Source: Leptotrichia sp. oral taxon 847
GTDB lineage: Bacteria > Fusobacteriota > Fusobacteriia > Fusobacteriales > Leptotrichiaceae
Assembly (NCBI RefSeq): GCF_001553645.1
Contig: NZ_CP014231.1
Coordinates: 682,001 to 746,000 of the forward strand
Length of the DNA: 64,000 nt
Direction: 5' to 3'
The notes under the pieces were generated by a model that was not told the origin of the DNA, did not search any database, and was given only the letters and a program-made list of their open reading frames with translations. Positions 1-64,000 of this stretch are shown here, piece after piece. The translations under genes and the position numbers were made by a program. Numbering within the stretch: position 1 is the stretch's first letter; every line of letters starts with the position of its first letter.

Positions 1-436
1 CTGGTATATAAGGCCTTTATTTCTAATACCTTTTTGTTATTTTTCATACAAAAGAAAATTAACGGGCATTTTTATGACAATCTTTTTTCTTTTGACAAGT
101 ATGTTTTGGTTTCCCAAACCAACGAATGTTAGCACACAAGTAAATGAATTTTTAAATTTAGAGCAAAAATTTCTTTTAAATAGTCCTTTTTATACAAAAT
201 TAATAGGAATTTTTATAGTCTTCATTTCTCTATGGGGATTGTCAAAAGCACTGTGGAAAAGAAATTTAAAATTAGGAATTGCAGTTTTAGTGTTAATTGC
301 TATAAGTAAAATGTTTGGAAGTGTTATTTTTGCAGGAGAAGTAGGAAAATCTATTTTTATACCCGCAATTATTGGACTTGTAGTCTGTATTTTAGGTATT
401 TATATATTATTTTACACTTCTAAAAAAAATGATTAA
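1..436 (+). CDS. Membrane protein, 5' end outside the window
   Basis: The reading frame stays open from base 2 of the window to the stop at 434-436, so the internal ATG at 74 is probably not the true start. The translated part upstream of that ATG (WYIRPLFLIPFCYFSYKRK) reads like more of the same membrane protein. At least three hydrophobic segments follow, around FMTIFFLLTSMFW, KLIGIFIVFISLWGL and IIGLVVCILGIYILFY, separated by short basic loops, so it is an integral membrane protein. I recognise no family. No motif suggests a transporter or enzyme class. Confidence 0.6.
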   Translation, partial: WYIRPLFLIPFCYFSYKRKLTGIFMTIFFLLTSMFWFPKPTNVSTQVNEFLNLEQKFLLNSPFYTKLIGIFIVFISLWGLSKALWKRNLKLGIAVLVLIAISKMFGSVIFAGEVGKSIFIPAIIGLVVCILGIYILFYTSKKND

Positions 437-534
437 TTTTTAAAATATAAATATTATCATTATTTAAAATTAAAAAGTTTTTTTATAAATTGAAAACTTT
501 TAAAAAATAAAAAGTACAAAGGAGATCGATTAAA

Positions 535-1017
535 ATGAAATATGAAATAGTGAAAATTAAAGAAAAAACAGTGGTTGGATTGTCTGAAACAATGAGAAAT
601 GACAAAAATACATCAAAAAAAATTGGAAAAATGTGGAATGAGTTTCGCTACGAAAATGGAGGAGAAATAAAAAATATAAGAGACAGAGTAAATAAAAATA
701 CAATGGCAGTTTATTTCGATTACACTAATAAAAATGGTTTTGAATATAGAAATCTTGTGGGTTGTGAAGTGAAAAAGGAAAGTAAAAATATTAATGAAAA
801 ATTGACAAAAATATTCATTCCAAGCGGAAAATACGCAAAATTTTCTCTTTTTGGAAATCCACAGATAGAAGTTACTAATTTCTGGATTAATTTTTGGAAG
901 AATTTTGGAGAACAGGGAGAAAAATTAGAAAGAACTTATACTTATGATTTTGAAGAATATATAGCTGGAGGCGATCCTAAAAATATGGAAATTAATATTT
1001 ATATTGCAGTGAAATAG
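535..1017 (+). CDS. GyrI-like / AraC-type effector-binding domain protein
   Basis: A stand-alone 160-residue ligand-binding protein of the GyrI-like/Cass2 superfamily, the fold that binds drugs or other small molecules in AraC- and MerR-type activators. The C-terminal half is diagnostic: an IPSGKYAKFSLFGNP strand, a W-rich helix (NFWINFWKNFG), then a DFEEY...MEINIYIAVK ending. There is no helix-turn-helix, so it does not bind DNA itself. The start is supported by the site AAAGGAG upstream of ATG 535. The next gene also encodes a GyrI-like protein of a different subtype. Ligand unknown. Confidence 0.75.
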   Translation: MKYEIVKIKEKTVVGLSETMRNDKNTSKKIGKMWNEFRYENGGEIKNIRDRVNKNTMAVYFDYTNKNGFEYRNLVGCEVKKESKNINEKLTKIFIPSGKYAKFSLFGNPQIEVTNFWINFWKNFGEQGEKLERTYTYDFEEYIAGGDPKNMEINIYIAVK

Positions 1018-1146
1018 TTCTTGGGATCTTATTTCAAAAACGAATAATTTTGAAAAAATTTAAAATTATGGATATTACATTAATAATATTCATAAGCGTT
1101 TATTTAAGTAATAAAAAAAATTTAGAACAAAGGAGAATGATTAATT

Positions 1147-1782
1147 ATGACATTTGATTTTAAAAAAGAAGAAAAACAATTTTACAATTCTGGGAAAAAA
1201 CCTGTTATAGTAGAAATTCCTGAAATGAATTTTCTTTCCGTCAGAGGGAAAGGCAATCCAAATGAAGAAAATGGAGAATACAAGAAAGCACTTGAATTAA
1301 TATATGCTATCGCCTATACATTAAAAATGAGTTATAAAAGTGATTACAAAATCGAAGGATTTTTTAATTATGTTGTTCCACCGCTTGAAGGATTGTGGTG
1401 TTCGGAAAAAGAACAGGAAAATAATAAATTGGAAAAAGAAAAGTTAAACTGGATTTCCTTAATAAGATTGCCTGATTTTATTAAAAAAGAAGATTTTGAA
1501 TGGGCTATAAAAGTAGCAACTGACAAAAAGAAAAAAGATTTTTCCAAAGTTAATTTTTTTACTTATAAAGAAGGAATTTGCGTACAATGTGTACACATAG
1601 GTTCTTATGATGACGAGCCTAAAACTATTTCATCAATGGAGGAATATGCCAGAAAAAAAGGTTACGCTTTTAATATAACAGAAAAAACACCTCATCATGA
1701 AATATATTTGAGCGATCCCAGAAAAGTTGACATAAGTAAAATTAAAACGGTCATTCGGTATCCAATAAAAAAGATAAAATAG
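1147..1782 (+). CDS. GyrI-like small-molecule-binding protein (COG4832 type)
   Basis: A 211-residue protein resembling the GyrI-like small-molecule-binding family found as single-domain proteins in Firmicutes and Fusobacteria. Typical features are the N-terminal FDFKKEEKQFYN helix, the PEMNFLSVRGKGNPNEENG segment and the C-terminal HHEIYLSDPRKVDISKIKTVIRYP strand. It has no DNA-binding domain or signal peptide, so it is probably a cytosolic binding protein. AAAGGAGAATG lies upstream of ATG 1147. It follows the previous gene by 129 bp, which leaves room for its own promoter. Its physiological ligand cannot be inferred. Confidence 0.75.
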   Translation: MTFDFKKEEKQFYNSGKKPVIVEIPEMNFLSVRGKGNPNEENGEYKKALELIYAIAYTLKMSYKSDYKIEGFFNYVVPPLEGLWCSEKEQENNKLEKEKLNWISLIRLPDFIKKEDFEWAIKVATDKKKKDFSKVNFFTYKEGICVQCVHIGSYDDEPKTISSMEEYARKKGYAFNITEKTPHHEIYLSDPRKVDISKIKTVIRYPIKKIK

Positions 1783-1816
1783 TCTGTAAAAATTAATAGA
1801 AAAAAGAAAATTATTC

Positions 1817-1907
1817 AGAGAGTGTCTAGATTTTTTTATAAATATATACAAATTCAGTAATGTAGGAATTCTTTGCTGTATTTACATAAAAAAAATTTAC
1901 ACTCTCT
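1817..1907. mobile_element. Miniature inverted-repeat element with IS256-like ends
   Basis: A 91-bp non-coding segment bounded by AGAGAGTGT (1817-1825) and its reverse complement ACACTCTCT (1899-1907). The similarity of the two ends extends imperfectly about 25 bases inward, through a T-run and a TRTAAAT block. The outer bases resemble the ends at 50450-50500 and 56072-56121 (GAGAGTGTCCAGA), which look like IS256-family termini. It lies 3' of the gene ending at 1782. No flanking target duplication was clear. It could instead act as a transcription terminator. Confidence 0.45.
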
Positions 1908-1953
1908 AATTCCCCCAAAATAAGATTTTTTAATCATATTTTATTAATAAGTT

Positions 1954-2430
1954 TTAATCATTTAAATTATCATATATATAAGCTAAATTTAAAGTTCGTT
2001 CTTTCACGGTTCTTATTTTTGCTGAAATTGCACGATTAATTCCAAGTGTTCCACCTTCTTCATTTTCTATACAATATCTGAAAGTTCCGTCATCATCTCT
2101 ATATTCTATCCAGTCTTTTTGTGCTTGAATCAAACGTTCTTTCGCTTTAGGATTCAATTTTTTCATCAACTTATTATAAATAATATTTAATTCTTTGTCC
2201 CAATAATCATAAATTTCTTGAGCTGCTCTTCTAAAATTATAGTCATTTCCACTCACATCTTTATATTTTGAAATAACATTTTTTTCAATTTTACTCATTC
2301 TTAATTTTAGTTCATTGGTATAACTTCCTGTCATTTCATTTGTATCGCTATATATCACATTTTTTGAAAAGATTAGTGAAGAAACTGTTAAAAATAATAT
2401 AATTACCGTATTAAAAAAATTTTTTTTCAT
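1954..2430 (-). CDS. Secreted LprI-like (DUF1311) protein
   Basis: A small exported protein with an N-terminal signal peptide (MKKNFFNTVIILFLTVSSLIFS) and an LprI/DUF1311-like domain: an acidic and lysine-rich helix, then YDYWDKELNIIYNKLMKKL and AQKDWIEYRDDDG. LprI relatives are periplasmic proteins, one of which inhibits lysozyme; that activity cannot be assumed here. The cysteine pattern is incomplete: only one Cys (RYCIENEEG) is visible after the W-YRD motif. The start is placed at ATG 2430 because GAGGTG sits 6 bases upstream; the GTG at 2439 is part of that ribosome site. Confidence 0.7.
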   Translation of the reverse strand: MKKNFFNTVIILFLTVSSLIFSKNVIYSDTNEMTGSYTNELKLRMSKIEKNVISKYKDVSGNDYNFRRAAQEIYDYWDKELNIIYNKLMKKLNPKAKERLIQAQKDWIEYRDDDGTFRYCIENEEGGTLGINRAISAKIRTVKERTLNLAYIYDNLND

Positions 2431-2561
2431 TCTTATCACCTCATTTTTAATTCTTCCATAATTAGTTATTTTCGTAATCTCCTTTCGTTAATATTATACC
2501 TTAATAAACTATGGGAATTTTGGTTTTATAAAAAATTTCAATTCTTCAAGTAATAAAAAAT

Positions 2562-2590
2562 CAAAAAAAGAACTAGATATTTCCAGTTCT
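2562..2590 (-). terminator. Rho-independent terminator of tuf
   Basis: On the minus strand AGAACT and AGTTCT pair around a short AT-rich loop and are followed by seven T residues. The hairpin begins 30 bases after the tuf stop codon, as expected for a monocistronic tuf transcript. Confidence 0.7.
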
Positions 2591-2620
2591 TTTTATATTA
2601 TGATGATTTTAGTAAATCAG

Positions 2621-3805
2621 TTATTTAGTAATAGTTGCAACTACTCCTGAAGCTACTGTTCTTCCACCTTCTCTTATAGCAAATCTCAATCCTTCTTCCA
2701 TCGCAATTGGGTGAATTAATTCCACTGTCATTTCAATGTTATCTCCTGGCATTACCATTTCTACTCCTTCTGGTAGTTTTACTTCTCCTGTAATGTCAGT
2801 CGTTCTGAAATAAAATTGTGGTTTGTATCCTGTAAAGAATGGTGTATGTCTTCCACCTTCATCTTTTGTAAGTACGTATACTTCTGATTTGAATCCTGTA
2901 TGTGGTGTGATTGTTCCTGGTTTTGCTAACACTTGTCCTCTTTCCACTTCTTCTTTCTTAGTTCCTCTTAGCAATGCTCCTATATTATCTCCAGCTTGTC
3001 CTGAATCCAATAACTTTCTGAACATTTCCACTCCTGTTACTGTAGTTTTTGAAGTCGGTTTGATTCCTACTATTTCTACTTCTTCCCCAACTTTTACTAC
3101 TCCTCTTTCTACTCTTCCTGTTACTACTGTTCCTCTTCCTGTAATTGTGAACACATCTTCAATCGGCATAAGGAATGGTTGGTCAATTGGTCTTTCTGGT
3201 GTCGGAATATATGTATCTACCGCATCCATTAATTCCATTATTTTTTCTACCCATTTTGCTTCCCCATTTAATGCTCCTAATGCTGATCCAGCTATTATTG
3301 GTACGTCATCTCCTGGGAATCCGTATTCGTTTAATAGTTCTCTTACTTCCATTTCTACCAATTCTAGTAATTCTTCGTCGTCTACCATATCAACTTTGTT
3401 TAAGAATACTACAATGTAAGGTACTCCAACCTGTCTTGCCAATAGAATATGTTCTCTTGTTTGAGGCATTGGTCCATCAGCTGCTGATACTACTAGGATT
3501 GCTCCATCCATCTGAGCTGCTCCTGTAATCATATTTTTTACATAATCCGCATGTCCTGGACAGTCTACGTGTGCGTAGTGTCTTTTTGCTGTTTCATACT
3601 CAATATGAGCTGTGTTAATTGTGATTCCTCTTTCTCTTTCTTCAGGAGCTTGGTCGATATTTTCAAAATCAACTTTTTCTGCAAGCCCTTTATCAGACAA
3701 CACTTTTGAAATTGCTGCTGTCAAAGTAGTTTTTCCGTGGTCTACATGACCAATTGTTCCTATGTTTACGTGTGGTTTACTTCTGTCAAATTTAGCTTTT
3801 GCCAT
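2621..3805 (-). CDS. tuf: Translation elongation factor Tu
   Basis: EF-Tu delivers aminoacyl-tRNA to the ribosome as a GTP complex. All G motifs are present: GHVDHGKTT (G1), the RGITI switch, DCPGH (G3), NKVD (G4) and SALGA (G5), followed by the two beta-barrel domains ending at VVATITK. At 394 residues it has the normal length. The frame is open further upstream, but [20 protein letters not shown] with an AGGAGG-like site (ATGGAGGAAAA) fixes the start at 3805. It stands alone, with its own promoter and terminator, rather than inside a visible rpsL-rpsG-fusA-tuf operon. Confidence 0.98.
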
Positions 3806-3845
3806 ATTTCTCTTTTTCCTCCATATTTTTTTATTTCTTGTCTTA

Positions 3846-3874
3846 ATATTAGCATATTTACAAAAAAAATGCAA
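3846..3874 (-). promoter_or_regulatory. tuf promoter
   Basis: On the minus strand, TTGCAT (3869-3874) and TAATAT (3846-3851) are spaced by exactly 17 bases, a good sigma-70 type match just upstream of the tuf ribosome site. It explains expression of tuf separately from the genes to its right. Confidence 0.65.
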
Positions 3875-3986
3875 GTATGATAAATCATTTTTTCAAAAAA
3901 TTTATTAAATTTTTATAAAATTTTATTTTAAAAAGAGAGCATAAGAAGCATTTTCTCGCTAAAGATCCAGTTGCAAAACAGATTTT

Positions 3987-5435
3987 TTATTTTAATTTCC
4001 AAGTTAGTGGTGAAAATAATATTAACATCGGAAAAATTTCCAATCTTCCAGCAAGCATTGCAAAACTTAATACAATTTTAGAAAAATCATTTAAGTTGGC
4101 AAAGCTGTATGCAGGACCCACTTTTCCAAGTCCTGGACCTATGTTATTAAAAGTTGCAGCAACTGCGCTAAATGCTGTTAAAAAATCATCTGTGGAAAAT
4201 GAAATCAATAAAAGCATCGCCATAAAAACTACTGCATAAACTACAAAATACACTGCTATACTTTTTTGCATTTTCAAACTTACTGGTTTGTCTTCGTAAG
4301 AGATTGAAATAACACGGTTGGGACTTATCATTTGTCTTATTTCTGCAAAGTGTATTTTTATCATTAGAATTACCCTGGAAATTTTTAATCCGCCTGCGGT
4401 AGAACCAGCACACGCACCAAAAAACATAAGTATCAACAAAATTACTTGCGAAAAAAGTGGCCATTTTCCAAAATCTGCCGTTGAGTATCCCGTTGTTGTC
4501 ATCACAGAAGATACAGAAAATAACACATCTCTTATACATTGTAATATCGAACTGTATGATTTTGAAATATTTATGACTATTAGCGCAACCGAAACAAATA
4601 CAATGAGTAAATAATATTTTAACTCTTCATTTTTTAGCACATCTTTTACTTTCCCGATTAAAATAAAATAATAAACATTAAAATTTACTCCAAAAACTAA
4701 CATTCCAATCGACAGTACAACATCAATATAAGCGCTGTGATACGGCAAAATACTTCCATTTCTTATACCAAAGCCACCTGTCCCAGCTGTTCCAAATGCA
4801 AGTAAACTTGCTTCAAATAAATTTAGACCTCCAAATAGCAGTAAAATTATCAAAACTATTGTCATAACTGTATATATTTTGTACAACACTCTTGCGGTAG
4901 ACGACAATTTTGAAACTATTTTACCAAATGTCGGTCCTGGAACTTCAGCTTTCATTACATAGACAGAAGTTGGAGAATATTTTGGCAAAATTGCAAGTGC
5001 TAAAACTAGAACCCCCATTCCTCCTACAAAGTGAGTAAAACTTCGCCAAAATAAATTTGAGTGACTAATTTTGGTCAAGTCTGTAATTATGCTCGAACCT
5101 GTTGTCGTAAAACCGCTGACAACCTCGAAAAAGGCATCTACAAATGACGGTATCTCTTTCGATATTACAAACGGGAGTGCTCCGAAAGCTGACATAAATA
5201 TCCAAGATAAAGCCACTATTACGAAACCTTCTCTCCCTTGAATATTTTTATCAATTGGAATTTTTAGCGACATTAGAAGACCTACTGCCAAAAGTAGTAA
5301 AATCACTATTCCATATGACATCTTATGTAAAATATCCTCTTTGTATAAAAAGCTTATAATTAATGGCAAAAACATCAGTCCAGCTTCTAGTATTAAAATT
5401 TTTCCAATTACAAAACTTATCATTTTTTTGTTCAT
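3987..5435 (-). CDS. trkH: TrkH-type potassium transporter membrane subunit
   Basis: The ion-translocating subunit of a Trk/Ktr potassium uptake system in the inner membrane. At 482 residues it has the TrkH length. The four pore-loop signatures are visible in order: EVVSGFTTTGSSI, LAFGTAGTGGFG, SSVMTTTGYST and AATFNNIGPGLG. Multiple hydrophobic helices flank them. It lies 38 bases downstream of the TrkA gene and has its own site (AAGGAGCAAGAAAATG), so the two form one operon. A second, shorter system of the same superfamily lies at 37.7-39.8 kb. Confidence 0.93.
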   Translation of the reverse strand: MNKKMISFVIGKILILEAGLMFLPLIISFLYKEDILHKMSYGIVILLLLAVGLLMSLKIPIDKNIQGREGFVIVALSWIFMSAFGALPFVISKEIPSFVDAFFEVVSGFTTTGSSIITDLTKISHSNLFWRSFTHFVGGMGVLVLALAILPKYSPTSVYVMKAEVPGPTFGKIVSKLSSTARVLYKIYTVMTIVLIILLLFGGLNLFEASLLAFGTAGTGGFGIRNGSILPYHSAYIDVVLSIGMLVFGVNFNVYYFILIGKVKDVLKNEELKYYLLIVFVSVALIVINISKSYSSILQCIRDVLFSVSSVMTTTGYSTADFGKWPLFSQVILLILMFFGACAGSTAGGLKISRVILMIKIHFAEIRQMISPNRVISISYEDKPVSLKMQKSIAVYFVVYAVVFMAMLLLISFSTDDFLTAFSAVAATFNNIGPGLGKVGPAYSFANLNDFSKIVLSFAMLAGRLEIFPMLILFSPLTWKLK

Positions 5436-5472
5436 TTTCTTGCTCCTTGTAATTAATTTGTTATTTAATTAT

Positions 5473-6825
5473 TTATTTTAAAACAATTCCTTCAAAGTCA
5501 TCTATTGGAGTTGTCGTTATAATCATTACATAATCTCCAGTTTCTATCGTATCATTTCCACCAGGAAAAATTAAATTGTCATTTCTAAAAATACCTGCAA
5601 TTATTACACTTGTCTTTAATTTTAAATCTTTTAGTGGAATTCCAACTATATGGCTTTCTTTTTTTATTTCAAAAATAATAAGTTCTACTCTATTTTCACA
5701 CAATCTGTGGAGCGTTTTCATTTTTGAGCCTCTTGTATTTATTCTAGCTCTGACTACTCTTATTATGATGTCAGCGATAACTTTTTTAGGAATTACAGTT
5801 GATTTTACCCCGTAATCTTCAATAATTGGAAGAAGTAATGTCCTGTCTATTTTTGTAACTATTTTTGAAGCTGTGAGTGATCTTGCAAACATTGATAAAA
5901 CCATATTTTCTTCATCACTGTCACTAAGCATAACAATGGAATCAAAATTTTTAATTCCTTCATCTATTAAAAATTCGTGATCTGTCTCATCTCCATAAAT
6001 TGCGCAAACATTTGGAAATGTTTGACTTAGATGTTCTAATTTTTGCATATCGCTGTCAATGACTTTCACTTGTTTTTTTTCTCTTAAAAGAATGTCTATC
6101 AAATAATGAGAAATTGTTCCTCCACCAATGATCATCGAAGAATTTACATATCGACTGTATCCCATTTTTTTGTAAAATTTTCTAACGGCTTCTGTCGGTC
6201 CCATAACATAAATTACGTCATTTTCCAAAATTTGAAAATCTCCAGATGGAATAAACACATCGTTTCCTCTTTCAACAATACAGATTATAACTTTTTCACT
6301 TTGATCTACATCCAAGTCTTTTAGGTGCATATCCTTTAGAAAACTGTTTTCTTCAATTTTTAGTGAAATCATATTCGCTCTTTGCCAAAAAAAACTTTCT
6401 GCACTTAAGGCATTTGGAAAGAATAATTTATTTGCTATGTTTTTAGCTGATTCCATTTCTGGATTTACTATTAGCGAAATACCTAAATCATCTCTGACAA
6501 AACTCAAATTTGAACCGTATTCAGGATTTCTTACCCTTGAAATCGTATATTTTGCTCCCATTTTTCTTGCAATAATACAAGCCATTATGTTTAATTCATC
6601 AGTTGGCGTTGTTGCGATGAAAATGTCCGCTGTATCAGTTCCAGCTTCAAGCAGTGTTTCATATGAGGCTCCGTTTCCTATATATCCTGTTACATCATTT
6701 GTTTCAACTATTTTATTCAGTCTTTGCTCTTCCTTTTCAACTAATATGACATCATTTCCGACTTCAGATAATTCGCTACAAAGCGCTTCACCCACAACAC
6801 CGGCTCCAACTATAATTATTTTCAT
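5473..6825 (-). CDS. trkA: Trk potassium uptake regulatory subunit TrkA
   Basis: Cytosolic NAD(H)-binding gating subunit of the Trk potassium transporter. It is a tandem protein: RCK-N (MKIIIVGAGVVGEALCSEL, Rossmann GxGxxG), RCK-C at about 135-215, a second RCK-N starting near SSMIIGGGTISHYL, and a final RCK-C ending in GDYVMIITT. The length of 450 residues fits two-repeat TrkA. The start is put at 6825 because the Rossmann strand begins there and the longer frame to 6858 has no ribosome site. It is the first gene of the trkA-trkH operon. Confidence 0.92.
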   Translation of the reverse strand: MKIIIVGAGVVGEALCSELSEVGNDVILVEKEEQRLNKIVETNDVTGYIGNGASYETLLEAGTDTADIFIATTPTDELNIMACIIARKMGAKYTISRVRNPEYGSNLSFVRDDLGISLIVNPEMESAKNIANKLFFPNALSAESFFWQRANMISLKIEENSFLKDMHLKDLDVDQSEKVIICIVERGNDVFIPSGDFQILENDVIYVMGPTEAVRKFYKKMGYSRYVNSSMIIGGGTISHYLIDILLREKKQVKVIDSDMQKLEHLSQTFPNVCAIYGDETDHEFLIDEGIKNFDSIVMLSDSDEENMVLSMFARSLTASKIVTKIDRTLLLPIIEDYGVKSTVIPKKVIADIIIRVVRARINTRGSKMKTLHRLCENRVELIIFEIKKESHIVGIPLKDLKLKTSVIIAGIFRNDNLIFPGGNDTIETGDYVMIITTTPIDDFEGIVLK

Positions 6826-6889
6826 AAATTTTCCCACTTTCTCCTTGTCTACAAACATATGAATTTTTAGTATATTACAGATAAAAATT

Positions 6890-7858
6890 TTATTTTTTTA
6901 GATTTTTAGCCACTTCTTTTGCATAATAAGTTATTATAGCAACGGCTCCTGCTCTTTTCATCGCGTACATTTGCTCCATTACAACTTTTTCCTCATCTAT
7001 CCAACCATTTTGTGCCGCAGCTTTTGTCATAGAATATTCCCCTGAAACGCTGTATGCCACTGTTGGCACTTCAAATGAATCGCTTACTTTCTTTAACACG
7101 TCAAGATAAGCAAGTCCTGGTTTTACAATTACAATGTCCGCTCCCTGTTTTAAATCCTCATTGACTTCGCTAATTATATCTCTATTTCGTCTAAAATCCA
7201 TCTGATAAGATTTTCTATCACCAAATTGCGGTGCTGAATCAGCTGCATCTCTAAAAGGTCCATAAAATGCTGAAGAATATTTCACAGAATAAGCCATTAT
7301 CGGTACATTCTCAAAATGATTTTTTTCTAAAACTTCTTTAATTTTTTCAATCCTTCCGTCCATCATATCTGACGGAGCCACAATATCCGCTCCCGCTTTT
7401 ACATATGACAACGCAATTTTTCCAATTATTTCTATCGTTTCGTCATTTTTCACATATCCATTTTTGTCTAAAATTCCACAATGTCCATGACTTGTGTATT
7501 CACAGCAACAAACATCACAAATTACCAAAAAATTATCATAATTTTTTTTAATAAATCTTACCGCGTTTTGAATAACACCATTTTCATCATAAGCCTGCGA
7601 TGCACATTCATCTTTGTGTTTCGGTATCCCAAAAAGCAAAATAGAATTTATCCCCAATTTTACAAGTTCATCTAGCTCTTCCGAAAGTCTATCTACTGAG
7701 TATCTAAAAATTCCTGGCATTGATGGAATTTCATTTTTAATGTTTTCCCCCTCTTCAATAAAAATTGGATAAATCAAATCAGATTTTTCCAAATACACAT
7801 CTTTTACAAGGTTTCTAATTATTTCATTTTTTCTCAATTTTCTGTGTCTTTTAAACAT
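6890..7858 (-). CDS. hemB: Delta-aminolevulinic acid dehydratase (porphobilinogen synthase)
   Basis: HemB condenses two 5-aminolevulinate molecules to porphobilinogen in tetrapyrrole synthesis. The zinc-binding cysteine cluster (CDVCCCEYTSHGHCG), the first active-site lysine (MAYSVKYSSAFYGPFRDA) and the Schiff-base lysine (VIVKPGLAYLD) are all present; 322 residues is normal. The start is set at 7858 (MFKRHRKLRK) with GGAG seven bases upstream. This ATG overlaps the stop of the upstream precorrin-2 dehydrogenase frame (ATGTTTAA), suggesting translational coupling. No hemA, hemC or hemD is in the window; the product could feed siroheme for the sulfite reductase at 35.8 kb. Confidence 0.95.
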   Translation of the reverse strand: MFKRHRKLRKNEIIRNLVKDVYLEKSDLIYPIFIEEGENIKNEIPSMPGIFRYSVDRLSEELDELVKLGINSILLFGIPKHKDECASQAYDENGVIQNAVRFIKKNYDNFLVICDVCCCEYTSHGHCGILDKNGYVKNDETIEIIGKIALSYVKAGADIVAPSDMMDGRIEKIKEVLEKNHFENVPIMAYSVKYSSAFYGPFRDAADSAPQFGDRKSYQMDFRRNRDIISEVNEDLKQGADIVIVKPGLAYLDVLKKVSDSFEVPTVAYSVSGEYSMTKAAAQNGWIDEEKVVMEQMYAMKRAGAVAIITYYAKEVAKNLKK

Positions 7859-8341
7859 TTTCTTCTCCATTCTCTAAATTTTCAATTTTATTCAAAACTT
7901 TTTTTATCTCTTCCTTCATCGCTCGACTTCGCTTACAGTTTTTCCCATTCGTAGAAATTGAAATTTGAAACTCACTATTTTTCACAACTCCAGTAAACAT
8001 TGTATTCATCATGGTTTTTGAAGAAACGTTGTTCACTAAAATATTATTTCTATCACAAATCAACGCAATTTTTTCATTCAAATCCGCATCATCAGTTGCA
8101 GTTATTACCAAAAAATAATTTTTTACGATTTTTTCAATTTCATTTTGACTATTTTCCAAATTTTTTTTATAATTTTTAAATTTTTAATTTTCAAAATTTC
8201 ACTTTCTTTTATTTCTTTTCCTAAAACTGTAATGTCCGTGCCGTATTCTGTAATTTTTTTTATTTTTCTTTTTGCAACTTTTCCTGCACCAATTACCAAA
8301 ATTTTTTTATCTTTCAAATTAACACACATTGGGAAAAACAT
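7851..8341 (-). pseudogene. Precorrin-2 dehydrogenase (CysG N-terminal/Met8 type), split by a frame change
   Basis: Siroheme-synthase N-terminal domain, which oxidises precorrin-2 to sirohydrochlorin with NAD. The 5' part (8341 to about 8165) encodes MCVNLKDKKILVIGAGKVAKRK, the NAD-binding Rossmann start. The 3' part (about 8159 to 7851) encodes NYFLVITATDDADLNEKIA and VNNVSSKTMMNTMF, the continuation of the same domain in another frame. The frames meet at a run of eight A residues on the coding strand (8161-8168); one more A would join them. Reading ATA-AAA-AAA-ATT gives an A-AAA-AAA heptamer, a classic -1 slip sequence, so recoding or polymerase slippage could yield the full protein. Otherwise it is a pseudogene or a sequencing error. 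AAAGGAG supports start 8341. Confidence 0.75.
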
Positions 8342-8482
8342 TTTATCTCCTTTTTTTGTTTATTTTCCAAACTTTTTTAATTTTTATTTTTTACTTTCTA
8401 AAATCTTATTTTATTTTTATTTTTTTACTACAAAAATTATAGATATATTTTTTATTTTACTACATCTTAATTTTTTATGATT

Positions 8483-8510
8483 AGTTTTTTTTAAAAAAAT
8501 AAAAAAAACT
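8483..8510 (-). terminator. Possible terminator after mnmA
   Basis: A ten-base A/T inverted repeat (AGTTTTTTTT against AAAAAAAACT) with an eight-base spacer lies just after the mnmA stop codon. It is a weak, all-AT stem apart from one GC pair. Confidence 0.35.
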
Positions 8511-8516
8511 TATTTT

Positions 8517-9575
8517 TCAAAGTTTTTTTATTTCTCCACCACCGATTAATTCATTCTCCAAATAAAAGACAATATGTTGTCCCTGCGAGTTTTCATGCGT
8601 TTTTTCATCAAATGTAAAATACAACTTCCCATTTTCAAAACTTAGTTGTCCCTTTAATCCTTTTGATGAAAATCTTGGTCTTGCGATAATTTTTTTTTGC
8701 ATAATTTTTTCCATTTCATAATGAAATTTATAATTTATAACCTCGATTTTATCCACCAAAATTTCTTCAAAATCTCCAACAACAACTTCATTTGTTTCGG
8801 GTCTTATTTCCACAACAAAGAATGCTTTTCCTAAATTAAGTCCCAGTCCTCTTCGTTGTCCAACTGTGTAAAACTGGTAACCAATGTGTTTCCCAATTAT
8901 TTTCCCATTTTTATCTATAAAATTTCCTTCTTTAATTTCATTTCCTAAAAATTTTTTTAAATAAGAAATATAGCCGTTCGGCGCAAAACAAATCCCTTGA
9001 CTGTCTGGCTTATTGTGTGTATGAATCCCGTGTTGCCGAGCGATTTCTCTAACTTGTGGTTTCTCGTATTCTGATAGTGGGAACAAAAATCTCTCAATAA
9101 TATTTTTATCAAGTCTGTAAAGCATGTATGACTGGTCTTTTCGATTTTCCTTATCCCACATTAAAAGTCCATTCATACTTTTTTTGGAATAATGCCCAGT
9201 TGAAATATATTTTATCCCCATTTTATCCGCAAACTCCACTAATTTTTTAATTTTCACTTTCTCATCACAAATCACGCAAGGTGAAGGCGTTTTACCTTCA
9301 TTATATATTTTTACGAAATATTCCATTACTTCTTTTTTGAATTCATCTACAACATTTATCACATAATGTGGAATTCCCAAATTATAGCAAGTATATCTCG
9401 CATCATTTATATCATCTAGTGAACAACATGTTTTACCAGGATTTTCTGACAATTCATCTGGCAAATGTTTCAATGTAACTCCTATCACTTCATATTCTTG
9501 CTGCTGCAACAATAACGCTGCTACCGAACTATCTATTCCTCCACTCATTCCAACTACTACTTTTTTATTTTTCAT
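8517..9575 (-). CDS. mnmA: tRNA-specific 2-thiouridylase MnmA
   Basis: Thiolates uridine 34 in the anticodon of Lys, Glu and Gln tRNAs using ATP and sulfur relayed from a cysteine desulfurase. Visible motifs are the PP-loop SGGIDSS (11-17), CCSLDDINDAR, the catalytic TPSPCVICDEKVK around Cys100, STGHYSKK, the DKDQSYML-like RKDQSYMLYRL, and the second catalytic Cys in DSQGICF. The C-terminal beta-barrel includes GQHIVFYL and GGGEI. At 352 residues it has the usual length. It appears to be a single-gene transcript. Confidence 0.96.
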   Translation of the reverse strand: MKNKKVVVGMSGGIDSSVAALLLQQQEYEVIGVTLKHLPDELSENPGKTCCSLDDINDARYTCYNLGIPHYVINVVDEFKKEVMEYFVKIYNEGKTPSPCVICDEKVKIKKLVEFADKMGIKYISTGHYSKKSMNGLLMWDKENRKDQSYMLYRLDKNIIERFLFPLSEYEKPQVREIARQHGIHTHNKPDSQGICFAPNGYISYLKKFLGNEIKEGNFIDKNGKIIGKHIGYQFYTVGQRRGLGLNLGKAFFVVEIRPETNEVVVGDFEEILVDKIEVINYKFHYEMEKIMQKKIIARPRFSSKGLKGQLSFENGKLYFTFDEKTHENSQGQHIVFYLENELIGGGEIKKL

Positions 9576-9757
9576 TTTTACCTTTCAAATTTTATTATAT
9601 TCAAAATAAAAAATTTCTCAAAAACTCATATCATAAATAAAAATTTAGATTTGACACAACTATTCAAATTTTTCATAACCTTTATCTATCCATGAAAGTT
9701 TTTCCAAATTTTTAATTTATTTTATCATATTTCTTGAGAAATTTCATTTTTTATTAT

Positions 9758-10137
9758 GATGGTTTAAAAATTTTAGGGGCAGATTTTTTAATTTCAAATT
9801 TTTTAGGTTATTCTTGATTACAAGATGTTATTTTGTTTAATATTATTTTTTTATTTTTTACATAAGGGGAAAGGACCGCCATTTCCCCTTATAATCCCCA
9901 CGCTCGTCTAAGCATTTTTTTGAAGCAAAGCCGAAACTCACTTCGTTCAGACAGTCGTCTTTACTCCAAAAAAATCACGACACTTTTGTATGATAGTAAA
10001 ATTTAAACCGTCGGAGCATTTTTATGTGCTGACAAAACTGTTTGAGCACGATTAGTGCGAGTTTTTTGTCAGTGCATAAAAATGTCGAAGACTAGCCGGG
10101 GTGCAGGGGTGCGGCGATGAGCACTTCTGCTTAAAAA
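9758..10137 (+). repeat. Structured interspersed repeat, copy A
   Basis: A non-coding element of about 380 bp filling most of the 646-bp gap between mnmA and the oxidoreductase gene, repeated in the same orientation at 39852-40236. From left to right: an AT-rich head (GATGGTTTAAAAATTTTAGG), a perfect 11-bp stem ATAAGGGGAAA/TTTCCCCTTAT around 9862-9892, a first long hairpin (TTTTTTTG arm near 9916, CAAAAAAA arm near 9967) with variable tip 9937-9950, a second hairpin (CATTTTTATG near 10017 pairing with CATAAAAATG near 10074) with variable tip 10041-10061, and a GC-rich tail (GCCGGGGTGCAGGGG, then GCGGCGATGAGCAC). It is far richer in G and C than its surroundings. The rest of the gap, 9576-9757 and 10138-10222, is plain AT-rich sequence in which I see nothing. 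Confidence 0.9.
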
Positions 10138-10222
10138 AGAAAAAATTATTTTAGTAACTTTCTGGATTGAATGAAAAACTTAAAATAAGATTTTTTATTT
10201 ACCCCTAACTATTTTACTTTAA

Positions 10223-11287
10223 TTAATCTACAACCACAACAACTTTCCCATTCGCCATATTTCCTTCCAAAAATTCATGTGCATCTGCAATTTCATCTAA
10301 TGAGAAAACTTTTGAAATCTTAGGTCTAATCGAATGTTTTTCAAGAAAATCAAACATTTCATTAACTGTATCTTTATTGACATTTGTGCTGTCAAATGAA
10401 GTTAAATACGATTCTGAAATGATGTCTACCAACGGCTCAAAATATTCAATTATCCATCCACCAAGACATCCTGTCATACAGACAATTCCACCTTGCTTTA
10501 CTGATTTTAGTGATGATTTCAAAGTTGGTCTTCCAATTAATTCCAAAACTTTATCCACGCCATCTGGGAACAATTTTCTCAGATTTTTATCAAAATTTTC
10601 ATCTCCAACAATCACTTCATCTACACCTTTTTCCTTCAAAAACTGCTCTTTAGATGCACTTCTGCTCGTAGTGATAACTCTCGCATTGATAGCTTTTGCC
10701 AACTGAATAGCTGCTAATGCCACCGACCCTGTTCCACCTCGAATTAAAAGTGTTTCTCCTTCCTTTAATTTTAAACTTTTAAAAAGTGAGCCATATGCTG
10801 TATAATAAAGTTCTGGATACGCTGCAATTTCTGACCAGAAAATATTTTTTTCTGTGATTTCCAAATTTTCTGAAAATCTTTCTTTTAACAATTCTTTGCT
10901 TTTTAATTCGATATTTTTGAAAGAATCTTTTTCATCAGGCAATCTATAAACCTGATTTTTGGGAATTAAAATATATTCTGCATAACTTCCGTCAAATTCT
11001 CTTCCCATGCCATTCATCATCGAAAAAACTTTGTCTCCTTTTTTAAAATCACTGTTAGACGGATCTTCCACAACGCCGACACATTCGATCCCAATTACTC
11101 TTGGAAGTTTTACCGATGGCGAATTTCCTTGACGAGTGAAAATTTCCGCTCTATTTATTCCAAATGCCTTTATTTTCACAAGAATCCAATCTTTTTTCAC
11201 TTCTGGAATTGGAACATTTTTTATTTTCATTTCTTCAGCACTACACGGTTTTTCAAGCACCATTGCTTTCATGAATTTTCTTTTCAT
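10223..11287 (-). CDS. Zinc-type alcohol dehydrogenase/quinone oxidoreductase family protein (MDR)
   Basis: A medium-chain dehydrogenase/reductase of the quinone oxidoreductase type, expected to use NADPH. The N-terminal GroES-like fold contains GINRAEIFTRQG and PRVIGIECVGVVED. The nucleotide-binding fold follows, with LLIRGGTGSVALAAIQLAKA. The C-terminus carries FLEGNMANGKVVVVVD. The structural-zinc cysteines of true alcohol dehydrogenases are missing. Start 11287 (MKRKFMKAMVLEKP) follows a GGAAGGAAG site; MKAMVLEKP is the conserved beginning. It is transcribed divergently from a MarR-family regulator across a 168-bp spacer with palindromic sites, so it is probably controlled by that regulator. 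Substrate unknown. Confidence 0.85.
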   Translation of the reverse strand: MKRKFMKAMVLEKPCSAEEMKIKNVPIPEVKKDWILVKIKAFGINRAEIFTRQGNSPSVKLPRVIGIECVGVVEDPSNSDFKKGDKVFSMMNGMGREFDGSYAEYILIPKNQVYRLPDEKDSFKNIELKSKELLKERFSENLEITEKNIFWSEIAAYPELYYTAYGSLFKSLKLKEGETLLIRGGTGSVALAAIQLAKAINARVITTSRSASKEQFLKEKGVDEVIVGDENFDKNLRKLFPDGVDKVLELIGRPTLKSSLKSVKQGGIVCMTGCLGGWIIEYFEPLVDIISESYLTSFDSTNVNKDTVNEMFDFLEKHSIRPKISKVFSLDEIADAHEFLEGNMANGKVVVVVD

Positions 11288-11353
11288 AAATTTTAACTTC
11301 CTTCCTTTTGTTTTTTTATTTTTAAAACATTTTATCATTTTTATAAAAAATAT

Positions 11354-11434
11354 TTGACTTTTTTATTACTATATAGTAATATAAATTTACGATATAGTAA
11401 TATTTTTATATAAATATATTATCATATAGTAATA
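11354..11434 (+). promoter_or_regulatory. marR promoter overlapping a palindromic operator and two half-site copies
   Basis: TTGACT (11354-11359) and TAATAT (11377-11382) are spaced 17 bases apart. An 18-bp perfect palindrome, ATTACTATATAGTAAT with one flanking pair (11364-11381), overlaps the -10 box. Its right half ATATAGTAATA recurs at 11392-11402 and 11424-11434. This is the layout of an autoregulated MarR-type divergent promoter; the binding protein is inferred from the adjacent gene. Confidence 0.65.
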
Positions 11435-11455
11435 ATTTTGTAAAGGAGGAAATCT

Positions 11456-11905
11456 ATGAAATCAAACTCTGGATTTTATATAAGCAGAATAAAACAAGTA
11501 AATACTAGACTTTTGAATAAATTTTTGGCACAAAAAAATATAACGGCGTTTAATGGAGAGCAAGGTCGAATTTTGCATGTACTTTGGGAAAATGATGGGA
11601 TTAGTAACAGAGAATTGTCGAAAAAATCTGGTCTTGCTATGAGTTCGCTTACAACGATGCTTGAGCGGATGGAAGAAAAAAATTTATTAATACGAAAATT
11701 TTGTCCGACTGATAAACGGAAAAGTTTAATTTTTTTGACAAATTATGCTAAATCTTTGAAAAGTGAATATGATGAAATTTCTGATAAAATGAATGAAATC
11801 TCTTTTGAAGGAATTTCAGATGAGGATCGATTGGCTTTTGAGGCAACTTTAGAAAAAGTTTTGTATAATTTTGAGAGAGCTGAGCAAAAATTTAATAAAA
11901 AATAA
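11456..11905 (+). CDS. MarR-family transcriptional regulator
   Basis: A 149-residue winged helix-turn-helix protein. The DNA-binding part is visible as GISNRELSKKSGLAMSSLTTMLERMEEKNLLIRKFCPTDKRK (reported in fragments: GISNRELSKKSGLA, SSLTTMLERMEEKNLL, wing with DKRKSLIFLT), flanked by dimerisation helices. MarR proteins usually repress their own and an adjacent gene until a phenolic or redox ligand binds. Here the neighbours are the divergent oxidoreductase and the ABC transporter downstream, 66 bp away. AAAGGAGG precedes ATG 11456. The palindromic sites in its promoter fit autoregulation. Confidence 0.9.
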   Translation: MKSNSGFYISRIKQVNTRLLNKFLAQKNITAFNGEQGRILHVLWENDGISNRELSKKSGLAMSSLTTMLERMEEKNLLIRKFCPTDKRKSLIFLTNYAKSLKSEYDEISDKMNEISFEGISDEDRLAFEATLEKVLYNFERAEQKFNKK

Positions 11906-11971
11906 TTGAAAATGCCGAATGAATTCTGAAATTTATAAAAAATTATTTGGTGTCTAATTGGAGGTAAATAA

Positions 11972-12718
11972 ATGATAGAATTTATCAATGTTGGAATGAC
12001 TTATCCAAATGGGAATGTTGGATTAAAAAATATTAATTTGACTTTAAATGAATCTGAAATTACGGTTTTTATTGGACCGTCTGGGAGCGGAAAAACTACA
12101 CTTTTGAAAATGATTAATCGGTTGGAAGATAATACGACTGGAGAAGTGAAAATTAATGGTAAAAATGTGAAAGACTACAATATTCACAAAATGCGTTGGG
12201 ATATTGGATATGCTTTGCAGCAAGTGGCACTTTTTCCGCATATGACGGTTGAAGAAAATATTGCAATTGTGCCTGAATTGAAAAAATGGAAGAAAGAAAA
12301 AATTGATGCAAGAATTGACGAGTTATTAAATATGGTTGGACTTGAGCCTGAAAAATATCGAAAAAGAAATCCTCCGGAATTGTCTGGTGGAGAAGCACAA
12401 AGAGTTGGAATTGCAAGGGCTCTAGCTGCTGATCCAAAAATTATTTTGATGGATGAACCGTTTAGTGCATTAGATCCTATCACTCGTGCAAATTTACAGG
12501 AAGATGTGAAAAAACTTCAGAAACAAATTCACAAAACAATTGTTTTTGTAACTCATGATATCGAAGAAGCATTTTTATTGGGGGATAAAATTTGTATTAT
12601 TCAAGACGGCGAGTTAGTTCAAGCTGGAACAAAACACGAAATAGTCTCAAATCCTAAAAATGCTTTTGTGAAAAAATTTATAGCTATTAAAAAGAAAGAA
12701 GGTGAAATTTATGAATAA
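11972..12718 (+). CDS. ABC transporter ATPase, quaternary-amine (OpuCA/ProV/EgtUA-like) type
   Basis: ATP-binding subunit of an importer for quaternary amine compounds. Walker A GPSGSGKTT, Q-loop ALQQVALFPHMTV, signature LSGGEAQRVGIARAL and Walker B ILMDEPFSALDP are intact. At 248 residues it lacks the C-terminal CBS pair that senses ionic strength in OpuA-type ATPases, so regulation by osmolarity through CBS domains is unlikely. The stop overlaps the ATG of the fused permease gene by 8 bases, so the two are translationally coupled. Confidence 0.9.
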   Translation: MIEFINVGMTYPNGNVGLKNINLTLNESEITVFIGPSGSGKTTLLKMINRLEDNTTGEVKINGKNVKDYNIHKMRWDIGYALQQVALFPHMTVEENIAIVPELKKWKKEKIDARIDELLNMVGLEPEKYRKRNPPELSGGEAQRVGIARALAADPKIILMDEPFSALDPITRANLQEDVKKLQKQIHKTIVFVTHDIEEAFLLGDKICIIQDGELVQAGTKHEIVSNPKNAFVKKFIAIKKKEGEIYE

Positions 12719-14225
12719 ATTAATTTTGACTTTTTTAGAAAAAAAAGACGAACTTTTTAGTGGAATTGTGGAACATATTCAAATTTCTTTTATCGCACTA
12801 ATAATTGCTCTAATTATTGCCATTCCACTAGGTATTTATTTAAGCTATCACAAAAAATTAGCGAACATTGTTATTGCGATTAACGGCGTTATTCAAACTA
12901 TACCGTCTTTAGCAATTTTAGCACTTTTAATACCAATCGTTGGAATTGGAAGAAAACCTGCGATAATTGCTCTTACACTTTATGCTCTGCTTCCAATTTT
13001 ACATAATACTTATACTGGTATTACTGGCGTAGATCCAATGTATATGATAACTTCAAGAGCTTTAGGAATGAATAAATTTCAGCAACTTACAAAAGTTCAG
13101 CTTCCACTGGCTATGCCTGTAATAATGACAGGAGTTAGAACGGCTGCTGTTTTGATTATAGGAACTGCCACACTAGCTTCCCTTGTTGGTGCTGGAGGAC
13201 TTGGTAAACTGATTTTACTTGGTCTTGATAGAAATAACAACTATTTGATTTTGTTAGGAGCTATTCCTGCTGCTTTACTTGCAATTTTATTCGATTTCAT
13301 CTTTAAGCAATTGGAAAAATTGAGTATCAAAAAAATATTAATTCTCCTAATTTTAATCACATTTGCGTGTCTTTTTGGATCAATTAGCAGTTTTAATAAT
13401 ACAAAAAAAGATAAATTGATAATTTCTGGAAAACTTGGTTCGGAGCCAGAAATATTGATAAATATGTATAAAATTTTGATTGAAGAAAATAGCAAACTTG
13501 GCGTTGAGTTAAAACCTGGACTTGGAAAAACTTCTTTTGTATTCAATGCCTTGAAAAATGGCGATATTGATATTTATCCTGAATTTTCAGGAACTGCAGT
13601 TTTCACTTTCTTGAACGAAACTCCTGTGAATAACAATGCCGAAGATGTTTTCAATCAAGCCAAAAAAGGTATGGAAACTAAATTTAAAATGGTTATGTTA
13701 AAACCTATGAAATACAATAATACTTATGCAATCGCTGTTAGCAAGAAATTTGCCAATGAAAATAATTTGAAGACAATTTCTGATTTGGCGAGTGTGAAAG
13801 ATAAGATAAAGGCTGGATTTACAAGGGAGTTTAATGATCGTGAAGATGGTTATCCTGGACTTAAAAAATTGTATCAGTTTGAAATTCCGAATATTAAAGA
13901 GTTCGAGCCGAAACTTCGTTATGTTGCTGTTCAAAGTGGCAATATTAACTTGGTTGACGCTTATTCTACTGACCCCGAACTTGCTCAGTATAATATGGTT
14001 ATTTTAAAGGACGACAAGCATTTATTCCCGCCATATCAAGGTTCTCCGATGATGCGGGAGGAAACTTTGAAAAAATATCCTAAATTGAAAAAGATTTTGG
14101 AAAAATTGAGTGGCAAAATTTCAGATGAAGAAATGTCGACAATGAATTACCGTGTTTCTGTAAAAGGTGAGAACGCTTACAACGTGGCAAAGGAATATCT
14201 AAAGAAAAATAAAATTATAAAATAA
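12711..14225 (+). CDS. ABC transporter permease fused to its substrate-binding domain (OpuCBC/EgtUBC-like)
   Basis: Residues 1-210 form the membrane domain, with the permease signature (ALGMNKFQQLTKVQLPLAMPV) and GAGGLGKLIL. After a further membrane segment near 215-230, residues 235-504 form an OpuAC-type binding domain (KLIISGKLGSEPEILINMY, IDIYPEFSGTAVFTFL, FPPYQGSPMMRE) held outside the membrane. Such fusions transport glycine betaine, carnitine, choline or bile-type ligands, and in streptococci ergothioneine; this sequence alone does not settle the substrate. The start is ATG 12711, preceded by GAAGGTG. Confidence 0.9.
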   Translation: MNKLILTFLEKKDELFSGIVEHIQISFIALIIALIIAIPLGIYLSYHKKLANIVIAINGVIQTIPSLAILALLIPIVGIGRKPAIIALTLYALLPILHNTYTGITGVDPMYMITSRALGMNKFQQLTKVQLPLAMPVIMTGVRTAAVLIIGTATLASLVGAGGLGKLILLGLDRNNNYLILLGAIPAALLAILFDFIFKQLEKLSIKKILILLILITFACLFGSISSFNNTKKDKLIISGKLGSEPEILINMYKILIEENSKLGVELKPGLGKTSFVFNALKNGDIDIYPEFSGTAVFTFLNETPVNNNAEDVFNQAKKGMETKFKMVMLKPMKYNNTYAIAVSKKFANENNLKTISDLASVKDKIKAGFTREFNDREDGYPGLKKLYQFEIPNIKEFEPKLRYVAVQSGNINLVDAYSTDPELAQYNMVILKDDKHLFPPYQGSPMMREETLKKYPKLKKILEKLSGKISDEEMSTMNYRVSVKGENAYNVAKEYLKKNKIIK

Positions 14226-14261
14226 AAAATGTAAATTTGTTTAAAATAAAATTTTTTATAA

Positions 14262-14290
14262 TTGATAAAATAATTTTTTTATGGTAAAAT
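14262..14290 (+). promoter_or_regulatory. Promoter of the candidate structured RNA
   Basis: TTGATA (14262-14267) and TAAAAT (14285-14290) are separated by 17 bases. The nearest following coding start is nearly 400 bases away, so the transcript beginning near 14297 is mostly non-coding. Confidence 0.55.
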
Positions 14291-14296
14291 ACTCTT

Positions 14297-14468
14297 AGAA
14301 ATATTATTGTTAAAAAGTTATTCCTACTTCTAATTATTTAGGTCCTTCCCGGCAATGCTGCAATTTTTTGAAAGCTCCGGGAATAAATATTAAGAATAAT
14401 ACGTACAATAATATTTCAACTAAAATTTATTATGAGGAATTGTCAATAAAAAGTCATTCCTTATTTTT
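14297..14468 (+). ncRNA. Candidate structured small RNA upstream of the outer-membrane protein genes
   Basis: The segment lies in the 448-bp gap before the outer-membrane gene. A 12-bp perfect inverted repeat AAATATTATTGT (14299-14310) / ACAATAATATTT (14405-14416) encloses a core with TTCCCGG (14346-14352) pairing CCGGGAA (14377-14383). TTATTCC (14318-14324) can alternatively pair GGAATAA (14380-14386), using part of the same arm, so two exclusive folds exist. It ends with AGGAAT...ATTCCT followed by a T-rich tract (14435-14468), terminator-like. It has its own promoter. It may be a 6S-like RNA, a trans-acting small RNA or an attenuated leader; no known family was recognised. Confidence 0.5.
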
Positions 14469-14559
14469 ATACCTTATCTTTAAATCTAATATTTTATAAA
14501 TTTTTCTTAAACCAAAAAAGAATAAAATTCAAAAAAAGAAAAAAATTTTTAATAAGGTA

Positions 14560-14608
14560 TTGCAAATTTTAAATTATGAGGTATAATAATTGTGTACCAG
14601 TTAGGTAC
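14560..14608 (+). promoter_or_regulatory. Promoter and 5' stem-loop of the first outer-membrane gene
   Basis: TTGCAA (14560-14565) and TATAAT (14582-14587), 16 bases apart, predict a transcript starting close to 14594. The first bases would form a hairpin, GTACC (14594-14598) with GGTAC (14604-14608), right at the 5' end. Such 5' stem-loops often stabilise abundant outer-membrane mRNAs; that role is inferred. Confidence 0.55.
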
Positions 14609-14673
14609 TTATTAATTTTAGTTAAGATAAAATAGTATTTAAAATAAAAATTTAAAAGTTGGAGGAGAAAAAA

Positions 14674-15759
14674 ATGAAAAAGTTATTAGGTTTATTAGCA
14701 ATGATATTGGTTATATCTTCACTATCTTTTGCTGAAAATGATCAAGACGTTTTAAAGGACATTTCATTAGATTCTAAATGGAGTCAAACTTACTATGATA
14801 AAGATGGAAATGACGCAAATAGACTTGGAAATGAAGGATTTAAGAAAAAAAACAAAGAAAGATTCAGATGGACTGAAGAAGTACAAGGAACTTTAGGTCT
14901 TAACAACGAATGGGGATTAGATGCAAATTTCCATTATCGTGAACATAATGATAGATTTTATGAAAATGGAAAAAGAACAGGTGCCAAAGGATCAGAAAAG
15001 TTTTCAGCTATAGAATTTGCTAAAGCGGCTCAATGGGGTTCTCTTGACACAACTACAAAATTGGGATGGAGAAACTGGACTTATCGTGAAAACGGTGGAG
15101 TTGGTTCTCAACACACAGTTGGACAATCAAACGAATTTTATTTTGGACCTACATTTAATCTAAAAGTATTCGGACAAAATGTAACAACAACAGCTGAAGC
15201 AGTATATTTCAATCAAAGAGGTACTGCTAATCAAGACTCTAGATATTACACAGTTCGAGATAAAAATGGTGAAATTAGAAAAACAGACGGATTAGGAGCG
15301 AATTTAATCTTTAATATTGGAAACACTATTTTTGACAATGGATTTGGAAAAGCAAATTACTATGTTGATTTAGCTCACTACTTAAGAGACGGGAAAGCTA
15401 AGGACGCCAAGGATTCAGTTGCTTTAGCATATTTAACAGGAGTTGGATATCAAACTCCTAGTTTTGCAGGATTCTATGCTGGATTAAATGTTGAAAATGA
15501 ATTTAAAAAGAGAACAGCTAAAAGTGGATTTACAAATGAATTTTCGGTTTGGACTCATTTAGGTTACAAAGCTGATATCGACACACCGGCTGGTGTACTT
15601 ACAATTAATCCAAGAATTGGTTATCGTCCTGTAGACAAAAATTACAAAAAAGGAAATGCTTGGAAATATGACTATTACAACTCTGAAAGCAAACGAAAAA
15701 TTGAAGAAGAAAATGAATTAAATTTTGGATTAAAAATAGGATTAGCAGTTAAACAATAA
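14674..15759 (+). CDS. Outer-membrane beta-barrel protein (paralogue 1)
   Basis: A secreted barrel of 361 residues. The signal peptide MKKLLGLLAMILVISSLSFA is followed by ENDQD and then a series of amphipathic strands with alternating aromatic residues (for example NEWGLDANFHYREHNDRFY, TTKLGWRNWTYRE, TTTAEAVYFNQRG, AGFYAGLNVENEF). This pattern and the two-gene tandem suggest a fusobacterial porin-like protein; no porin family was named. The start is ATG 14674 after GGAGGAG; the TTG at 14659 lies upstream of that site. The neighbour at 16001 is a clear paralogue, sharing the GQN...AVYFNQRGT block. Confidence 0.75.
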   Translation: MKKLLGLLAMILVISSLSFAENDQDVLKDISLDSKWSQTYYDKDGNDANRLGNEGFKKKNKERFRWTEEVQGTLGLNNEWGLDANFHYREHNDRFYENGKRTGAKGSEKFSAIEFAKAAQWGSLDTTTKLGWRNWTYRENGGVGSQHTVGQSNEFYFGPTFNLKVFGQNVTTTAEAVYFNQRGTANQDSRYYTVRDKNGEIRKTDGLGANLIFNIGNTIFDNGFGKANYYVDLAHYLRDGKAKDAKDSVALAYLTGVGYQTPSFAGFYAGLNVENEFKKRTAKSGFTNEFSVWTHLGYKADIDTPAGVLTINPRIGYRPVDKNYKKGNAWKYDYYNSESKRKIEEENELNFGLKIGLAVKQ

Positions 15760-15784
15760 ATCAAAAAAACAGAAAGACTTTATA

Positions 15785-15846
15785 AACACCTTTTTTTCAT
15801 TAATAGTAGCTCAAATAACTCTATTATGACAAAAGGTGTTTTTTAA
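15785..15846 (+). terminator. Terminator after outer-membrane gene 1
   Basis: AACACCTTTT (15785-15794) pairs perfectly with AAAAGGTGTT (15831-15840), with an inner TAATAG/CTATTA pairing, followed by a T-tract. The next gene has its own promoter. Confidence 0.8.
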
Positions 15847-15925
15847 TATTTGAAAATTTTGCTATTTGTATTTATACTTTTAAACGCAAATAATTTCTTT
15901 TAGAAACAAAAATTTAGAAAAAAAC

Positions 15926-15954
15926 TTTACAAAAAATTTTAATTATGATAAAAT
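15926..15954 (+). promoter_or_regulatory. Promoter of outer-membrane gene 2
   Basis: TTTACA (15926-15931) and TAAAAT (15949-15954) with a 17-base spacer, 47 bases before the start codon. Confidence 0.6.
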
Positions 15955-16000
15955 ACTTTTAAATTATCAAAAAATTTTAGGTTTTTTAGGAGGAGAAGCT

Positions 16001-17050
16001 ATGAAAAAATTATTAGGATTATTAGCATTTATGTTAGCAACTGTTTCTTTTGCACAAGGAGAACAAGATGTCGTTAAAAGCATCCGAATAAATTCGGACT
16101 GGAGACAAGGATATACTGATAAATCCGGGAATGATGCAAACGAAATAGGAAACGAAGGATTTAAAAAAGCAAACAAAACTAAATTGAGATGGAGAAACGA
16201 ATTTGGAACTACTCTAGGACTAAATGACGAATTTGGTTTAGATGCAGATCTTTTTTATAAACATGATGAAGATAGATTTTACAACAACGGAAAAAGAACA
16301 AAATCAAAAAAAGGTACAGATTTGATTGATGCAAATTTATCAAAATCACTACAACTAGGTTCACTTGACACTACAACAAAATTAGGAGTAAGACACTGGA
16401 CAAAGTTGGATAATTTTAGCGATGGTTCTAAACATACTTCAGGAGAATCCAATGAATATTATTTCGGACCAACATTTGGAGTAAATGTATTGGGACAAAA
16501 TATAAAAACAACAGCACAAGCTGTATACTTTAACCAAAGAGGTACTGGAAATCAAGACAACAGATATTATAGATCTGGAGATGACAAAGCAAGAGATGGT
16601 TGGGGAGCCAACTTATCATTAGCAACTGATGGTAAGCTTTTGGATGGAAACTTTGGAACAGTTAGTTATGATGTATCATTGGATCACTTTTTAAGAGACG
16701 GTAATGGAAAAAATAACAAATCAAATGTTAGACTTGATTACACAGTGGGTGTAGGTTATGATACACCTTCATTCGCTGGATTTTATGCATTTATTAGACC
16801 TGAAAATGAATGGTCTAAACATACTGCAACTGGTGGTTATGAAAATGAATTTACAGTATGGACTGGACTTGGATATAAAAAAGGATTTGACACTTCAATT
16901 GGAACAATTAATGTTAATCCTAGTGTAAGATATTCTCCAGTTAATAAATTGACTGACAAAGGTGAATACTGGAACGGTAGTGACAAAAAAACTACAGTTG
17001 AAACAAATGAATTAAGAGCTGGAGTAAAAGTAAGTTTAGATGTTAAATAA
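16001..17050 (+). CDS. Outer-membrane beta-barrel protein (paralogue 2)
   Basis: A 349-residue paralogue of the preceding gene. The signal peptide is MKKLLGLLAFMLATVSFA, followed by QGEQDV and alternating-residue strands: NDEFGLDADLFYKHDEDRFY, TTTKLGVRHWTK, EYYFGPTFGVNVLGQN and TTAQAVYFNQRG. The shared blocks with paralogue 1 run along the whole length, so this is a tandem duplication that has diverged mainly in loops. AGGAGGAG lies upstream of ATG 16001. Each copy has its own promoter and terminator, allowing separate expression. Confidence 0.75.
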   Translation: MKKLLGLLAFMLATVSFAQGEQDVVKSIRINSDWRQGYTDKSGNDANEIGNEGFKKANKTKLRWRNEFGTTLGLNDEFGLDADLFYKHDEDRFYNNGKRTKSKKGTDLIDANLSKSLQLGSLDTTTKLGVRHWTKLDNFSDGSKHTSGESNEYYFGPTFGVNVLGQNIKTTAQAVYFNQRGTGNQDNRYYRSGDDKARDGWGANLSLATDGKLLDGNFGTVSYDVSLDHFLRDGNGKNNKSNVRLDYTVGVGYDTPSFAGFYAFIRPENEWSKHTATGGYENEFTVWTGLGYKKGFDTSIGTINVNPSVRYSPVNKLTDKGEYWNGSDKKTTVETNELRAGVKVSLDVK

Positions 17051-17070
17051 ATTTAATAATTGAAAATAAT

Positions 17071-17101
17071 AAAATTGGTGGTAAAAACTGCCAATTTTTT
17101 T
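17071..17101 (+). terminator. Terminator after outer-membrane gene 2
   Basis: AAAATTGG (17071-17078) pairs with CCAATTTT (17091-17098) around a short loop, followed by further T residues. Confidence 0.8.
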
Positions 17102-17133
17102 ATGTGAAAAAAAGAAAATTATTATAAAATCAG

Positions 17134-17162
17134 TTCACAAATGATTAAAAATTTAGTATAAT
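17134..17162 (+). promoter_or_regulatory. Promoter of the L,D-transpeptidase operon
   Basis: TTCACA (17134-17139) and TATAAT (17157-17162) with a 17-base spacer, about 58 bases before the mini-ORF at 17220. Confidence 0.6.
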
Positions 17163-17219
17163 ATAAACGTTAAAATTAATTGTAAAATAAAAGGAATAAA
17201 TTTTAAAACAGGAGAAAAA

Positions 17220-17258
17220 ATGAAGAAAAAAATTTTTAAAGGGGGTAATATATTTTGA
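17220..17258 (+). CDS. Possible 12-codon leader ORF overlapping the L,D-transpeptidase start
   Basis: ATG at 17220 follows the good site ACAGGAGAAAAAA and reads MKKKIFKGGNIF before TGA. The stop overlaps the TTG start of the next gene by 4 bases (TTGA). The same A-rich/T-run stretch is repeated at the beginning of the next gene, so it may be a short duplication that created a coupled leader, or simply a remnant of the original start. Confidence 0.3.
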   Translation: MKKKIFKGGNIF

Positions 17259-18892
17259 AAAAAATTTTTAAAAAGGAGATGAAGGAAAAAACAAAGAAAG
17301 GAAATGGTTCAAAAAAATTAAAAATAGGAATTTTTGCTCTGTTAAATACCTTTGTGGGAATGACTGCGAGTGCTATACAAAATAGTAATGTTAATTTACC
17401 TAAAGAATTTACTCAGGATATAGCAGCAAATGGCTACGAAAACGAAGTTTTTGACTATGATTTTGACAATGATGGAACTGATGAAAAAGTTGTAGTGAGC
17501 TATAACGAAGAAAATAATTTTTTAAATGCGATCGTTTCCATTTATACAAATCAAAATGGAAAAAATATGCTAAGTTATCAAATAACTTTTAATAAAAAAA
17601 TAAACATTTTAAATTTAGAAGAGATGTCTAAATTACTGGATAAAGTAAAAGAGTATTATAGCGAATATTCAAAAAATATGTCTCCAGACGAAACTAGGCA
17701 CATAATGATTTATGATGACAATAGAAATTCCGAAATAGTATTTAGTAAATTAAAATTTGATAAACATTCTCCCAAAGATTTAGATAATTTTTTATTTGTG
17801 AAAAATGCCTCTGAATTGCTCGATGCACCGAAAGGAAAATCAATTGTAACGCTAAAATATAGCGAAAAGCCAAAACTCTTATTTGAGATGGTATCGGATG
17901 CAAACCAGCAAAAATTGTACTATACTGAGATTACAAAAAAAGGAAGTACAAATGTAAATCACATTAAAGAAAAAAAATCTAAAATAAAGCCTTTAACTTT
18001 TAAAGGATTTGTGGTAGATAGAGGAAATAACGTGATAAAAAGAGGATTTTTCTGGGATAAAATGGTTACAAAAATGGATAATGTCAATAAATTTATTGAA
18101 GAAACATTAGATGCAGGACAAGATATTAATATAATCACTGAATATGCACCACTTTCTCACGATAAAGAAAGTAAAAAAGATAAATTTGGAAACAAAAACA
18201 ACCAAAGTGTAGTGGCATATACAAATCCCGACAAAAAGGGGGAAATTATAAATGTCCCAGATCAAACTCTATTTAGAATTTTAGGAGAAGAAAAGGGAAT
18301 GCTAAAAATTGAAACGCCATTTTATGGAGGACCTTATTACATTTCCAAAGATAAAGATAGCTACAAAAAAGTTGAAAATATAAACGGTGCGATTAATAAA
18401 TTCGTTGCCATTGATCCAAGCAGTCAAGCAGAAATGCTTTTTGAGCGAGATCCAGAAACAAATAAATATAAAGTTGTAACTTATTCGTTTGTAACAACTG
18501 GAAAAGATGGAAGCGGTTCTTACGAAACACCCCATGGCGCATTTTTAATCGCGTTTACCAGAGGGTACATGCCGTTTACAAGAAAAGCTAGAGAAGGCGA
18601 CACTCCTCTTCCAGAAAGACCTGATTTGACAATTGCTGGAGTTGCTAAATTTGCCGTTAGATTCAGTGGTGGAGGATATTTACACGGAATACCTGTTAAC
18701 ACTCATTTTAAAGGTGAAACAGCTCTAACTGAAACAGCTGCAAAGATAGGAACTTTCAAAGAATCACATAAATGTGTGAGACATTTTGACGATCAGGTTG
18801 GATTTATTGTTGATTGGATAAACGCTGGAAGTAAAATTAAAGATGGAGATAACACAATACCTGAAGAACCAGTAGTTGCAATAGTTTTATAA
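17255..18892 (+). CDS. L,D-transpeptidase (YkuD-like) with N-terminal extension, paralogue 1
   Basis: A predicted exported peptidoglycan cross-linking enzyme of 545 residues. A basic N-terminus and a hydrophobic segment (IGIFALLNTFVGMTASA) form the signal sequence. An acidic calcium-loop-like motif, DYDFDNDGTDEK, and a degenerate SH3b-like middle region follow. The YkuD part starts around VAIDPSSQAEMLF and contains VTTGK, TPHGAFLIAF, GGGYLHGIPVN (catalytic-region His) and ESHKCVRHFDDQ, where SHKC stands in place of the usual SHGC; the catalytic Cys and following Arg are kept. Start TTG 17255 follows GGGGGT; the ATG at 17279 abuts its GGAG too closely. Confidence 0.75.
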   Translation: MKKIFKKEMKEKTKKGNGSKKLKIGIFALLNTFVGMTASAIQNSNVNLPKEFTQDIAANGYENEVFDYDFDNDGTDEKVVVSYNEENNFLNAIVSIYTNQNGKNMLSYQITFNKKINILNLEEMSKLLDKVKEYYSEYSKNMSPDETRHIMIYDDNRNSEIVFSKLKFDKHSPKDLDNFLFVKNASELLDAPKGKSIVTLKYSEKPKLLFEMVSDANQQKLYYTEITKKGSTNVNHIKEKKSKIKPLTFKGFVVDRGNNVIKRGFFWDKMVTKMDNVNKFIEETLDAGQDINIITEYAPLSHDKESKKDKFGNKNNQSVVAYTNPDKKGEIINVPDQTLFRILGEEKGMLKIETPFYGGPYYISKDKDSYKKVENINGAINKFVAIDPSSQAEMLFERDPETNKYKVVTYSFVTTGKDGSGSYETPHGAFLIAFTRGYMPFTRKAREGDTPLPERPDLTIAGVAKFAVRFSGGGYLHGIPVNTHFKGETALTETAAKIGTFKESHKCVRHFDDQVGFIVDWINAGSKIKDGDNTIPEEPVVAIVL

Positions 18893-18914
18893 AATAAATA
18901 AAGGAGAAAAATTT

Positions 18915-20522
18915 ATGAAAACAAAAAAAATAAAATTTTTTATTTTGGCGCTGACTTTGATTTCTATGATTTCAGTAAATAATTTTTCAGCTCCAAAAAA
19001 TTCACAAAAAATTGAATGGAAAAAAGTAACTCTTGAGCCAGATTTAAATGAAGACGGTGTTAAAGACAAGATAGAAGTGGAATACATGCAATCTGGAGAC
19101 AGTGTAAAAATGAGATTTACACCGTTTGTAACTAATGAAAAAGGGAAATATACCAAAGGTGAAAAAATCGAAAAAACAATAAAAAAGGGAGATTTTGAAA
19201 AAGAATTTGATAATTTTATCAAAAGCTATATAGCGGAATATCCTAAAAAACAAAATACGAAAAAAAAACAGCAAAATGAAAATAAAAATTCAAATAATCT
19301 GAATAATATAAAAAATGCTCAAGATTCAGTAATCACCCCCGAAAACCATAAAAACGAAAGTGATAAAAAAACTCAAATAAAAAATTCAAATTCGATAAAA
19401 GGTCCTTACAGTTATTCGACTTACTACTTAAAGGAAAGACCAAAAAATTTGACTTTTAATTATGAATATGACAAAAATTCACCAAAGGATATGGACGAGT
19501 TTGTTTTTATAAAAAACAAGTCAAACATCAGAAAAGAGCCAAATACAAATGCTAAGGTCATAAAAGAAGCAAAATATGGAAATAAATTTAAAGTTATAGG
19601 TCTTGTTAAGAGTAATAGTGAAGGAAAATCTGATGACTGGTATGAAGTGTTTTTAGACGGTCAGCTTGGATATATTCCAAAATCTTCCGCTGAAAAAAGA
19701 GAATTTGACTGGCAGGATATGATGCAAAAAGTAAACAAAACAAACGCTTTCATTAGAGATGCACTTGCAAAAAGTAAAAAAATCTATGTCTTGGACGACT
19801 ATGTCCCATTAGGTGGAAGTGGCGGTGGAAATCGGGATAAATTTGGAAATAGAGCAAACCAAAGTGAGCCAGCTTATGCTAACTCAAGTTTTAAAAATGC
19901 AAATGCAATAAATATACCTGACAGAACGATTATGACCATCGAAGAAGATAATGATAAATATACAAAAGTAAAAATAGACGCTTTTGATGAAGGAACTTAC
20001 TACATAAAACCGTCAACTCGAAACATGTTAAAAGATTCTGGGATAACAAAAGAAATCGAAAGATTTATCTACGTTGATAGAAGTAGCCAAAATGAAATGG
20101 TTATTGAAAAATCAGGAAACAACTGGAATGTAGTAACCTCATCATTTGTAACAACTGGGAAAGATAGTGGAAATTCTTTTGCAACACCATATGGAACATT
20201 CTTAATTGCTTATGCTAAACCTGTTATGCAATATACTGGCTCTGATAACAAAGATGTTGTGGGAGATGCTAAAAATGCTGTAAGATTTAGTGGAGGAGGA
20301 TATATGCACAGCATCCCTTCACTATTTGAACCTAAAAATACAAGAGAACAAAGAAAAAAAGTTACAGCTGAGAAAATAGGAACTTATCCTGAATCACACA
20401 AATGTATAAGACATTACGACGATCAGATTAAATTTATCTATGACTGGTTAGGAAACTCAACACCTGGAGATAAAAATGGACTTAGAGTGCCTAGTACGCC
20501 AACTGTAATGTTAGTCAAATAA
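18915..20522 (+). CDS. L,D-transpeptidase (YkuD-like) with SH3b domain, paralogue 2
   Basis: A paralogue of the previous gene, 22 bp downstream in the same operon. The signal peptide (MKTKKIKFFILALTLISMI) is followed by a calcium-loop-like EPDLNEDGVKDK, a lysine/asparagine-rich linker at about 110-160, and a clear SH3b domain (FVFIKNKSNIRKEPNTNAKV, ending DGQLGYIPKSS) that likely binds the cell wall. The C-terminal YkuD domain has TPYGTFLIAY, GGGYMHSIPS and ESHKCIRHYDDQ with the catalytic Cys. The SHKC variant is shared by both copies. AAAGGAG precedes ATG 18915. Confidence 0.8.
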   Translation: MKTKKIKFFILALTLISMISVNNFSAPKNSQKIEWKKVTLEPDLNEDGVKDKIEVEYMQSGDSVKMRFTPFVTNEKGKYTKGEKIEKTIKKGDFEKEFDNFIKSYIAEYPKKQNTKKKQQNENKNSNNLNNIKNAQDSVITPENHKNESDKKTQIKNSNSIKGPYSYSTYYLKERPKNLTFNYEYDKNSPKDMDEFVFIKNKSNIRKEPNTNAKVIKEAKYGNKFKVIGLVKSNSEGKSDDWYEVFLDGQLGYIPKSSAEKREFDWQDMMQKVNKTNAFIRDALAKSKKIYVLDDYVPLGGSGGGNRDKFGNRANQSEPAYANSSFKNANAINIPDRTIMTIEEDNDKYTKVKIDAFDEGTYYIKPSTRNMLKDSGITKEIERFIYVDRSSQNEMVIEKSGNNWNVVTSSFVTTGKDSGNSFATPYGTFLIAYAKPVMQYTGSDNKDVVGDAKNAVRFSGGGYMHSIPSLFEPKNTREQRKKVTAEKIGTYPESHKCIRHYDDQIKFIYDWLGNSTPGDKNGLRVPSTPTVMLVK

Positions 20523-20540
20523 AAAATTAAATTTATAAAA

Positions 20541-20580
20541 AAAGAGAAAGTATCTTAAAAATTAGATATTTTCTTTTTTT
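20541..20580. terminator. Bidirectional terminator between the transpeptidase operon and comEC
   Basis: GAAAGTATCT and AGATATTTTC pair (with G-T pairs) around an eight-base loop, with an A-run on one side and a T-run on the other, so it can serve both converging transcripts. Confidence 0.65.
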
Positions 20581-20581
20581 A

Positions 20582-22033
20582 TTATTTTTTGTCAAATGAA
20601 AAAAAAGGAATAATTTTAAAAACTAAAATGAATAAAATTAAATAAAAAATAAAGATAAACAAAATCGAAAATTTTTGTGAAACTTCAATTTGAAGTAGCG
20701 GAATTTTGCTTCCAGCGTAAATAAACCCTTCAAATGCACCAAAAATAATTTTTGTGATAAATACTAAAATTGAATTTAAAAATGTTATTTTTAATATGTT
20801 TACAAGCATTATAAAAAATAAAATTTGAATTACAATTGTTCCAATCGGTACACCAATTATATTTAACAAAAAAGAAAATAATGGTAATTTTTGAAAATAA
20901 TATAAAAATAAAGGAATGCTCGTAAGTTGAATTACAAAACTTAAAAACATCAAATCAATGGTATTTCTTAAAATTTCATTTTTTATTTTAGAAAAAATCG
21001 TTTTTTCAAAAAATTTTTTTATTGGTGGATACACAAAGATAATAGCAATTACCGCCATATAAGAAAGTTGCATCGAAATATCAAAAATTGAATAAGGATT
21101 TAGTACAACATTTACAACAAACGATATTAAAAGTGATTTTTTACTCTCTTCTTTCTCAAATAAAATTCTGGCCAAAATCATCATTGCACCCATAATATAA
21201 GCTCTTAAAATTCCTGGAGAAAATCCTATCAATGCACAGTAAAATGTCAAAATAACGAGAGCAAAAATATATTTTGGACGGTATGCCAGCGAAATCATGT
21301 CCAAAAGTTTGACAATTCCAATGATGACAAGGGAAATATGTGTTCCAGAAATCACAATTAAATGCGCAAGTCCCGTATATTTGAATTTATCTTTCATATC
21401 TTTTGAAACTTCAGATTTTTCTCCTAAAATTGCTGCTTTTGAAAAAGCGTAGAGATTATCTTCAGTCAAAAATAAATCGTCAAAAATATTTAAAATATAT
21501 TTTCTAAAAATATTTAGTTTTGACTCTTTCCAACCAATTATTTTTCCATCAAAAGTTGTATAATTATTTTTCATCGTAACTCTTTTTACATCAAATTTTA
21601 TCAAATAAGTCCCATATTCAAAATTTTTTGTATTTTTTATGGACGCCTGATTTTTTAAATATTTGTTGTCTATTTTTAAAACACTCCCACGACTTCCGTC
21701 CATTTTCACATAAAGGATTTTTTCACCTTTAAAATTACCTTTAAACGTTACAAAATCAAGATAAAAAACAAAAATTATGGCACTGATTAAAATCAGAATA
21801 ACAAATTTAAAATTATTTTTTATTTCTTCAACTCCGATCTTTTTATTGAAAAAATTTAAAAATTTTTCTTTTTCACTTTGAAATCTCTTTTGTAATTCGA
21901 TTTTTTTCTTTTCTTTTTCCTGCAACTTTTTCATTTTGGAGTCATATTCTTCAAAAAGACTATTTTTTTGCGAATTATTTTTTTGAATTTCTATTTTTTT
22001 AAAATTAATTTTATCAAAATCCCTTTTTGTCAT
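20582..22033 (-). CDS. comEC: ComEC/Rec2-family DNA uptake channel, short form
   Basis: Forms the inner-membrane channel for transforming DNA. Residues 1-70 are a charged, coiled cytosolic extension, then come one hydrophobic segment and an OB-like stretch. The diagnostic competence domain contains ILGEKSEVSKDMKDKFKYTG and LAHLIVISGTHISLV, then a run of membrane helices (GFSPGILRAYIMGAMMILA, DISMQLSYMAVIAI). The protein stops after the helices: the C-terminal metallo-beta-lactamase-like domain seen in long ComEC is absent. Its start directly abuts the stop of the prepilin gene, so both are expressed together, as in late competence operons. Confidence 0.85.
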   Translation of the reverse strand: MTKRDFDKINFKKIEIQKNNSQKNSLFEEYDSKMKKLQEKEKKKIELQKRFQSEKEKFLNFFNKKIGVEEIKNNFKFVILILISAIIFVFYLDFVTFKGNFKGEKILYVKMDGSRGSVLKIDNKYLKNQASIKNTKNFEYGTYLIKFDVKRVTMKNNYTTFDGKIIGWKESKLNIFRKYILNIFDDLFLTEDNLYAFSKAAILGEKSEVSKDMKDKFKYTGLAHLIVISGTHISLVIIGIVKLLDMISLAYRPKYIFALVILTFYCALIGFSPGILRAYIMGAMMILARILFEKEESKKSLLISFVVNVVLNPYSIFDISMQLSYMAVIAIIFVYPPIKKFFEKTIFSKIKNEILRNTIDLMFLSFVIQLTSIPLFLYYFQKLPLFSFLLNIIGVPIGTIVIQILFFIMLVNILKITFLNSILVFITKIIFGAFEGFIYAGSKIPLLQIEVSQKFSILFIFIFYLILFILVFKIIPFFSFDKK

Positions 22034-22576
22034 TTAAATTTCCTCTTCCCACAAACTCGCTTTTAAATAATCTTCGTTCAATTTTATCGGAGTTTTTGCA
22101 CGATAAATACTTATAATCGGATATTTTGCAGCATTTATAGTATTTGTAGAAATTCTGTAATATATTTTTTCGCCTTTTTTATCCAAAAGATAAATTGAAA
22201 ATCCTTTTTCAAAATTGCCTTCATTTGTGGTATTTCTCAAAAAATTGGCATTTTTATTGGAATTATTTGTCATATAAGACAGATTATCTGAAATTTTTAA
22301 TTTATCAATTATTTCTTTTTTCCCTTTGACATTATCCAAAAAATACGCCGTTTTTTCAGATATTTTAAAATCCAACGTATAAATTTTTTTGTTATACTGC
22401 GCATATTGCTGAATTTTACGAATAAATCCACTTATATTTCGCTTCTGGATTGCAAATTCTTGGAGCTGTTTTTGTTTTTGTAAATTATTTGAAATAGCTA
22501 AAAATAAAATAGCTACAATTGAAATGTATAACAAAACCTCAACAAGAGTAAATCCACTTGATTTATTCTCGTTCAT
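22034..22576 (-). CDS. Type IV pilin-like prepilin (competence pseudopilin)
   Basis: A 180-residue class III signal-peptide protein. Prepilin peptidase should cut after Gly8 in SSGFTLVEVLLY, leaving Phe1 and the conserved Glu5, followed by a 20-residue hydrophobic helix. The remaining polar domain has no recognised family. Being directly upstream of comEC with no gap suggests a minor pilin of a DNA-uptake pseudopilus rather than a major pilin. GGGGACGG lies upstream of ATG 22576. Confidence 0.8.
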   Translation of the reverse strand: MNENKSSGFTLVEVLLYISIVAILFLAISNNLQKQKQLQEFAIQKRNISGFIRKIQQYAQYNKKIYTLDFKISEKTAYFLDNVKGKKEIIDKLKISDNLSYMTNNSNKNANFLRNTTNEGNFEKGFSIYLLDKKGEKIYYRISTNTINAAKYPIISIYRAKTPIKLNEDYLKASLWEEEI

Positions 22577-22647
22577 TTTAACCGTCCCCTTTTCTTTTTT
22601 ATTTCTTTATTTCTTTTCTTTCTTTTTTTATTTCTCCCTTTGATTTT

Positions 22648-22676
22648 ATTATACAATAAAAATTAATAAAAATCAA
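22648..22676 (-). promoter_or_regulatory. Promoter of the prepilin-comEC operon
   Basis: On the minus strand TTGATT (22671-22676) and TATAAT (22648-22653) are 17 bases apart, about 70 bases upstream of the prepilin start. Confidence 0.6.
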
Positions 22677-22700
22677 TATATAATTAATTCATTTTTAATT

Positions 22701-22744
22701 TAAAAAACTATCTCGAAAATTTGAATTTCTAAGATAGTTTTTTT
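22701..22744 (-). terminator. Terminator of nifJ
   Basis: AACTATCT (22707-22714) and AGATAGTT (22732-22739) pair, followed on the minus strand by a T-run, shortly after the nifJ stop. Confidence 0.75.
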
Positions 22745-22761
22745 GTATTATTATTTTTTAA

Positions 22762-25700
22762 TTATTCTTCTACTGAATAGTCAATCGACGCTAGTCTTCT
22801 GTAGTAATTCCAAGTTGCTCTTGAATCGCTCATATTAGCTTCAAGCAATACTTTAGCTTTTTCTGGGAATTCTTTTGCAAGTGTTGCATATCTTCTTTCA
22901 CCCAACAAAAATTCCTCGTATTTGTCCCAAGCCGGACTTCTTGAATCTAATTGCAATGGATTTTTACCTTTTGCAACCAACTGTGGATCAAATCTGAATA
23001 TTGGCCAATATCCAACTTCTGTAGCTAATTTTTCTTCTGACATAGCTTTACCCATACCTGTTTTAATTCCGTGTTCGATACAAGGCGAATATGCTATAAT
23101 TATTGAAGGTCCTTTGTAATTTTCAGCTTCTCTTATCGCTTTTAGTGCTTGATTTTGATTTGCTCCCATTGAAATTTTTGCAACATATATATTTCCATAT
23201 GTCATAAGCATTGCTGCCAAATCTTTTTTCTTAGATGGTTTTCCTGATGCGGCAAATTTTGCAACAGAACCTATTCTTGATGATTTAGATGCTTGTCCTC
23301 CTGTATTTGAGTAAACTTCCGTATCAAGTACCAAAATATTTACATCTTGTCCTGACGCAAGTACGTGGTCAAGTCCACCAAATCCGATGTCATAAGCCCA
23401 TCCATCTCCACCGAAAATCCAAATTGATTTTTTAACTAAATATTGTTTTAAGGCTATCATATCATCAATTTTTGATTTAATTTTGACATCAGTTGCTGCA
23501 TCTTTACTTTCTTTTTCAAGCAATTCTACCAATTTATCTCTAATTTCAGCTGTTTTATCTCCATCGTCAAAATTTTCGATAAAGTTATTAAACACTTGGG
23601 CCAATTCTGGTGAAACTTTTTCTTTAATTTCTTCCATATTTTCCAAAATTCTTTGTCTGATTGTATCGATTGCGTGATGCATTCCAAATCCATATTCTGC
23701 ATTGTCTTCAAATAGTGAAGAAGCCCAAGCTGGTCCACATCCACTCTCAGCTGTCGTATACGGTGTTGAAGGAACTGAAGCTCCATAAATTGAAGAACAT
23801 CCTGTCGCATTTGCAACCATCATTCTCTCACCAAATAACTGAGTTACTAATTTTATGTAAGGAGTTTCTCCACAACCTGCACACGCTCCAGAAAATTCAA
23901 ATAACGGTTTTGAAAATTGTGAACCCTTTACAGTATTTTTACCTAAAATTTTATCTTTGTATGAAACATTGTTAAATAAATAGTCTGTATATTCAACTTC
24001 ATTTTTTTCAATTTGTGATTCAATAGGTTTCATAACAATTGCTTTTCCTTTTGGTGCAGGACAGACATCTACACAGACACTACATCCTGTACAGTCAAGA
24101 GTCGACACTTGAATTTTGAAGCTTAAATCGTTCATTCCACGTCCCATTGCTTTGATTGTAGGCATTCCTTCTGGTGCTTTAGACATTTCTTCTTCATCTA
24201 TCAAAAATGGTCTAATTACAGCATGTGGACAAACATACGCACATTGATTACATTGAATACACATATCTGGTTGCCATTCTGGAACTTCTGAGGCTACTCC
24301 TCTTTTTTCATAATTAGCTGTTCCGCTTTTGAATGTACCGTCGACCATTCCGTTTTCAACGATTGCAGATACCGGCAATTCATTTCCTTTCATTAAATTA
24401 ATTGGGTCAACGATTCTTTTTACAAATTCAGGTTTTGCTTCATCTATAATTTTTTTGTCAACTTCTAAATTTGCCCATTCTGGTAATACTTCCACTTCTT
24501 CCAGTCCATCTGTTCCTTTGTCAATCGCATTCCAGTTTTTCTGAACTATGTCGTCCCCTTTTCTACCGTAACTTTTTTTAGCATATTCTTTCATATATTC
24601 TTTAGCTTCTTCATAAGGAATTACATTTGCTAAATTGAAAAATGCCGATTGCATAATTGTATTTGTTCTATTTCCCAAACCGATTTCTTTTGCCAATTTT
24701 GTCGCATTTATGATGTAAAATTTAGCTTTTTTAAGTGCTAACGTTCTTTTAACTTCATTTGACAGATGTTTAACTAATTTTTCCTTGTCCCAAATTGTAT
24801 TTAATAGAAATGTTCCACCTTCTTTTAATCCTGAAATCATATCGTATTTTCCAAGATATGCAGCCACAGAACAAGCAACAAAATCTGGTCTAGTTACCAA
24901 ATATGTCGAACGAATTGGCTTTCTACTAAATCTTAAGTGGGAACGAGTAACTCCTCCCGCTTTTTTAGAATCATACGCAAAATATCCTTGCGCATACAAA
25001 TTTGTTTTATCCCCGATAATTTTAATTGAGTTTTTATTCGCTCCAACTGTTCCATCTGAACCAAGTCCGTAGAATAGACATTCTTTTACATCATCATTTC
25101 CTGTAAACACTTCTTCTTCCAAAGCTAGTGAAGTAAATGTTACGTCATCAATGATTCCTATTGTAAAGTTATTTTTTATTTCTTTTTGCGCCAAGTTTTT
25201 ATAAACTGCAACTATTTGTTCAGGTGTTGTATCTTTTGAAGAAAGCCCATATCTTCCTCCAACTATTTCAGGTGCATTTTCTTTTCCGTAATATAACGCT
25301 TTAACGTCGGTATATAAAGGTTCCCCAACTGCACCTTGCTCTTTTGTTCTATCCAAAACTGCAATTTTTTCAACTGATTTTGGCATTGCATCAAAGAAAT
25401 ATTTGCTTGAAAAAGGTCTATATAAGTGTACATTTAAAACTCCTACATTTTCTCCTTTTGCATTCAAATAATCCACCACTTCTTTTATTGTTTCATTTAC
25501 TGACCCCATTGCAATTATTACTCTTTTGGCATTTTCTGAACCATAATAAACAAATGGTGCATATTTTCTTCCGGTATACTCGCTTATTTTTTGCATATAG
25601 TCGTTTATTATGTCTGGTACCGCTTCGTAATATTTATTTTGAGCTTCTTTTGCCTGAAAATAAATATCGTCATTTTGCGCTGTTCCACGAGTTACAGGAT

Positions 25701-26334
25701 TTTCCGGGTTTAACGCTTTTTGTCTGAATTCACGTAAAGCATCTTGATCAATCAAACTTTCTAAAAATTTATAATCCATAACTTCCACTTTGTTAATTTC
25801 GTGAGAAGTTCTAAATCCATCAAAGAAGTGTAATGTCGGAACTTTAGATTTTAGTGCCGAAAGATGAGCAACTGCCGCTAAATCCATAACTTCTTGCACA
25901 GAACTTGTTGCAAGCATAGCCCAGCCAGTCATTCTCGCTGAGTAAATATCTTGATGATCTCCAAATATTGAAAGTGCATGAGAAGATAGTGAACGAGCTG
26001 CCACATGCATAACTCCTGGCAACAATTCTCCTGCAATTTTATACATATTAGGCAACTTTAAAAGTAGCCCTTGTGATGCAGTAAAAGTCGTAGTCAGAGC
26101 TCCCGCTTGAAGTGAACCGTGAACCATTCCCGCAGCTCCCGCTTCTGATTGCATTTCCACAACTTTAACTGGTTTTCCAAATATATTTTTTTGTCCATAT
26201 GCCGCCCACTGGTCAATCACTTCTGACATAGTAGATGACGGCGTAATTGGATAGATTCCTGCTACTTCGGTAAATGCGTACGCCACATGTGCCGCAGCCA
26301 TATTTCCATCCATTGTTTTCATTTCTTTAGCCAT
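22762..26334 (-). CDS. nifJ: Pyruvate:ferredoxin (flavodoxin) oxidoreductase
   Basis: A single-chain homodimeric PFOR of 1190 residues that converts pyruvate, CoA and oxidised ferredoxin to acetyl-CoA, CO2 and reduced ferredoxin, the key anaerobic fermentation step. The domain order is complete: N-terminal pyrimidine-binding half (GIYPITPSSTMSE), the gamma-like domain (FYGLGSDGTVGANKNS), two ferredoxin clusters (CIQCNQCAYVCPHAV and CTGCSVCVDVCPAP), the proximal cluster ligand GACAGCGETPY, and the thiamine diphosphate site GGDGWAYDIG with SNTGGQ. Start 26334 (MAKEMKTMDGN) follows TTTTGGAGGG; the frame before it begins with a TTG inside that site. Reduced ferredoxin from it could feed the sulfite reductase. 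Confidence 0.97.
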   Translation of the reverse strand: MAKEMKTMDGNMAAAHVAYAFTEVAGIYPITPSSTMSEVIDQWAAYGQKNIFGKPVKVVEMQSEAGAAGMVHGSLQAGALTTTFTASQGLLLKLPNMYKIAGELLPGVMHVAARSLSSHALSIFGDHQDIYSARMTGWAMLATSSVQEVMDLAAVAHLSALKSKVPTLHFFDGFRTSHEINKVEVMDYKFLESLIDQDALREFRQKALNPENPVTRGTAQNDDIYFQAKEAQNKYYEAVPDIINDYMQKISEYTGRKYAPFVYYGSENAKRVIIAMGSVNETIKEVVDYLNAKGENVGVLNVHLYRPFSSKYFFDAMPKSVEKIAVLDRTKEQGAVGEPLYTDVKALYYGKENAPEIVGGRYGLSSKDTTPEQIVAVYKNLAQKEIKNNFTIGIIDDVTFTSLALEEEVFTGNDDVKECLFYGLGSDGTVGANKNSIKIIGDKTNLYAQGYFAYDSKKAGGVTRSHLRFSRKPIRSTYLVTRPDFVACSVAAYLGKYDMISGLKEGGTFLLNTIWDKEKLVKHLSNEVKRTLALKKAKFYIINATKLAKEIGLGNRTNTIMQSAFFNLANVIPYEEAKEYMKEYAKKSYGRKGDDIVQKNWNAIDKGTDGLEEVEVLPEWANLEVDKKIIDEAKPEFVKRIVDPINLMKGNELPVSAIVENGMVDGTFKSGTANYEKRGVASEVPEWQPDMCIQCNQCAYVCPHAVIRPFLIDEEEMSKAPEGMPTIKAMGRGMNDLSFKIQVSTLDCTGCSVCVDVCPAPKGKAIVMKPIESQIEKNEVEYTDYLFNNVSYKDKILGKNTVKGSQFSKPLFEFSGACAGCGETPYIKLVTQLFGERMMVANATGCSSIYGASVPSTPYTTAESGCGPAWASSLFEDNAEYGFGMHHAIDTIRQRILENMEEIKEKVSPELAQVFNNFIENFDDGDKTAEIRDKLVELLEKESKDAATDVKIKSKIDDMIALKQYLVKKSIWIFGGDGWAYDIGFGGLDHVLASGQDVNILVLDTEVYSNTGGQASKSSRIGSVAKFAASGKPSKKKDLAAMLMTYGNIYVAKISMGANQNQALKAIREAENYKGPSIIIAYSPCIEHGIKTGMGKAMSEEKLATEVGYWPIFRFDPQLVAKGKNPLQLDSRSPAWDKYEEFLLGERRYATLAKEFPEKAKVLLEANMSDSRATWNYYRRLASIDYSVEE

Positions 26335-26621
26335 TTTTCCCTCCAAAAATTAAAATTTCACTGATTTTCTATGATTTTTATCAAATACATTTTATAACTA
26401 ATATAGATGTATTTTCTATTATGCAATTTAATAAATTATCCACAATTTTATTAAATTTTCTTCTAAAATATGCACTTTTCAAATAGAAATAATTATATTA
26501 AAATGATTTGAATTTTCAACAATTACTAATAAAGATTTTAATACCTTTTTCTTTTATTGTCAAGTATTATTATATATTTTTTAAACTATTTTTGTCAATT
26601 AATTTTTTTTTATCAAAATTT

Positions 26622-27458
26622 TTAAATTTTTTCTGACTTATGTTCCACAATATTTTTTATTATAAGTATAACAATTGAAATTAAAACCAGCACTGATGAT
26701 ACAGCAAATGCTGAAGTTACTGCGTCTGATGCGCCAGATAAATAAAGCGCATCAATTTCAAGCGGCAATGTAAATGTTTTTCCTCTCACTTTTGACAGAG
26801 CATTTACCGCGCCAAATTCTCCCAAAGCTCTTGCCGTACAAAGTATTATCCCATAAAAAAGCCCCCATTTTATCTGTGGAAAAGTTATTTTTCTGAAAAT
26901 TGTAAAACCACTCGCTCCCATCAATGCCGCCGCTTCTTCTTCAGATTTTCCCTGCACATTCAAAATTGAAATTATTTCTCTTGCAATAAACGGAAATGTG
27001 ACAAAGATTGTAGCAAGAATTACTCCTGGGATTGCAAATACAATTTTTATATCCAAGACAAAAAACTGATTTATTTTTTCAATAATTGCATTTGCCCAGC
27101 CCATTCGACCAAAGGTCGTAATAAAAGCAAGCCCTGCTATCACGGGAGAAATTGAAAAAGGAATGTCAATTAATGTTGCAAGAATATTTTTTCCACGAAA
27201 AGAAAATTTTGTTATTAGCCACGCAACTGCTATTCCAAAGACAGTATTTACTAAAACTGCTGAAACTGTAGCAATTATTGTAACTTTTAGCGCCGATAAG
27301 ACATTTTTGTCCGTTATGCTGCTAAAATAAAACTTCCAGCCTTTTTGAAGTGAATTTAGAATTATTGAAGCGAGTGGCAGCAAAAGCATTGTAAATACAA
27401 ATAAAAAACTTATTGTGATAAGAACATATTTTATTATATTATTTTCTTTTTTCGTCAT
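26622..27458 (-). CDS. cysW: Sulfate/thiosulfate ABC transporter permease CysW
   Basis: Second membrane subunit of the sulfate importer, 278 residues with about six hydrophobic helices. The cytoplasmic coupling loop is seen as EEEAAALMGASGFTIFRKITFP, typical of CysW, and ARALGEFGAVNALSKVRGKTFTLPLEIDALY matches its C-terminal half (quoted here as short pieces ARALGEFGAV and LPLEIDALYLSG). Last gene of the cysD-cysN-sbp-cysT-cysW operon, 25 bp after cysT. The partner ATPase CysA is encoded in the other sulfur operon at 34.8 kb. Confidence 0.9.
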   Translation of the reverse strand: MTKKENNIIKYVLITISFLFVFTMLLLPLASIILNSLQKGWKFYFSSITDKNVLSALKVTIIATVSAVLVNTVFGIAVAWLITKFSFRGKNILATLIDIPFSISPVIAGLAFITTFGRMGWANAIIEKINQFFVLDIKIVFAIPGVILATIFVTFPFIAREIISILNVQGKSEEEAAALMGASGFTIFRKITFPQIKWGLFYGIILCTARALGEFGAVNALSKVRGKTFTLPLEIDALYLSGASDAVTSAFAVSSVLVLISIVILIIKNIVEHKSEKI

Positions 27459-27483
27459 CTTCTTTCTCCATTTTTTATTTTTT

Positions 27484-28347
27484 TTAAATATTATTTGTTC
27501 TTTTAAATTGTTTCATTTGCACCATATTTATTAAAAATAGTAAAGCAAAAGAAATTACTAACATAAGTAAAGCTATTGCCGTTGCTGATGGATAATCCAC
27601 ATAATTTAATTTTTGCATAATCACATATGAGATAACTTGCGTATGTTCTTTGAAACTGTTTCCAGAAATATAAATTACGCTTCCATATTCACCAATTCCC
27701 CTTGAAAAAGCCAATCCAAATCCTGTGAGAAGCGCAGGTTTTATCTCAGGAAAAATTACTTTAAAAAAAGTCGTAGCTTTATTTGCGCCCAAAATATATG
27801 CAGCTTCTTCATACTGACCGTCCAGCTTTTCCAAAATTGGCTGGACACTTCTCACAACAAAAGGAATTCCAACAAATATCAAGGCTATAACAATCCCTAT
27901 ATGAGTGTACGAAATCTTTATTCCGAATTTTGCAAAATATTTTCCAACCATTCCCGTATCTGAATACATTTTTGCAAGAGTTATTCCTGCAACAGCTGTT
28001 GGAAGCGCAAAAGGAAGTTCTAGGAGTCCATCTAAAAATCTTTTTCCAAAAAAATCATATTTTACAAGAACCCAAGCTAAAATTAATCCAAAAATACAGT
28101 TTACAACCGCTGCTAAAAAAGAAAGTGAAATACTTGTAAATAAAGCATAAACAACTGATTTTTGTAAAATTAACTTCCAAAACTGACTTGGCGACAATTT
28201 AAACGAATAAATCAGTATGGAAACAAGTGGGATTAAGACCAAAACTGAAAGCATCGCAAGTGTTATTCCAAGCGATAAATTAAATCCGGGAATTGTTGCT
28301 TTGGCACTTTTTTTTGCAAAAAAACTTTTCTTTAATTTTAATAACAT
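27484..28347 (-). CDS. cysT: Sulfate/thiosulfate ABC transporter permease CysT (CysU)
   Basis: First membrane subunit of the sulfate importer, 287 residues. About six transmembrane helices are evident; the coupling loop is EEAAYILGANKATTFFKVIFPE and the family-typical SRGIGEYGSVIYISGN follows. It lies 53 bp downstream of the sulfate-binding protein gene and 25 bp upstream of cysW. A GGAAGTGGAAG stretch precedes ATG 28347. Confidence 0.9.
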   Translation of the reverse strand: MLLKLKKSFFAKKSAKATIPGFNLSLGITLAMLSVLVLIPLVSILIYSFKLSPSQFWKLILQKSVVYALFTSISLSFLAAVVNCIFGLILAWVLVKYDFFGKRFLDGLLELPFALPTAVAGITLAKMYSDTGMVGKYFAKFGIKISYTHIGIVIALIFVGIPFVVRSVQPILEKLDGQYEEAAYILGANKATTFFKVIFPEIKPALLTGFGLAFSRGIGEYGSVIYISGNSFKEHTQVISYVIMQKLNYVDYPSATAIALLMLVISFALLFLINMVQMKQFKRTNNI

Positions 28348-28400
28348 CTTCCACTTCCTTTCTATTCCATTCTATTCTATTCTATATTTTAACCTATATT

Positions 28401-29435
28401 TTAATTTTCCATAATTTTGTCAAAAATTTTACCTTCCTCAAAAAATTTCTCATAAACTTTTTTCCATCCACCAAAATCTTTTATTGTTGTTAGTTTCACA
28501 TTCAAATTAAATTTATCCTTATATTTCTCAAGTATTTCTTTATTATACGGTCTATATCCGCTTTGTGCTATAATATTTTGAGCTTTATCCGAATACAAAT
28601 ACTCCAAATATTTTTGGCTAATTTGAAAATTTCCATTTTTCTTTGCAATCTTATCCACTACAGCAACTGTCGGCTGAGCTAAAATACTCACAGTCGGATA
28701 AACAATCTCAAAATCATTTGGATATTCCTTCACTGTTGCAAGTGCTTCATTTTCCCAAGAAATAAGCACATCTCCTTGTCCATTTTCCACAAAAGTCGTA
28801 GTTGCAGCTCTAGCCCCAGAATCCATAACCGCTACATTTTTATAAAATTTTTTCACAAATTCAATGATTTTATTCTCATTATTTCCAAATTTTTTTATTC
28901 CATAAGACCAAGCCGCTAAAAAATTCCAACAGGCCCCTCCGCTGCTTTTTGGATCTGGAGTTATCACTTTTACTCCATTTTTTGTCAAATCTTCCCAATC
29001 TTTTATATTTTTAGGATTTTTACGTCGAACGAGAAACACAATTGTCGAAGTGTATGGCGAAGAATTTCCTGGAAAATTATTTATCCAGTTTTTTTTCAAC
29101 AAATCAACTTTTTCCAAAAGCGAAACATCATTTTCTAGCGCCAAAGTTACGACATCCGCATCAAGGCCTTCTATTACAGAACGAGCTTGAGAACCCGATC
29201 CACCGTGAGATTGCACAATGTTTACATCTTTTCCATATGTCTTTTTATAATATTTTGAAAATTCCTTATTATATTTTTCGTATAATTCACGAGTTGGATC
29301 ATAGGATACATTTGTAATTTCTATTTGAGATTTTTTATTTTTAATTTTAGCATTTTGTCTTACAATTCCAATTGTATATAAAATTATTGCTGCAAAAATA
29401 AGAATTATTGGTATTTTAAAATTTTTTATTCCCAT
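28401..29435 (-). CDS. sbp: Sulfate-binding protein of the sulfate ABC transporter
   Basis: Extracytoplasmic binding protein of 344 residues. The Sbp/CysP signature is present: ITNVSYDPTRELYEKYNKEF, SHGGSGSQARSVIEGLDADV, TPDPKSSGGACWNFLAAWSYG and VLISWENEA. The N-terminus is an uncleaved-looking hydrophobic anchor (IPIILIFAAIILYTIGI) without a lipobox cysteine. It lies between cysN and the permease genes, so uptake and activation are co-transcribed. Confidence 0.93.
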   Translation of the reverse strand: MGIKNFKIPIILIFAAIILYTIGIVRQNAKIKNKKSQIEITNVSYDPTRELYEKYNKEFSKYYKKTYGKDVNIVQSHGGSGSQARSVIEGLDADVVTLALENDVSLLEKVDLLKKNWINNFPGNSSPYTSTIVFLVRRKNPKNIKDWEDLTKNGVKVITPDPKSSGGACWNFLAAWSYGIKKFGNNENKIIEFVKKFYKNVAVMDSGARAATTTFVENGQGDVLISWENEALATVKEYPNDFEIVYPTVSILAQPTVAVVDKIAKKNGNFQISQKYLEYLYSDKAQNIIAQSGYRPYNKEILEKYKDKFNLNVKLTTIKDFGGWKKVYEKFFEEGKIFDKIMEN

Positions 29436-29451
29436 TTTTCCCCCTTTTGTG

Positions 29452-31140
29452 CTATATCACATAAGAGTAATCGGTGCTCACAACTCTTCTATAAGTTTCA
29501 AATTTTGCCCATTTATTATGAATTTCAGAAATATTTTTATTTTTTTGCCAGTCTTCTAAAAAGTCTTGCATACCCTGTTTTTTATTGATATTTAGTGCAC
29601 ATCCTCCCGTATCAACAAGCGGAAGTCCTGTGTAATGATAATCAGAAAGTTTAATTATATCAAAAATTTTATAATTTCTCACAAGCACTGCTGCTCCATC
29701 TTCAACTGAAATAATGTCAAAATATTCTGGATATTCAAAACTATCCCCTTTTCCAGTAATTTTGTCATCCACAAAATAAGTTTTTTTATTTTCTTCAGAT
29801 TTAGAAAGTCTTGCGTTTTTTAAGTCAAAATACATTTCTTCAAAAATATAACCATTTTTTATAACTATGTCATCTTTTTGAAAATACGGTATTTCTTCGC
29901 TAACTTTCACATTTTCCACAACTCCAGCGGCAGCCGTCTGATGTGACAATCTATCAATTAAGATAAGTTCCCCCAAAATCTTATTTTTCTTAAATTTATC
30001 AACTATTACTTTATCTGAAAATGCTATTTCACAAAGTGCAATTTCATTTTTAGTTATCGAATCTGCTTTTATCTTTTCTCCAGTATTTACATCAATTTGA
30101 TATTCAACTTTTTTAATTATCGCAGGAATTTTTTTAGTTCCAATTTTTGCCAAATACTCTTTTCCAACTGTCAATTTGTTGTCGTCCGTCCAAAGCAACG
30201 TCGCACTTATATTTTTTGCTGCAAAAAGTTCATTATTATCAGTTATAACTGAACCACGGCTCACATCAACTTCCCTATCCAGCTGAATAGTTACCGCTTG
30301 TCCTACAAAAGCGCTATCTACAGTTTTATCTCCATTCAAAATTGATTTTACAACGGCAGTTTCATTACTTGGCAGCACAGTTACAGTTTGTCCAACTTTC
30401 ACTTCACCGCTCTCAATTTGCCCTTGAAATCCTCTAAACTTATGATTTGGTCGGCAAACTCTTTGGATTGGCACATAAAAAGATGAATTTTTATCTTCGC
30501 TTGTAACATCGACTGTTTCTAAATATTCAAGAACACTCTCACCTTTGTACCATTCCATATTTTGGGATTTCGTTGTAACATTATCCCCTTCAGTTGCACT
30601 CACAGGTATAATTTTAATATTTTCTAAATTAAGTTCTCTTGCAAGCTCATCAATCTGTGCCACAATTTTGTCAAATTTTTCTTTGCTATAATTTGCCAAA
30701 TCCATTTTATTTACTGCAAAAACAAAATATTTAATTCCAACTAAAGAACAAATTCTAGCGTGTCTTCTAGTTTGAATTAAAACTCCTTTTGTGGCATCTA
30801 AAAGTAAAATTGCAACTTGTGCAAAAGATGCTCCAACAGCCATATTTCTAGTATATTCCTCATGACCAGGAGTATCTGCCACGATAAAACTTCTCTTATC
30901 TGTCGTAAAATAACGATAAGCCACATCTATCGTTATCCCTTGCTCTCTTTCTGCAATAAGTCCGTCTAAAAGCAATGAATAATCAATTGCGCCGCCTCTT
31001 GAACCAACTTTACTGTCCAAAATAAGCGCTTCTTCCTGATCCGCATAAAGTAATTTGGAGTTGTATAAAATATTTCCAATTAAAGTGGATTTTCCGTCAT
31101 CCACACTTCCGCAAGTTATAAATTTTAATAATTTTGCCAT
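29452..31140 (-). CDS. cysN: Sulfate adenylyltransferase large (GTPase) subunit CysN
   Basis: Couples GTP hydrolysis to adenylation of sulfate by CysD, making APS. EF-Tu-like GTPase motifs are complete: GSVDDGKST, REQGITIDVAYRYF, DTPGHEEYTRNM and NKMDLAN; two beta-barrel domains follow to about residue 420. Beyond that is a C-terminal extension of about 140 residues (from roughly YFQKDDIVIKNGYIF to the end). It has no P-loop, so it is not the APS kinase of CysNC fusions; its role is unknown. The start overlaps the cysD stop as TAATG. Confidence 0.93.
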   Translation of the reverse strand: MAKLLKFITCGSVDDGKSTLIGNILYNSKLLYADQEEALILDSKVGSRGGAIDYSLLLDGLIAEREQGITIDVAYRYFTTDKRSFIVADTPGHEEYTRNMAVGASFAQVAILLLDATKGVLIQTRRHARICSLVGIKYFVFAVNKMDLANYSKEKFDKIVAQIDELARELNLENIKIIPVSATEGDNVTTKSQNMEWYKGESVLEYLETVDVTSEDKNSSFYVPIQRVCRPNHKFRGFQGQIESGEVKVGQTVTVLPSNETAVVKSILNGDKTVDSAFVGQAVTIQLDREVDVSRGSVITDNNELFAAKNISATLLWTDDNKLTVGKEYLAKIGTKKIPAIIKKVEYQIDVNTGEKIKADSITKNEIALCEIAFSDKVIVDKFKKNKILGELILIDRLSHQTAAAGVVENVKVSEEIPYFQKDDIVIKNGYIFEEMYFDLKNARLSKSEENKKTYFVDDKITGKGDSFEYPEYFDIISVEDGAAVLVRNYKIFDIIKLSDYHYTGLPLVDTGGCALNINKKQGMQDFLEDWQKNKNISEIHNKWAKFETYRRVVSTDYSYVI

Positions 31141-32042
31141 TAAAAATACCCCTCCCTTTTTCTTTTTTCCATGCTTCCAGTACCGTTATCACTGTCAATG
31201 ACACGGCTTGTACGCTCTGATTCCACCGAACTTAATGTTTCATCTATTATTTCTTCCAAAGTTACAGCATTTGATTCAACAGCACCTGAAAGTGGGTAAT
31301 CTCCAAGTGTTCTAAATCTCACCATTTTCATTTCAGGAACTTCTCCGTCATTTAATCTCATACGTTCGTCATCCACCATAATTAAATTTGTTCCTCTTTT
31401 TACAACAGGTCTTTTCTTTGCTGAATAAAGCGAAACTATCGGTATATTTTCTCTTTTTATGTATTCCCAAATGTCTTTTTCAGTCCAATTTGAAATTGGA
31501 AAAACACGGATACTTTCTCCTTTATTTATTTCCGTATTGTAAAGTTTCCACATCTCAGGTCTTTGATTTTTTGGATCCCAAGCCTGATTTGAATTTCTAA
31601 ATGAAAAAATTCTCTCTTTTGCACGACTCTTTTCTTCATCTCTTCTTCCACCACCAAATGCGGCAGTAAATCCATATTTATTAAGCGCTTGTTTTAACGC
31701 CTGAGTTTTCATTATATCCGTAAAAGACGAACCGTGGTCAAAAGGATTGATATTTTTTTCAACTCCTTCAGGATTAATGTATTCAAGCATCTCAATCCCC
31801 AACTCTTTTGCCCTCCTATCTCGAAACTCTATCATCTCTCGAAATTTCCAAGTCGTGTTTACATGTAAAAATGGAAATGGCGGTTTTTCTGGATAAAATG
31901 CCTTCATTGCCAAATGCAACATAACAGAACTGTCTTTTCCAATTGAGTAAAGCATAACTGGATTTTCACATTCTGCCGCTACTTCTCTTATGATATATAT
32001 CGCTTCTGCTTCTAATTCATCTAAATGAGATAATTCTTTCAT
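31140..32042 (-). CDS. cysD: Sulfate adenylyltransferase small subunit CysD
   Basis: ATP-sulfurylase subunit that forms adenosine 5'-phosphosulfate (APS). The PP-loop [13 protein letters not shown], the [12 protein letters not shown] strand, [15 protein letters not shown] and the C-terminal [14 protein letters not shown] are all family hallmarks; 300 residues is standard. First gene of the uptake-activation operon. Its promoter at 32115-32155 carries tandem copies of the palindrome shared with the sulfite reductase operon. Confidence 0.96.
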
Positions 32043-32114
32043 ATTTTACTCTCCCTTTCTCTTTTTTTTACTGCAAATAAATAATTTATCTTTATTTTTT
32101 ATTTTTCATAGCTC

Positions 32115-32155
32115 ATTATCGCATATAATATTTGTATATTCAATTGTATATACAA
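32115..32155 (-). promoter_or_regulatory. cysD operon promoter with tandem operator
   Basis: On the minus strand TTGAAT (32138-32143) and GATAAT (32115-32120) are 17 bases apart. Two adjacent 12-bp boxes on the plus strand, TTGTATATTCAA (32132-32143) and the perfect palindrome TTGTATATACAA (32144-32155), cover the -35 region. The palindrome recurs upstream of the sulfite reductase gene. The layout suits a repressor or sulfur-status regulator; which protein binds is unknown. Confidence 0.65.
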
Positions 32156-32370
32156 ACTAATTAGAGATAATTTTAATTTGATTTTCAAAATTATTTTAAG
32201 ATATCTTATATCAAAATCATAATTTGTTATTTTTAAGAATAAAAATTAAATTATACTATTACCCATTTAAAAAGCGAAAATTATATTTTAATTATTTAGA
32301 AATATTAGGTCTTTTTTCCTCGTTGAAAAAATTTTAATAAATTCGTTATTCAAATGAGATTTAGTATTAA

Positions 32371-32402
32371 TAAAAAAAGACCGGTTAATACTATATTTAA
32401 CC
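32371..32402 (-). terminator. Terminator of the small lipoprotein gene
   Basis: On the minus strand GGTTAA and TTAACC pair around eight bases and are followed by GGTCTTTTTTT, about 40 bases after the small lipoprotein stop codon. Confidence 0.65.
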
Positions 32403-32442
32403 TAATCTTTTTACAAAATAATTAAAATTTTAATGATAACTT

Positions 32443-32571
32443 TTATTTTTCATAATTGTGGTCATATCTTATACACGCTGTTCTCGAACCCATTTCACAT
32501 AAATATCCATCGCAACCAACTAGTGACATTACTACTACGACAATAACCACTAACTTAAATAATTTTAACAT
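32443..32571 (-). CDS. Small lipoprotein, 42 residues
   Basis: Begins MLKLFKLVVIVVVVMSLVGC, a short basic n-region, hydrophobic core and an LVGC lipobox giving lipidation at Cys20. The mature part would be only 23 residues and keeps two further cysteines (Cys25, Cys33), possibly a disulfide. AAGGGGGG lies upstream of the ATG and a good hairpin terminator follows, so it looks like an independent gene in the 676-bp gap between the two sulfur operons. Function unknown; it may resemble entericidin-like or lysis-type small lipoproteins only in architecture. The remainder of the gap is AT-rich with no other gene seen. Confidence 0.6.
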   Translation of the reverse strand: MLKLFKLVVIVVVVMSLVGCDGYLCEMGSRTACIRYDHNYEK

Positions 32572-32718
32572 TTTTATTCCCCCCTTGAAAAATATAAAAC
32601 GCTCAATTTGTTTTAATTATATCATTTTAAAATTATATTTTTATTATTTTTTAATTTTTTATTAATTATAAATCAAAAAAAATTTTATTATTCAAAATCA
32701 TTTAAAAAATTATATTTT

Positions 32719-33045
32719 CTAATATTTATTTGCATCTTTTCTATTGATGTCAATCACTTGAGTTGTACCGTCTCTTTTTTCGATTATCCAGCTCAAAATA
32801 TCGCCTTTTTCCTTTGTTACCATTGTACTTCCATTTCCTCCGATATCAGCTCCTAAAAAAAATGAAATTGCTTGTACTGGACATTCTTTTACGCATGAAA
32901 CGCAGCCCCAGCAGTCTTTTGGATATTTCATAACCGCTTTTTTCCTGTCCATTTTTAAATCAGTCATTTCTATCAAAGTTCCTGGACAGACTTGTGTGCA
33001 TTTTGTGCATCCTATACATTTTAATGGATCAATTACTATGCTCAT
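32719..33045 (-). CDS. aprB: APS reductase iron-sulfur subunit (AprB-like ferredoxin)
   Basis: A 108-residue protein with two [4Fe-4S] motifs, CIGCTKCTQVCPG and CWGCVSCVKECPVQA, followed by a short tail (DILSWIIEKRDGTTQVID). The tail and the CWGCVSC cluster match the beta subunit of dissimilatory-type APS reductases, but it is shorter than classic AprB. It passes electrons to the flavoprotein AprA, with whose gene it overlaps by 17 bases. Last gene of the sulfite reductase-cysA-aprA-aprB operon. Confidence 0.88.
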   Translation of the reverse strand: MSIVIDPLKCIGCTKCTQVCPGTLIEMTDLKMDRKKAVMKYPKDCWGCVSCVKECPVQAISFFLGADIGGNGSTMVTKEKGDILSWIIEKRDGTTQVIDINRKDANKY

Positions 33046-34735
33046 AGAAATCCTCCTTCACTATTTCTCTTGTAAAAACTTCCAACTTATCATTTATCAA
33101 TTTTGAATTAACATACTTAAAAAATTTCTCGTCCGTTTTTGGATGATCCAAATTTTCATTAAATGTATGCCATCTCGTCTCTTTTCGGTAAAGCAAATGT
33201 GCAATTAACGATTTACAAACTAAAAGTCTATCTTTTAATTCATATGCAAACATCAAATCATGCATATCTTCCGCTTTTACACCTTTTGAAAGTTCGATTA
33301 GCTGAGAAATTTTTTCATCTGCCAATTTTAACTGTTTTTCATTAAACTGATAATTCGTAGAAATTCCTCCAGCGTATTCGTCCATCACCTTTTGCATTCC
33401 CTCTTCCAAATCTTCTATTGAAAATTCATTTGTCTTATTTTTCTCAAAATTTAAAATATTTTCATATTCTTTTATTATTTTTTCAGATTGTTCAGAAAAA
33501 TTTTGATTTTCTTTATTTTTTTCATTTTTTCTATTTTCCAATTTTATTTTTGAAATTACGTCAAGTGCAGCGATTTCCCCTTCTGCCAACGCTCCTGTGA
33601 CATATTTTTGTGGAAAACCACCAGCTACATCTCCTGCTGCATAAAGTCCTTTTACAGTTGTCTCTCTATTCGTATTTATCCAAAAACCACTTGCTGTGTG
33701 TCCTCCAACTATGTAAGGCTCTGTTCCTTGAATTTCCACATCCTGCTCATTTGGATTTTTTCCACTCTCTATCCATTTAAGCGTCTGACTTGGCGCCATA
33801 TTTAAATACGCTTTTAACAAACTTTCACTCTCTTCGTCAGTAATTCCACTCGTCTTTAAATAACATGGACCATTTCCCAGCTGATTTTCCTTAACTGTCC
33901 CATAAACCCTCTCACTTGTTGTAATCCCATATTTATCTTCATACACAAAACCTCTTGAATTTACTTGTTTTGCTCCAACTCCCTGTGCAATCGTTCCAGT
34001 TGGTGCAATCGTGTCTTTACATCTAAGCGCGATAAACCTCATCTCAAAAGTTGTCATCTCTGCTCCAGCTTTTATTCCCATCGCATACCCCGCACCTGTA
34101 TTAAATGGTGGATACCACATTTTATGTCTGGAAAAGCCAGGATTATTTGGTTTATAAAGTCCAGAGGCCCCTCCTGTCGCAACAATCACTTTTTTTGCTA
34201 AAATTTTATAAGCTACCTTTTCTTTTATGGAAAAACCTACCGCTCCTTTAATTTTGCCATTTTCTGTGATTAAGTCTGTTATATTTACAGTATTTAACAC
34301 TTTCACATTTTTAGACTTTTTCACAGCATTGGCAAGTATCGGTTTAAAATTTTCTCCATTTATTTTAATATTTCTATTTCCACGGTTGACATATTCCCCA
34401 TTTTCATCTTTCAAAATTACAAGTCCTAATTTTTCAACCTCAGCCGTAATTTCGTTAAATCTATTTGCAGCGGTTAAAACCAAATCTTTTCTCACAATTC
34501 CATTTGCATCTTTTATCGTGTAATCTACATAATCTTGCGGAACTCTTCCTTTCACATTATACGCATTAATGGCATTGATTCCAGCTGCAAGACAGCCACT
34601 TCTCTTAATGTTAGCTTTTTCCACGACAAGTACTGATAAATTAGAGTTTTTGCTAATTGTTACAGCCGCATAGCAACCAGCTGTTCCACCTCCAATAATT
34701 AGCACATCCGTTTCAAGTTCTTTTACTTTTAGCAC
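33029..34735 (-). CDS. aprA: Adenylylsulfate (APS) reductase flavoprotein subunit, AprA-like
   Basis: FAD enzyme of the fumarate reductase/AprA superfamily, 568 residues, reducing APS to sulfite and AMP. The FAD site is IIGGGTAGCYAAVTI with VIVATGGASGLYKP; AprA-type signatures are NTGAGYAMGIKAGAEMTTFE, RFIALRCKDTIAPTGT and GGHTASGFWINTNRETTVKG. A helical C-terminal domain follows. Its partner is the adjacent ferredoxin, and the cluster contains ATP sulfurylase, sulfate uptake and sulfite reductase, so an assimilatory role is inferred rather than sulfate respiration (no DsrAB or QmoABC seen). A GTG start at 34735 follows AAAGGAG. Confidence 0.88.
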   Translation of the reverse strand: MLKVKELETDVLIIGGGTAGCYAAVTISKNSNLSVLVVEKANIKRSGCLAAGINAINAYNVKGRVPQDYVDYTIKDANGIVRKDLVLTAANRFNEITAEVEKLGLVILKDENGEYVNRGNRNIKINGENFKPILANAVKKSKNVKVLNTVNITDLITENGKIKGAVGFSIKEKVAYKILAKKVIVATGGASGLYKPNNPGFSRHKMWYPPFNTGAGYAMGIKAGAEMTTFEMRFIALRCKDTIAPTGTIAQGVGAKQVNSRGFVYEDKYGITTSERVYGTVKENQLGNGPCYLKTSGITDEESESLLKAYLNMAPSQTLKWIESGKNPNEQDVEIQGTEPYIVGGHTASGFWINTNRETTVKGLYAAGDVAGGFPQKYVTGALAEGEIAALDVISKIKLENRKNEKNKENQNFSEQSEKIIKEYENILNFEKNKTNEFSIEDLEEGMQKVMDEYAGGISTNYQFNEKQLKLADEKISQLIELSKGVKAEDMHDLMFAYELKDRLLVCKSLIAHLLYRKETRWHTFNENLDHPKTDEKFFKYVNSKLINDKLEVFTREIVKEDFYEHSN

Positions 34736-34759
34736 ATTAAATCTCCTTTTTATAAGTTT

Positions 34760-35824
34760 TTAAATTACAACATCATTCTGATTTCGAGTATTTGCATTTT
34801 CCACAATTTTCACTTTTTCGTCGCCATCAAAAACAAAAGCACGATAAATATACACGTTTACATCTTCATTAACTGTAACCACTGGTTCTTCAACTTTTCT
34901 ATTCCCTTTTATCAAAATGCCATTAACTCTGACCCCAACTTCTACTTCTTTTCCACGAAAAAGTGTATATTCCACAACCCCTTTTTCAGTCGAAGCCGAA
35001 TATCTAAACTGTTCCCCATTTTTTATGATCGTAACATTTTCCGCTCTAATTATCGCTTTTGAATTATTTTCCAAATGTTCAAATCCTTTAAATTTATTTA
35101 TACTCTCAAGCTCAATTGGATTTCCCATAAATTTTGCCACAAATGCAGTTTTTGGATTACTGTAAATTTCTTTGGGAGAACCCACTTGCTCAATTCTCCC
35201 TTTATTTGTAACAATTATTTCATCGGCAACTTCTATCGCTTCATCTTGGTCGTGCGTCACAAAAATACTCGTAATTCCAACTTTGTCAATAGTTTTGCGA
35301 AGCCAGTTTCTAAGTTCCTGTCTAACTTTGGCATCAATTGCAGCAAAAGGCTCATCTAACAAAAGAAGTTCTGGATTTGGTGCTAATGCCCTTGCAAAAG
35401 CCACTCTTTGTCTTTGTCCACCAGATAGCTGATTTGGATAACGATCTCCCAAATTTTCGATATTTACAAGTTTCATAAGTTTTTCAACTCTCTCTTTTAT
35501 GACACTTTTTTTCTCTTTCATAATTTTTAATCCAAATGCAATGTTATCAAAAACAGTCATATACCGAAAAAGTGCATAATTTTGAAACACAAAGCCAATT
35601 CCTCTCTTGCTTGGCAAAATATCATTTACAACTTTTTTGTCAATGATTATCTCTCCCGAATCAGGTGTTTCAAGCCCCGCAATCATTCTTAAAATCGTGG
35701 ATTTTCCACTTCCAGAAGGTCCTAACAATGCCACTAATTTCCCTTTTTTTATTCCTAAATTGATGTCATTTGACGCTTTGTAGTCATTGTACATCTTATT
35801 CACATTTTTTAATTCAACATACAT
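34760..35824 (-). CDS. cysA: Sulfate/thiosulfate ABC transporter ATPase CysA
   Basis: ATPase of the sulfate importer. Walker A GPSGSGKST, Q-loop FVFQNYALFRYMTV, signature LSGGQRQRVAFARAL and Walker B LLLDEPFAAID are intact. After residue 235 is a regulatory beta-domain (AIIRAENVTI, VRVNGILIKGN). It is 354 residues long, like CysA. It is transcribed with sulfite reductase and aprAB while the permeases and binding protein are in the neighbouring operon, so both operons must be on for transport. Confidence 0.93.
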   Translation of the reverse strand: MYVELKNVNKMYNDYKASNDINLGIKKGKLVALLGPSGSGKSTILRMIAGLETPDSGEIIIDKKVVNDILPSKRGIGFVFQNYALFRYMTVFDNIAFGLKIMKEKKSVIKERVEKLMKLVNIENLGDRYPNQLSGGQRQRVAFARALAPNPELLLLDEPFAAIDAKVRQELRNWLRKTIDKVGITSIFVTHDQDEAIEVADEIIVTNKGRIEQVGSPKEIYSNPKTAFVAKFMGNPIELESINKFKGFEHLENNSKAIIRAENVTIIKNGEQFRYSASTEKGVVEYTLFRGKEVEVGVRVNGILIKGNRKVEEPVVTVNEDVNVYIYRAFVFDGDEKVKIVENANTRNQNDVVI

Positions 35825-35848
35825 GATTTTCCCTCCCTTTCCTTTATT

Positions 35849-37558
35849 CTACCAAGCCTTTTCGGCATCAATTTTACGAAATTCATTAAAATCAACATTT
35901 TCTACTTCAATTTCCTTATAATCTTCAATCAATCCAAGAAATCTATCTTCATTTGCAAATTTTTCAAATTCAATGTTTTCATTTTTTAAAATATTTGCAA
36001 TATCTTCAAGAAAATATGGTATTTTATTTGCTTTTATTTCTCCCAAATTTTCATTAAGTTTAACAGTTTTTCCGCTAAATTCTCCCCTTGCATAAATTGC
36101 AAAATATTCTCCGTCTTTTTTTCTTCTTCCACTAAAACCAAGTCTGGCAATTTGTGGAGTTGCACAAGAATTTGGACATCCAGTAACTTTTATTTGTGGC
36201 AAATAATTTGTAAGCTCTCTTTTTTCATCATTGTCAAAAAATTCAAAAATGTAGTCCAAAATTGGCGGAGTATCCAAAATTCCAACATTACAAGTTGTAC
36301 TACCAATACAAGAATATGAACTGTAAAATTCATTTCCTCCGTAATATTCGCTCATAATTTCTTTTAGTTTTAGTACATCTTCTTTTTTTAGTCCACGAAC
36401 TAAAATACTTTGAAAACTTGTAAGTTTCAATTCAACTTTGTAATCCAAATTTTTTACAAATTCAATTAATTTTTCTCCATCTTCCTTATAAATATTTCCT
36501 CTCGCAGGTCTTAAATAATATCCGTATTCTCCTTTATACTTTCCTGCCACGATATTTTTTTCATTTTTCAAAAATTCATCGTTTTTAATACTTTCATCTG
36601 TATTTTCTTCGCTAGAAAATATTTCTATTCTTTTTGCTCTCTTTTCTTTATCCAAAATTTCTCTTTCTTCAAGTAATTTTCTCGTATAAATTTTAAGGCT
36701 GTCTCCTTTTTCTGCATAAAAATTAGAAATATATTCGTTACACAATTCCAAGAATTTTTCTTCTCCCAAATTTAGCAAAATATAACGAAGTCTTGCTCTA
36801 GCACGAATTTTACGATTTCCATGATCATTAAACAAATTTCTAATTGCGTGAATGTAATACAAAAATTCGTCTTCTTCAATAAATTCTCTTAAAACAATCG
36901 CATTAGTTGAAATCGGTCCAATTCCTCCGCCGACATACACTCGAAATCCTTTTTTCCCGTCTTTAATAACCGCTTGAAATCCAATGTCATTTATTTTCAC
37001 ATAAAGTGAATTTGCTTCTTTATTTGAAAAAGCAATTTTATATTTTCTTGGCAAATGCATAAATTCACGACCATTTAAAATATAGTCTGTAACAATTCTC
37101 GCATGAGGCGAAACATCGAAAACTTCTTCTTCAAATCCAGTTGTCTCAGGAGTAATTACAGCTCTGGTTGAATCTCCACAAGTTGCTTTTGTAAAAAAAC
37201 CTCTTTTTGAAATAATTTCCAAAACTTTGGGTAAATTTTCTTTTTTCATTCCGTGTAACTGAAAATCTTGTCTAGTCGTAAGATGAAGTCTACCATCACA
37301 ATATTTTTGCACAACATCAAGCAAATACTCAAAATCTTCAATGTCTATTTTACTTTCAAAAAAACGAGGTCTTGTCATATAAGTCCCTTTAATTCTACCT
37401 TCGGTATAAAGTGCAAACGAAGTCCTAAGCTTATTCCACTCCTTTTCTTTTTCCTTGTCCACAAAAGATTCCTGAGTCAGATTTAAAATAAAATCCAACT
37501 CTTTAATTTCCCTCTCTTTTTGATAATTTTCAACTTCCTTAAAATCATTCAATTTCAT
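35849..37558 (-). CDS. Siroheme-dependent sulfite (nitrite/sulfite) reductase
   Basis: A 569-residue ferredoxin-type nitrite/sulfite reductase reducing sulfite to sulfide. The duplicated half-domains are visible (LHLTTRQDFQLHGMKKENLP and ELKLTSFQSILVRGLKKED). The siroheme/[4Fe-4S] ligands are C417-X5-C423 (SCIGSTTC) and C461-X3-C465 (GCPNSC). Start 37558 (MKLNDFKEVENYQ) follows TTGGAGGG; the frame before it lacks support. First gene of its operon. Context (APS reductase next door) favours sulfite over nitrite. It needs siroheme, and the precorrin-2 dehydrogenase at 8 kb is frame-split. Confidence 0.92.
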   Translation of the reverse strand: MKLNDFKEVENYQKEREIKELDFILNLTQESFVDKEKEKEWNKLRTSFALYTEGRIKGTYMTRPRFFESKIDIEDFEYLLDVVQKYCDGRLHLTTRQDFQLHGMKKENLPKVLEIISKRGFFTKATCGDSTRAVITPETTGFEEEVFDVSPHARIVTDYILNGREFMHLPRKYKIAFSNKEANSLYVKINDIGFQAVIKDGKKGFRVYVGGGIGPISTNAIVLREFIEEDEFLYYIHAIRNLFNDHGNRKIRARARLRYILLNLGEEKFLELCNEYISNFYAEKGDSLKIYTRKLLEEREILDKEKRAKRIEIFSSEENTDESIKNDEFLKNEKNIVAGKYKGEYGYYLRPARGNIYKEDGEKLIEFVKNLDYKVELKLTSFQSILVRGLKKEDVLKLKEIMSEYYGGNEFYSSYSCIGSTTCNVGILDTPPILDYIFEFFDNDEKRELTNYLPQIKVTGCPNSCATPQIARLGFSGRRKKDGEYFAIYARGEFSGKTVKLNENLGEIKANKIPYFLEDIANILKNENIEFEKFANEDRFLGLIEDYKEIEVENVDFNEFRKIDAEKAW

Positions 37559-37640
37559 ATTTTTCCCTCCAAAAATTATTTTATATTTTATTTTATATTC
37601 AATAAAAAACATATTCATCCACAATTATTTTTTATTTATT

Positions 37641-37678
37641 ATATACTTTTTTACACTATTTTATAATTGTATATACAA
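37641..37678 (-). promoter_or_regulatory. Sulfite reductase operon promoter and operator
   Basis: The perfect palindrome TTGTATATACAA lies at 37667-37678. On the minus strand TTATAA directly after it and TATAAT 17 bases further form a promoter, so the box abuts the -35 element. The same box is at the cysD promoter. Confidence 0.6.
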
Positions 37679-37734
37679 AAATAAAACTCTATTTTAAATT
37701 TTTATAAACTGTTTGTCAAAGTTTTGTTTAAGCT

Positions 37735-38406
37735 CTAATTTTCCAGATACTCCTTATTAAACTGTATCATTTTTTCAACATTTACAACAACCAAAAGCAT
37801 GTCATTTTCTAAAATTTTTTCATCTGGAGAAAGTGATATTCTAAGTTCTTCACCTTTTCTTTTTATCCCTATTACGTTCATTTCATATTTTTTTCTCAAA
37901 TCTAACTCGACAAGACTTTTTCCTATAATTTTTTTTGGTGCTTTAAATTCAAAAATCCTATATTTTTCAGAAAATTTCAAATGCTCTGTCACATCTGGTT
38001 TTAAAAATTCAAAAGCCAATTCTCTTCCAACACTTTCATCAGGAAATACAACTTTTCTTGCTCCTATTTTTTCTAAAATTTTTCCTTCAATTTTTGTAAT
38101 AGCTTTACAAATAATTGTCTTTATTCCTAGCTCCTTTAACATAACTGTAACTAATGCACTTGTTTGCAAACTTCCTTCAATGCAAATAAAAGCTACTTCA
38201 AAATCATCACTGCTCACCACTTTTTTTAGAGAATTTTCTTCTGTTACATCAAAAGAAACCGCTTCTCCAACAATTCCGTCATCTATTATCTGCTGTGTAA
38301 GTTCTTCATTTTTATCAATTACAAGCACAGTTTCGTTGTGACTATATAGTGTCTTTGCAACACTTCTTCCAAATTTTCCCGCTCCTATAACTAAATATCC
38401 TGCCAT
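37735..38406 (-). CDS. ktrA: KtrA-type potassium channel gating subunit
   Basis: A single-repeat RCK protein of 223 residues: RCK-N Rossmann domain (YLVIGAGKFGRSVAKTL, ending with VVFPDESVGRELAFE) and RCK-C (IFEFKAPKKIIGKSLVELDL). It forms the cytosolic ring that gates the adjacent KtrB-type channel subunit in response to nucleotides. The gene follows ktrB by 16 bp. It differs from the 450-residue two-repeat TrkA at 5.5 kb, so this is a separate potassium system. Confidence 0.9.
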   Translation of the reverse strand: MAGYLVIGAGKFGRSVAKTLYSHNETVLVIDKNEELTQQIIDDGIVGEAVSFDVTEENSLKKVVSSDDFEVAFICIEGSLQTSALVTVMLKELGIKTIICKAITKIEGKILEKIGARKVVFPDESVGRELAFEFLKPDVTEHLKFSEKYRIFEFKAPKKIIGKSLVELDLRKKYEMNVIGIKRKGEELRISLSPDEKILENDMLLVVVNVEKMIQFNKEYLEN

Positions 38407-38422
38407 TTTTTCCTCCTAAAAA

Positions 38423-39763
38423 TTATCCTATTAAAATATTTTCCTGTGGATAAGTGTAACGTCCTTTTTTTAAATTTGACTTCGATAATGCCAAAGCAAT
38501 TGTAAGTGGACCAACTCTTCCAACAAACATCGTAACTATAAGTATAAATTTTGAAATGTCCGCAAGGCTTGGAGTCAAATTTCTTGAAAGTCCGACCGTT
38601 CCAAACGCTGAAAACACTTCAAAAACCAAATCCAAAAGATTCTTATTCCTTTCAAATAAAATCAATAAAAATACACAAATTGTCGTATAAATAAGTGAAA
38701 TGAATAATACAGTTATTGCTTTACTGTAGATCCTCCAGCTTACGCTTCTTTTATCATATTCAATCGTATCTTTATTTTTTAATGTCGCTAAAGTTCCTAA
38801 AATTATAAGTCCAATCGTTGTAGTCTTTATTCCGCCACCAGTTGATCCAGGGGAAGCTCCAATAAACATAAGAATAACAAATAATAGTGAAGTTGACCTC
38901 TTTAGACCCAAAATTGAAATGGTATTAAATCCTGCTGTTCTCGTCGTTACACTTTGAAAAAATGATGCTTCCAATTTTTGTCCAAAAGATAAATTTCCAA
39001 TTGTACTTTTATTGGAATATTCCAAAAAAAATATCGCAACCATTCCTATTATTACTAAGAAAATAGATATTTTAATACTTAATTTAGTTGTTGAAGTCAA
39101 TCTTTTTTCTTTTTTCCGCAAAACATTATAACAATTTAAAATCGTTGAAAATCCAATTCCACCCAAAAATATCAGAAGCGGAATTGTCATATTTATTATA
39201 AAACTATTTTTAAATCCGTATAAATTATCTGAAAATAGTGAAAATCCCGCATTACAGAAAGCCGAAACAGAATGAAAGAAAGAATAATAAACTGCTTTTA
39301 AAAAACCAAATTTTTTTATAAATTCAAAAAATAAAATAACAGTTCCGATAAATTCAATGACAATTACAGACAAAATAACTTTTTTCACATATTCTTCGAT
39401 TTTAAAAGTCGTGTCAATATTTATATCTTCCTGAACGATTTTTTTCGTGTAATACCCAATTTTTTTGGAAATCATAATGATTATAACTGAGGTGAATGTT
39501 ATAACTCCAAGCCCTCCAAGCTGGATCAATACTAAAATCACCATTTGCCCAAAAATATTATAAACACTGCCTATATCAATACTGGAAAGCCCTGTCACAC
39601 AAATAGCTGAAGTTGCTATAAAAAATCCGTCAATCAATTTCACACTTTTACCATACCTCATAGAAATTGGCAAAGACAACAAAATCCCACCTAAAATTGT
39701 AACTACCATAAATGAGAGCAATATTGTCATATATGGCGAAAAAGATTTATTTTTTAAAAACAT
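38423..39763 (-). CDS. ktrB: KtrB/TrkH-type potassium transporter
   Basis: Potassium-conducting membrane subunit, 446 residues. Four pore loops: TSAICVTGLSSID, SVSAFCNAGFSLF, QSVTTRTAGFNTI and SAFGTVGLSRNL. The ASPGSTGGGIKT segment in a cytoplasmic/pore-lining helix region is typical. The start is ATG 39763 because GGAGG lies eight bases upstream; the earlier ATG 39778 lies within that site. Together with ktrA it forms a two-gene operon. Confidence 0.92.
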   Translation of the reverse strand: MFLKNKSFSPYMTILLSFMVVTILGGILLSLPISMRYGKSVKLIDGFFIATSAICVTGLSSIDIGSVYNIFGQMVILVLIQLGGLGVITFTSVIIIMISKKIGYYTKKIVQEDINIDTTFKIEEYVKKVILSVIVIEFIGTVILFFEFIKKFGFLKAVYYSFFHSVSAFCNAGFSLFSDNLYGFKNSFIINMTIPLLIFLGGIGFSTILNCYNVLRKKEKRLTSTTKLSIKISIFLVIIGMVAIFFLEYSNKSTIGNLSFGQKLEASFFQSVTTRTAGFNTISILGLKRSTSLLFVILMFIGASPGSTGGGIKTTTIGLIILGTLATLKNKDTIEYDKRSVSWRIYSKAITVLFISLIYTTICVFLLILFERNKNLLDLVFEVFSAFGTVGLSRNLTPSLADISKFILIVTMFVGRVGPLTIALALSKSNLKKGRYTYPQENILIG

Positions 39764-39851
39764 TTTATTTTCCTCCATTCATTCACTTTTTACTTTTCTA
39801 AAATAAATTTATCACATTCATTTTTTTTTGTCAATAAAAGTAAAATATTTA

Positions 39852-40236
39852 GATGGTTTAAAAATTTTAGGGGCAGATTTTTTAATTTCAAATTTTTTAG
39901 CTTATTTTTGATTACAAGATGTTATTTTGTTTAATATTATTTTTTTATTTTTTTACATAAGGGGAAAGGACCGCCATTTCCCCTTATAATCCCCACGCTC
40001 GTCTAAGCATTTTTTTGAAGCAAAGCCGAAACTCGCACTAAACGTGCTCAAACAGTCGTCTTTACTCCAAAAAAATCACGACACCTTTTGTATAATAGTA
40101 AAATTTAAACCGTCGGAGCATTTTTATGTGCTGACAAAACTGCCCCGCCGTAAGCGAGTTTTTTGGCAGTGCATAAAAATGTCTTGAGCCTTGCCGGGGT
40201 GCAGGGGTGCGGCGATGAGCACTTCTACTTAAAAAA
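39852..40236 (+). repeat. Structured interspersed repeat, copy B
   Basis: Same element as 9758-10137, in the same orientation, in the 619-bp gap between ktrB and ppc. Nearly all bases match apart from the two hairpin tips (40032-40052 and 40143-40158) and a few substitutions. The conserved parts are the head GATGGTTTAAAAATTTTAGG, the 11-bp ATAAGGGGAAA hairpin, both long stems and the GC-rich tail ending GAGCACTTCT-A-CTTAAAAAA. No ORF spans it in either copy. The rest of the gap is AT-rich and contains the ppc promoter. Confidence 0.9.
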
Positions 40237-40307
40237 TAAAAAAATATACTAAATAAAAGAACATCTCGTAATCAAAACAAATATTAAAAAAAAGATTTCT
40301 CTTAAAA

Positions 40308-40336
40308 TTGTATTTTAATTCTAAATGTGATAAAAT
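40308..40336 (+). promoter_or_regulatory. ppc promoter
   Basis: TTGTAT (40308-40313) and TAAAAT (40331-40336), spacer 17 bases, 47 bases before the ppc start codon. Confidence 0.6.
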
Positions 40337-40382
40337 GAATTATAAAAAACTACAACTATAATTACAAAGGAGAGTAAAAATT

Positions 40383-43196
40383 ATGAGTTTAAAAAATTTG
40401 CCAATAACTCCGCTTTTATCGGTACAGCTCGATGAACAGCAAGAGGCTTTGTTTGCAAATAATGAATTATTAGCTAACCTTTTGGGAGAAACTATATTCA
40501 ATTACGCTGGACTGCATATTTATCAGACTACTGAAAATCTTACATCAGCCTCGAAAAATTACTATAAAACACTTAAACATGAAGCTAGGGAAAACTTATC
40601 TTCATTTTGCTCTGATTTAACTGATAGTGAGATTTTGCGTGTGATTAGAAGTTTTTCTATTGCAGCGGCACTGGCTAATATTGCAGAAGATGTATATCAA
40701 ACGCACCAGCAAAGAAGAGCCCGTATTTCCAACAAATTACAAATCGGTACACTTGAAAAATCTCTGCAAAATCTAAAAACAAAAGGCATTTCTCAAGAAA
40801 AAATACTTGAAGCGATGGAAAAAGTGTCAGTTGTCCCTGTCCTAACGGCCCATCCGACACAAGTCCAAAGAAAGTCCATTTTGGATATCACAAAAAAAAT
40901 AACTGATGTCTTAGATCAATATGAAAATGTAAAATTAAGACAACTTGATGAAAAAGAATGGATTGATAAATTAAACCGTGAAATTCAAATTTGGTGGCAA
41001 ACTTCAATGCTAAGGGAATCTAAACTTCGTGTAACAGATGAAATCAGTAATGCTCTAAGTTATTACAACATCACATTTTTTAATGAAATTCCAAATTTAA
41101 TAAATAAATTTCAAGAAATTTCACAAAAAATAGGAAATTCAACTCAAAATTCACAGTCTTTGATTCCGCTTACAATGGGAATGTGGATTGGTGGAGACAG
41201 GGATGGAAATCCTTTTGTAACAGTTGACACATTGGAAAAATCTGCTCAAGCTCAAGCAATTACATTATTTCAGCATTATTTTTCAGAAGTGGAAAAAATT
41301 TACAGAGATTTGTCAATGTCTATTACAATGACAAACGTAACAGAAGATTTACAAACTCTGGCAGACGCCTCTGGAGAAGTTTCTCCTCACCGTACAAAAG
41401 AGCCATATAGAAGAGCAATCACAACAATAAGAGATAGACTTATCGCAACCGCTTATAACTTGTGCGACAAAAACATTGATTTATTGCCACCAAAAAGAAA
41501 AAACGGAGTTGATGTGCCATACAAAAACTCTGGTGAATTTACAAAAGACTTAGTTATCGTTGCTGAATCACTTATTCGAAACAACAGTGAATTTTTAACT
41601 CACGGAACACTAAACAACTTAATTTGTGCAACTGAAATTTTTGGATTTCATCTTGCCACAATAGATTTAAGACAGGATTCAAGCATTCATGAAGTCTGTG
41701 TTGCAGAATTACTAAAAAGTGCGAATATTTTAGGAGATTATTTGAGTTTGCCAGAAGAAGCCAGATGTGAAATTCTACTTCGGGAACTGGAATACGATCC
41801 TAGAATTTTAAGCGATCCAACTATTCCACAAAGTGAACTGCTTTCTAGTGAACTTGCAATTTTTAGGAAAGCAAAATCACTCCACGAAAGATTTGGGAAA
41901 AAAATTATTGAAAAAAATCTTATCTCTCATGCCACAAGCGTGTCAGATATGCTTGAAGTAGCTATTTTATTAAAAGAAGCAAACCTTGCTAAAGGAAACG
42001 AAGGAAATGAATTTTGTGATTTATATATAGTTCCATTGTTTGAAACAGTTGAAGACTTGGAAGCCGCACCAGATATACTTAGAAAATGGTTTAGCCTTCC
42101 AATCGTTCAAAAATGGATGGAAAAAAATGGAAGAAAACAGGAAGTTATGCTGGGTTATTCCGATAGTAACAAAGATGGTGGATATTTGAGCTCCAGCTGG
42201 TCTTTATATAAAGCGCAAAAAGAACTTACAGCTGTAGGACATGAATTTGATGTACAAATTTCATTCTTCCATGGTCGTGGCGGAACTGTCGGTCGTGGTG
42301 GTGGACCAAGCTATGAAGCGATTTTAGCTCAGCCTGAAGGAAGTACAGATGGAACAATAAGACTTACAGAACAAGGAGAAGTAATAGGAGCAAAATACGG
42401 AAATCCAGACTTAGGATTTAAAAATTTGGAGGCGTTAGTTTCTGCAGCGCTTGAATCTAGTGCTTTGACAGTGGAAGATGCCGCTTGGGAAGAATACGAA
42501 AAAATTATTGAAGAAATTTCTAAATTGAGTTATGATTCTTACCGAGATTTAGTTTATAACACAGAAGGTTTTTCAGACTTTTTCTTTGAAGTAACTCCAA
42601 TAAACTTTATTTCTGGTCTAAATATAGGTTCTAGACCATCATCAAGAAAGAAAAAACAGACACTTGAAAGTCTTCGTGCAATTCCTTGGGTATTCTCGTG
42701 GTCGCAAGCCAGAATTATGCTACCTGGTTGGTACGGCGTTGGAACAGCTTTTACCAAATGGATAAATGGTGATGAAAAAAAACTTGAAGTTTTACAAAAA
42801 ATGTATGTTGAATGGCCATTTTTCAAATCTACAATTTCAAATGTGGATATGGTTTTATCAAAATCAGATGTATCAATCTTTGCAGAATACGTAAAACTTG
42901 CAAAAGATCAAGAAGTAGCTCAGGAAATTTTAAAAGAAATTGTAACAGAGTGGGAACTTACAATAGATGTTCTTAAAAAAATTACAAAAAACGATGTCTT
43001 ATTAGCTGACAATGCAGAACTTGCAAGTAGTTTAAGAAACCGTTTGGCATATTTCGACTCAATGAACTTCTTACAGATTGAATTGATAAAAAGAGCAAGA
43101 AAATTTGAATCTATGGACGAAATTCCAAAAGAATTAAGAAAAGCGATTCACATTTCAATAAACGGACTGGCAACAGGACTTCGTAACAGTGGATAA
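40383..43196 (+). CDS. ppc: Phosphoenolpyruvate carboxylase
   Basis: Adds bicarbonate to PEP giving oxaloacetate, an anaplerotic step that fits a fermentative, CO2-dependent organism. At 937 residues it is a full-length bacterial enzyme. Catalytic His157 sits in VLTAHPTQ (most relatives have VLTAHPTE). Other hallmarks are GGDRDGNPFV, LGYSDSNKDGGY, FFHGRGGTVGRGGGPSY and the C-terminal GLRNSG (usually RNTG). AAAGGAG precedes ATG 40383. It is converging with polC and ends in its own hairpin terminator. Confidence 0.97.
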   Translation: MSLKNLPITPLLSVQLDEQQEALFANNELLANLLGETIFNYAGLHIYQTTENLTSASKNYYKTLKHEARENLSSFCSDLTDSEILRVIRSFSIAAALANIAEDVYQTHQQRRARISNKLQIGTLEKSLQNLKTKGISQEKILEAMEKVSVVPVLTAHPTQVQRKSILDITKKITDVLDQYENVKLRQLDEKEWIDKLNREIQIWWQTSMLRESKLRVTDEISNALSYYNITFFNEIPNLINKFQEISQKIGNSTQNSQSLIPLTMGMWIGGDRDGNPFVTVDTLEKSAQAQAITLFQHYFSEVEKIYRDLSMSITMTNVTEDLQTLADASGEVSPHRTKEPYRRAITTIRDRLIATAYNLCDKNIDLLPPKRKNGVDVPYKNSGEFTKDLVIVAESLIRNNSEFLTHGTLNNLICATEIFGFHLATIDLRQDSSIHEVCVAELLKSANILGDYLSLPEEARCEILLRELEYDPRILSDPTIPQSELLSSELAIFRKAKSLHERFGKKIIEKNLISHATSVSDMLEVAILLKEANLAKGNEGNEFCDLYIVPLFETVEDLEAAPDILRKWFSLPIVQKWMEKNGRKQEVMLGYSDSNKDGGYLSSSWSLYKAQKELTAVGHEFDVQISFFHGRGGTVGRGGGPSYEAILAQPEGSTDGTIRLTEQGEVIGAKYGNPDLGFKNLEALVSAALESSALTVEDAAWEEYEKIIEEISKLSYDSYRDLVYNTEGFSDFFFEVTPINFISGLNIGSRPSSRKKKQTLESLRAIPWVFSWSQARIMLPGWYGVGTAFTKWINGDEKKLEVLQKMYVEWPFFKSTISNVDMVLSKSDVSIFAEYVKLAKDQEVAQEILKEIVTEWELTIDVLKKITKNDVLLADNAELASSLRNRLAYFDSMNFLQIELIKRARKFESMDEIPKELRKAIHISINGLATGLRNSG

Positions 43197-43223
43197 TAAT
43201 AAATAATTATTTTGTAAAATAAA

Positions 43224-43256
43224 AAGCTGCACCTTTTATTAGATGCAGTTTTTTTC
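43224..43256 (+). terminator. ppc terminator
   Basis: CTGCA and TGCAG pair around a short loop and are followed by a run of seven T residues, about 30 bases after the ppc stop. Confidence 0.75.
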
Positions 43257-43284
43257 TTGATTTTAAGTTTTAGTGAAAAAATTT

Positions 43285-46200
43285 CTAAAATAATTTTCCT
43301 TGATTTTCTTTTTGTATTCCTTCCACGCATTCATAATCTTCCAGTATTTTTAATACGGTTTTATTTAACTTCGTTCTCTTCGTCAAATCTTCCAGAGACA
43401 AAAATGGATCTTTTTCTCGCTCTGATACAATTTTTTCAGCGACAGATTCGCCAAGTCCGTCCACCGCAATGAGCGGCAACTGAATTTTTTTATCTTCTGT
43501 TATCGTGAAAAGCTTTGCGTCGGATGTCAAAACATTTGGCTTTGCAAGTTCAATGTTACGATAATTCATTTCTATTAAAATTTCATACAAAAATAATTCC
43601 TGCTTTTGTTTTGCATTTAAATTTGGATTTGATTCCAGCTTCTTTCTTAAATTTTTTATTTTTTTTAGAGAAGGTGAATCTTCTTCTGTACCAGATTTTT
43701 TCTTTTCAAAAAACATCGCAGTCATTTTAAAATCTCCGACTTTTCTATTTAAAAAAGCTGTATAAAATTCCACAGGATAATGAACTTTAAAATATGCAAT
43801 TCTCACCGCCATCATAACATACGCCACAGCGTGTCCTTTTGGAAACATGTATTTTATTTTTTCACAAGAATCTATGTACCACTGCTCGACACCTTTTTCT
43901 TTCATCAATGCTGAGTACTCTTTCCATTTATCAGGATCTTTTGTAGGTCGCCCTTTTCTCACAAATTCCATAATTTTAAAAGCTAAAGATTTATCGAGTC
44001 CGTCGTCGATAAGTTTATTCATAATGTCATCTCTCACCGTTATAATCTGGCTCAATGTTGCAACTCCACTTCTTACATAATCTTGTGCATTATTTAACCA
44101 GACATCCGTTCCGTGCGAAAGTCCCGAAATTCTAACTAATTCCGCAAATGTCTTTGGTCTTGTGTCAACTAGCATTTTTTTCACAAAAGATGTACCAAAT
44201 TCTGGAATTCCTGAAGTCCCAGTTGGAGAACCTATATCATCTGGACTTACCCCAAGTGCTTCAGTGCCGCTAAAAAGGCTCATAACCCTTTTATCGTCAA
44301 GAGGAATTTTATAGATGTCCACTCCTGTCAAATCTTGTAAAATTCTAAGCGTAGTCGGATCATCATGTCCTAAAATATCCAATTTTACTAACTGTTCGTC
44401 CATCACATGATAGTCAAAATGTGTCGTTTTGAAAGTTGAATTCATGTCATTTGCAGGTCTTTGTACGGGACAAAAATCGTAAATTGACTTATCTTTTGGA
44501 ACTACTATCATTCCACCGGGATGTTGTCCAGTAGTTTTTCTAGCTCCTTCACAGCCCATCGCAAGTCTTGTTACTTCAGCCTTTCTCTCCTTGATATTTT
44601 CCGTCCCTTCACTCTCTTCCAAATATTTTTTTACATAACCAAAAGCATTTTTTTCAGCTAATGTGGAAATTGTCCCAGCACGAAATACGTTTTCAGAATT
44701 TTCAGGATATTCAGAATTTTCAGGATTCTCAAAATCTTCAAAATCTATAATTTTTTCAATATCTTCAACATTTTCAATATTTTTAAGGGCATCCGAATTA
44801 AATAACCATTCAGTATATTTGTGAATTTTCCCTTGATACTCTCCAGAAAAATTTAAATCAATATCTGGTACTTTTTCTCCATTAAATCCCATAAACACTT
44901 CAAATGGTATTGCATGTCCATCTTTTATATATTTCGTACCACATTTTGGACAATTTTTATCAGGATAGTCAACTCCGTCTCCTTCTTCATTCATAAATTC
45001 AGTATGTTTACATTTTGGACATCTGTAGTGTGGATAAAGTCCATTTACTTCAGTAATTCCCATAAGGTAAGCGACAATGGACGAACCGACTGAACCACGG
45101 GAACCAACTAAATATCCTTTTCTTACCGATTTTTTAACCAATATTTGTGCAATTAAATAAAGTACGGAAAAGCCATTTCCAATAATCGAATTTAACTCTT
45201 TCTCCAGTCTTTCTTTCAAAACTTGGTCAACATCGTTACCATAAAGCTCCTCTAATTTATCATAAGTCATTTTTCTTACTAACTCTTCAGCCCCTTTTAT
45301 CTTCGGTGGATAAAATCCTTCAGGAACCGGTCTTATTCCAGCATCAATCATATCAGCAATTTTATTTGTATTTTTGACAACAATTTCATTAGCAATTTCA
45401 TCGCCCAAATATTTAAATTCTTCAAGCATTTCTTCAGTTGTCCTAAAATATAATTCTCTATCAAAAAATTCGTATCTTGAACCATCGACAAATTTAGTTT
45501 TTCTTAAATTTCCACTTCCCAAAAGTAAAACATTTCTGTTAATTGCTTCTCTTTTGTCCAAATAATGTACATCTCCTGTAGCAACAACTATTTTTCCCAA
45601 TCTTTTCCCTAAATCATAAAAATATTTATTCATTTCTTTTATTACTTCTAAATTCTCAATTTCACTCGTATTTTTTTCTACCAGTTCATTATATGTAATT
45701 GGTGGGTGTATCTCTATATAGTCATAAAATTTTGCTTTTTCTTCAATTTCTTCTGTTTCTCCACGCAAATAAAGATTTATGAGTTCCCCTCTATTTCCAT
45801 ATATCCCAGTTGCTGAACTTGCAAGAAGTAAATTTTCCCTCATTTGTTTCAATAATGTTTTTGGAATTCGCGGTTTTCTCATCCCAAAGTAGTCAATGTG
45901 CGATTTGGAAATTAACTCATATAAATCCCTTAATCCTTTTTGATTTTTTACCAAAATCATCGTATTCAATATTTCAGCATTTTGAATATTTGGCTGAAGA
46001 TTCATATTTATATCTTTTAGTGTCAGAATTCCTTTTGTTATAATCATATTAAAAAATTTCTGAAAAACTTCAGCAGTTGCTCTTGCATCGTCAATCGCTC
46101 TGTGATGTGATTCTAATGTTATTCCAAAATATTTAGTCAAATTTGCCAGTCCAAACCTTTGTTCCTTGGTAAGAAGCGCTCTTGCAAGTGGAAGAGTGTC

Positions 46201-47784
46201 AACCACGCTTGGAGAAAACTCTAAATTTTGGTCACTTGATTTTTGCTTAATAAATCCCACGTCAAATTTGGCATTATGTGCAACAACTGTGGAATCACCA
46301 CAAAATTCTAAAAATTTTGGCAAAATTGTTTTGATGTCAGGAGCATCTTTTACCATTTCATCAGTAATTGAAGTAAGTTTTACAATTTCTTCAGGAATAG
46401 GAATTTTAGGATTTACAAATTCAGAAAATTCGCCAATAATCTTTTTCCCCTTCATTTTTACTGCCCCAATTTCGATTATCTTATCATTAAATGGATCAAA
46501 TCCAGTAGTTTCAATATCGAATACGACATATGTTTCTTCTTCAATTCCCATATCTTTTGGATTGGTAATCATTTGAGCTTCATCATCTACAACATACGCT
46601 TCCACTCCGTAGATGATTTTAAAATTTTCATCCGCTTCTTTAAATGCAAACGGAAATGAATGTACAACTCCAAAATCCGTAACAGCGATAGCACTATGTC
46701 CAAATTCTTTCGCTCTTTTTGCATAATCTTTGATTGACATAACTCCGCTCATTTCACTCATATTTGTGTGAGCGTGAAGCTCAACTCTCTTTTTCGACGC
46801 ATTGTCCTCTTTTTTTTCGTCTTTCGATTCAATCGCTTCCAAATCTTGTACTCTTATATATTTTTCACCATTATACTCTTCGTAATACCCCACTACTTTT
46901 ACCCAGTCATCCACTTTAAGTATTGCAACTTGCGCTTCATCCTTTGGATTCAAAAAAATTCTGCAACCTATGGAATCATTGTAGTCAGTTACTAAAAAGT
47001 CATACATCAAAGTTTTATTTTTAGTTTCTCTAACATCAACTTTAAAAATTTTTCCTTCAATTTCAACAGCGCGGTTTTCAATTTCAAGGTCTTCCAAATC
47101 CGAAATCTGAATTTTTACAGGATTTTTTATCTTAGTTCGATTTTTTCTAAATTCACTTTTTTTAAAATTATTTTCTCCACTTGAAAAAGTTGATTTTTCA
47201 TTTGTCTCAATTTTTTTTATATTTTCAGGTAAAATTTCTTCGACAAGAACATTTTTGCTTTGTCTATTGCTACCTTCGTTATTTTGAGAATTTTTCCCCA
47301 CAATTTCTATTTTAAGATCCTTTTTTAACACTTTAGAAATTCTCTTTCCTAAATTTCTAAAAAGTTTTTCTTTCTGCATTTCCTTTGCAGCCTCCAACGA
47401 AGAAACTTCCAAATAAATTATGTCTTCCAAAATTTCAATTTCATAATTTGTCAAATACATCACATATTTATTTTTCTCTGTTTTTTTGTATTCAATAACA
47501 AAAGTAATAAATCCTTTTACATCATTAAGAATAAGTTCATCATTCACATCAAATTTAACTTCAATTCTTGTATTTTTATCTTTTTTACGAATTAAACTTT
47601 TCAATCTTGAAATTTCTTCAATCGCAGCACTGTAATCATTTATGACAATACTGACAATAGATTTTTTCTCAAGCGCAAATAGACTTATAAATTTTATTTC
47701 AAAACTTTTCATATTATATTTTTGTAAAAATCCATTAGATGGCTTTATTTTACGATATTTTTCTTCTTTAACACTACTATCCAT
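43285..47784 (-). CDS. polC: DNA polymerase III alpha subunit, Gram-positive type PolC with 3'-5' exonuclease
   Basis: Replicative polymerase, 1499 residues. Order: N-terminal domain, OB fold (VEIEGKIFKVDVRETKNK), PHP first part (RVELHAHTNMSEMSG), inserted DEDDh proofreading exonuclease (YVVFDIETTGFDPF, AHNAKFDVGF, HHRAIDDARA), the rest of PHP, palm with the catalytic aspartates in VPDIDLNFSGEYQ, a zinc-binding CPKCKHTEF...CPKCG module, and fingers (GQHPGGMIVVP, SGLSHGTDVW). Between LFNSDA and VFRAGT there is an extra stretch of about 34 residues with repeated PENSE units. The spelling of the start is supported by GGGGATGAA before ATG 47784. Confidence 0.96.
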   Translation of the reverse strand: MDSSVKEEKYRKIKPSNGFLQKYNMKSFEIKFISLFALEKKSIVSIVINDYSAAIEEISRLKSLIRKKDKNTRIEVKFDVNDELILNDVKGFITFVIEYKKTEKNKYVMYLTNYEIEILEDIIYLEVSSLEAAKEMQKEKLFRNLGKRISKVLKKDLKIEIVGKNSQNNEGSNRQSKNVLVEEILPENIKKIETNEKSTFSSGENNFKKSEFRKNRTKIKNPVKIQISDLEDLEIENRAVEIEGKIFKVDVRETKNKTLMYDFLVTDYNDSIGCRIFLNPKDEAQVAILKVDDWVKVVGYYEEYNGEKYIRVQDLEAIESKDEKKEDNASKKRVELHAHTNMSEMSGVMSIKDYAKRAKEFGHSAIAVTDFGVVHSFPFAFKEADENFKIIYGVEAYVVDDEAQMITNPKDMGIEEETYVVFDIETTGFDPFNDKIIEIGAVKMKGKKIIGEFSEFVNPKIPIPEEIVKLTSITDEMVKDAPDIKTILPKFLEFCGDSTVVAHNAKFDVGFIKQKSSDQNLEFSPSVVDTLPLARALLTKEQRFGLANLTKYFGITLESHHRAIDDARATAEVFQKFFNMIITKGILTLKDINMNLQPNIQNAEILNTMILVKNQKGLRDLYELISKSHIDYFGMRKPRIPKTLLKQMRENLLLASSATGIYGNRGELINLYLRGETEEIEEKAKFYDYIEIHPPITYNELVEKNTSEIENLEVIKEMNKYFYDLGKRLGKIVVATGDVHYLDKREAINRNVLLLGSGNLRKTKFVDGSRYEFFDRELYFRTTEEMLEEFKYLGDEIANEIVVKNTNKIADMIDAGIRPVPEGFYPPKIKGAEELVRKMTYDKLEELYGNDVDQVLKERLEKELNSIIGNGFSVLYLIAQILVKKSVRKGYLVGSRGSVGSSIVAYLMGITEVNGLYPHYRCPKCKHTEFMNEEGDGVDYPDKNCPKCGTKYIKDGHAIPFEVFMGFNGEKVPDIDLNFSGEYQGKIHKYTEWLFNSDALKNIENVEDIEKIIDFEDFENPENSEYPENSENVFRAGTISTLAEKNAFGYVKKYLEESEGTENIKERKAEVTRLAMGCEGARKTTGQHPGGMIVVPKDKSIYDFCPVQRPANDMNSTFKTTHFDYHVMDEQLVKLDILGHDDPTTLRILQDLTGVDIYKIPLDDKRVMSLFSGTEALGVSPDDIGSPTGTSGIPEFGTSFVKKMLVDTRPKTFAELVRISGLSHGTDVWLNNAQDYVRSGVATLSQIITVRDDIMNKLIDDGLDKSLAFKIMEFVRKGRPTKDPDKWKEYSALMKEKGVEQWYIDSCEKIKYMFPKGHAVAYVMMAVRIAYFKVHYPVEFYTAFLNRKVGDFKMTAMFFEKKKSGTEEDSPSLKKIKNLRKKLESNPNLNAKQKQELFLYEILIEMNYRNIELAKPNVLTSDAKLFTITEDKKIQLPLIAVDGLGESVAEKIVSEREKDPFLSLEDLTKRTKLNKTVLKILEDYECVEGIQKENQGKLF

Positions 47785-47920
47785 TTCATCCCCTTAATTT
47801 TTTATGCTTTACTTCATTATACAATTTTAAAAAAAATTTTACAACGAAATTTTTGATTTCTTTTTTCAAAAAATATGTTATAATTTTAATGAATATATAA
47901 AGAATGGAGAATTTTTAACA

Positions 47921-48742
47921 ATGAATATATTTGAGAAAAAAATAAAAATTAACGAACTTACAAATTTAAGAAATAATCTCATGAAAGAAGGAAATGTTAC
48001 AAAGGAAGTTGAAGTTTTAAAAGAATTGGCACCGCTTATTGAAGAAGTTTTCGGTGAGAAAAGTGATGAAAATATAAAAATTTTAAATGAAGTTGGAGGA
48101 ACTCTAAAATATGTAGGAGAATACGATACCGCCAAAAATGCTCTATTAAAAGCGCAAAAATTTATTGTTGAAAAATATGGAAAAGATAGCGTTCCTTACG
48201 CCACTTGCAGCTTAAATTTAGCTGAAGTTTACAGATTTATGAAAAAATACGATCAAACAGAAGAAATTTATTTAAATGCAATGAAAATTTATGAGAAAAA
48301 TAATTTACAAAATGACTATGTTTATGCAAGTGTGTGCAATAATTTAGCTCTTTTTTATCAAGAACTTTCACAATTTGAAAAAGCAATTTCACTACAGGAA
48401 AAAAGTTTAAAAATTTTGGAAGAAAAAGGTGATAATCCAATTCAGTATGCAATAACATTAAGTAATCTTGTATTGCCTTACATAAAAGTAAAAAATTTAA
48501 AAAAAGCAAACGAATATCTAAAAAAAGCGCTAAACTTAATTGAAATCGAAGTTGGAAAGTCGCATAACTTGTATTCCGCTATTCTAAACAATATCGCAAG
48601 TTTTTACTTTGAAGAAGGTGAATACAAAAAAGCTCTGGAACTTTTTAACGAAAGTTTGGAAATTTGCAGAAATACTTTCGGTGAAAATAGTAACAACTAC
48701 AAAAATATCTTGGAAAATATAAAAATTGTAAAGGAAAAATAG
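47921..48742 (+). CDS. Tetratricopeptide-repeat protein
   Basis: A 273-residue cytosolic protein made of TPR helices of the kinesin-light-chain type: TAKNALLKAQKFIVEKYG, VYASVCNNLALFYQELSQFEKA, YKKALELFNESLEICRNTFG and similar units spaced about 42 residues. TPR arrays bind other proteins. It is the first of three co-directional genes, 63 bp before the DUF4037 gene, so it may act with DUF4037 and DUF4125 proteins. AATGGAG precedes ATG 47921. Exact function unknown. Confidence 0.85.
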   Translation: MNIFEKKIKINELTNLRNNLMKEGNVTKEVEVLKELAPLIEEVFGEKSDENIKILNEVGGTLKYVGEYDTAKNALLKAQKFIVEKYGKDSVPYATCSLNLAEVYRFMKKYDQTEEIYLNAMKIYEKNNLQNDYVYASVCNNLALFYQELSQFEKAISLQEKSLKILEEKGDNPIQYAITLSNLVLPYIKVKNLKKANEYLKKALNLIEIEVGKSHNLYSAILNNIASFYFEEGEYKKALELFNESLEICRNTFGENSNNYKNILENIKIVKEK

Positions 48743-48805
48743 GAGAAGATTCAGAAAAAAATTTAGAATATATCAGCTGGTAAAAAATAAAAATAGGAGA
48801 AAAGT

Positions 48806-49753
48806 ATGCAAAAAATTAAAGGACTAGAACTATCAAAAAAATATTTTCAAAAAATTTATTTCCCAATTATAAAGTCAGAATTTCCTGATTTATTAAAAAG
48901 AATGGCAGCAGGACTTGCAGGAGAAGGCTCTGAGTGCTTTGGTTTTGATGACGAAATCTCACGTGATCACGATTTTGGTCCCTCTTGCTGTATCTGGCTA
49001 GATAACGATGACTTTAAAAAATACGGCTCCAAACTACAAAAAAGACTAGACGAATTGCCAAAAGAATTTATGGGATTTCCCATTTTTGAAGAAAGTGAAT
49101 TCGGAAACAATAGACGAGGAGTGCTAAATATTGATGACTGGTACTACAAATTTTTAAATAGATCCAGCTGTCCACAGAATTTATACGATTGGCGTCTAAT
49201 CCCAGAAGAATTTCTTGCAACCGCTACAAATGGCGAAGTTTTTTTGGACAACTTAGGAAAATTCTCAAAGATAAGAAATGATTTAAAAAATTATTTTCCA
49301 GATGACATAAGACTAAAAAAAATTTCTGCAAGATGTATGAAAATGGCACAATCTGGACAATACAACTACTATCGCTGTATGCGAAGAAATGAAATTATTG
49401 CAGCAAGACTTGCTGAAAGCGAATTTATTTCTGAAGCCATTCATATGATTTTTTTACTGAATAAAACTTACAAGCCTTTTTATAAATGGATGTCTAAAAA
49501 AATGAAAGAACTTCCTATTCTAGGCGAAAAAACTTATTTTTTAATTGAAGAATTAGTAAATCTTCCAACAGGCGCACAAAATAGAAAAGCTGAAATAATA
49601 GAAAAAATAAGTATGCTTGTAATTAGTGAACTAAAACGACAAGATTTAGTTCCAAGACAGATTCCAAGCGATTTTTTACAAGACTACGGATTTTTTGTCC
49701 AGCAAAAAATTAGCGACGAAAAGTTACGAAACTTACATCCTGCAATGGACTAA
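48806..49753 (+). CDS. DUF4037 protein (nucleotidyltransferase-like)
   Basis: A 315-residue DUF4037 protein. The N-terminal part has a minimal nucleotidyltransferase-like arrangement: AAGLAGEGSECFGFDDEIS followed by RDHDFGPSCCIWL, with paired acidic residues that could bind metal. The middle has DWRLIPEEFLATATNGEVF and the C-terminal half is helical (YNYYRCMRRNEIIAARLAE). DUF4037 and DUF4125 genes are often neighbours, as here (23 bp gap). No substrate is known. AGGAGAAAAG precedes ATG 48806. Confidence 0.8.
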   Translation: MQKIKGLELSKKYFQKIYFPIIKSEFPDLLKRMAAGLAGEGSECFGFDDEISRDHDFGPSCCIWLDNDDFKKYGSKLQKRLDELPKEFMGFPIFEESEFGNNRRGVLNIDDWYYKFLNRSSCPQNLYDWRLIPEEFLATATNGEVFLDNLGKFSKIRNDLKNYFPDDIRLKKISARCMKMAQSGQYNYYRCMRRNEIIAARLAESEFISEAIHMIFLLNKTYKPFYKWMSKKMKELPILGEKTYFLIEELVNLPTGAQNRKAEIIEKISMLVISELKRQDLVPRQIPSDFLQDYGFFVQQKISDEKLRNLHPAMD

Positions 49754-49776
49754 ACTAAATAAAAAGGAGGTTAAAA

Positions 49777-50409
49777 ATGGATACAAACGTCACGAAGAAA
49801 GAGAGTTATATAAGACAGATTTTAAAAAGAGAATGGGAATTTTTTCAAAAAGTGCACCACACTGAAGGAAGAGCTGAATGTCAAAATAATCCAACTGAAT
49901 TTGAAATTATGAGAAGAAGCCAGTGGGAAACATTCCCTTGCGAAATTTTGGAAAGTTATTTGGAAGATTTAATTTTAGCAAAACACAAAAATCAAAATTT
50001 AATTCAGGATAAATATGCCAGAATGATGGAATTTAGCGCTCCTTCGGAATTTGAACTAATAAAATCATATTTGCCAGAAATTTCTTTAGAAAAAAAAGAA
50101 ATCATAAAAAAAATTGTAGAAATTTATTTAAACTGGGAAATTGAAGCAATAAAAAAATACCCGCATCTAACTTCAAAAGCAAGACCGCTTTATTCAAAAG
50201 ACGACACGCCAAATTATACTTCGATTGAAACATACTTAAAAGGTGAATTAGCTTCATACTCTCTAAAAACTCTAAAATTATATTATAATTTTATTTTGGA
50301 ATATTTAAAAGATAACAAAAATTTAGCACTTGAAAATATTCAAAATGTTGTTTTAAAAAAAGGTTTTTCTTCCCTGGAAGAAGCTGAAAATATAAAAACA
50401 AAATTCTAA
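49777..50409 (+). CDS. DUF4125 family protein
   Basis: A 210-residue DUF4125 protein recognised by EWEFFQKVHHTEGRAECQ, FEIMRRSQWETFPCEILESY, DKYARMMEFSAPSEFE and TSIETYLKGELASYSLKTL. It is all-helical and soluble, with no known activity. It closes the TPR-DUF4037-DUF4125 operon and is followed by a strong terminator. AAGGAGG precedes ATG 49777. Confidence 0.85.
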   Translation: MDTNVTKKESYIRQILKREWEFFQKVHHTEGRAECQNNPTEFEIMRRSQWETFPCEILESYLEDLILAKHKNQNLIQDKYARMMEFSAPSEFELIKSYLPEISLEKKEIIKKIVEIYLNWEIEAIKKYPHLTSKARPLYSKDDTPNYTSIETYLKGELASYSLKTLKLYYNFILEYLKDNKNLALENIQNVVLKKGFSSLEEAENIKTKF

Positions 50410-50411
50410 AC

Positions 50412-50444
50412 AAAAAAACAGGTTTTTTAAGGACCTGTTTTTTT
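50412..50444 (+). terminator. Terminator of the TPR-DUF4037-DUF4125 operon
   Basis: ACAGGT (50418-50423) pairs with ACCTGT (50433-50438), with an upstream A-run and a downstream run of T residues. Confidence 0.85.
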
Positions 50445-50449
50445 ACTTA

Positions 50450-50500
50450 CCTGTACCATAATATTATATTTTGAGTTTATACAAAATTCTGGACACTCTC
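50450..50500 (-). mobile_element. Orphan IS256-like terminal inverted repeat (left partner)
   Basis: Read on the minus strand it starts GAGAGTGTCCAGAATTTTGT and continues for about 50 bases to GGTACAGG. The same sequence is present on the plus strand at 56072-56121 with only a few differences, so the pair is inverted. The tip pattern (GTCC, then TTTTGTRTAAA) resembles IS256-family ends. No transposase gene is nearby, so it is a remnant or a non-autonomous end. Confidence 0.5.
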
Positions 50501-50503
50501 TAC

Positions 50504-50641
50504 TTATCTTATCTTTCTATTTTTTTTATTAATTTCATCTGCCATTCTTTTTGCAGTTTCATAATCGTACAGTCCTTCAACACCATCTACTCTATATAAA
50601 TCTACACCTTTATCTGTTTTTACATATTCTATTTTTACCAT
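50504..50641 (-). CDS. Small hypothetical protein, 45 residues
   Basis: ATG 50641 preceded by GAGGTAAG opens a 45-codon frame, MVKIEYVKTDKGVDLYRVDG then VEGLYDYETAKRMADEINKK and a basic end. Codon use and the ribosome site look genuine. Its stop codon lies 3 bases from the tip of the IS-like end at 50500, so the element may have inserted at or near its 3' end and could have shortened it. No family recognised. The rest of the 50410-50762 gap is AT-rich. Confidence 0.5.
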   Translation of the reverse strand: MVKIEYVKTDKGVDLYRVDGVEGLYDYETAKRMADEINKKNRKIR

Positions 50642-50729
50642 TTTTCTTACCTCTTTTCAAAAAAATATTTAAATAGATTATGTCATACTTAAATAATTTT
50701 ATCAAACACAAATTAGCACAGAGATAGTG

Positions 50730-50760
50730 TAAAAATTTTAGGGACAAATTTTAATTTCAA
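50730..50760 (+). repeat. Fragment matching the head of the structured repeat
   Basis: TAAAAATTTTAGGGACAAAT followed by TTTAATTTCAA is a near copy of the first 31 or so bases of the repeats at 9758 and 39852 (TAAAAATTTTAGGGGCAGAT...). The rest of the element is missing. It overlaps nothing coding and ends at the stop of the coiled-coil gene. Confidence 0.4.
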
Positions 50761-50762
50761 TA

Positions 50763-51824
50763 TTAATTTAATAAATTTTTATATTCGACTTCTGTTTTTT
50801 TTATGATTTCTTCTTTCTTTTCTTTTATCATATTTTTAAAAAATACATTTTTTATTTGATTGCTTTGAGATAAAAAGTAATTTCTTACATTTTCTATAAT
50901 ATTTTTTACATATTCTTCTTTTGTTTTTTCCTGCGCTTGTTTTAATGTTTCCTTTTTTTCTTTTAATAATTCTTCCAATGACTTTATTTCTTCTTGCCAA
51001 CTCAAATCAAGCCTTTTTGTTTCATAGACATTCTCCACATCAAAATCATCCAGAATATTCATATTTTCTATCTGCGTATTAAATTCATTTTCAATATCTT
51101 CTTTTTTTTGATCCCATTCCAGCTGCTTTGAATTATCTTCGTAAGGAACTTCTATCATTTTAGTTTTTTTACCAAAAATTTTATTGCTTAATTTTCCAAA
51201 AAATCCATCGCCACGACTTACTTTTTCAAATTTTTTTAAATATTTTGTTTCAGTTTGCGGTCTTTCGCCTAAATCATTCAATTGAGAATTTCTAATATTT
51301 CCAATTTTTTCCAATCTTTCTTTTTTTACTTTATATTTTTCAGATTTTTCAATAGCCCACTGTTCCCTTATTTTTTGATTATTATAATTCATTTTTTTAT
51401 AAAAAATTTCTCTTTTTAATTTTTCTATTTCATCTTTTTCACTTTTAAAATCTTCTATTTTTCTTTTTATTTCCGAATCAAAAAAAGAAATTTTATTACT
51501 CTGATTCAATTCTTCAGAATAATTTTTTATTATTAGTTTTACTTCTGAAAATAAATCATTAAAATTTACATTCACAAATTTTTTGTTTTTTTCTTTTATT
51601 TCACTTATTTTTTGAATCATATCTTTTTCCAGTGATTGACTCACATAAACCTCAATATTTTCCAAACTCCCATACACTTTTCCTTCCAAAATTTTTACAA
51701 TTTTATTTTCAGATTTTTTAAACTCTGATTCCAATTTTTTATTTATCGAATTTTCTATTTCATTTGTTCTAATTTCCAAAAGATTTTTTATATTTTGTAA
51801 TTTATCTATTTTTTGTCTTTCCAT
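50763..51824 (-). CDS. Coiled-coil protein of unknown function
   Basis: A 353-residue, highly charged helical protein (long Lys/Glu-rich heptads over most of its length) with one non-helical insertion, RGDGFFGKLSNKIFGKKTKM, in the middle. There is no signal peptide or membrane helix. Architecture is like stalk or scaffold regions of dynamin-like or chaperone-associated proteins, but no GTPase or ATPase motif is present, so no function is assigned. It is flanked by the IS-like end and a 252-bp AT-rich spacer (51825-52076) in which I see nothing. Confidence 0.65.
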   Translation of the reverse strand: MERQKIDKLQNIKNLLEIRTNEIENSINKKLESEFKKSENKIVKILEGKVYGSLENIEVYVSQSLEKDMIQKISEIKEKNKKFVNVNFNDLFSEVKLIIKNYSEELNQSNKISFFDSEIKRKIEDFKSEKDEIEKLKREIFYKKMNYNNQKIREQWAIEKSEKYKVKKERLEKIGNIRNSQLNDLGERPQTETKYLKKFEKVSRGDGFFGKLSNKIFGKKTKMIEVPYEDNSKQLEWDQKKEDIENEFNTQIENMNILDDFDVENVYETKRLDLSWQEEIKSLEELLKEKKETLKQAQEKTKEEYVKNIIENVRNYFLSQSNQIKNVFFKNMIKEKKEEIIKKTEVEYKNLLN

Positions 51825-52076
51825 TTCAACTCCAATTTTTTTAATTTTTTATTCTTCAATATATTATACTAAAAAATTGAATAGAAAACAAAGGTTTTTT
51901 TATTAAATTTATAAATTTTTTCTAAAATAAAGTAAAAAAATCAATTTTATCAATTCTTTTCACATTTAAAATTTAAAAATTTCTTTACTTAATTTGAGAT
52001 TCTACTAAAAAATAAAACTTAAATTTTCGCTAAAAAAGAAAGAAAAAATTTTTTTTATTCTACGTTATCATAAATT

Positions 52077-52643
52077 CTATTTAAATACTTTCGGACTTTT
52101 TTTATACACCACTTCTTTAACACCCATTTTTACATTTGACACACATGCAACTACAAAAAAGTAATCTGAAAGTCTATTTATGTACTGCAACCCATATTCA
52201 TTCACATCTTCATTCCCCTCGAGAAGTTTTACCATTTTTCTCTCCAACTTTCTAGTATTTGCACGAATCAAATGAAACAAGCTTGAAATTTCACTACCAC
52301 CTGGAATTATAAAACTCTCCAATTTTGGCATTTGTGGAATATATTTATCGAGCAATTCCTCTAGCCATTTTACATCTTCATTTGTCTGTTTATAAGGTCT
52401 TAATTTATCAGGTGTTGATAGATCGCTACCACAGTCAAATAGCTGTTGCTGTATTCTCTCACATTCTTTTTGAATTTCTTGTAGTTCCACTACATTTCGC
52501 ATTTTTGCAACGATTATTCCAAGTAATGAGCAAACTTCATCTGCAGTCCCATAGGCATCCACACGGATATTACTTTTACTGATTTTTTTCCCGCCATATA
52601 ATTTTGTAAATCCTTTATCCCCATATTTTGTATAAATTTTCAT
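52077..52643 (-). CDS. Cob(I)yrinic acid a,c-diamide adenosyltransferase, PduO type
   Basis: Transfers the adenosyl group of ATP to cob(I)alamin, making coenzyme B12. The N-terminal ATP-binding motif is YTKYGDKGFTKLYGGKKISK, then RVDAYGTADEVCSLLG, and the helical core ends with LIRANTRKLERKMV and YINRLSDYFFVVACV. At 188 residues it has the normal PduO size. 32 bp separate it from comM upstream, so they may be co-transcribed. No other B12 genes are in the window. Confidence 0.93.
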   Translation of the reverse strand: MKIYTKYGDKGFTKLYGGKKISKSNIRVDAYGTADEVCSLLGIIVAKMRNVVELQEIQKECERIQQQLFDCGSDLSTPDKLRPYKQTNEDVKWLEELLDKYIPQMPKLESFIIPGGSEISSLFHLIRANTRKLERKMVKLLEGNEDVNEYGLQYINRLSDYFFVVACVSNVKMGVKEVVYKKSPKVFK

Positions 52644-52675
52644 AATTTTTTATCCTTTTTATTTTATTAATTTTT

Positions 52676-54217
52676 TTATTTTTTTCGGTAATTTAGCGCT
52701 TCCAGCAAATGCTCCTTTTTTATATTTTCTTCTCCCCCGAGGTCGGCAATCGTTCGAGAAACCTTTAATAACTTATCAAACATTCTCGCTGATAACTTTA
52801 AATTATCAATCGCTTCTTTCATTATTTCTTGTGTTTCCGCATCAATTTTACAATATTTATTTATTTGCCTTTTAGTCATCGCATAGTTTAACATGTCTGA
52901 TTTAAAGCGTCTTTTTTGGATAACTCTAGCTTTAATTACTCTTTTTTGAATACTTTCAGACTTTTCCGACAAAGTTTCACAAAACATCTCCTCTTTTTTT
53001 AACTGGTGCATTTCCACATATAAATCCATTCTGTCCAAAAACGGTCCTGAAAATTTTTTCTGGTATCTCTTTATGTCCAATAGACTGTCGCTGCATAGTG
53101 GATTATCCGGGAAATATCCGCTTGGAGTGGGATTTGAAGCTGTGATCGTTATACTTTTTACAGGATACGTTATTGTAAAATTTGCTCTTGAAATAACTAT
53201 TTTCCCATCTTCAAGAGGCTGCCTCAAAGTTTCCAGTGTCTTTCCTTCAAATTCTCCTATTTCATCCAAAAACAGTACTCCATTTAACGCCAAAGTTATT
53301 TCTCCCACTCTCGTTGCTCCCCCCGCAAGTGCCACTTCTGTTGCCGAATAATGTGGTGCACGAAAAGGTCTTTTGGTAATTATTGGATCTTTTTCACTTA
53401 AAAGTCCTGAAATGCTGTAAATTTTTGTAGTTTCAATTATTTCTTCTTCTGTCATTTCGGGAAGTATTGTCGTAAATCTTTTTGCAAGCATTGATTTTCC
53501 TGAACCAGGATCTCCTATTAAAAATACATTATGACCTCCTGCAGCTGCTATTTCCAGCGCTCTTTTTGCCAAAAGCTGTCCTTTCACATCACAAAAATCT
53601 ATTATCTCATCTTCATTTTGAGAATTTTTTTCTTTTATTTCTGCACTTTCCAATATCTCAATATTTTTTTTGTCCGCATTTTTGCAAAGTTCTTCCACAC
53701 TTATTTTATTTTCCAAAAAATCCAAAACTTCTTGTATATTTTGCACGGGAACCACTTCAACTCCCGAAATCAACTTAGCTTCATTGTAATTTTCAAGTGG
53801 TACAATAACTCCTAAAAAATTTTTTTCTTTTGCCAAAATAGCTGCATTTATCGCACCAGTTACCGACTTTATTTTCCCGTTTAATGAAATTTCTCCCAAA
53901 ATTAAATATTTTCTAAAAATTTCAATATTTGAAATATTTCCAATATTTGCAAGTATTCCCAAAAAAATACTCAAATCAAAATGACTTCCTTTTTTCTTTA
54001 TATTTGCCGGAGATAAATTCACAAGAACTCTTCTTACAGGAAACTCAAATCCCATATTTTTAAAGCAGCTTCTGATTCTTTCTTTACTTTCAGAGATTGC
54101 CTGATCTCCCATTCCAACAATATTAAACACAGGAAGTCCACGTGATAAATCAACTTCCACTTCCACAATATATGTATCTATCCCAAAATAGCTACAACTA
54201 AATAAACTTATAGCCAT
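52676..54217 (-). CDS. comM: ComM/YifB-family Mg-chelatase-like AAA+ ATPase
   Basis: A 513-residue hexameric helicase-type ATPase; ComM promotes branch migration during natural transformation. An N-terminal Lon-protease-like fold (VEVDLSRGLPVFNIVGMGDQ, VNLSPANIKKKGSHFDLSI) precedes the AAA+ core: Walker A GDPGSGKSM, GGATRVGEITLALNGVLFLDEIGEF with Walker B (quoted pieces: GGATRVGEITLA and GVLFLDEIGEF), and the C-terminal Mg-chelatase helical domain. With ComEC and the prepilin at 20.6-22.6 kb it supports natural competence. Confidence 0.93.
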   Translation of the reverse strand: MAISLFSCSYFGIDTYIVEVEVDLSRGLPVFNIVGMGDQAISESKERIRSCFKNMGFEFPVRRVLVNLSPANIKKKGSHFDLSIFLGILANIGNISNIEIFRKYLILGEISLNGKIKSVTGAINAAILAKEKNFLGVIVPLENYNEAKLISGVEVVPVQNIQEVLDFLENKISVEELCKNADKKNIEILESAEIKEKNSQNEDEIIDFCDVKGQLLAKRALEIAAAGGHNVFLIGDPGSGKSMLAKRFTTILPEMTEEEIIETTKIYSISGLLSEKDPIITKRPFRAPHYSATEVALAGGATRVGEITLALNGVLFLDEIGEFEGKTLETLRQPLEDGKIVISRANFTITYPVKSITITASNPTPSGYFPDNPLCSDSLLDIKRYQKKFSGPFLDRMDLYVEMHQLKKEEMFCETLSEKSESIQKRVIKARVIQKRRFKSDMLNYAMTKRQINKYCKIDAETQEIMKEAIDNLKLSARMFDKLLKVSRTIADLGGEENIKKEHLLEALNYRKK

Positions 54218-54382
54218 TATTTCCCCCTTTTAAATTTAATAAAATTTTAACAATATTATTATACCATTTTTATTTTAGTTTTTCAAACAAAATAAATATT
54301 TTTTCTCAAATAAATAGAAAAAATTTAAAAATAATGGTAAAATATAACAAATAATGTTAATAACTATAATATAATCTAAAAA

Positions 54383-54411
54383 TTGAATTTTTTTTAATAA
54401 TTTTATAAAAT
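54383..54411 (+). promoter_or_regulatory. guaA promoter
   Basis: TTGAAT (54383-54388) and TAAAAT (54406-54411) with a 17-base spacer. The leader is too short for a purine riboswitch. Confidence 0.5.
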
Positions 54412-54435
54412 AAAAACTATTACGAGGTGAAAAAA

Positions 54436-55989
54436 TTGAACGAGAAAAGAAAAAAAATTTTAATTGTTGATTTTGGATCGCAATACACTCAATTAATTGC
54501 AAGAAGAATTAGGGAAATGGAAGTTTACTGTGAAATTGTTCCATTAATCGATATAAAAAAAATTAAAGAGGGAACTGAACTTGTAAAAGGTATCATTCTT
54601 TCGGGAGGACCTGCCTCAGTTTACGAAAAAGGTGCTCCAACGGTTGATAAAGCTATTTTTGATTTAAATTTACCAATTTTAGGAATTTGTTACGGAATGC
54701 AGCTAATTACATACTTAAACGGTGGAAAAGTTGAAAAAGCTGATTCGAGAGAATTTGGAAAAGCAACTTTGGAAGTCATTGATGAAAAAAATCCTTTATT
54801 TAACGGTATTAAAAAAACTTCAAGCATTTGGATGAGCCACAGCGATCACATTACAGAATTACCCAAAGGATTTGAAATAATTGCAAAAACTGACTCTTCC
54901 ATAGCTGCAATTACCAATAATAATGGAATTTATGCACTGCAATTCCATCCAGAAGTAGTTCATTCTGAATGTGGAACTCAAATTATTTCTAACTTTGTTT
55001 TTAACATCTGCGAATGTGAAAGAAACTGGAAAATTACAAGTTTCATTGAAGAAAAAACAAAAACGATTAAAGAACTCGTTGGTAATGAACACGTGTTACT
55101 CGCATTGTCAGGCGGTGTAGATTCTTCAGTTGCAGCTGTTTTGATTAATAATGCAATTGGAAAACAGTTGACTTGTATGTTTGTAGACACTGGACTTCTT
55201 AGAAAAGATGAAGGAAAAAAAGTTTTAGAATACTACAAGGAACATTTTAATTTAAATATTGTCTTTGTTGATGCAAAAGATAGATTTTTAAATAAATTAA
55301 AAGGTGTAGATGAGCCAGAGAATAAAAGAAAAATTATTGGGCATGAATTTATCGAAGTTTTCAATGAAGAAATTAGAAAATTAAAAGGTCGCAAAGGTGC
55401 AAAATTTCTAGCACAAGGAACAATCTATCCAGATGTAATCGAATCGCAATCAATAAAAGGTCCTTCTCATACGATAAAATCTCACCACAACGTTGGGGGA
55501 CTGCCAGAAGACTTGAAATTTAAACTATTGGAGCCCTTAAAAGAATTGTTTAAAGATGAAGTAAGAAAAGTTGGACACGAATTGGGACTACCTGACACAA
55601 TTATTAATAGACACCCATTCCCAGGACCAGGACTTGGAATTAGAGTAATAGGAGAAGTTACGCCTGAAAAAGTAAAAATTTTACAAGAGGCTGATGACAT
55701 TTTTATTAACGCTTTGATGGAAGAAGGATTATACGATAAAGTTGACCAAGCATTCGTTACACTATTACCAGTTAAAACAGTCGGAGTTATGGGAGACCAA
55801 AGGACTTACGAATATGTAGCAGCTATCCGTTCTGTAAACACTATTGATTTTATGACTGCAACTTGGTCAAAACTTCCTTATGAATTTTTAGGAAATGTTG
55901 CGAACAAAATCATCAATAATGTAAACGGTATAAACAGAATTGTTTATGATATTTCTTCTAAACCTGCAGCTACGATTGAGTGGGAATAA
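54436..55989 (+). CDS. guaA: GMP synthase (glutamine-hydrolysing)
   Basis: Converts XMP to GMP using glutamine amide nitrogen and ATP. The N-terminal class I amidotransferase has the nucleophile in GICYGMQLI and the His/Glu pair in [10 protein letters not shown]; the ATP-pyrophosphatase has [11 protein letters not shown]; the dimerisation domain ends with KPAATIEWE. The start is placed at TTG 54436 ([17 protein letters not shown]) because GAGGTG lies six bases upstream; the GTG at 54427 is part of that site. It gives 517 residues. Confidence 0.96.
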
Positions 55990-56071
55990 TTAATAAAATT
56001 AATTTTAATACTTTAATTACTGCCTTTGAGTATATCAATAAAATATAAAAGTACTAAAAAAGTACTAAAAT

Positions 56072-56121
56072 GAGAGTGTCCAGAATTTTGTGTAAACTCA
56101 AAATATAATATATGGTACAGG
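56072..56121 (+). mobile_element. Orphan IS256-like terminal inverted repeat (right partner)
   Basis: GAGAGTGTCCAGAATTTTGT starts the element, which continues to GGTACAGG and matches 50450-50500 in inverted orientation. It lies about 80 bases after guaA. An 11-base direct repeat (AAGTACTAAAA twice) sits just before the tip. Confidence 0.5.
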
Positions 56122-56147
56122 ATGGTATTTTTATCATCCTGTTTTTA
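56117..56147 (+). terminator. guaA terminator
   Basis: ACAGGATG (56117-56124) pairs with CATCCTGT (56135-56142), followed by T residues. It overlaps the inner end of the IS-like repeat. Confidence 0.75.
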
Positions 56148-56239
56148 AATCCTTCCTTCAAAATAAATACTTAACTGATATTATATATCTTCAATCATTC
56201 AATGATAAAAAATTCATATTTTCACCTTTATTCAACTTT

Positions 56240-56860
56240 TTAATCAAAAATAACTTTCCATTTATCCCTATTTCTATTCGCCTCAAAACACATTCTTATA
56301 TGTTCAACCGTAATTTTTTTTGCTTCCAATTCAGGCAATTCATCAATCCCAAAATATCTACTATCAATCGTTTCAATATTTTTCTCAAATTTTCCACTCA
56401 CATACTCACATAAAACAAATACTTTCGTTATACCATACGGTATCTTTTTACCTTGATTTTTTGTAACATCAAGCAAAGCTATAATCATCTCAGCATTAGC
56501 CTCGATCCCAGCCTCTTCCTTAACTTCCTTTAACACATTTTCCTTCACAGAAAGATAAACATCCGCCCATCCACCTGGTAACGCCCATTTCCCGTTACTT
56601 TCCTGAATTAAAAGAATTTTATCATTTTCAAAAATCACGCCTCTCACATCAATCTTAGGCGTCTGATACCCACTTTCATTACAAAATAAATCCTTTACCT
56701 TTTCCACCGAAATCTCAGTTTTGTGTGCCACCATTTCTGCTGAAATTTCCCTAATTCTCTCAAACCGCTCAATATCAAATTTATCTTTTCCATAAGCAAG
56801 TCCTGCTTGTGCTAGACTTTGAAGTTCAATTGCCCAGTCTAGCCATTTTTGTTCTTCCAT
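56240..56860 (-). CDS. Nudix hydrolase with N-terminal helical domain
   Basis: Predicted pyrophosphohydrolase for ADP-ribose or a related nucleotide. Residues 1-65 are the helical domain common to such proteins (WLDWAIELQSLAQAGLAYGK). The Nudix box is GGWADVYLSVKENVLKEVKE followed by EAGI, close to the GX5EX7REUXEEXGU consensus but with Lys where Arg is usual. The start is at 56860 because CGGAG is well spaced; ATG 56890 is less good. Substrate unproven. Confidence 0.85.
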   Translation of the reverse strand: MEEQKWLDWAIELQSLAQAGLAYGKDKFDIERFERIREISAEMVAHKTEISVEKVKDLFCNESGYQTPKIDVRGVIFENDKILLIQESNGKWALPGGWADVYLSVKENVLKEVKEEAGIEANAEMIIALLDVTKNQGKKIPYGITKVFVLCEYVSGKFEKNIETIDSRYFGIDELPELEAKKITVEHIRMCFEANRNRDKWKVIFD

Positions 56861-56914
56861 TTTTTTCTCCGATTTTTTTCCATCTTTCATTAATCATTAC
56901 TCTCCATCAAAACT

Positions 56915-57316
56915 CTACTCCTCAACATCCACTTTTATCACTTCTCTCATAAACATCAAATACAAAAATAAAACTAAAAAAATAAAACTAATACTTGTTC
57001 TCAAAAGAGACGGTTTTGGCAAAATAAAATTATTTATTATGAGCTGCATTACTATCATCATTATCGGCAGACTAACATCTATCCTTACAGAAACCCTTGC
57101 CTCCTTCTCCGCCACCTTAATTTTCTTCACAACCTTTTTAAGTCCAGTCCTAAATATCGTAACTTCATGCTCCCCTTTTGAAACTTGAATTTCCAAATAT
57201 TTTTTTCTAAATTCTATCGGATTTCCACCATCTATTTTTACTCTGTAGCTGGTTGTTCCGTTTTTATCGGCTTTTTTTTCTTTTATATTTAGATTATTTA
57301 TTATTAATTTTGGCAT
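56915..57316 (-). CDS. Small hypothetical membrane protein
   Basis: 133 residues. The first 85 form a soluble beta-rich region (YRVKIDGGNPIEFRKKYLEI, VSKGEHEVTIFRTG), resembling PEGA-like or DUF surfaces only in broad composition. Two hydrophobic segments follow (LPIMMIVMQLIINNFIL and TSISFIFLVLFLYLMFM), so the C-terminus anchors it in the membrane. AAGGAGGTG precedes ATG 57316. No function assigned; unlike its neighbours it does not belong to the restriction system. Confidence 0.6.
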   Translation of the reverse strand: MPKLIINNLNIKEKKADKNGTTSYRVKIDGGNPIEFRKKYLEIQVSKGEHEVTIFRTGLKKVVKKIKVAEKEARVSVRIDVSLPIMMIVMQLIINNFILPKPSLLRTSISFIFLVLFLYLMFMREVIKVDVEE

Positions 57317-57400
57317 TTATTCACCTCCTTATTAAATCATTCGTAAAACTTACTCAATAATTTCAACTTTCTTTATTACAAAGCAAGTTCTACTATTTGA

Positions 57401-58546
57401 CTATTTATTTGATATTACTTTTTTCGCTACTTTAATTTTTTTATCAGTATATAAAACAACATCTTTTATAATATCTTTTTGAATCGCTAAGATTAACATT
57501 TCTATAAATTTAAAATCAATTTCATTATTTTTTATTGGCAAGTATATTTCTTGATTTTCGATAATATTTATATTAAAACTTGAGCTTCCCCAAGCAAACA
57601 TACTAAAAGATTTTGCCATTGCGCTCACAAAAAAATGAGAATTTAATTTATTAAACTCTTTGTATTTGGATTTTATAATTTTTATTTTATCTCCTGTAAA
57701 ATATGGTTTTTCTTGATAAAACATTGTTGCAGTATCTTGACCAAATGATATTGTATTTCCATCATTTAAAAATTTTTCATCTTCTTCTAAGTAACCTCGA
57801 ATTCCATTATTCAAAGCTGTTCTAACAACATAAGGATGTCCTTTTTCTAAAATATTAACTTTATTTGCATCAAATCTTTTTTTATAAGAATTTACTTCAA
57901 ATAAATCTCTTATTTTAAACTCTTTCCATTCAATTTCATCTTTTCTAAAAATTTCCAAAATTTTCTTCTCTTCAAAGGTTAAAACATAGTCCGAAAATCC
58001 TGTAATTACTAAATAAGCCTCCAGCTTGGATATTTGACAAGCCTCCAGCTCGGATATGAACCCTGTCATAAACTCAAAATCGATTGAGCCATCATTTTTA
58101 ATGGGTAATTGTATTTTCTCTTCCTTGACTTTTTCCCAACCAGCTTTATTAGTCCATTCGTATTTTCCATGAAGAATTTTTGAAATACTTGCAACAAAAT
58201 ACAAATATTGATTATCTGTTAGAACATTATCTGTAAATATCCATTTTATTGCATAAGCATCCTGTAAAATGGTAAATTCATTTTTCTGATAAAACGTTGC
58301 ACCCGTATTTGCTCCATTTGCTGAGATTGAAATTACATTTTTTAATATTGTTGCTCCTTCTATATTTGCATAATTATTCAATCCTTGATTTTGAATCCCT
58401 GCAGTTAATACCGGTAATGTAAAATTTTCTTTATATATACTAGATAATTCACTTGTTTTATACGGTAATCTATTTACTTTTATTTTTTCGAATAAATCTC
58501 CTATTTTAAACTTCGCCCACTTAACTTTTTCTAATTTTTTAGCCAA
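57401..58546 (-). CDS. Restriction-modification specificity (S) subunit
   Basis: A 381-residue type I-like S protein with two target-recognition half-domains, each opening with a W-K-FKI-DLFE motif (VKWAKFKIGDLFEKI and IEWKEFKIRDLFEVN), separated by a helical spacer. In the spacer an octapeptide is repeated (ISELEACQ, ISKLEAYL), encoded by a 24-bp tandem repeat at 58017-58057. The two half-domains would read the two halves of a bipartite DNA target. It starts at TTG 58546, 8 bases after the methylase/nuclease gene, and no later Met fits. Partner is the upstream gene. Confidence 0.88.
   Translation of the reverse strand: MAKKLEKVKWAKFKIGDLFEKIKVNRLPYKTSELSSIYKENFTLPVLTAGIQNQGLNNYANIEGATILKNVISISANGANTGATFYQKNEFTILQDAYAIKWIFTDNVLTDNQYLYFVASISKILHGKYEWTNKAGWEKVKEEKIQLPIKNDGSIDFEFMTGFISELEACQISKLEAYLVITGFSDYVLTFEEKKILEIFRKDEIEWKEFKIRDLFEVNSYKKRFDANKVNILEKGHPYVVRTALNNGIRGYLEEDEKFLNDGNTISFGQDTATMFYQEKPYFTGDKIKIIKSKYKEFNKLNSHFFVSAMAKSFSMFAWGSSSFNINIIENQEIYLPIKNNEIDFKFIEMLILAIQKDIIKDVVLYTDKKIKVAKKVISNK
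58017..58057 (-). repeat. 24-bp tandem repeat in the S-subunit spacer
   Basis: AAGCCTCCAGCTTGGATAT and AAGCCTCCAGCTCGGATAT are spaced 24 bases apart with one mismatch. Adding or losing one unit keeps the frame and changes the spacer by eight residues. Confidence 0.75.
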
Positions 58547-58554
58547 GTGGGTAT

Positions 58555-60597
58555 CTATTTTCCCAGTTCCTCATCTTCTTTATTTTCGTTTTTCAAAAGA
58601 TTTGATACTTCCCAAGCTAAATAATCCCGAACTGTCTTTTTAAAATCTTCCAATGTTGGTTTTGTGTCTATTGGAGCTGATTTGTTCCAATCTGTACCAC
58701 TTTCTGGATCAATAGTGTCTTCGTAGTATTCTTTTTCTGTAAAAATATTTAATTTTGATTTTCCAAAACGAACTAAATTTATTAGCTCCTCGTATCTTCC
58801 TTTTGCATTATTTGTGTCTTTTAAGTTATTTTTTGCTTTTTTACGGTTTGTTCTAGTGTAACCGTCATCACTAAAGTCTATAAATTTTACCATCTCATCT
58901 TTTTCATGCCGTTCTCCAACTTTAAAAACGTAGATATTAGTTTGAACGCTTGATTTTCCAATGAATAAATCAATTGGCATTTTTATACTTGCTAACAATG
59001 TGTTATTTTTTAATATTCTTTTATTTATTTCTTTTGCTTTTCCGCTTCCTGCTGAATTTTGAATAATAATCGCAGCATATCCTTTATTCATCATGTTTAA
59101 TGCTTTCTCAACAAAAATCATACCGTTTCCTTCTGCTGAATACGGTGGATTTAAAATAAATGCTGTTGCAGGAAATTTTTCATCTTTTTTTATAAATCCA
59201 TATTCTCCATCAAAATCTGTTAATGAATTTTTATTTAAAATATTAGAACTTCCGTCTCCCATCATAATCATATTCAGAATAGCAAGTATATAAATGCTCG
59301 GTAGCAATTCCAGTCCTAAAAGTTGCTCAGATTTTATTTTTCTTTCCTTTTCGTATATTTCTTCAGGTGAATTAAGCGTATTTTTAGCATCGTTTATCAT
59401 TTCATTCATTGCAGCAACTAAAAGACCCGCAGAGCCTGTTGCAAAGTCCCACACATACGAATCTTTATTAACTCTTGCAAGTTTTACAAGTAAATTTGCA
59501 ACATAAGCTGGTGTAAGTACAACATCATTAAGTTTATCCTGTGTAAATCCAAGCCACGAATACATTTCATTAAATAATTTTCCTGTAAAATCAGTTGTAA
59601 GCCCTATTTTATAGTAAATTCCCAAATCATCCACTATTTTTGAAAATACTCTTTTTAATTGTGTTTCTCCATTTTCTATTTTATTTAAATTTTCAGATAA
59701 AATCGTATTTTCTAAAGTTCTAATTATTAAGTTTTGCTTTTCTCTTGGCAAATTTTTCTCTTCTAAAAAAGCCCTTACTCTTCTCATTAAAATTTCGCCA
59801 TCTGTTTCACTTTTCATTGGAGATGATTTTAAGTCTTGTTTTTCTAATACTGGAACTTTTCCTGGAATACCAATTGTCGCAATAATTGAAGCTGCAACAA
59901 GATACACTCTGTCATTTTCTCCAAGACCTTTTTCATTTTGATAAATATCATTATTTAATTTTGTAAGACTGCTGTCAATTTCTCTTTCTCTTTGTTCTTT
60001 TATTTTATCCAATTCTTCCTGTGATAATTGCAAAGTTTTAACATCATGTATAAATTCGTCAAAATGTTCTTTACTTAAAAAAGAAAAATCATCATATTCC
60101 TTTACTTTCTGTCCAACTCCAAAATTGGATTCTGAAACATAATAAACTCCTATTGAGTGTTTTATTTCACCTTTGCTGTCTTTATACCCTGTCATTCCAA
60201 TAGAAATTATATCTTTATAATTTGTATAATGAAGTAATGCATTTGCATAGTGAACAGCTCCGTTTACAGCATACGAATTTATATTTTTCAAATTAGGTTC
60301 ATTATTGCTTTTTATATTTTCCACATTTCCATTTTTATCCAGTTTTTCTAATTTATCTTTGTAACCTTTATATTCAACTAATATCGGATAATTATTTAAT
60401 TCTTTATCTTGTAACAATAACTTAACATCTGGACGATTTGTACCTTTTCCACCACTTTTTGAAAAGTATTCTTGCAATGCTTTATCAATTTCATCATTTA
60501 ACTTTTCCTGTTCCAGTTTATAATCAAGATTATAAGATTTTAGCCACGAATTTGCTAAATCTGCTATATTAGGTTCTATACTTTGTGCTTTTGCCAT
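58555..60597 (-). CDS. BcgI-like restriction-modification subunit: PD-(D/E)XK nuclease plus N6-adenine methylase
   Basis: A 680-residue fusion. Residues 50-80 carry a PD-(D/E)XK motif, P56-D57 and E75-Y-K77 (NRPDVKLLL, then PILVEYKGYK), like the N-terminal nuclease of BcgI A. The gamma-type adenine methylase follows with motif I VWDFATGSAGLLVAAM and motif IV FILNPPYS. No helicase or separate R gene occurs. With the adjacent S gene this matches type IIB (BcgI) systems, which cut on both sides of the target. Size (637 residues in BcgI A) is similar. Regulation unknown. Confidence 0.83.
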   Translation of the reverse strand: MAKAQSIEPNIADLANSWLKSYNLDYKLEQEKLNDEIDKALQEYFSKSGGKGTNRPDVKLLLQDKELNNYPILVEYKGYKDKLEKLDKNGNVENIKSNNEPNLKNINSYAVNGAVHYANALLHYTNYKDIISIGMTGYKDSKGEIKHSIGVYYVSESNFGVGQKVKEYDDFSFLSKEHFDEFIHDVKTLQLSQEELDKIKEQREREIDSSLTKLNNDIYQNEKGLGENDRVYLVAASIIATIGIPGKVPVLEKQDLKSSPMKSETDGEILMRRVRAFLEEKNLPREKQNLIIRTLENTILSENLNKIENGETQLKRVFSKIVDDLGIYYKIGLTTDFTGKLFNEMYSWLGFTQDKLNDVVLTPAYVANLLVKLARVNKDSYVWDFATGSAGLLVAAMNEMINDAKNTLNSPEEIYEKERKIKSEQLLGLELLPSIYILAILNMIMMGDGSSNILNKNSLTDFDGEYGFIKKDEKFPATAFILNPPYSAEGNGMIFVEKALNMMNKGYAAIIIQNSAGSGKAKEINKRILKNNTLLASIKMPIDLFIGKSSVQTNIYVFKVGERHEKDEMVKFIDFSDDGYTRTNRKKAKNNLKDTNNAKGRYEELINLVRFGKSKLNIFTEKEYYEDTIDPESGTDWNKSAPIDTKPTLEDFKKTVRDYLAWEVSNLLKNENKEDEELGK

Positions 60598-60662
60598 TAT
60601 TTATTAGCTTCTCCTTCTTTATGTTTTCCCTCAATCGTATATCCCCTAATCTATTTTTTCAA

Positions 60663-61844
60663 TTAATCCTCCAAAATTTCTTTGGCAAAACTCCCCTCTT
60701 TTTCAGTCCCCAATAAAATTTCCTCAACAGTTGCTGCAATATCAGAAAAAGTCTTTCTAGTTCCAATATTTACATTCTTTTTAACATTTTTACCGTAAAT
60801 CAATATTGGAATGTACTCTCTTGTATGGTCAGTCCCTTTGTACGTAGGATCATTTCCGTGATCAGCTGTGATAATCAAGATTTCATCATCTTTCAAATTC
60901 TTTTCGATTTCAGGAAGCCAGTTATCAAATTCAATCAAAGCATTTACATAACCTTCCACATTTCTTCTATGCCCATAAACTGCATCAAAGTCAACTAAAT
61001 TTGTAAAAATTAATCCTTTTGTATCTTCCTTCAATGCAGCTATTGTTTTCTTAATTCCATCCAGATTATCTTGATTAGCTTTTCTGTTGTCTGTAATCCC
61101 TTTTCCATTGAACAAGTCGCTCGTTTTCCCAATTCCAACTACATCAAGTCCAGCTTTTTTCAATCTTTCAAGCATTGTTTCTTTTGGCGGATCAATCGAA
61201 AAATCGTGTCTGTTTGCAGTTCTTTTAAATTCTCCAACTTTTTTACCAACATAAGGTCTTGCAATTACCCTTGCCACAGGTGATTTCTCATTACAAATTT
61301 CAAGTGCAATTTCACACGCTTTGTAAAGTTCTTCTAATGGTATAATTTCTTCACTTGCAGCAATTTGAAACACAGGATCTGCTGAACCGTAAACTATCCA
61401 ATTTCCTGTTCTAATTTGTTCTTCTCCATATTGATCAATCGCTACAGTTCCTGAGATTGGCTTATTCAACATAACCTTTCTTCCAGTTTTTTCTTCAAAT
61501 TCCTTTATAACTTCATCTGAAAATCCATTTTTATAATTTGGAAACGGTCTTTCTAGCGGCACACCAGCCATCTCCCAATGCCCAGTCGTAGAATCCTTTC
61601 CTTGCGACACCTCAATCGCTCTTCCATAGGCCCCTTCAGCATTTTCCACAGCTGGAGTCCCTTCAATCTCAGTAATATTTCCAAGTCCCAATTTACCCAT
61701 ATTAGGCAAATTCATTCCCCCATGAGCTTTCGCCATATTCCCTAAAGTATTTGACCCACAGTCATCAAATAAATTCGCATCAGGCAATTCTCCTGCTCCA
61801 ACACTGTCTAAAACTATTATTGTTATTCTTTCTATTTTTTTCAT
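60663..61844 (-). CDS. deoB: Phosphopentomutase
   Basis: Interconverts ribose 1- and 5-phosphate (and deoxy forms) in nucleoside salvage. Alkaline-phosphatase superfamily, manganese-dependent. Motifs: VLDSVGAGELPDANLFDD, the activated Thr region GKDSTTGHWEMAG, RPYVGKKVGEFKRTANRHDF, LVDFDAVYGHRRNVEGY and ITADHGNDPTYKGTDHTREY. At 393 residues it has full length. No other deo genes are nearby. A 39-bp repeat lies in the spacer to its right. Confidence 0.97.
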   Translation of the reverse strand: MKKIERITIIVLDSVGAGELPDANLFDDCGSNTLGNMAKAHGGMNLPNMGKLGLGNITEIEGTPAVENAEGAYGRAIEVSQGKDSTTGHWEMAGVPLERPFPNYKNGFSDEVIKEFEEKTGRKVMLNKPISGTVAIDQYGEEQIRTGNWIVYGSADPVFQIAASEEIIPLEELYKACEIALEICNEKSPVARVIARPYVGKKVGEFKRTANRHDFSIDPPKETMLERLKKAGLDVVGIGKTSDLFNGKGITDNRKANQDNLDGIKKTIAALKEDTKGLIFTNLVDFDAVYGHRRNVEGYVNALIEFDNWLPEIEKNLKDDEILIITADHGNDPTYKGTDHTREYIPILIYGKNVKKNVNIGTRKTFSDIAATVEEILLGTEKEGSFAKEILED

Positions 61845-61880
61845 TTTCTTATCTTCCTTTCTTTTTTATTTAATTATATC

Positions 61881-61919
61881 TTTTATCTGTTTTAAAAGCA
61901 ATTAATTTTAAGATTTTTT
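61881..61919. repeat. 39-bp direct repeat, copy 1
   Basis: TTTTATCTGTTTTAAAAGCA followed by ATTAATTTTAAGATTTTTT occurs here and, with two mismatches, at 63749-63787. Both copies sit at the 3' ends of immunity-like genes on the minus strand. Confidence 0.6.
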
Positions 61920-62498
61920 TTATTCATCAGAGCCATAAACAATCATTAATAAATATTCTTTATACCGTATTATTCCTGCTGAAAAAACATTGTATGCATA
62001 AAATTCACTTAAAATAGCTTCATATTTCTTTATCGCTACATAAAAATTTACAGGCTCACCAAACCAATGTGTTATTTGATAAAAAAAATGTCTTACATTC
62101 CAGTATTGTTCCTTTTTATCTGCTTTATTTTCTAAATTTTCAATTATTTCCTCAACAGTAAATTCTGTTTGCAATTTAATAAATTCAGAAATTTTATCGT
62201 AACCAGTTTTTGTTTCATTTTGTTTTATCAGCTTTTCGTATTTTCTATTTTTTTTGAAAACAATATTCAATTTTTCCAATTTTTTTCTAATATTATCATC
62301 TTTTTTCTCAGATGAACCACTTTCATAATATTGCAATAATTTTTTCTTTATTATTTCATTCAAATCATTATTTTTATCATTATCAATAAAAAATGTATCA
62401 ATATATATTGCCGTATATTCAGGACAAACCTTCATCCCATTATTCCAACACACTGAGACACCTTCAATAAACCCTTCAATGTAATCTCTATTCTTCAT
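61920..62498 (-). CDS. Hypothetical protein, immunity-cluster gene
   Basis: A 192-residue soluble acidic/lysine-rich protein ending YLLMIVYGSDE, an ending that reminds me of small immunity-type proteins. No domain was recognised. It is followed by the 39-bp repeat and preceded by the DUF2262-like gene, and all genes from here to the end of the window point left, so it probably belongs to one immunity array. Confidence 0.55.
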   Translation of the reverse strand: MKNRDYIEGFIEGVSVCWNNGMKVCPEYTAIYIDTFFIDNDKNNDLNEIIKKKLLQYYESGSSEKKDDNIRKKLEKLNIVFKKNRKYEKLIKQNETKTGYDKISEFIKLQTEFTVEEIIENLENKADKKEQYWNVRHFFYQITHWFGEPVNFYVAIKKYEAILSEFYAYNVFSAGIIRYKEYLLMIVYGSDE

Positions 62499-62519
62499 TG
62501 TGATAATTCCTTTTCAAAA

Positions 62520-63017
62520 TTATGATTTTTTATAAATATTTGTCAAATCGTCAAAAACAACTTTCTCATAAATCTCAGCATCAGTTATAAACATATATCC
62601 ATCAAAAAATACTTCATCATAAGCCCACACACTAAATTGACTAATAGAATATGGCATTATTTCATCAATTATTAAATTTTGAAAGAAAAAGTTTTCTGTA
62701 ATAATTCCATTTCTAGCATTTTCTACATCGTATTTAGTTAAGCTATTTTCCAATTTTTGAATAACCTTCTCCAATGGAACAGACAATTTATTCTCTTTTA
62801 AACGGCTGTTCGCCATACCTAAATATTTTTTTACAATGCTATTTTTTATTTTGACATCCCATTCTTTTACATTATCAAGAATAAGAGACATCTGTTTTTC
62901 CAATTCCTTATTATAAATTTCAGCTTCTTCCATTGATACATGCACTTTTTTCCCAAGCCAATTAACTTCAAAGTCCTCAATTTCGCCATTATCATTTACA
63001 TTAAACGCTATCTTCAT
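62520..63017 (-). CDS. DUF2262-like protein
   Basis: 165 residues. The order of a DFEVNWLGKKVHVSM strand, a helical middle (EWDVKIKNSIVKKYL) and a C-terminal FSVWAYDEVFFDGYMFITDA matches DUF2262, a family commonly found in immunity or toxin-neighbourhood loci. No function is established. 22 bp from the next gene and 21 bp from the previous. Confidence 0.6.
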   Translation of the reverse strand: MKIAFNVNDNGEIEDFEVNWLGKKVHVSMEEAEIYNKELEKQMSLILDNVKEWDVKIKNSIVKKYLGMANSRLKENKLSVPLEKVIQKLENSLTKYDVENARNGIITENFFFQNLIIDEIMPYSISQFSVWAYDEVFFDGYMFITDAEIYEKVVFDDLTNIYKKS

Positions 63018-63039
63018 TTTCCCTCATTTCTATTCTTAC

Positions 63040-63498
63040 CTAGAATGAATCCCAGAAAATATCATCTCCGTTTTCCTCAATATACTTATAAATTTTATCT
63101 TCATTTTCAATCAAATCCTCAACTATTTCAGCCACTTTCCGTATTTTTTCCCAGTTTTCCTCAGTATTACCAATATAACGTCCGACATATCCACCTGCTT
63201 CAGGATCAGAATCATAATTTTCATAAAGTTCCGGATAATTAGTCTCCAAATAACTTTCAATTAAAGCCGCCCATCCATAGCCGTTTAAATAAGCTTCTTC
63301 ATTAATCTCAGATACTTTTTCAAAAATTTCATCAAATTTTTTATCATTATTCATTAGGCAAAAGGCTACTTGATTGTTAATATCATTCTTTATTTCCTGT
63401 ATTTCTTCTTCTGAAAGTTCCATTCCACTTTTTTTCAAACTTTCAATATATTCCTCAAACCCTTTGTAATCTTGCTCATCAACTGCTACATATTTCAT
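63040..63498 (-). CDS. Imm51-like immunity protein
   Basis: 152 residues. The core NGYGWAALIESYLETNYPEL, then YDSDPEAGGYVGRYIGNTEE and a helical end, resembles Imm51, proteins that protect bacteria from polymorphic toxins. The cognate toxin is not in the window. AAGGAGAAATTT precedes ATG 63498. The following 277 bases (63499-63775) hold only AT-rich sequence and the start of the second 39-bp repeat. Confidence 0.6.
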   Translation of the reverse strand: MKYVAVDEQDYKGFEEYIESLKKSGMELSEEEIQEIKNDINNQVAFCLMNNDKKFDEIFEKVSEINEEAYLNGYGWAALIESYLETNYPELYENYDSDPEAGGYVGRYIGNTEENWEKIRKVAEIVEDLIENEDKIYKYIEENGDDIFWDSF

Positions 63499-63748
63499 AA
63501 ATTTCTCCTTCTTTTCTTCATTTTATTTTTAACCAATCTCCAAAACCGCCATGTATGATAAATGTTCATTCCTATAAATCATTATTTTTAATAGAATATA
63601 TAAATATGTGTAATATTCATATAAATACGTACTTTATAATTTTATTTATCATATTTTTTATAATTTTTAGGCATTACATTATTTTGAAAATAATAAAAAT
63701 TAAATTTTACACTATTAAAATTTGTATTTTCATAATTAATTATTACTT

Positions 63749-63787
63749 TTTTATCTATTTTAAAAACAATTAATTTTAAGATTTTTT
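63749..63787. repeat. 39-bp direct repeat, copy 2
   Basis: Matches 61881-61919 at 37 of 39 bases. It overlaps the last codons and stop of the partial gene at the window end. Confidence 0.6.
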
Positions 63788-64000
63788 ATAATATTTCTCT
63801 GCAATATCTGTTACATCTATGCTTACATCTAGTTCTGTATTCAAATATATTTTATCATCCTTTTTCAAAAATGCTTCCCAAATTTTCCCTGTATTCAAAT
63901 AAACCATAACAATTTCAAAATCATTTTTTAAAATTGTTACTATTTCTCTATTTTTTAATTCCGATATTTCTTTAAAAAAATTTTCAATATTATCATCTAA
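63776..64000 (-). CDS. Partial hypothetical protein running off the right edge
   Basis: The minus strand is open from the window end to TAA at 63776-63778, giving 74 residues: LDDNIENFFKEISELKNREI, then a central region with IVMVYLNTGKIWEAF and a tail SIDVTDIAEKYYKKS. The N-terminus is outside the window. No family recognised. Position and the shared 39-bp repeat put it in the same small-gene array. Confidence 0.55.
   Translation of the reverse strand, partial: LDDNIENFFKEISELKNREIVTILKNDFEIVMVYLNTGKIWEAFLKKDDKIYLNTELDVSIDVTDIAEKYYKKS

Follow-up and report, generated by a model that had tools for sequence, protein, structure and literature searches.

A 24-bp repeat between the recognition domains of a BcgI-like specificity subunit in Leptotrichia and its unit number in relatives

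An RM–S gene pair with a repeat between the recognition domains

The window, the whole 64-kb stretch of DNA analysed here, carries the gene of a specificity (S) subunit and that of a restriction-methylation (RM) partner side by side on the minus strand, the RM stop lying 8 bp before the S start (Table 1). The S protein matches Methylase_S of Pfam in two stretches (E 2.2e-35) and the type II specificity subunit of PADLOC, Specificity_II (E 8.6e-34). The RM protein matches REase_MTase_IIG (type IIG) of PADLOC across residues 1-671 (E 4.9e-243) and, in Pfam, N6_Mtase above the gathering score (2.1e-22) and VRR_NUC slightly below the cut-off (6.3e-05); its translation contains PD...EYK in the nuclease-like part and NPPY in the methyltransferase part. 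Searches of NCBIfam gave no match for S and a weak match only for RM, and a sequence search of solved structures returned no match for either protein.

Table 1 Features of the S and RM genes and of the repeat, in window positions
Feature	Position	Strand	Remark
S (specificity) subunit gene	57401..58546	-	381 aa, TTG start, intact open frame
S gene layout: TRD1 - linker - TRD2 - C-terminal helix	57401..58546	-	
RM gene	58555..60597	-	680 aa, N-terminal nuclease-like part fused to N6-adenine methyltransferase
First octapeptide unit ISELEACQ	58034..58057	-	In-frame translation
Second octapeptide unit ISKLEAYL	58010..58033	-	In-frame translation
19-bp repeat arm	58015..58033	.	One mismatch to other arm, 24 bp apart
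19-bp repeat arm	58039..58057	.	One mismatch to arm 58015..58033
Predicted linker helix containing both units, residues 157-181	58004..58078	-	AlphaFold2, block pLDDT about 76-93
Predicted C-terminal helix (residues 345-379), expected to pair antiparallel with linker helix	57410..57514	-	AlphaFold2

Because the partner gene encodes a fused restriction-methylation protein and has no HsdR adjacent to it, the pair is, by gene content, a BcgI-like type IIB (type IIG) arrangement and not an EcoR124I-like type I one; the comparison with EcoR124I-type enzymes drawn in an earlier note, made from the sequence alone, is not borne out. Nuclease and N6-adenine methyltransferase reside in one polypeptide according to PADLOC, Pfam and the motifs, the S subunit is separate, has two recognition domains (TRDs) and adjoins the RM gene, and a 24-bp unit lies between the TRDs, as in H. 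pylori BcgI-like S genes. The hallmarks of type IC are missing. No HsdR-like ORF that could encode the translocase was seen among the listed neighbours, and the only HSDR_N match of the genome (1938793-1939365) lies 1.0-1.2 Mb away from the S gene at 739404-740546. Tetrapeptide repeats are likewise absent, the period in the window being eight residues, with no parsed linker of the family differing by four. Type I membership was rejected on the RM fusion and the lack of an adjacent HsdR.

The 24-bp repeat in the S gene, placed by the earlier note at 58017-58057, is confirmed: the position holds two 19-bp arms, and two 19-mers that lie no more than 60 bp apart and differ in one base at most arose in 0/1000 dinucleotide shuffles of the S gene and occur only once in the 64-kb window. 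As had also been proposed, the encoded octapeptides, ISELEACQ-ISKLEAYL, are of LEA type and fall between the two TRDs. They sit in what is predicted to be a helix. The claim of two 24-bp units stands for the protein, in which there are two in-frame octads with 20/24 bases identical, but not fully for the DNA, in which the array is imperfect and amounts to 1.8 copies rather than two full units, the second unit having diverged from the first in its final five bases. Even with the threshold set as low as possible, Tandem Repeats Finder does not report the repeat, as might be expected of a chance similarity; the shuffles and the recurrence of the same octads in relatives speak against chance, to which we give a negligible probability and which the shuffle control (0/1000) led us to reject. 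With the protein held fixed and synonymous codons drawn at random, the observed identity was reached in 0.6-0.8% of draws, so the likeness of the two units at the DNA level exceeds what the protein requires. The codons of residues common to both units are all identical, several of them being rare in the S gene (CTG, TCC, GAG), and the G+C content of the units is 21/48 bases versus 26% for the gene. Elsewhere in the window, an exact 18-bp tandem repeat of 1.9 copies (44692-44726) sits within a longer degenerate array.

Unit number in related S genes

Relatives were taken from named genomes (25 loci), plasmid and phage records, E. coli genomes and viral contigs, and further from genomes of six groups (33, 397, 140, 83, 346 and 344 searched), with at most 30 loci retained per search. 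Within the genus the S gene is found in the window genome only (1/13), a search of the 12 other genomes having found it in none, and within the family it has matches in 5/33 genomes. A first scan of viral contigs with the window protein gave no relative; a four-unit DNA pattern gave at least 120 matches there, was too loose and was discarded.

A hand tally of 95 distinct parsed linkers, which contain close relatives and are therefore not independent counts, comprises 4 with one unit, 70 with two and 21 with three, with no other lengths, and linker length always steps by eight residues. Left out were minus-strand false matches (L005, L020), a duplicate (L072), a fragment with internal stops (L007), a locus with a 100-N assembly gap in its array (L006) and loci that were unparsed or did not follow the octad pattern (L088, L089, L122, L123, L125, L134, L135, L136, L144, L146, L149); others were added by eye (L084, L085, L093, L096, L098, L113, L114, L119, L121, L132, L140, L147, L270), and loci repeating an already counted gene were not recounted (e.g. 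L042, L071, L075, L077, L078, L108). The gap of L006, in Aliarcobacter, lies at 3321-3420 within an array of ELEAYHIL, suggesting a longer or mixed array. By this tally, S linkers across the whole family use the LEA octapeptide as their length module. In the 80 linkers that have two or more units, 251/312 pairs of the same residue in neighbouring units use identical codons, whereas codon use in the remainder of each gene would give 147.1 (rows not independent), an excess of the kind expected were the units copied from each other.

Whole-unit differences also separate near-isogenic genes. The S gene of PhiR12_3, used as query against 5426 E. coli genomes, has matches in 30 of them and is present in full in 20, with lengths of 1146 bp (n=17), 1145 bp (n=1) and 1170 bp (n=2); an extra unit is thus carried by 2/20 full-length alleles and the two-unit length by 18/20. 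Four of the 20 (E2855, E110019, SCU-104 and JNEC-KY173) were compared with the phage gene. E110019 has a one-base deletion, and SCU-104 and JNEC-KY173 have exactly one 24-bp unit more with 0 or 1 substitution, the SCU-104 alignment showing one 24-bp gap and 0 substitutions over 1,173 aligned bp. The RM genes of SCU-104 (three units) and E2855 (two units) are identical over 1,962 bp. Comparable pairs are L044 and L050 (1,016/1,023 ungapped bases identical, plus a 24-bp unit), L141 and L143 (687-bp block, 5 mismatches, plus 24 bp) and L009 and L111 (227-bp block, 9 mismatches, plus 24 bp). The same one-unit step is seen in L. salivarius between L034 and L035, which differ in TRD1, while L046 and L270 of E. 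coli, apparently with both TRDs in common, differ by one unit and in the number of an 8-bp repeat. These alignments place the change in unit number in relatives (E. coli and L. salivarius), the window species being known from one genome, and the E. coli pattern resembles occasional change more than rapid switching. The gain or loss of eight residues in frame, which the earlier note had envisaged, agrees with the whole 24-bp steps between relatives but less well with the imperfect copies of the window itself; the count varies across strains in E. coli and L. salivarius, and in the window's genus the 12 other genomes are without the gene.

The repeat might instead serve mainly as a crossover point for TRD shuffling between alleles, unit number being a by-product without a selected spacing role. 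E. coli alleles with different TRD1 match the query from the linker onward, starting at base 453 or 467, and other E. coli alleles have only 57-64 bp of the linker in common. The window TRD2 type (57515-57943; KRFDANKV...FGQDTATMFYQEKPYFTGDKIK) occupies the place of TRD1 in 15 of the 19 aligned relatives, a sign of domain movement, all 19 having been found by a search whose peptides favoured that type, and movement of TRDs through flanking repeats has been proposed (Furuta 2011, PMC3077401). A by-product would nevertheless sit poorly with whole in-frame units in 95/95 parsed linkers, which suggest selection on helix length or register, and the near-isogenic pairs differ by a unit without TRD exchange; we consider this explanation unlikely.

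Several S genes vary immediately beyond the linker. In BcgI-like S genes of E. coli the LEA linker is directly followed by an 8-bp repeat, CGGACTCG, with 16 copies in L046 (4073-4200) and 6 each in L076 (7317-7364) and L270 (989-1036); with 16 copies the frame is lost and S is split into two halves, and with 6 S is open. The complete stretch is present in seven E. coli genomes, in which its length ranges from 1,220 to 1,412 bp, and the repeat is likely a phase-variable switch. Glycine-codon runs, possible G tracts, come right after the linker in L013 (around 5600), L090 and L092, with two ORFs in different frames at the run of L013, and are perhaps akin to the G tract described for H. pylori (PMC3936762). 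A different tandem duplication (AYLEVSGLKNYTLTDEEE) right after the linker is followed by a frameshift in L026 (5001-5609). In L037 (2587-3585), from an L. salivarius plasmid, a frame of 333 aa runs from an apparent RM start into the second half of S, seemingly through a deletion between the RM and S genes.

Predicted linker helix and recognised gap

AlphaFold2 models, built from 20-row alignments and of modest pTM (0.60, 0.55), with TRD1 of the window protein covered by few rows, contain an unbroken linker helix of 25 residues with two units (window) and of 33 residues with three (L024, 150-182). The C-terminal helix has 35 residues in the window protein and 36 in L024. Foldseek matches of the window model include HsdS (1ydx, 5.7e-16), EcoR124I (7bst) and the type IIB enzyme BsaXI (8w0p), and the antiparallel pairing of the linker and C-terminal helices is taken from HsdS structures (PMC3874165). 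As the C-terminal helix stays at 35 or 36 residues while the linker helix grows from 25 to 33, an extra unit is predicted to lengthen one helix of the pair only, as has been described for the addition of TAEL repeats (PMC3874165).

We lean towards the reading that the octapeptide is a central length module of the BcgI-like type IIB S subunit, its units being gained and lost in frame and each shifting the recognised gap by about 2 bp. Each 24-bp unit would add eight residues to the helix separating the TRDs, and near-identical copies would permit in-frame gain or loss of units through slippage or unequal recombination, to which the exact 24-bp differences between near-isogenic relatives point. 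A change in the length of only one of the two antiparallel helices should shift and rotate the TRDs relative to one another. In type I systems, TAEL and LEAT repeats give +1 bp per four residues, from N6 to N7 on going from 2 to 3 copies of TAEL (PMC3874165) and from GACN6TGC to GACN7TGC on going from 1 to 2 copies of LEAT (PMC6789123), and by analogy one octapeptide would change the gap by about 2 bp. A change in DNA spacer matching the change in units is, on this analogy, likely.

Unit change in the window strain would be rare, because its array has only 1.8 copies and is imperfect, and the two-unit majority among linkers (70/95) likewise argues for rare change in the window species. This majority, the two-unit length of 18/20 full-length E. 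coli alleles and the divergence of the window copies, which differ in 1/19 bases and in the final five of the second unit, would also fit a window organism in which the linker is simply fixed at two units, the most frequent state in the family, and does not switch. Such fixity is conceivable, though we doubt it: residues common to the two window units have the same codons, some of them rare, a pattern that recent copying would leave (P 0.006-0.008), and within the window's family L027 has three units and L028 two (one genome each).

Literature searches on type IIB enzymes yielded no measurement of recognised gap against unit number. Some published findings weigh against the length-module reading. 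In Furuta 2014, no half-motif could be assigned to H. pylori type IIG TRDs (PMC3983042), and gonococcal NgoAVIII, also BcgI-like, is reported to show no methylation (PMC6789123). A BsaXI half-subunit with CR1 shortened by up to 32 residues is described as keeping N5 (PMC9159934); both helices would be shortened alike there, because a half-S supplies CR1 on both sides. The BsaXI CR1 deletions were reported to have only partial activity (PMC9159934), which raises the alternative that the main effect of an extra unit is to reduce or abolish activity, so that the enzyme is switched on or off instead of acquiring a new gap. Likely on/off repeats do occur in S genes of the family, in the 8-bp repeat right after the E. 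coli linker and in the G tract of the H. pylori S gene (PMC3936762). S genes with one and three units are nonetheless open frames in several phyla, among them some with old, diverged three-unit linkers such as L127 and L128, and we hold this alternative to be quite improbable.

Beyond the length-module reading favoured above, we suggest only tentatively that BcgI-like type IIB systems of several phyla generally use the LEA octapeptide as a slippage-prone ruler, with about two bp of gap per unit. If so, the distance between the two cuts would change along with the gap, and a single in-frame 24-bp event would renew both the methylome and the restriction barrier with the TRDs untouched. Were the gap set by the linker helix, one slippage event would alter which DNA a cell accepts. 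SCU-104 and either E2855 or PhiR12_3 provide natural alleles of an RM–S pair that differ by little more than one octapeptide, and this near-isogeny makes directly testable whether type IIB enzymes measure the gap by the linker helix.

Comparison with known systems

Among type I systems, the TAEL repeats of EcoR124I and EcoR124II (type IC) are in-frame repeats in the inter-TRD helix that set the gap (PMC3874165), as is proposed for the window, but they have four residues per unit and act with separate HsdR and HsdM, in contrast to the eight residues and RM fusion of the window. The LEAT repeat of NgoAV is also of LEA type, lies in the same region and varies among strains, with +1 bp per four residues (PMC6789123); unlike the window, NgoAV is type I with four residues per unit. 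BsaXI (8w0p) is a type IIB enzyme of (RM)2S composition whose TRD1-CR1-TRD2-CR2 architecture resembles that of the window S protein (PMC11997821), with 11% identity to the window model in the Foldseek match; the term 'repeat' is absent from the text of that paper.

The closest precedent is the H. pylori type IIG/BcgI-like S gene, for which Furuta 2011 describes 0-4 copies of a 24-bp repeat (PMC3077401). It agrees with the window in class (S plus a separate RM), in the inter-TRD place and in the 24-bp period, and its unit, which translates to QCRLAELE, is the kind of octad seen in the window, although the sequence of the unit is not the same. For H. pylori, copy number has been determined in many strains, for the window in one genome. 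The window is another case of this H. pylori-type repeat, a kind already known since its publication in 2011. To this our comparison of sequences adds that linker length changes in eight-residue quanta across the family, that these quanta recur in several phyla and that near-isogenic pairs exist in nature.
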